From Syntrophomonadaceae bacterium (GTDB lineage: Bacteria > Bacillota_D > Dethiobacteria > DTU022 > UBA8154), in contig SKMY01000291.1 in NCBI GenBank assembly GCA_007120815.1, positions 1 to 7,974 of the forward strand: a stretch of 7,974 bases of DNA. Reading direction: 5' to 3'. This document shows, one piece after another, positions 1-7,974 of this stretch. The position numbers and the translations under genes are program-made. The first letter of the stretch is position 1, and every line of letters begins with the position of its first letter. The notes beneath the pieces were generated by a model. The model did no database searches. It worked only from the letters and a program-made list of their open reading frames with translations, and was not told the origin of the DNA.

Positions 1-1
1 G

Positions 2-1927
2 CCTTTAATCAACCCATCCGATTACTTAATATTTAACTTAGAGACTGCTTTCGCAGAAAATCCGGAACCGGTTTTTGATGGGAAAAAATATTTAAAATGT
101 GATCATTCGGATCGAACACTTGATTATTTGAAAAAACTGAATGTTAATGCTGTAACCCTACATAATAATCATGTATTGGATTACGGCAAGGATGTATTTG
201 AAAATATGCTCAAGCGATTAGAGTTGGAAAACATTGACTACTTTGGAGCAGGGCGTAACCTGATGGAAGCAAACAAACCTTATAAAATAACATTTAATGG
301 GAACGAAAATGATCTAAATGTATATTTTATCCATGGTATGAGAGCCGGACAAAGATATAAACGCTATGGCTATTTTGTGTCGAGAAAAGAAGCCGGTGTA
401 ACCAGGACGAATGAGACAAGAATGAAAAAGCAAATAAGGAGAATTAAAAAGAATGAGCCCAATGCAATGATCATTGCTGTACCCCATTGGCAAGGTCAAG
501 ATTACAAATGGGCAGAGGAAAATCCAAAAATCAGACAAATGTGTCATGATTTAATTGATACAGGAGCCGACTATGTAATCGCACATGGACCTCACATGAT
601 TAACGGTGTAGAAAGCTACAGGGAAGGTGTTATCGTTTATTCACTTGGGAACTTTGTATTTAATACCGGCGGTATGTTTAAGGAAAGAAATGGTCATCCC
701 TATGGGTTAATCGCAAAATTGGAAATCGAAGAGAATCATGGCACATGGAAGAAGAGGCTTAAATTAATCCCTATTCATATAGATAATAAAAAAAATAAAT
801 ATATGACGAGACCAATTAATAAAATGGAAAGACAGGAACTAGAGTCCATTCTTCGAGGAAAAGCCAGTAGTATAGGAGGAAATTTCAACTCAAGGATTTT
901 AGCGGATGAAAAGTATGGATACAGTATAGCGGTGGATGCATTAAATGAAAACAAGAAAACTGAGATTCCTGTGATAAAGAAAAAGTCAATGAGGAAAGAA
1001 GAGCTGGTATATAAAGTCATAATCGGAGGAGATACAAGCGTAACAGACTTTTTTGTTAAAAGCAGAAAGAAAGTAAAAGAAAGACTTGATAAGAGACCGG
1101 AATCATTTTTTGATGAGATTCGTCAAATCACCCATGGGAGCAATGAATTCATCATTAACCTGGAGACCGTGCTTGAAAAAGAACCGAAGCGATTGATGGA
1201 AGATAAAAAGTATCCAAATTGGGATGATCCCGATAGAACAATCAAAGCACTTAAAAAGTCAGGTGTTACAGCAACTTCCTTAGCGAATAATCATCTTATG
1301 GATTTTGGAGAACAGGTCATGTTAAGGACACTTGAAAGGCTGAAAGAAAACAACTTCGAGTTGTTTGGAGCAGGAAAAACAGTGGAAGATGCCATGAAGC
1401 CGAAAGTGATAAATATAACACATGAAGGAGAAGCGCTTAACATCTATATGATAGCAATGATGGAACCATCACCTTCTTTCAGAAAGAAGTATGAAAGGGA
1501 TTTTAATTATTTTGCAAAGGAAGAGAGCAGCGGGATTAATAAACTAGACCGGGAACTGCTAAAAAAACAAATCCATAAGATAAAAGCCAGCGACCCCAAT
1601 GCGTATATTATAGCAATTCCCCATTGGCAAGGCGTTGATTATAAATGGGCATCTGAAAAATCCTGGGTGCAACAGAAGTCTAGAGAAATGATTGATATGG
1701 GAGTTAATATGATCATTGGACATGGTCCTCATAGTATCAATAATATAGAGAAGTACAAGGGCCATACAATAGTCTACTCCATAGGCAATTTAGTTTTCAC
1801 ATCTCCGGGGCGGTATAACCAATTTGATATAACACCATACAGTTTGTTGGCAGAGTTGGGCGTAGTGAAGAAAGAATCAGGGTTGGGTATCGAATTGAAA
1901 CTGTATCCGATTATTACTGATAACCGC
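2..1927 (+). repeat. Diverged intragenic tandem duplication of the CapA domain
   Basis: Two protein-level copies lie within one reading frame: the first from the window edge to about base 790, the second from about 1013 to 1927. Matching blocks occur in the same order with similar spacing: NLET, (H/A)NNH followed by a D(Y/F)G turn, PHWQG.DYKWA, HGPH, and an (V/I)YS(L/I)GN.VF strand. The copies are clearly related but far from identical, so the duplication is old rather than recent. The start of copy 1 is missing: by the spacing in copy 2, its GGD motif should lie about 30 codons upstream of the window. Confidence 0.85.
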
Positions 1928-3400
1928 CTTACTGATTTTCAGATAAGGCCTGTAAATGAGACTGAAGCCAAAGAGCTTGTTTATGAACTGAACAAAAGAG
2001 GGATGTTTGGCGAGCAGTATTCTGTTTATAAAGATGAATCAAACAACCTGATACTGAATACAAACATAAAAGTACCGGATACAAACGTAAAAAGCATTAA
2101 GAAAGCCGAAAGCAGAGAAGTCAATTTATATAACGAGAAATATCTGGAAGTTTTTGGAGTCAAGTCACTGGCAAATTATCTCTTTGAAAAGGAAGTACTT
2201 GCCTGGGGATTGAGAACTAAAAGAATAACGAGTTCAAAATTTTATTGCTATGATGAAAATGGAAAAACAATATTATTTAGCTGGGCATATGCACCCACAA
2301 CAATTGATCAGGCAATAAAAGAATTTTGTAGAGTAAAATACCTTAGCAAGAAGTTATTTGAGGCAAATAATGTTCCCGTCGCAGAAGGACGGGTGTTCTC
2401 AAAAAAAAGCAGAGAAAAAATGGCTAAATATGTTAACAAATCCAAATATCCATTGGTATTAAAGCCTGCCGTAGGAACAGGCGGAGCCGGTATAACAACT
2501 GGCATCGAGACAGAAGAGCAGTTGGATGAAGCCTTGAATGCTCTTGTAAAAACTGAAAAACCGAACTCTAAAAACAATAGTTATTGTATTTTAGAACGAT
2601 ATATTATGGGAGATGACATACGGTTTGTCGTTGTGCGGGATAAAGTAGTAGCAGCTGCAAGAAGAAAAAGAGGTTTTGTAATCGGTAATGGGAAAGATAC
2701 CATTGAAGATCTCATTAGAGCTGAAAACAGACAGAGAGGAAAAAACCCAAGCCTTAAAAAGAAAATCAAGATTGACGATGCTTTGTACTACACTTTGAAA
2801 GAGCAAAATTATGACGTTCAATCCATTCCTGCAAAAGGACAGGAAGTGAAGATCAGCACAGTAGACAGCTTGAGCCGGGGAGGGATCAGCGAAGCAATCT
2901 TAGACCAAGTGCACCCTTCGATACTGAAAAAAGCAGTGGATGCTGTTGCTGCAATACCCGGATTGGAATATGGCGGAGTAGACTTCATGGTGGAGGATTT
3001 CACTAAACATATCGATGATCAGAACTCAGCTGTGCTTGAAATAAATACTTCACCGGCACTCATGTCTTCTCATTTTCCTGTTTATGGAGAACCGGTAGAG
3101 GCTGCGAGCTATATTGTGGAGATGTATCTGGACAAATTCAAACTCACAAAAAACAGCAAAAAGTTAACTGATCTAAATCTCAAAATAATTGTGGAATTGG
3201 ATATGAATGAGGAGTATATCAAGTGGCTGAGAGAACGGATAAGCGAGCTTGGAGTTAATTGTAATTATAATGCAGGAACAGATAAAATTGAGTTGACGGT
3301 TAACGGTGAATTAGGACCTGTTTCAGCACTTGCTTCGATGCTGTCTATCGGACCCAAAAATTCAGTGGTTAAATCTGTTATGGTTGACCACATCATTTAG
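2..3400 (+). CDS. Tandem CapA-domain / ATP-grasp ligase fusion protein (5' end outside window)
   Basis: The frame is open from the window's first complete codon, so the gene starts upstream; residues are numbered from base 2 (1132 visible). Two CapA/PgsA-type metallophosphoesterase-like domains come first. Copy 1 (to about residue 260) shows NLET at 12, HNNH at 54, PHWQG at 161, HGPH at 195 and YSLGNFVF at 213. Copy 2 (about 338-642) shows GGDTS at 342, NLET at 386, ANNH at 428, PHWQG at 540, HGPH at 574 and YSIGNLVF at 592. Residues about 715-1045 form a cyanophycin-synthetase-like ATP-grasp with Lys821, a glycine-rich loop at 825-830, Asp994 and the metal ligands Glu1013/Asn1015 in EINTSP. 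Residues 1060-1132 resemble a degenerate acylphosphatase. CapA proteins act in poly-gamma-glutamate capsule export or anchoring; ATP-grasp enzymes join a carboxylate to an amine through an acyl phosphate. Expected role: making and handling an amino-acid polymer or peptide. The substrate is unknown. Any signal peptide or anchor lies outside the window. Confidence 0.9.
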   Translation, partial: PLINPSDYLIFNLETAFAENPEPVFDGKKYLKCDHSDRTLDYLKKLNVNAVTLHNNHVLDYGKDVFENMLKRLELENIDYFGAGRNLMEANKPYKITFNGNENDLNVYFIHGMRAGQRYKRYGYFVSRKEAGVTRTNETRMKKQIRRIKKNEPNAMIIAVPHWQGQDYKWAEENPKIRQMCHDLIDTGADYVIAHGPHMINGVESYREGVIVYSLGNFVFNTGGMFKERNGHPYGLIAKLEIEENHGTWKKRLKLIPIHIDNKKNKYMTRPINKMERQELESILRGKASSIGGNFNSRILADEKYGYSIAVDALNENKKTEIPVIKKKSMRKEELVYKVIIGGDTSVTDFFVKSRKKVKERLDKRPESFFDEIRQITHGSNEFIINLETVLEKEPKRLMEDKKYPNWDDPDRTIKALKKSGVTATSLANNHLMDFGEQVMLRTLERLKENNFELFGAGKTVEDAMKPKVINITHEGEALNIYMIAMMEPSPSFRKKYERDFNYFAKEESSGINKLDRELLKKQIHKIKASDPNAYIIAIPHWQGVDYKWASEKSWVQQKSREMIDMGVNMIIGHGPHSINNIEKYKGHTIVYSIGNLVFTSPGRYNQFDITPYSLLAELGVVKKESGLGIELKLYPIITDNRLTDFQIRPVNETEAKELVYELNKRGMFGEQYSVYKDESNNLILNTNIKVPDTNVKSIKKAESREVNLYNEKYLEVFGVKSLANYLFEKEVLAWGLRTKRITSSKFYCYDENGKTILFSWAYAPTTIDQAIKEFCRVKYLSKKLFEANNVPVAEGRVFSKKSREKMAKYVNKSKYPLVLKPAVGTGGAGITTGIETEEQLDEALNALVKTEKPNSKNNSYCILERYIMGDDIRFVVVRDKVVAAARRKRGFVIGNGKDTIEDLIRAENRQRGKNPSLKKKIKIDDALYYTLKEQNYDVQSIPAKGQEVKISTVDSLSRGGISEAILDQVHPSILKKAVDAVAAIPGLEYGGVDFMVEDFTKHIDDQNSAVLEINTSPALMSSHFPVYGEPVEAASYIVEMYLDKFKLTKNSKKLTDLNLKIIVELDMNEEYIKWLRERISELGVNCNYNAGTDKIELTVNGELGPVSALASMLSIGPKNSVVKSVMVDHII

Positions 3401-3473
3401 AGATTAAAAAATAAGGACAAAAGGATATTGTTCAACTCGGCACAAAAATTCATCGTAATTTCAGTATAAACTC

Positions 3474-3482
3474 AAAGGAGGT
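3474..3482 (+). promoter_or_regulatory. Strong ribosome binding site deciding a TTG start
   Basis: AAAGGAGGT is a near-perfect Shine-Dalgarno sequence, separated by 6 nt (3483-3488) from the TTG at 3489. It fixes the start of the second gene at this TTG. No convincing promoter or terminator is visible in the 88 bp between the two large genes, so gene 2 is probably read from the same transcript as gene 1. Confidence 0.85.
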
Positions 3483-3488
3483 AAGAAC

Positions 3489-6400
3489 TTGGAAGAGGAA
3501 AGAGATCCAAAGCTTATGCGGATAGAACCATTGCTTAGGATAAATAGAGATCAGATTGCAAATACCTACGAAAACCAAAGATATCAGCCGACTCGAAACA
3601 AGTTGATAAAAGAATACTCAAAACTGGGGTACAATGCTTATACAAGCTTACCATATACAATTGTTGAGACCGGTGAAGATGAGTTGTATTTCAGTTATTC
3701 ATTAGGGATGTTCCAAAGCCTGGCAGGAGTCGAAATAACGAATAACAAAAGGGACACAGTTGGATTTTTGAAAGAAGCAGGCGTTTCTGTTGCAGAAGGC
3801 CATGCATTCAGCATTGAGGAGCGGGACCAAGCGAAAAGCTATGCAATGCGGATGAAAGATGCAGTGATTAAACCAATGTATGGCCGTAAGGGAGACGGAA
3901 TAACAGTAGGGATAAATTCAGAGGATGAATTTGACAATGCATGGGAAAAAGCGATAGCCACTTCTTCAAAAGGATTACTTGTCGAGAAACGATTTGACAA
4001 AGGGATTGAAGCACGGTTTTTGGTAGTAGGTGGCAAATGCGTTGCAATTTTTGGAAGAATTCCACCCAACATTGTTGGAGATGGAGAAAAAACCATACTG
4101 GAACTAATTGAAGAAAAGAATGTTGGACGAAGGAAAAATCCTCATACGAAAACCAGACCAATCCTTATAGATAAACAAAGAGAGATGATTATTGCAGAGC
4201 AGGGGTTCTTTTTGGATGACATTCCGAGTCATAATGAGAGAATTATCATCGACTGGAAAGCTGGAATTTCAACCGGAGCTGATTCGATAAATATTACCGA
4301 ACATGTTCATTCCAGTTTCAAGAATGTAGCTGTAAGAGCCGTCACCGCGATTCCTGGTTTGGACACAGGCGGAGTTGATATTTTAGCAGAAAATTACTTT
4401 GTGCAAGCAGATCCATCAAACCATATAGTAATTGAAATTAACAAAGCTCCTGTTTTAGGAGGGCATCACTACCCTGTATATGGAAAGATTAAAAACGCAG
4501 GCAAGATTTTGGCAGAATATAACATGAAAGCATTCAATGCATACAAAAGGAAAATAAACGATACGGTTGAAGATACAAGTAGCGGAATTGAAATCAGCGG
4601 GGAATCACACATCAGATCAAGTGAGTTTAATAATTTGAAGGGTAGCGATTACCCGGGAATGACGAACGAAGAACTGATCCGTTGCAGCCTGTTTGATCAG
4701 GGCGTTATGTTTACAGAGATCTATTCCCATTTTCTTATTAAGACCGAAAATGGCAGCAGACTGATTAAAGGAACAACAACAGACAATACACATTATATTT
4801 CAGCGCAAATGATGGGTAAGCGTTATTGGCAAAGAAGAGCTTTGAAAAAAGCTGGTTTGCCAATAACAACGGGCGCTTATTTCCGGTTTGATCAAAAAGA
4901 AAGCGCAAGAAATTACTCATTAACACTCAGTTCACCAAGAATGTTTTCGGACCTTGGTGTTGAAAATACAAGAGTAGAAAAAGAAAAGCGGTTTAATGAT
5001 CAATGGAGAATAATTAGGAGAAAATTAAAGAAGAAATCAAAATCACAGGGGAACTTGGAACATAATAAAAATATTCTTATTGATGATTATTTTACCGGTG
5101 ATAAAGTCAGCTTTTTTATTGTAGGCGGAAAATGCAAGGCAGCCATTAAAAGAGAGCCTCTTACCATAGAAGGAAATGGTATAAATTCGATTAAGGAACT
5201 AATCGAAAATAAAAATGCACATAGAGCAACTCATCCATTATACCGAAAGCATCCAATTATAATCGAAGATGATCTGAGTAAAAAGATAAGGGAAAGTGGA
5301 TACTCTATCAATACGATTTTGAGTAAAGGTGAAGGAGTAATATTACGCGATAGTGTCGACATTATGAAAGGCGGAGAAACTCATGATGTTTTCAATCTGG
5401 TTCATCCTTCCTTGAAGGGAACTGCAGAAAAAGCATCAAAAATTCTTAACGGTTTAGATATTGTTGTGGTTGATATTGTTACAAAAAACATATCAGTTGA
5501 AGCGAATGAAAAGAATCATGTTTTTGAAAACATAGTTGTTAATCCGCCACTCGCCGAATTCAGTTTTCCTTTACACGGAAACAAATCAGATCTTGCTTCA
5601 ATCATTGTAGATTACGTCTGCAACTCCAGACCCAATAGGCTATATGAAGAGATTGATGATACCGATATCGATGTGAAGAGCAACAAGAAGGTGCAAAAGG
5701 ATTATGCTATCGCAAAGTACGTTAAAAATATAAAGTATGATGACATTCCTGAGATCGTTATAAACCGGGCGAAACTTTTAGTTCTCGATAATATAGGGCT
5801 GATTGTTGAAGCGAGAGCGAAAAGAAAACTGTCAAATGAATTACTGAACATTGTACAGTCTGTATCCGGATTTCAAAATCTTGCTACTGCGGAAACTGAT
5901 ATTAAATATTCATCACAAACCGCAGGTCTGGTTAATGGATACTATGCACAATGGCACGATTTTAATGATGGCAATCGATTGGCCCATAAACAGGGAGGGT
6001 CAATACATCCCGGAAGAGTAATTGTACCGGCTGCGTTAGCTGTCGCAGAACAGATGGAGATGAACGGTAAAGAATTCTTAACACTCGTTGTATTGGGATA
6101 TGACACAGCCATGAAAATCAGAGGGAAGGGCTCCAAGGACCTTAGTGATTATTATGCGGCTGCTGCCATTGCTGCAAGAGCATATGGTGGAAATGAAGAT
6201 GAAATTTCCAGAGCAATGGGTCTTGCAGGTTATATGGCGATCTCACAGAAGGGAACATTCAGAAAAGGCAGCAAGCTTAATTCTTTTAAAAATGGAATGA
6301 GAGTGAAAACAGGGATTGAAGCAGCTCTGATGGCATTAAGTGGAGTAGAGGGTCCATACATCATTAATGTGGAGAAGAATAATGCAAGGTTCAAAACAGC

Positions 6401-7013
6401 ATATAAAGATATGAATTTTGAGGTAATGAATGTCTATTTGAAGCCATATCCGACATGCAGAATGACACATTCAGCAATTGAAGCAGCCATTAAGCTAAAG
6501 AGTGAATATGGTTTTAGTCACAATGAAATCGAAAGAGTCAATATTAAACAGTTAAATAAAGGGATGTATACTGCCAAAAAAAGACCTGAAAAAGGCCTTG
6601 GACACAAAAGCGCACAGTTCAATTTGTATTATTGTGTCGCCCAAGCCTTGGTATCAGGGGAATTGACATTAGACCAATTCACTAAATCCAAACTTTCAAA
6701 TCCGGAAGTGTTTATGATGGCGGACAGAATAAATGTGATAAAAGAACTGGAGTATATGAAAGGGTATCCCCTTAAAACGAGAACGTCAAGTGTGGAAGTA
6801 CTGCTGAAGGATGGCAGCGAATTGTTTTGTAAAGTGGATTTGCCAAAAGGTGCACCTGAAAACTTTTTAAGTGTTGAAGAGGTTCAGGAAAAGTTCTTGA
6901 GGAATACAGTCGAGGCTTTGGGTGAGCGTTCATCAAAAGAATTACTTCGTGAAGTTATGAATTTGGATATGACAAAGAATATAAACAATGATATAGTAAC
7001 AAAATTCGGATAG
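3489..7013 (+). CDS. ATP-grasp / degenerate ATP-grasp / MmgE-PrpD fusion protein
   Basis: This 1174-residue three-part protein starts on TTG. Residues about 30-350 are a cyanophycin-synthetase-like ATP-grasp module: Lys128 in VIKP, glycine-rich loop GRKGDG at 132-137, Arg176, Asp297 in GGVD, and metal ligands Glu316/Asn318 in IEIN. Residues about 395-710 repeat the module and keep an EGNG...IKELIE..N block, but lack the lysine/glycine loop (SLTLSSPRMF near 477) and carry Val683 where the metal-binding Glu is expected, so this copy is probably not catalytic. Residues about 737-1160 are an MmgE/PrpD domain, a family that includes 2-methylcitrate dehydratase, cis-aconitate decarboxylase and iminodisuccinate epimerase. 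It shows DFND at 824-827, HPG at 840-842 and YPTC..TH at 987-994. No signal peptide or membrane segment is evident, so the protein is probably cytoplasmic. With gene 1 and the racemase remnant it looks like one biosynthetic operon; the substrate cannot be read from sequence. Confidence 0.92.
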   Translation: MEEERDPKLMRIEPLLRINRDQIANTYENQRYQPTRNKLIKEYSKLGYNAYTSLPYTIVETGEDELYFSYSLGMFQSLAGVEITNNKRDTVGFLKEAGVSVAEGHAFSIEERDQAKSYAMRMKDAVIKPMYGRKGDGITVGINSEDEFDNAWEKAIATSSKGLLVEKRFDKGIEARFLVVGGKCVAIFGRIPPNIVGDGEKTILELIEEKNVGRRKNPHTKTRPILIDKQREMIIAEQGFFLDDIPSHNERIIIDWKAGISTGADSINITEHVHSSFKNVAVRAVTAIPGLDTGGVDILAENYFVQADPSNHIVIEINKAPVLGGHHYPVYGKIKNAGKILAEYNMKAFNAYKRKINDTVEDTSSGIEISGESHIRSSEFNNLKGSDYPGMTNEELIRCSLFDQGVMFTEIYSHFLIKTENGSRLIKGTTTDNTHYISAQMMGKRYWQRRALKKAGLPITTGAYFRFDQKESARNYSLTLSSPRMFSDLGVENTRVEKEKRFNDQWRIIRRKLKKKSKSQGNLEHNKNILIDDYFTGDKVSFFIVGGKCKAAIKREPLTIEGNGINSIKELIENKNAHRATHPLYRKHPIIIEDDLSKKIRESGYSINTILSKGEGVILRDSVDIMKGGETHDVFNLVHPSLKGTAEKASKILNGLDIVVVDIVTKNISVEANEKNHVFENIVVNPPLAEFSFPLHGNKSDLASIIVDYVCNSRPNRLYEEIDDTDIDVKSNKKVQKDYAIAKYVKNIKYDDIPEIVINRAKLLVLDNIGLIVEARAKRKLSNELLNIVQSVSGFQNLATAETDIKYSSQTAGLVNGYYAQWHDFNDGNRLAHKQGGSIHPGRVIVPAALAVAEQMEMNGKEFLTLVVLGYDTAMKIRGKGSKDLSDYYAAAAIAARAYGGNEDEISRAMGLAGYMAISQKGTFRKGSKLNSFKNGMRVKTGIEAALMALSGVEGPYIINVEKNNARFKTAYKDMNFEVMNVYLKPYPTCRMTHSAIEAAIKLKSEYGFSHNEIERVNIKQLNKGMYTAKKRPEKGLGHKSAQFNLYYCVAQALVSGELTLDQFTKSKLSNPEVFMMADRINVIKELEYMKGYPLKTRTSSVEVLLKDGSELFCKVDLPKGAPENFLSVEEVQEKFLRNTVEALGERSSKELLREVMNLDMTKNINNDIVTKFG

Positions 7014-7130
7014 TGCTATCAAAGAAATGTTTGGAGCATATGAAAGTGGAAGAGTGATTGAATGTGCAACATACAATGAATGCTATACATGGGAAAGGTT
7101 ATACAGATAAAGTTAATACCCGGAATATTA

Positions 7131-7136
7131 AGGAGG
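7131..7136 (+). promoter_or_regulatory. Ribosome binding site of the racemase remnant
   Basis: AGGAGG lies 8 nt upstream of the TTG at 7145, immediately before the conserved racemase N-terminus (IGIIGGMGP). It supports TTG 7145 over the in-frame ATG at 7058, whose extra 29 residues show no family similarity. The arrangement (TTG start, strong Shine-Dalgarno) matches that of the preceding gene. Confidence 0.75.
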
Positions 7137-7144
7137 CAACTGCG

Positions 7145-7357
7145 TTGGATAAAATCGGAATAATTGGCGGAATGGGACCAATGGCGACGGCCAAAGTATT
7201 TATGAAGCTGGTGGAATCTGTGGATGCATTAAACGATCTTGACCATCCTGAAATTTTGAGTTCGGAGCCTCTGTGGGTAATTACGTCAGCCCCCATTCAG
7301 CCCTCGGCCCCCTATGGACTCATTGGCTACTTAGATCAGAGGAATAAGCGTATCTAA
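7145..7357 (+). pseudogene. Aspartate/glutamate racemase family protein, N-terminal fragment
   Basis: From the TTG at 7145 the translation gives an IGIIGGMGPMAT motif followed by a helix and LDHPEIL. This is the typical N-terminus of the aspartate/glutamate/hydantoin racemase superfamily, cofactor-independent enzymes using two catalytic cysteines, normally about 230 residues long. Family likeness stops at about 7258-7270. The remaining codons, to the TAA at 7355-7357, read into unrelated sequence rich in Pro, Ser and Trp, leaving only about 70 residues. Both catalytic cysteines, expected further downstream, are missing, so the product should be inactive. It sits 131 bp behind gene 2 on the same strand and probably belonged to that operon, where it could have supplied a D-amino acid. 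The break is abrupt, as expected for an insertion or rearrangement rather than point decay. Confidence 0.75.
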
Positions 7358-7476
7358 TACTACTAGGTTCCCCTTGCGGGAATAGTGGTCTGTACGATGA
7401 AGAAGATGCGGCCCAAGGGTTTATGAAAGGTATCCCTCTATGAGGATGGCATAGAGCAGTGAAGCTGTACGGTTTA
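7345..7476 (+). ncRNA. Candidate structured RNA or mobile-element end (unassigned)
   Basis: This segment shows no convincing protein but has visible structure. TTCCC (7368-7372) and GGGAA (7378-7382) form a hairpin with a 5-nt loop. ATCCCTC (7432-7438) pairs with GAGGAT (7442-7447) with one bulged C. CTGTACG occurs twice, at 7390-7396 and 7465-7471. It lies exactly between the racemase break and the end of a minus-strand membrane-protein fragment. Its pattern (hairpin, GAAGATGC, AAGGGTTTATGA, GAGCAGTGAAGC) reminds me of structured RNAs carried by IscB/IS605-type elements such as HEARO, but I cannot verify that match and no IscB or TnpB gene is present. Strand is assumed from that resemblance. 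Confidence 0.3.
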
Positions 7477-7827
7477 GACAATTTCCCTTCTTTTATCTAT
7501 CCAGGCGAGGCTCCAGGCCACCACCAATCCAAAGATGCTGGCTCCGACCACATTGGAGAAGGCCGTTTTCAGCAGGATGGGGAAGGTGCCCTCCACCCGG
7601 TAGAGGTGGTTGATAGCATAGATAACGAACCACGATGCTACACCGAAGAGCCACTCCTTGAAAAGATACAGGCGGCTGCTAAACGCAGGCAAGAGAAAAG
7701 CGAACACGATTCCCAAAACACCCGTGAAAATTAGCTGGCCAAGAAGGCCGATGGCATGGTCCCCCACGGTTCGCACCTCAGAAGTACCTAAGATGATTAT
7801 GGAAGCCCATTGCCAGAAGGGAACTTC
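7474..7827 (-). pseudogene. Membrane protein, C-terminal fragment
   Basis: On the minus strand the frame is open from 7827 to a TAA at 7474-7476, giving 117 residues. Three hydrophobic helices are visible: around LIFTGVLGIVFAFLL, EWLFGVASWFVIYAI and VVGASIFGLVVAWSL. The end is a basic WIDKRREIV tail. The look is of a small multi-pass inner-membrane protein, possibly YqhR-like and of the kind seen in Clostridia; that family call is a weak recollection. GTG at 7776 could start it, but no ribosome binding site precedes it. Coding-like sequence (QWASIIILG) continues upstream to a stop at 7828-7830, so the N-terminal part is more likely missing. Local GC is much higher than in the two large genes (36 of 60 bases at 7501-7560), pointing to a different origin. 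Function unknown. Confidence 0.55.
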
Positions 7828-7839
7828 TTAAGGGTGTAT

Positions 7840-7974
7840 GGCCTGCCTATCTCATTGAGGGAACCCCTTTGCCACAATGGCCTTGGAAGCAGGAGTATCC
7901 TTAAAGACGGTTCAGGAAATCTTGGGTCACAGTAACATCAGTACAACAGGTGATACCTATTCCCATGTGACTGA
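7840..7974 (+). pseudogene. Tyrosine recombinase/integrase, frameshifted C-terminal fragment running off the window
   Basis: From 7868 to the window edge the translation contains FATMALEAGVSLKTVQEILG followed by HSN, a T-T-G-D-T spacer and YSHVT. This is the C-terminal catalytic part of phage-type tyrosine recombinases: the LGH histidine and the nucleophile tyrosine (7958-7960) are both present. The upstream HxLRHT box, which should carry a catalytic His and Arg, is damaged. A GLPI-SLRE-P reading at 7840-7867 suggests that a few codons were lost and that a one-base frameshift separates it from the intact part. No further integrase can be recognised upstream, where minus-strand membrane-protein sequence begins by 7827. 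This is a remnant, not a working integrase. Its stop lies beyond the window. Confidence 0.75.

Follow-up and report, generated by a model that had tools for sequence, protein, structure and literature searches.

The window, by which we mean the whole stretch of 7,974 nucleotides that was analyzed, carries two giant open reading frames, ORF1 and ORF2, and the start of a third gene, all on one strand (Table 1), in agreement with the ORF listing on which a previous sequence-only reading was built. A domain search, which that reading had proposed as a check, was made with Pfam and NCBIfam and found three ATP-grasp modules, two CapA domains and one MmgE/PrpD (PrpD) domain, and given these matches the domains are real and far above chance. 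The PGA_cap (CapA) profile matched ORF1 in two stretches (E 4.1e-95, 318.5 bits), the N- and C-terminal MmgE/PrpD domains matched ORF2 (E 5.5e-36 and 1.7e-32), and the NCBIfam cyanophycin-synthetase models gave one match in ORF1 and two in ORF2. The first 33 profile positions are absent from CapA domain 1 because the window starts within ORF1. The order read previously, CapA–CapA–ligase followed by ligase–pseudoligase–PrpD, was borne out, but a predicted acylphosphatase-fold tail at the C-terminus of ORF1 had been overlooked; this tail had no match in Pfam, and the position that we take to be that of the acylphosphatase catalytic Arg is occupied by Ile.

Table 1. Features of the window.
Feature	Position	Strand	Description
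ORF1	2-3400	+	1132 aa, open 5' end (off window); CapA-CapA-ligase-acylphosphatase-fold tail
CapA domain 1	2..664	+	Pfam; residues 1-221 = profile 34-254
CapA domain 2	989..1801	+	Subfamily marking the cluster type
ORF1 ATP-grasp ligase module	2327..3130	+	Active-site motifs intact (VLKPAVGTGGAGI, VLEINTSP)
Acylphosphatase-fold C-terminal domain of ORF1	3170..3397	+	Predicted, degenerate
Ribosome-binding site of ORF2	3474..3481	+	AAAGGAGG, 7 nt 5' of TTG at 3489
ORF2	3489-7013	+	1174 aa, TTG start; ligase-dead ligase-MmgE/PrpD
ORF2 ATP-grasp module 1	3666..4514	+	Ligase, active-site motifs intact
ORF2 ATP-grasp module 2	4806..5618	+	Pseudoligase
MmgE/PrpD domain of ORF2	5706..6962	+	Both Pfam domains
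Ribosome-binding site of racemase	7130..7136	+	AAGGAGG
Asp/Glu racemase-family gene, 5' part	7145..7270	+	~42 codons, TTG start 7145

ORF1, ORF2 and the racemase gene would form one operon, and in a scan of the window no terminator-like site was found between ORF1 and ORF2 or 5' of the racemase. Promoter-like sites at 3384-3412 (5' of ORF2) and 6969-6997 (5' of the racemase) count against a single transcript, but the scan returned 9 such sites versus 12.4 in shuffled sequences, that is, no excess. The window, which begins inside ORF1, is without a glycosyltransferase, a transporter or a TupA-like ligase, and was also without matches to Rfam or to defence systems.

The sequence-only reading had identified the third gene as the N-terminus of a racemase. 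Its start does match Asp/Glu racemases, enzymes that use two catalytic Cys, with 17 of 40 residues identical over a match that covers only ~40 residues, and a Pfam scan of the short ORF gave no match to PF01177 (Asp/Glu racemase) or any other family. The sequence after ~7270 is unrelated to the racemase, and GC content rises from 0.378 (1-7013) and 0.401 (7014-7270) to 0.503 (7271-7974). Since the match stops at ~7270 and GC shifts there, the gene is broken inside the window rather than by its edge, so the locus may be decaying, although the junction may be an assembly or strain-specific event. Further downstream, a small minus-strand ORF (7474-7776) had no match in the plasmid search, and the Pfam scan identified an integrase fragment at 7877-7972.

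Active-site residues of the modules

The second ATP-grasp module of ORF2 has lost its ATP-binding Lys and Gly loop as well as the Glu/Asn metal ligands. The pairing of a live with a dead ligase was seen in six of nine tandem pairs, these being the pairs noticed by inspection (eight in the related-locus set described below, with a partial second copy of 237 aa in L007, plus L001). Since dead second ligases recur next to live ones in five other loci, the dead copy of ORF2 is likely a retained part. Descent of the dead ligases from a single ancient duplicate was considered and found no support, as the second copies did not form one group (5 changes versus a shuffled mean of 5.6, in a test limited by long branches). 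In the ligase tree, the ORF1 ligase belongs to a five-row clade (95/96) with two other L007 ligases and with those of the enolase-ligase-acylphosphatase genes beside the racemase in L006 and L007, and the ligases of two ORF2-like proteins, P0010 and P0011, fall outside the ORF2-ligase clade. Scores for the full-length models were well below their cut-offs for ORF1 and ORF2, respectively: 192.7 and 294 bits for cyanophycin synthetase (TIGR02068, cut-off 850), and 112.4 and 183.5 bits for N-acetylglutaminylglutamine synthetase (TIGR03103, cut-off 569).

CapA domain 1 retains the E of NLE, NNH..D, PHWQ and GPH. For CapA domain 2 the reference was MslH, for which the available part of the source gives a precedent for a CapA-type epimerase, acting on a lasso peptide (PMC10406935). 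Seven of its eight catalytic and metal residues (D11, E44, N87, H88, D91, H259, H261 and H295) appear to be kept and the second metal His (H261) to be replaced by Gln, with N87, H88, D91 and H295 aligned directly and the rest assigned by motif and spacing; ORF1 scored 95.7 bits against the MslH model NF038314, below its cut-off of 700. These CapA domains should act in the cytosol: they form one protein with an ATP-dependent ligase, and in several relatives (P0002, P0005, P0006 and P0008) the protein begins right at the CapA domain. CapA alone is therefore no evidence of export here.

The PrpD domain of ORF2 keeps the equivalents of D91, H102, K266 and C271, and in all three fused PrpD proteins the Y146/H151 loop is deleted and K200 replaced. 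In the available text on iminodisuccinate epimerase-type MmgE/PrpD enzymes, catalysis uses two bases, of the His102 and Tyr146 types (PMC7347537). By an indirect comparison with iminodisuccinate epimerase, ORF2 keeps the His102 type and has no Tyr146 type, and with the second base missing the domain may be no epimerase or may be non-catalytic. The 2-methylcitrate dehydratase model TIGR02330 scored 44.5 bits, under its cut-off of 458, and a structure model of the domain was poor (mean pLDDT 50.5) and was not relied on.

Related loci and their controls

Seventy-nine loci were ranked by similarity to the whole of ORF1 (CapA plus ligase). Fourteen of these (L004-L016 and L018) are among the 22 loci assigned to the CapA domain 2 subfamily, and the remaining 65 (L017 and L019-L082) served as a control of other CapA genes, the border, with L018 inside and L017 outside, being a judgement made from the ranking and by eye. 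CapA was fused to ATP-grasp in 17 of the 22 loci. The loci are not all independent of one another, since one genome contributes both L011 and L013 and another both L146 and L147, and they partly supplied the domain references used for counting. Separate CphA-like ligase genes numbered one or more in 15 loci and three or more in 12, with none nearby in the other seven (L004, L103, L013, L014, L015, L018 and L147). A TupA-like ligase, fused or separate, was found in 12 loci, a fused acylphosphatase in 15, GT2 in 10 and an Asp/Glu racemase in four (L006, L007, L146 and L148), in each case directly adjoining an enolase-fold-ligase-acylphosphatase gene. By comparison, separate ligases, fused ligases, TupA, GH127-like genes and racemases were found in 0 of 65 control loci and GT2 in three, with the control loci having a median length of 16617 versus 19901 bases and CapA being re-found in 60 of them. 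Free of the ranking bias was a CapA-only query, in which six of seven new loci (L142-L148, from taxa chosen for a known positive) had separate ligase genes. We take eight of the 12 genomes behind L004-L016 to be from halophile or alkaliphile taxa. The CapA subfamily thus marks a rare, patchy and apparently undescribed cluster type, often in salt- or alkali-loving bacteria.

The sequence-only reading had also suggested a search for the same domain order in other genomes, and among the matches listed the ORF2 order recurred in at least two other proteins, P0010 and P0011. PrpD, read as part of the system, does stand with ligases in ORF2, but it was found in 0 of the 22 CapA-ligase loci, so its link to the CapA core is that of this window alone. 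In the genomes behind the CapA loci, PrpD was matched in five of 12 (Pfam-family search) and seven of 50 (alignment with fused PrpD), in frames of 314-628 aa that are too short for a PrpD-ligase fusion, and none was found. Nor was an ORF2-type fusion found in the order to which the Tissierellia MAG belongs (199 genomes searched with whole ORF2, 29 with a match) or in its class (391 genomes searched with the ligase part of ORF2, 58 at E <= 1e-30, with scoring limited to two candidates for each genome). A candidate open frame of 884 codons from the order-level search was rejected, as the fetched DNA reads as a PrpD of 447 codons alone. A first genome scan with ORF2 gave no relative, and viral contig scans gave none except one weak viral relative by CapA alignment. 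Translated searches of plasmid (625 and 117 records) and phage (17 and 11) sequences matched single domains or pairs, none with 80% of ORF1 or ORF2, and DNA-level plasmid searches had no match.

Proposed function and closest known systems

On balance, and with slightly better than even confidence, we read the window as the 3' part of a set of genes for a non-ribosomal acidic peptide. This peptide would most likely belong to a surface polymer of peptide and glycan that is related to teichuronopeptide. The sequence-only reading had likewise proposed that amides are formed independently of the ribosome, that acidic or D-residues are used and that the product may be attached to the surface. CapA as a sign of export and PrpD as a core part aside, this is supported by the CapA subfamily, the ligases, the racemase in four of 22 loci and the surface genes of some related loci. 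For the product, substrates, direction of synthesis, glycan attachment and the CapA and PrpD reactions, we infer the following. The two live ligases of ORF1 and ORF2 would convert a carboxylate to an acyl phosphate with ATP and then couple it to an amino group, with the dead ligase as a binding or docking partner of its live neighbor. By analogy with MslH, the CapA domains may use a calcineurin-type metal site to act on the C-terminal residue that has just been joined to the chain, plausibly as an epimerase. The source of D-Asp or D-Glu would be the racemase. For PrpD, the substrate may be a 1,4-dicarboxylate unit (an aspartyl or succinyl-like residue, for instance), with an enolate as intermediate. 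In the accessible portion of a study of characterized MmgE/PrpD enzymes, substrates are 1,4-dicarboxylates and two of four enzymes work at C2, one as an epimerase and the other as an isomerase (PMC12290011). Points against this reading are the lack of glycosyltransferase, transporter and TupA-like ligase genes in the window, the absence of PrpD from the 22 loci, the tree position of the P0010 and P0011 ligases, the seven loci with no separate ligase gene nearby, the missing second base of PrpD, the replaced MslH metal ligand, the broken racemase gene, and that ligase substrates are unreadable from sequence.

Most of these modules recur together elsewhere. We offer a broader proposal as a tentative one: that they represent an undescribed non-ribosomal assembly class, found patchily in Bacillota, Actinomycetota and Pseudomonadota and often in species adapted to salt or alkali. 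In this class, live and dead ligases in one chain would make an acidic peptide of mixed D/L configuration on a glycan of the cell surface, together with stereochemistry modules that can replace one another (CapA, enolase-fold, PrpD and Asp/Glu racemase). The dead ligase would then be a functional component under conservation that may bind the chain. If true, this would provide a genetic handle on acidic wall polymer synthesis in alkaliphiles and halophiles. It would also reveal that D/L acidic peptides can be made by a modular pathway free of NRPS, with inactive ATP-grasp copies retained next to the active ones, and that the chemistry of CapA and MmgE/PrpD reaches to substrates bound to a ligase.

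It is unlikely, but deserves consideration, that the product is instead a small soluble peptide with no surface polymer, an osmolyte or specialized metabolite comparable to N-acetylglutaminylglutamine amide or glutathione. ORF1 and ORF2 have sub-cut-off matches to the models for N-acetylglutaminylglutamine synthetase and for GshAB, ligases in series fit a defined oligopeptide, L001 and L002 adjoin type I secretion genes, and the presumed halophile or alkaliphile ecology noted above would suit such a compound; against this, GT2 occurs in 10 of the 22 loci, and some have GT2/GT92, polysaccharide flippase, ABC, LytR-CpsA-Psr, GH127-like or TupA-like genes near the ligases. Decidedly less probable is that the locus is a decaying remnant whose dead ligase, degenerate acylphosphatase tail and cut-off racemase reflect lost function: the break at ~7270 and the integrase fragment would fit decay, but ORF1 and ORF2 are each open over >1100 codons, the dead ligase is likely retained in view of its counterparts in five other loci, and the junction may have another origin. 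Modification of a ribosomal precursor by ATP-grasp ligases and a CapA-type epimerase, as in graspetides and MslH lasso peptides, is very improbable, for although the sub-cut-off MslH match and the conserved residues of CapA domain 2 speak for it, no precursor was recognized among ORFs >=30 aa in 6900-7974, the ligases are of the CphA/GshB type, and racemase, PrpD and enolase partners would better fit free amino acids or non-ribosomal chains.

In the literature searched, none of the named systems was seen to have its domains fused in this order, and the sequence-only reading had known of none either. ORF2 resembles iminodisuccinate epimerase, 2-methylcitrate dehydratase and cis-aconitate decarboxylase in both Pfam domains and the four retained residues, and differs from them in the deleted loop and replaced K200; ORF1 shares a CapA-family domain with MslH and differs in the Gln substitution and low score. 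The CapA (PGA_cap) domains of ORF1 also recall poly-gamma-glutamate synthase PgsBCA/CapBCA, whereas the window, beginning inside ORF1, is without a PgsB/CapB Mur-ligase, and the ORF1 CapA is ligase-fused and probably cytosolic. The ATP-grasp module of CphA belongs to one family with those of the window (PDB 7wac; E 2.2e-33 for ORF2 and 1.6e-31 for ORF1), but Pfam matched no Mur-ligase half in ORF1 or ORF2, and scores are far below the model cut-off. The inferred system is most like teichuronopeptide synthesis by TupA in alkaliphilic Bacillus: in the 12 related loci, TupA-like ligases either form one protein with this CapA subfamily or are encoded next to CphA-like ligases. It differs in that the window has PrpD and a racemase start and, in the part of the cluster that it covers, no PF14305 match. 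The parts of the literature available to us assign teichuronopeptide to tupA and, ambiguously, a polyglutamate-synthase cluster (PMC8153356), and report that a TupA-like ATP-grasp enzyme forms an amide on glucuronate in a capsule (PMC11800379).

Gene layout and the severed racemase gene

The domain order proposed in the sequence-only reading was borne out by domain-model searches, with ORF1 encoding CapA-CapA-ATP-grasp and ORF2 encoding ATP-grasp, ATP-grasp and MmgE/PrpD. Good ribosome-binding sites precede both ORF2 and the racemase start (7145), and the site scan found no terminator-like sites in the ORF1-ORF2 gap or ahead of the racemase. Promoter-like sites lie ahead of ORF2 (3384-3412) and of the racemase (6969-6997), but since the whole scan gave 9 versus 12.4 in shuffles, it decides neither for nor against a single transcript. 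The racemase gene is severed by insertion, rearrangement or a chimeric join: the Asp/Glu racemase match ends after ~40 residues, and GC is 0.503 beyond ~7270 versus 0.378 in 1-7013. The higher-GC stretch 7270-7974 is without a clear gene apart from the terminal tyrosine recombinase codons; its small minus-strand ORF (7474-7776) had no match in Pfam, NCBIfam or plasmid searches.

Positions of features in the window and in related genomic loci (L-numbers)
Feature	Position	Strand	Description
ORF1	2-3400	+	long open frame
ORF2	3489-7013	+	long open frame
Tyrosine recombinase fragment	7877-7972		last 32 codons of window; PF00589 match
GH127-like gene	L004:9191-9973		beside/close to CapA-ligase gene
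GH127-like gene	L103:8534-9634		beside/close to CapA-ligase gene
GH127-like gene	L008:11769-13538		beside/close to CapA-ligase gene
GH127-like gene	L009:15484-17187		beside/close to CapA-ligase gene
GH127-like gene	L010:10737-12434		beside/close to CapA-ligase gene
GH127-like gene	L015:9136-10911		beside/close to CapA-ligase gene
GH127-like gene	L142:5061-6764		beside/close to CapA-ligase gene
~390-aa protein	L007:5914-7086		weakly ligase-like
~390-aa protein	L146:5650-6834		weakly ligase-like
~390-aa protein	L148:6297-7466		weakly ligase-like
1660-aa gene	L001:11986-16968		Agrobacterium plasmid pAt (CP048491.1); YheC/D-type ATP-grasp + two live CphA-like ligases

Domains and protein relatives

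The ATP Lys, Gly loop and Glu-x-Asn metal motif are all retained in the ligase of ORF1 and in the first of the two in ORF2, and all are gone from the second ORF2 module. Such a live first and dead second copy was apparent by motif in six of nine tandem pairs (window, L006, L007, L012, L146 and L147), the other three (proteins P0010 and P0011, and L001) having two live copies. In the tree, a 16-row clade (98/96) holds the ORF2 modules and CapA-fused ligases, and the dead window copy was placed beside a dead Amphibacillus copy (90/93). Given that the L007, L146 and L147 pairs arose within a separate clade of their own (100/98), live-dead pairs probably originated more than once, an uncertain reading in view of the long branches.

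MslH is a calcium-dependent peptide epimerase in which eight residues were tested, as given in the part of PMC10406935 consulted; the second CapA domain of ORF1 (CapA2) has seven of them, with Gln in place of the eighth (a metal His). In a relative, P0009, the CapA catalytic residues are lost (SS replaces ET in NLET; NNY..V replaces NNH..D), and yet the ligase fused to this degenerate domain has kept its motifs. The ORF1 tail, in which Pfam detected nothing, was predicted to adopt an acylphosphatase fold (mean pLDDT 79.1), and the best 12 PDB matches were all named acylphosphatases (top E 6.6e-6); the alignment behind this model included five hand-picked acylphosphatase-like relatives.

In the alignment, ORF2 PrpD retains equivalents of D91, H102, K266 and C271 (residue roles from the portions consulted of PMC7347537 and PMC12290011). 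The Y146/H151 loop and K200 are missing from all three fused PrpD proteins (window, P0010 and P0011), and a loop at the Y146/H151 site was found in most of 23 other aligned PrpD-region sequences, two of which (L125 and L128) are apparent wrong frames. Based on these retained and missing residues, an enolate-mediated reaction on a dicarboxylate is plausible for the fused PrpD, with ordinary two-base epimerisation unsupported.

A whole-ORF2 search of 5.8 billion proteins gave only the self-match among the best 7999 word-sharing candidates scored. The PrpD-part query, limited to proteins 0.55-1.75 times the length of ORF2 (best 7993 candidates scored), added P0010 (1253 aa, 42%) and P0011 (1387 aa, 41%), both ligase-ligase-PrpD with two apparently live ligases, P0011 also having an acylphosphatase domain. 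The CapA2-region query yielded eight proteins of 705-865 aa with a CapA domain of the same subfamily (36-44% identity); its fusion partners are TupA-like or CphA-like ligases, an acylphosphatase domain and, in a single case, a Mur ligase. This last Mur-type fusion (P0008) is a possible link to CapB/PgsB.

Related gene clusters and stereochemistry modules

The genome scan with the CapA-ligase alignment matched at least 596 stretches, of which 79 loci were kept. The top-ranked L004-L016 stem from 12 genomes, eight of them from taxa that we take to be salt- or alkali-adapted (Halomonas, Haloechinothrix, Phytoactinopolyspora, Natribacillus, Shouchella, two Alkalicoccus and Amphibacillus). These loci, L018 and eight others form a set of 22, in which we counted CapA-ATP-grasp fusions (17), separate CphA-like ligase genes (at least one in 15, at least three in 12), fused acylphosphatase domains (15), TupA-like ligases (12), GT2 (10), GH127-like genes (7), ligase-fused enolase-fold domains (6), racemase (4), LytR-CpsA-Psr (1) and PrpD (0). 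Among 65 control loci with other CapA genes, GT2 occurred in three, and separate ligase, fused ligase, TupA, GH127-like, racemase, PrpD and enolase-ligase genes in none. A CapA2-only query gave seven new loci, six with separate ligase genes. The CapA subfamily is rare and patchily spread among sampled genomes: at E 1e-40 or better it was detected in 4 of 299 (two found earlier) and, in a second sample, 1 of 151 (found earlier), and at E 1e-30 or better in 5 of 22 (one found earlier).

A gene for an enolase-fold domain, ligase and acylphosphatase directly adjoins the racemase in L006, L007, L146 and L148. The sequences closest to the L007 enolase-fold domain belong to the mandelate racemase/muconate lactonizing group, dipeptide epimerases included (1wue, E 1.2e-8; 3rit, 1.9e-7; 1jpm, 4.9e-6). 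A five-row clade (95/96) unites the ORF1 ligase with L006 (875 aa) and L007 (879 aa) ligases of the enolase-ligase-acylphosphatase type and two further L007 ligases. From the racemase adjacency, the enolase-fold relatives and this shared clade we infer that related ligases appear to be combined with stereochemistry modules (CapA, enolase-fold, PrpD and racemase) that replace or complement one another. The ~390-aa proteins, with two short weak ligase-like stretches, adjoin ligase genes of L007, L146 and L148. Genes for a type I secretion system adjoin the L001 1660-aa gene, as do those for an alpha/beta hydrolase and a large BapA-like protein.

Likely product and known systems

The genes neighboring the relatives include TupA-like and CphA-like ligases, glycosyltransferases, ABC genes and a flippase (L009), and in the Amphibacillus locus two peptidoglycan hydrolases accompany a LytR-CpsA-Psr gene. 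Based on these neighbors, the cluster product is likely a peptide-bearing surface polymer, in whose turnover the GH127-like genes possibly serve. The main rival is that the product is a soluble peptide. The window itself shows ligase, CapA, PrpD and racemase parts only, so that glycan attachment of its product is inferred from the relatives.

A 2009 survey of ATP-grasp amidoligases may be a source of related predictions. The portions of open PMC literature consulted, among them passages of PMC10406935, PMC2824669, PMC11800379, PMC8153356, PMC7347537 and PMC12290011, gave no account of this cluster type. For a peptide-bearing surface polymer, those passages offer two comparisons: the Campylobacter capsule, where glucuronate is reportedly amidated by a TupA-like ATP-grasp domain (PMC11800379), and the teichuronopeptide of alkaliphilic Bacillus, a polyglutamate-polyglucuronate (PMC8153356).
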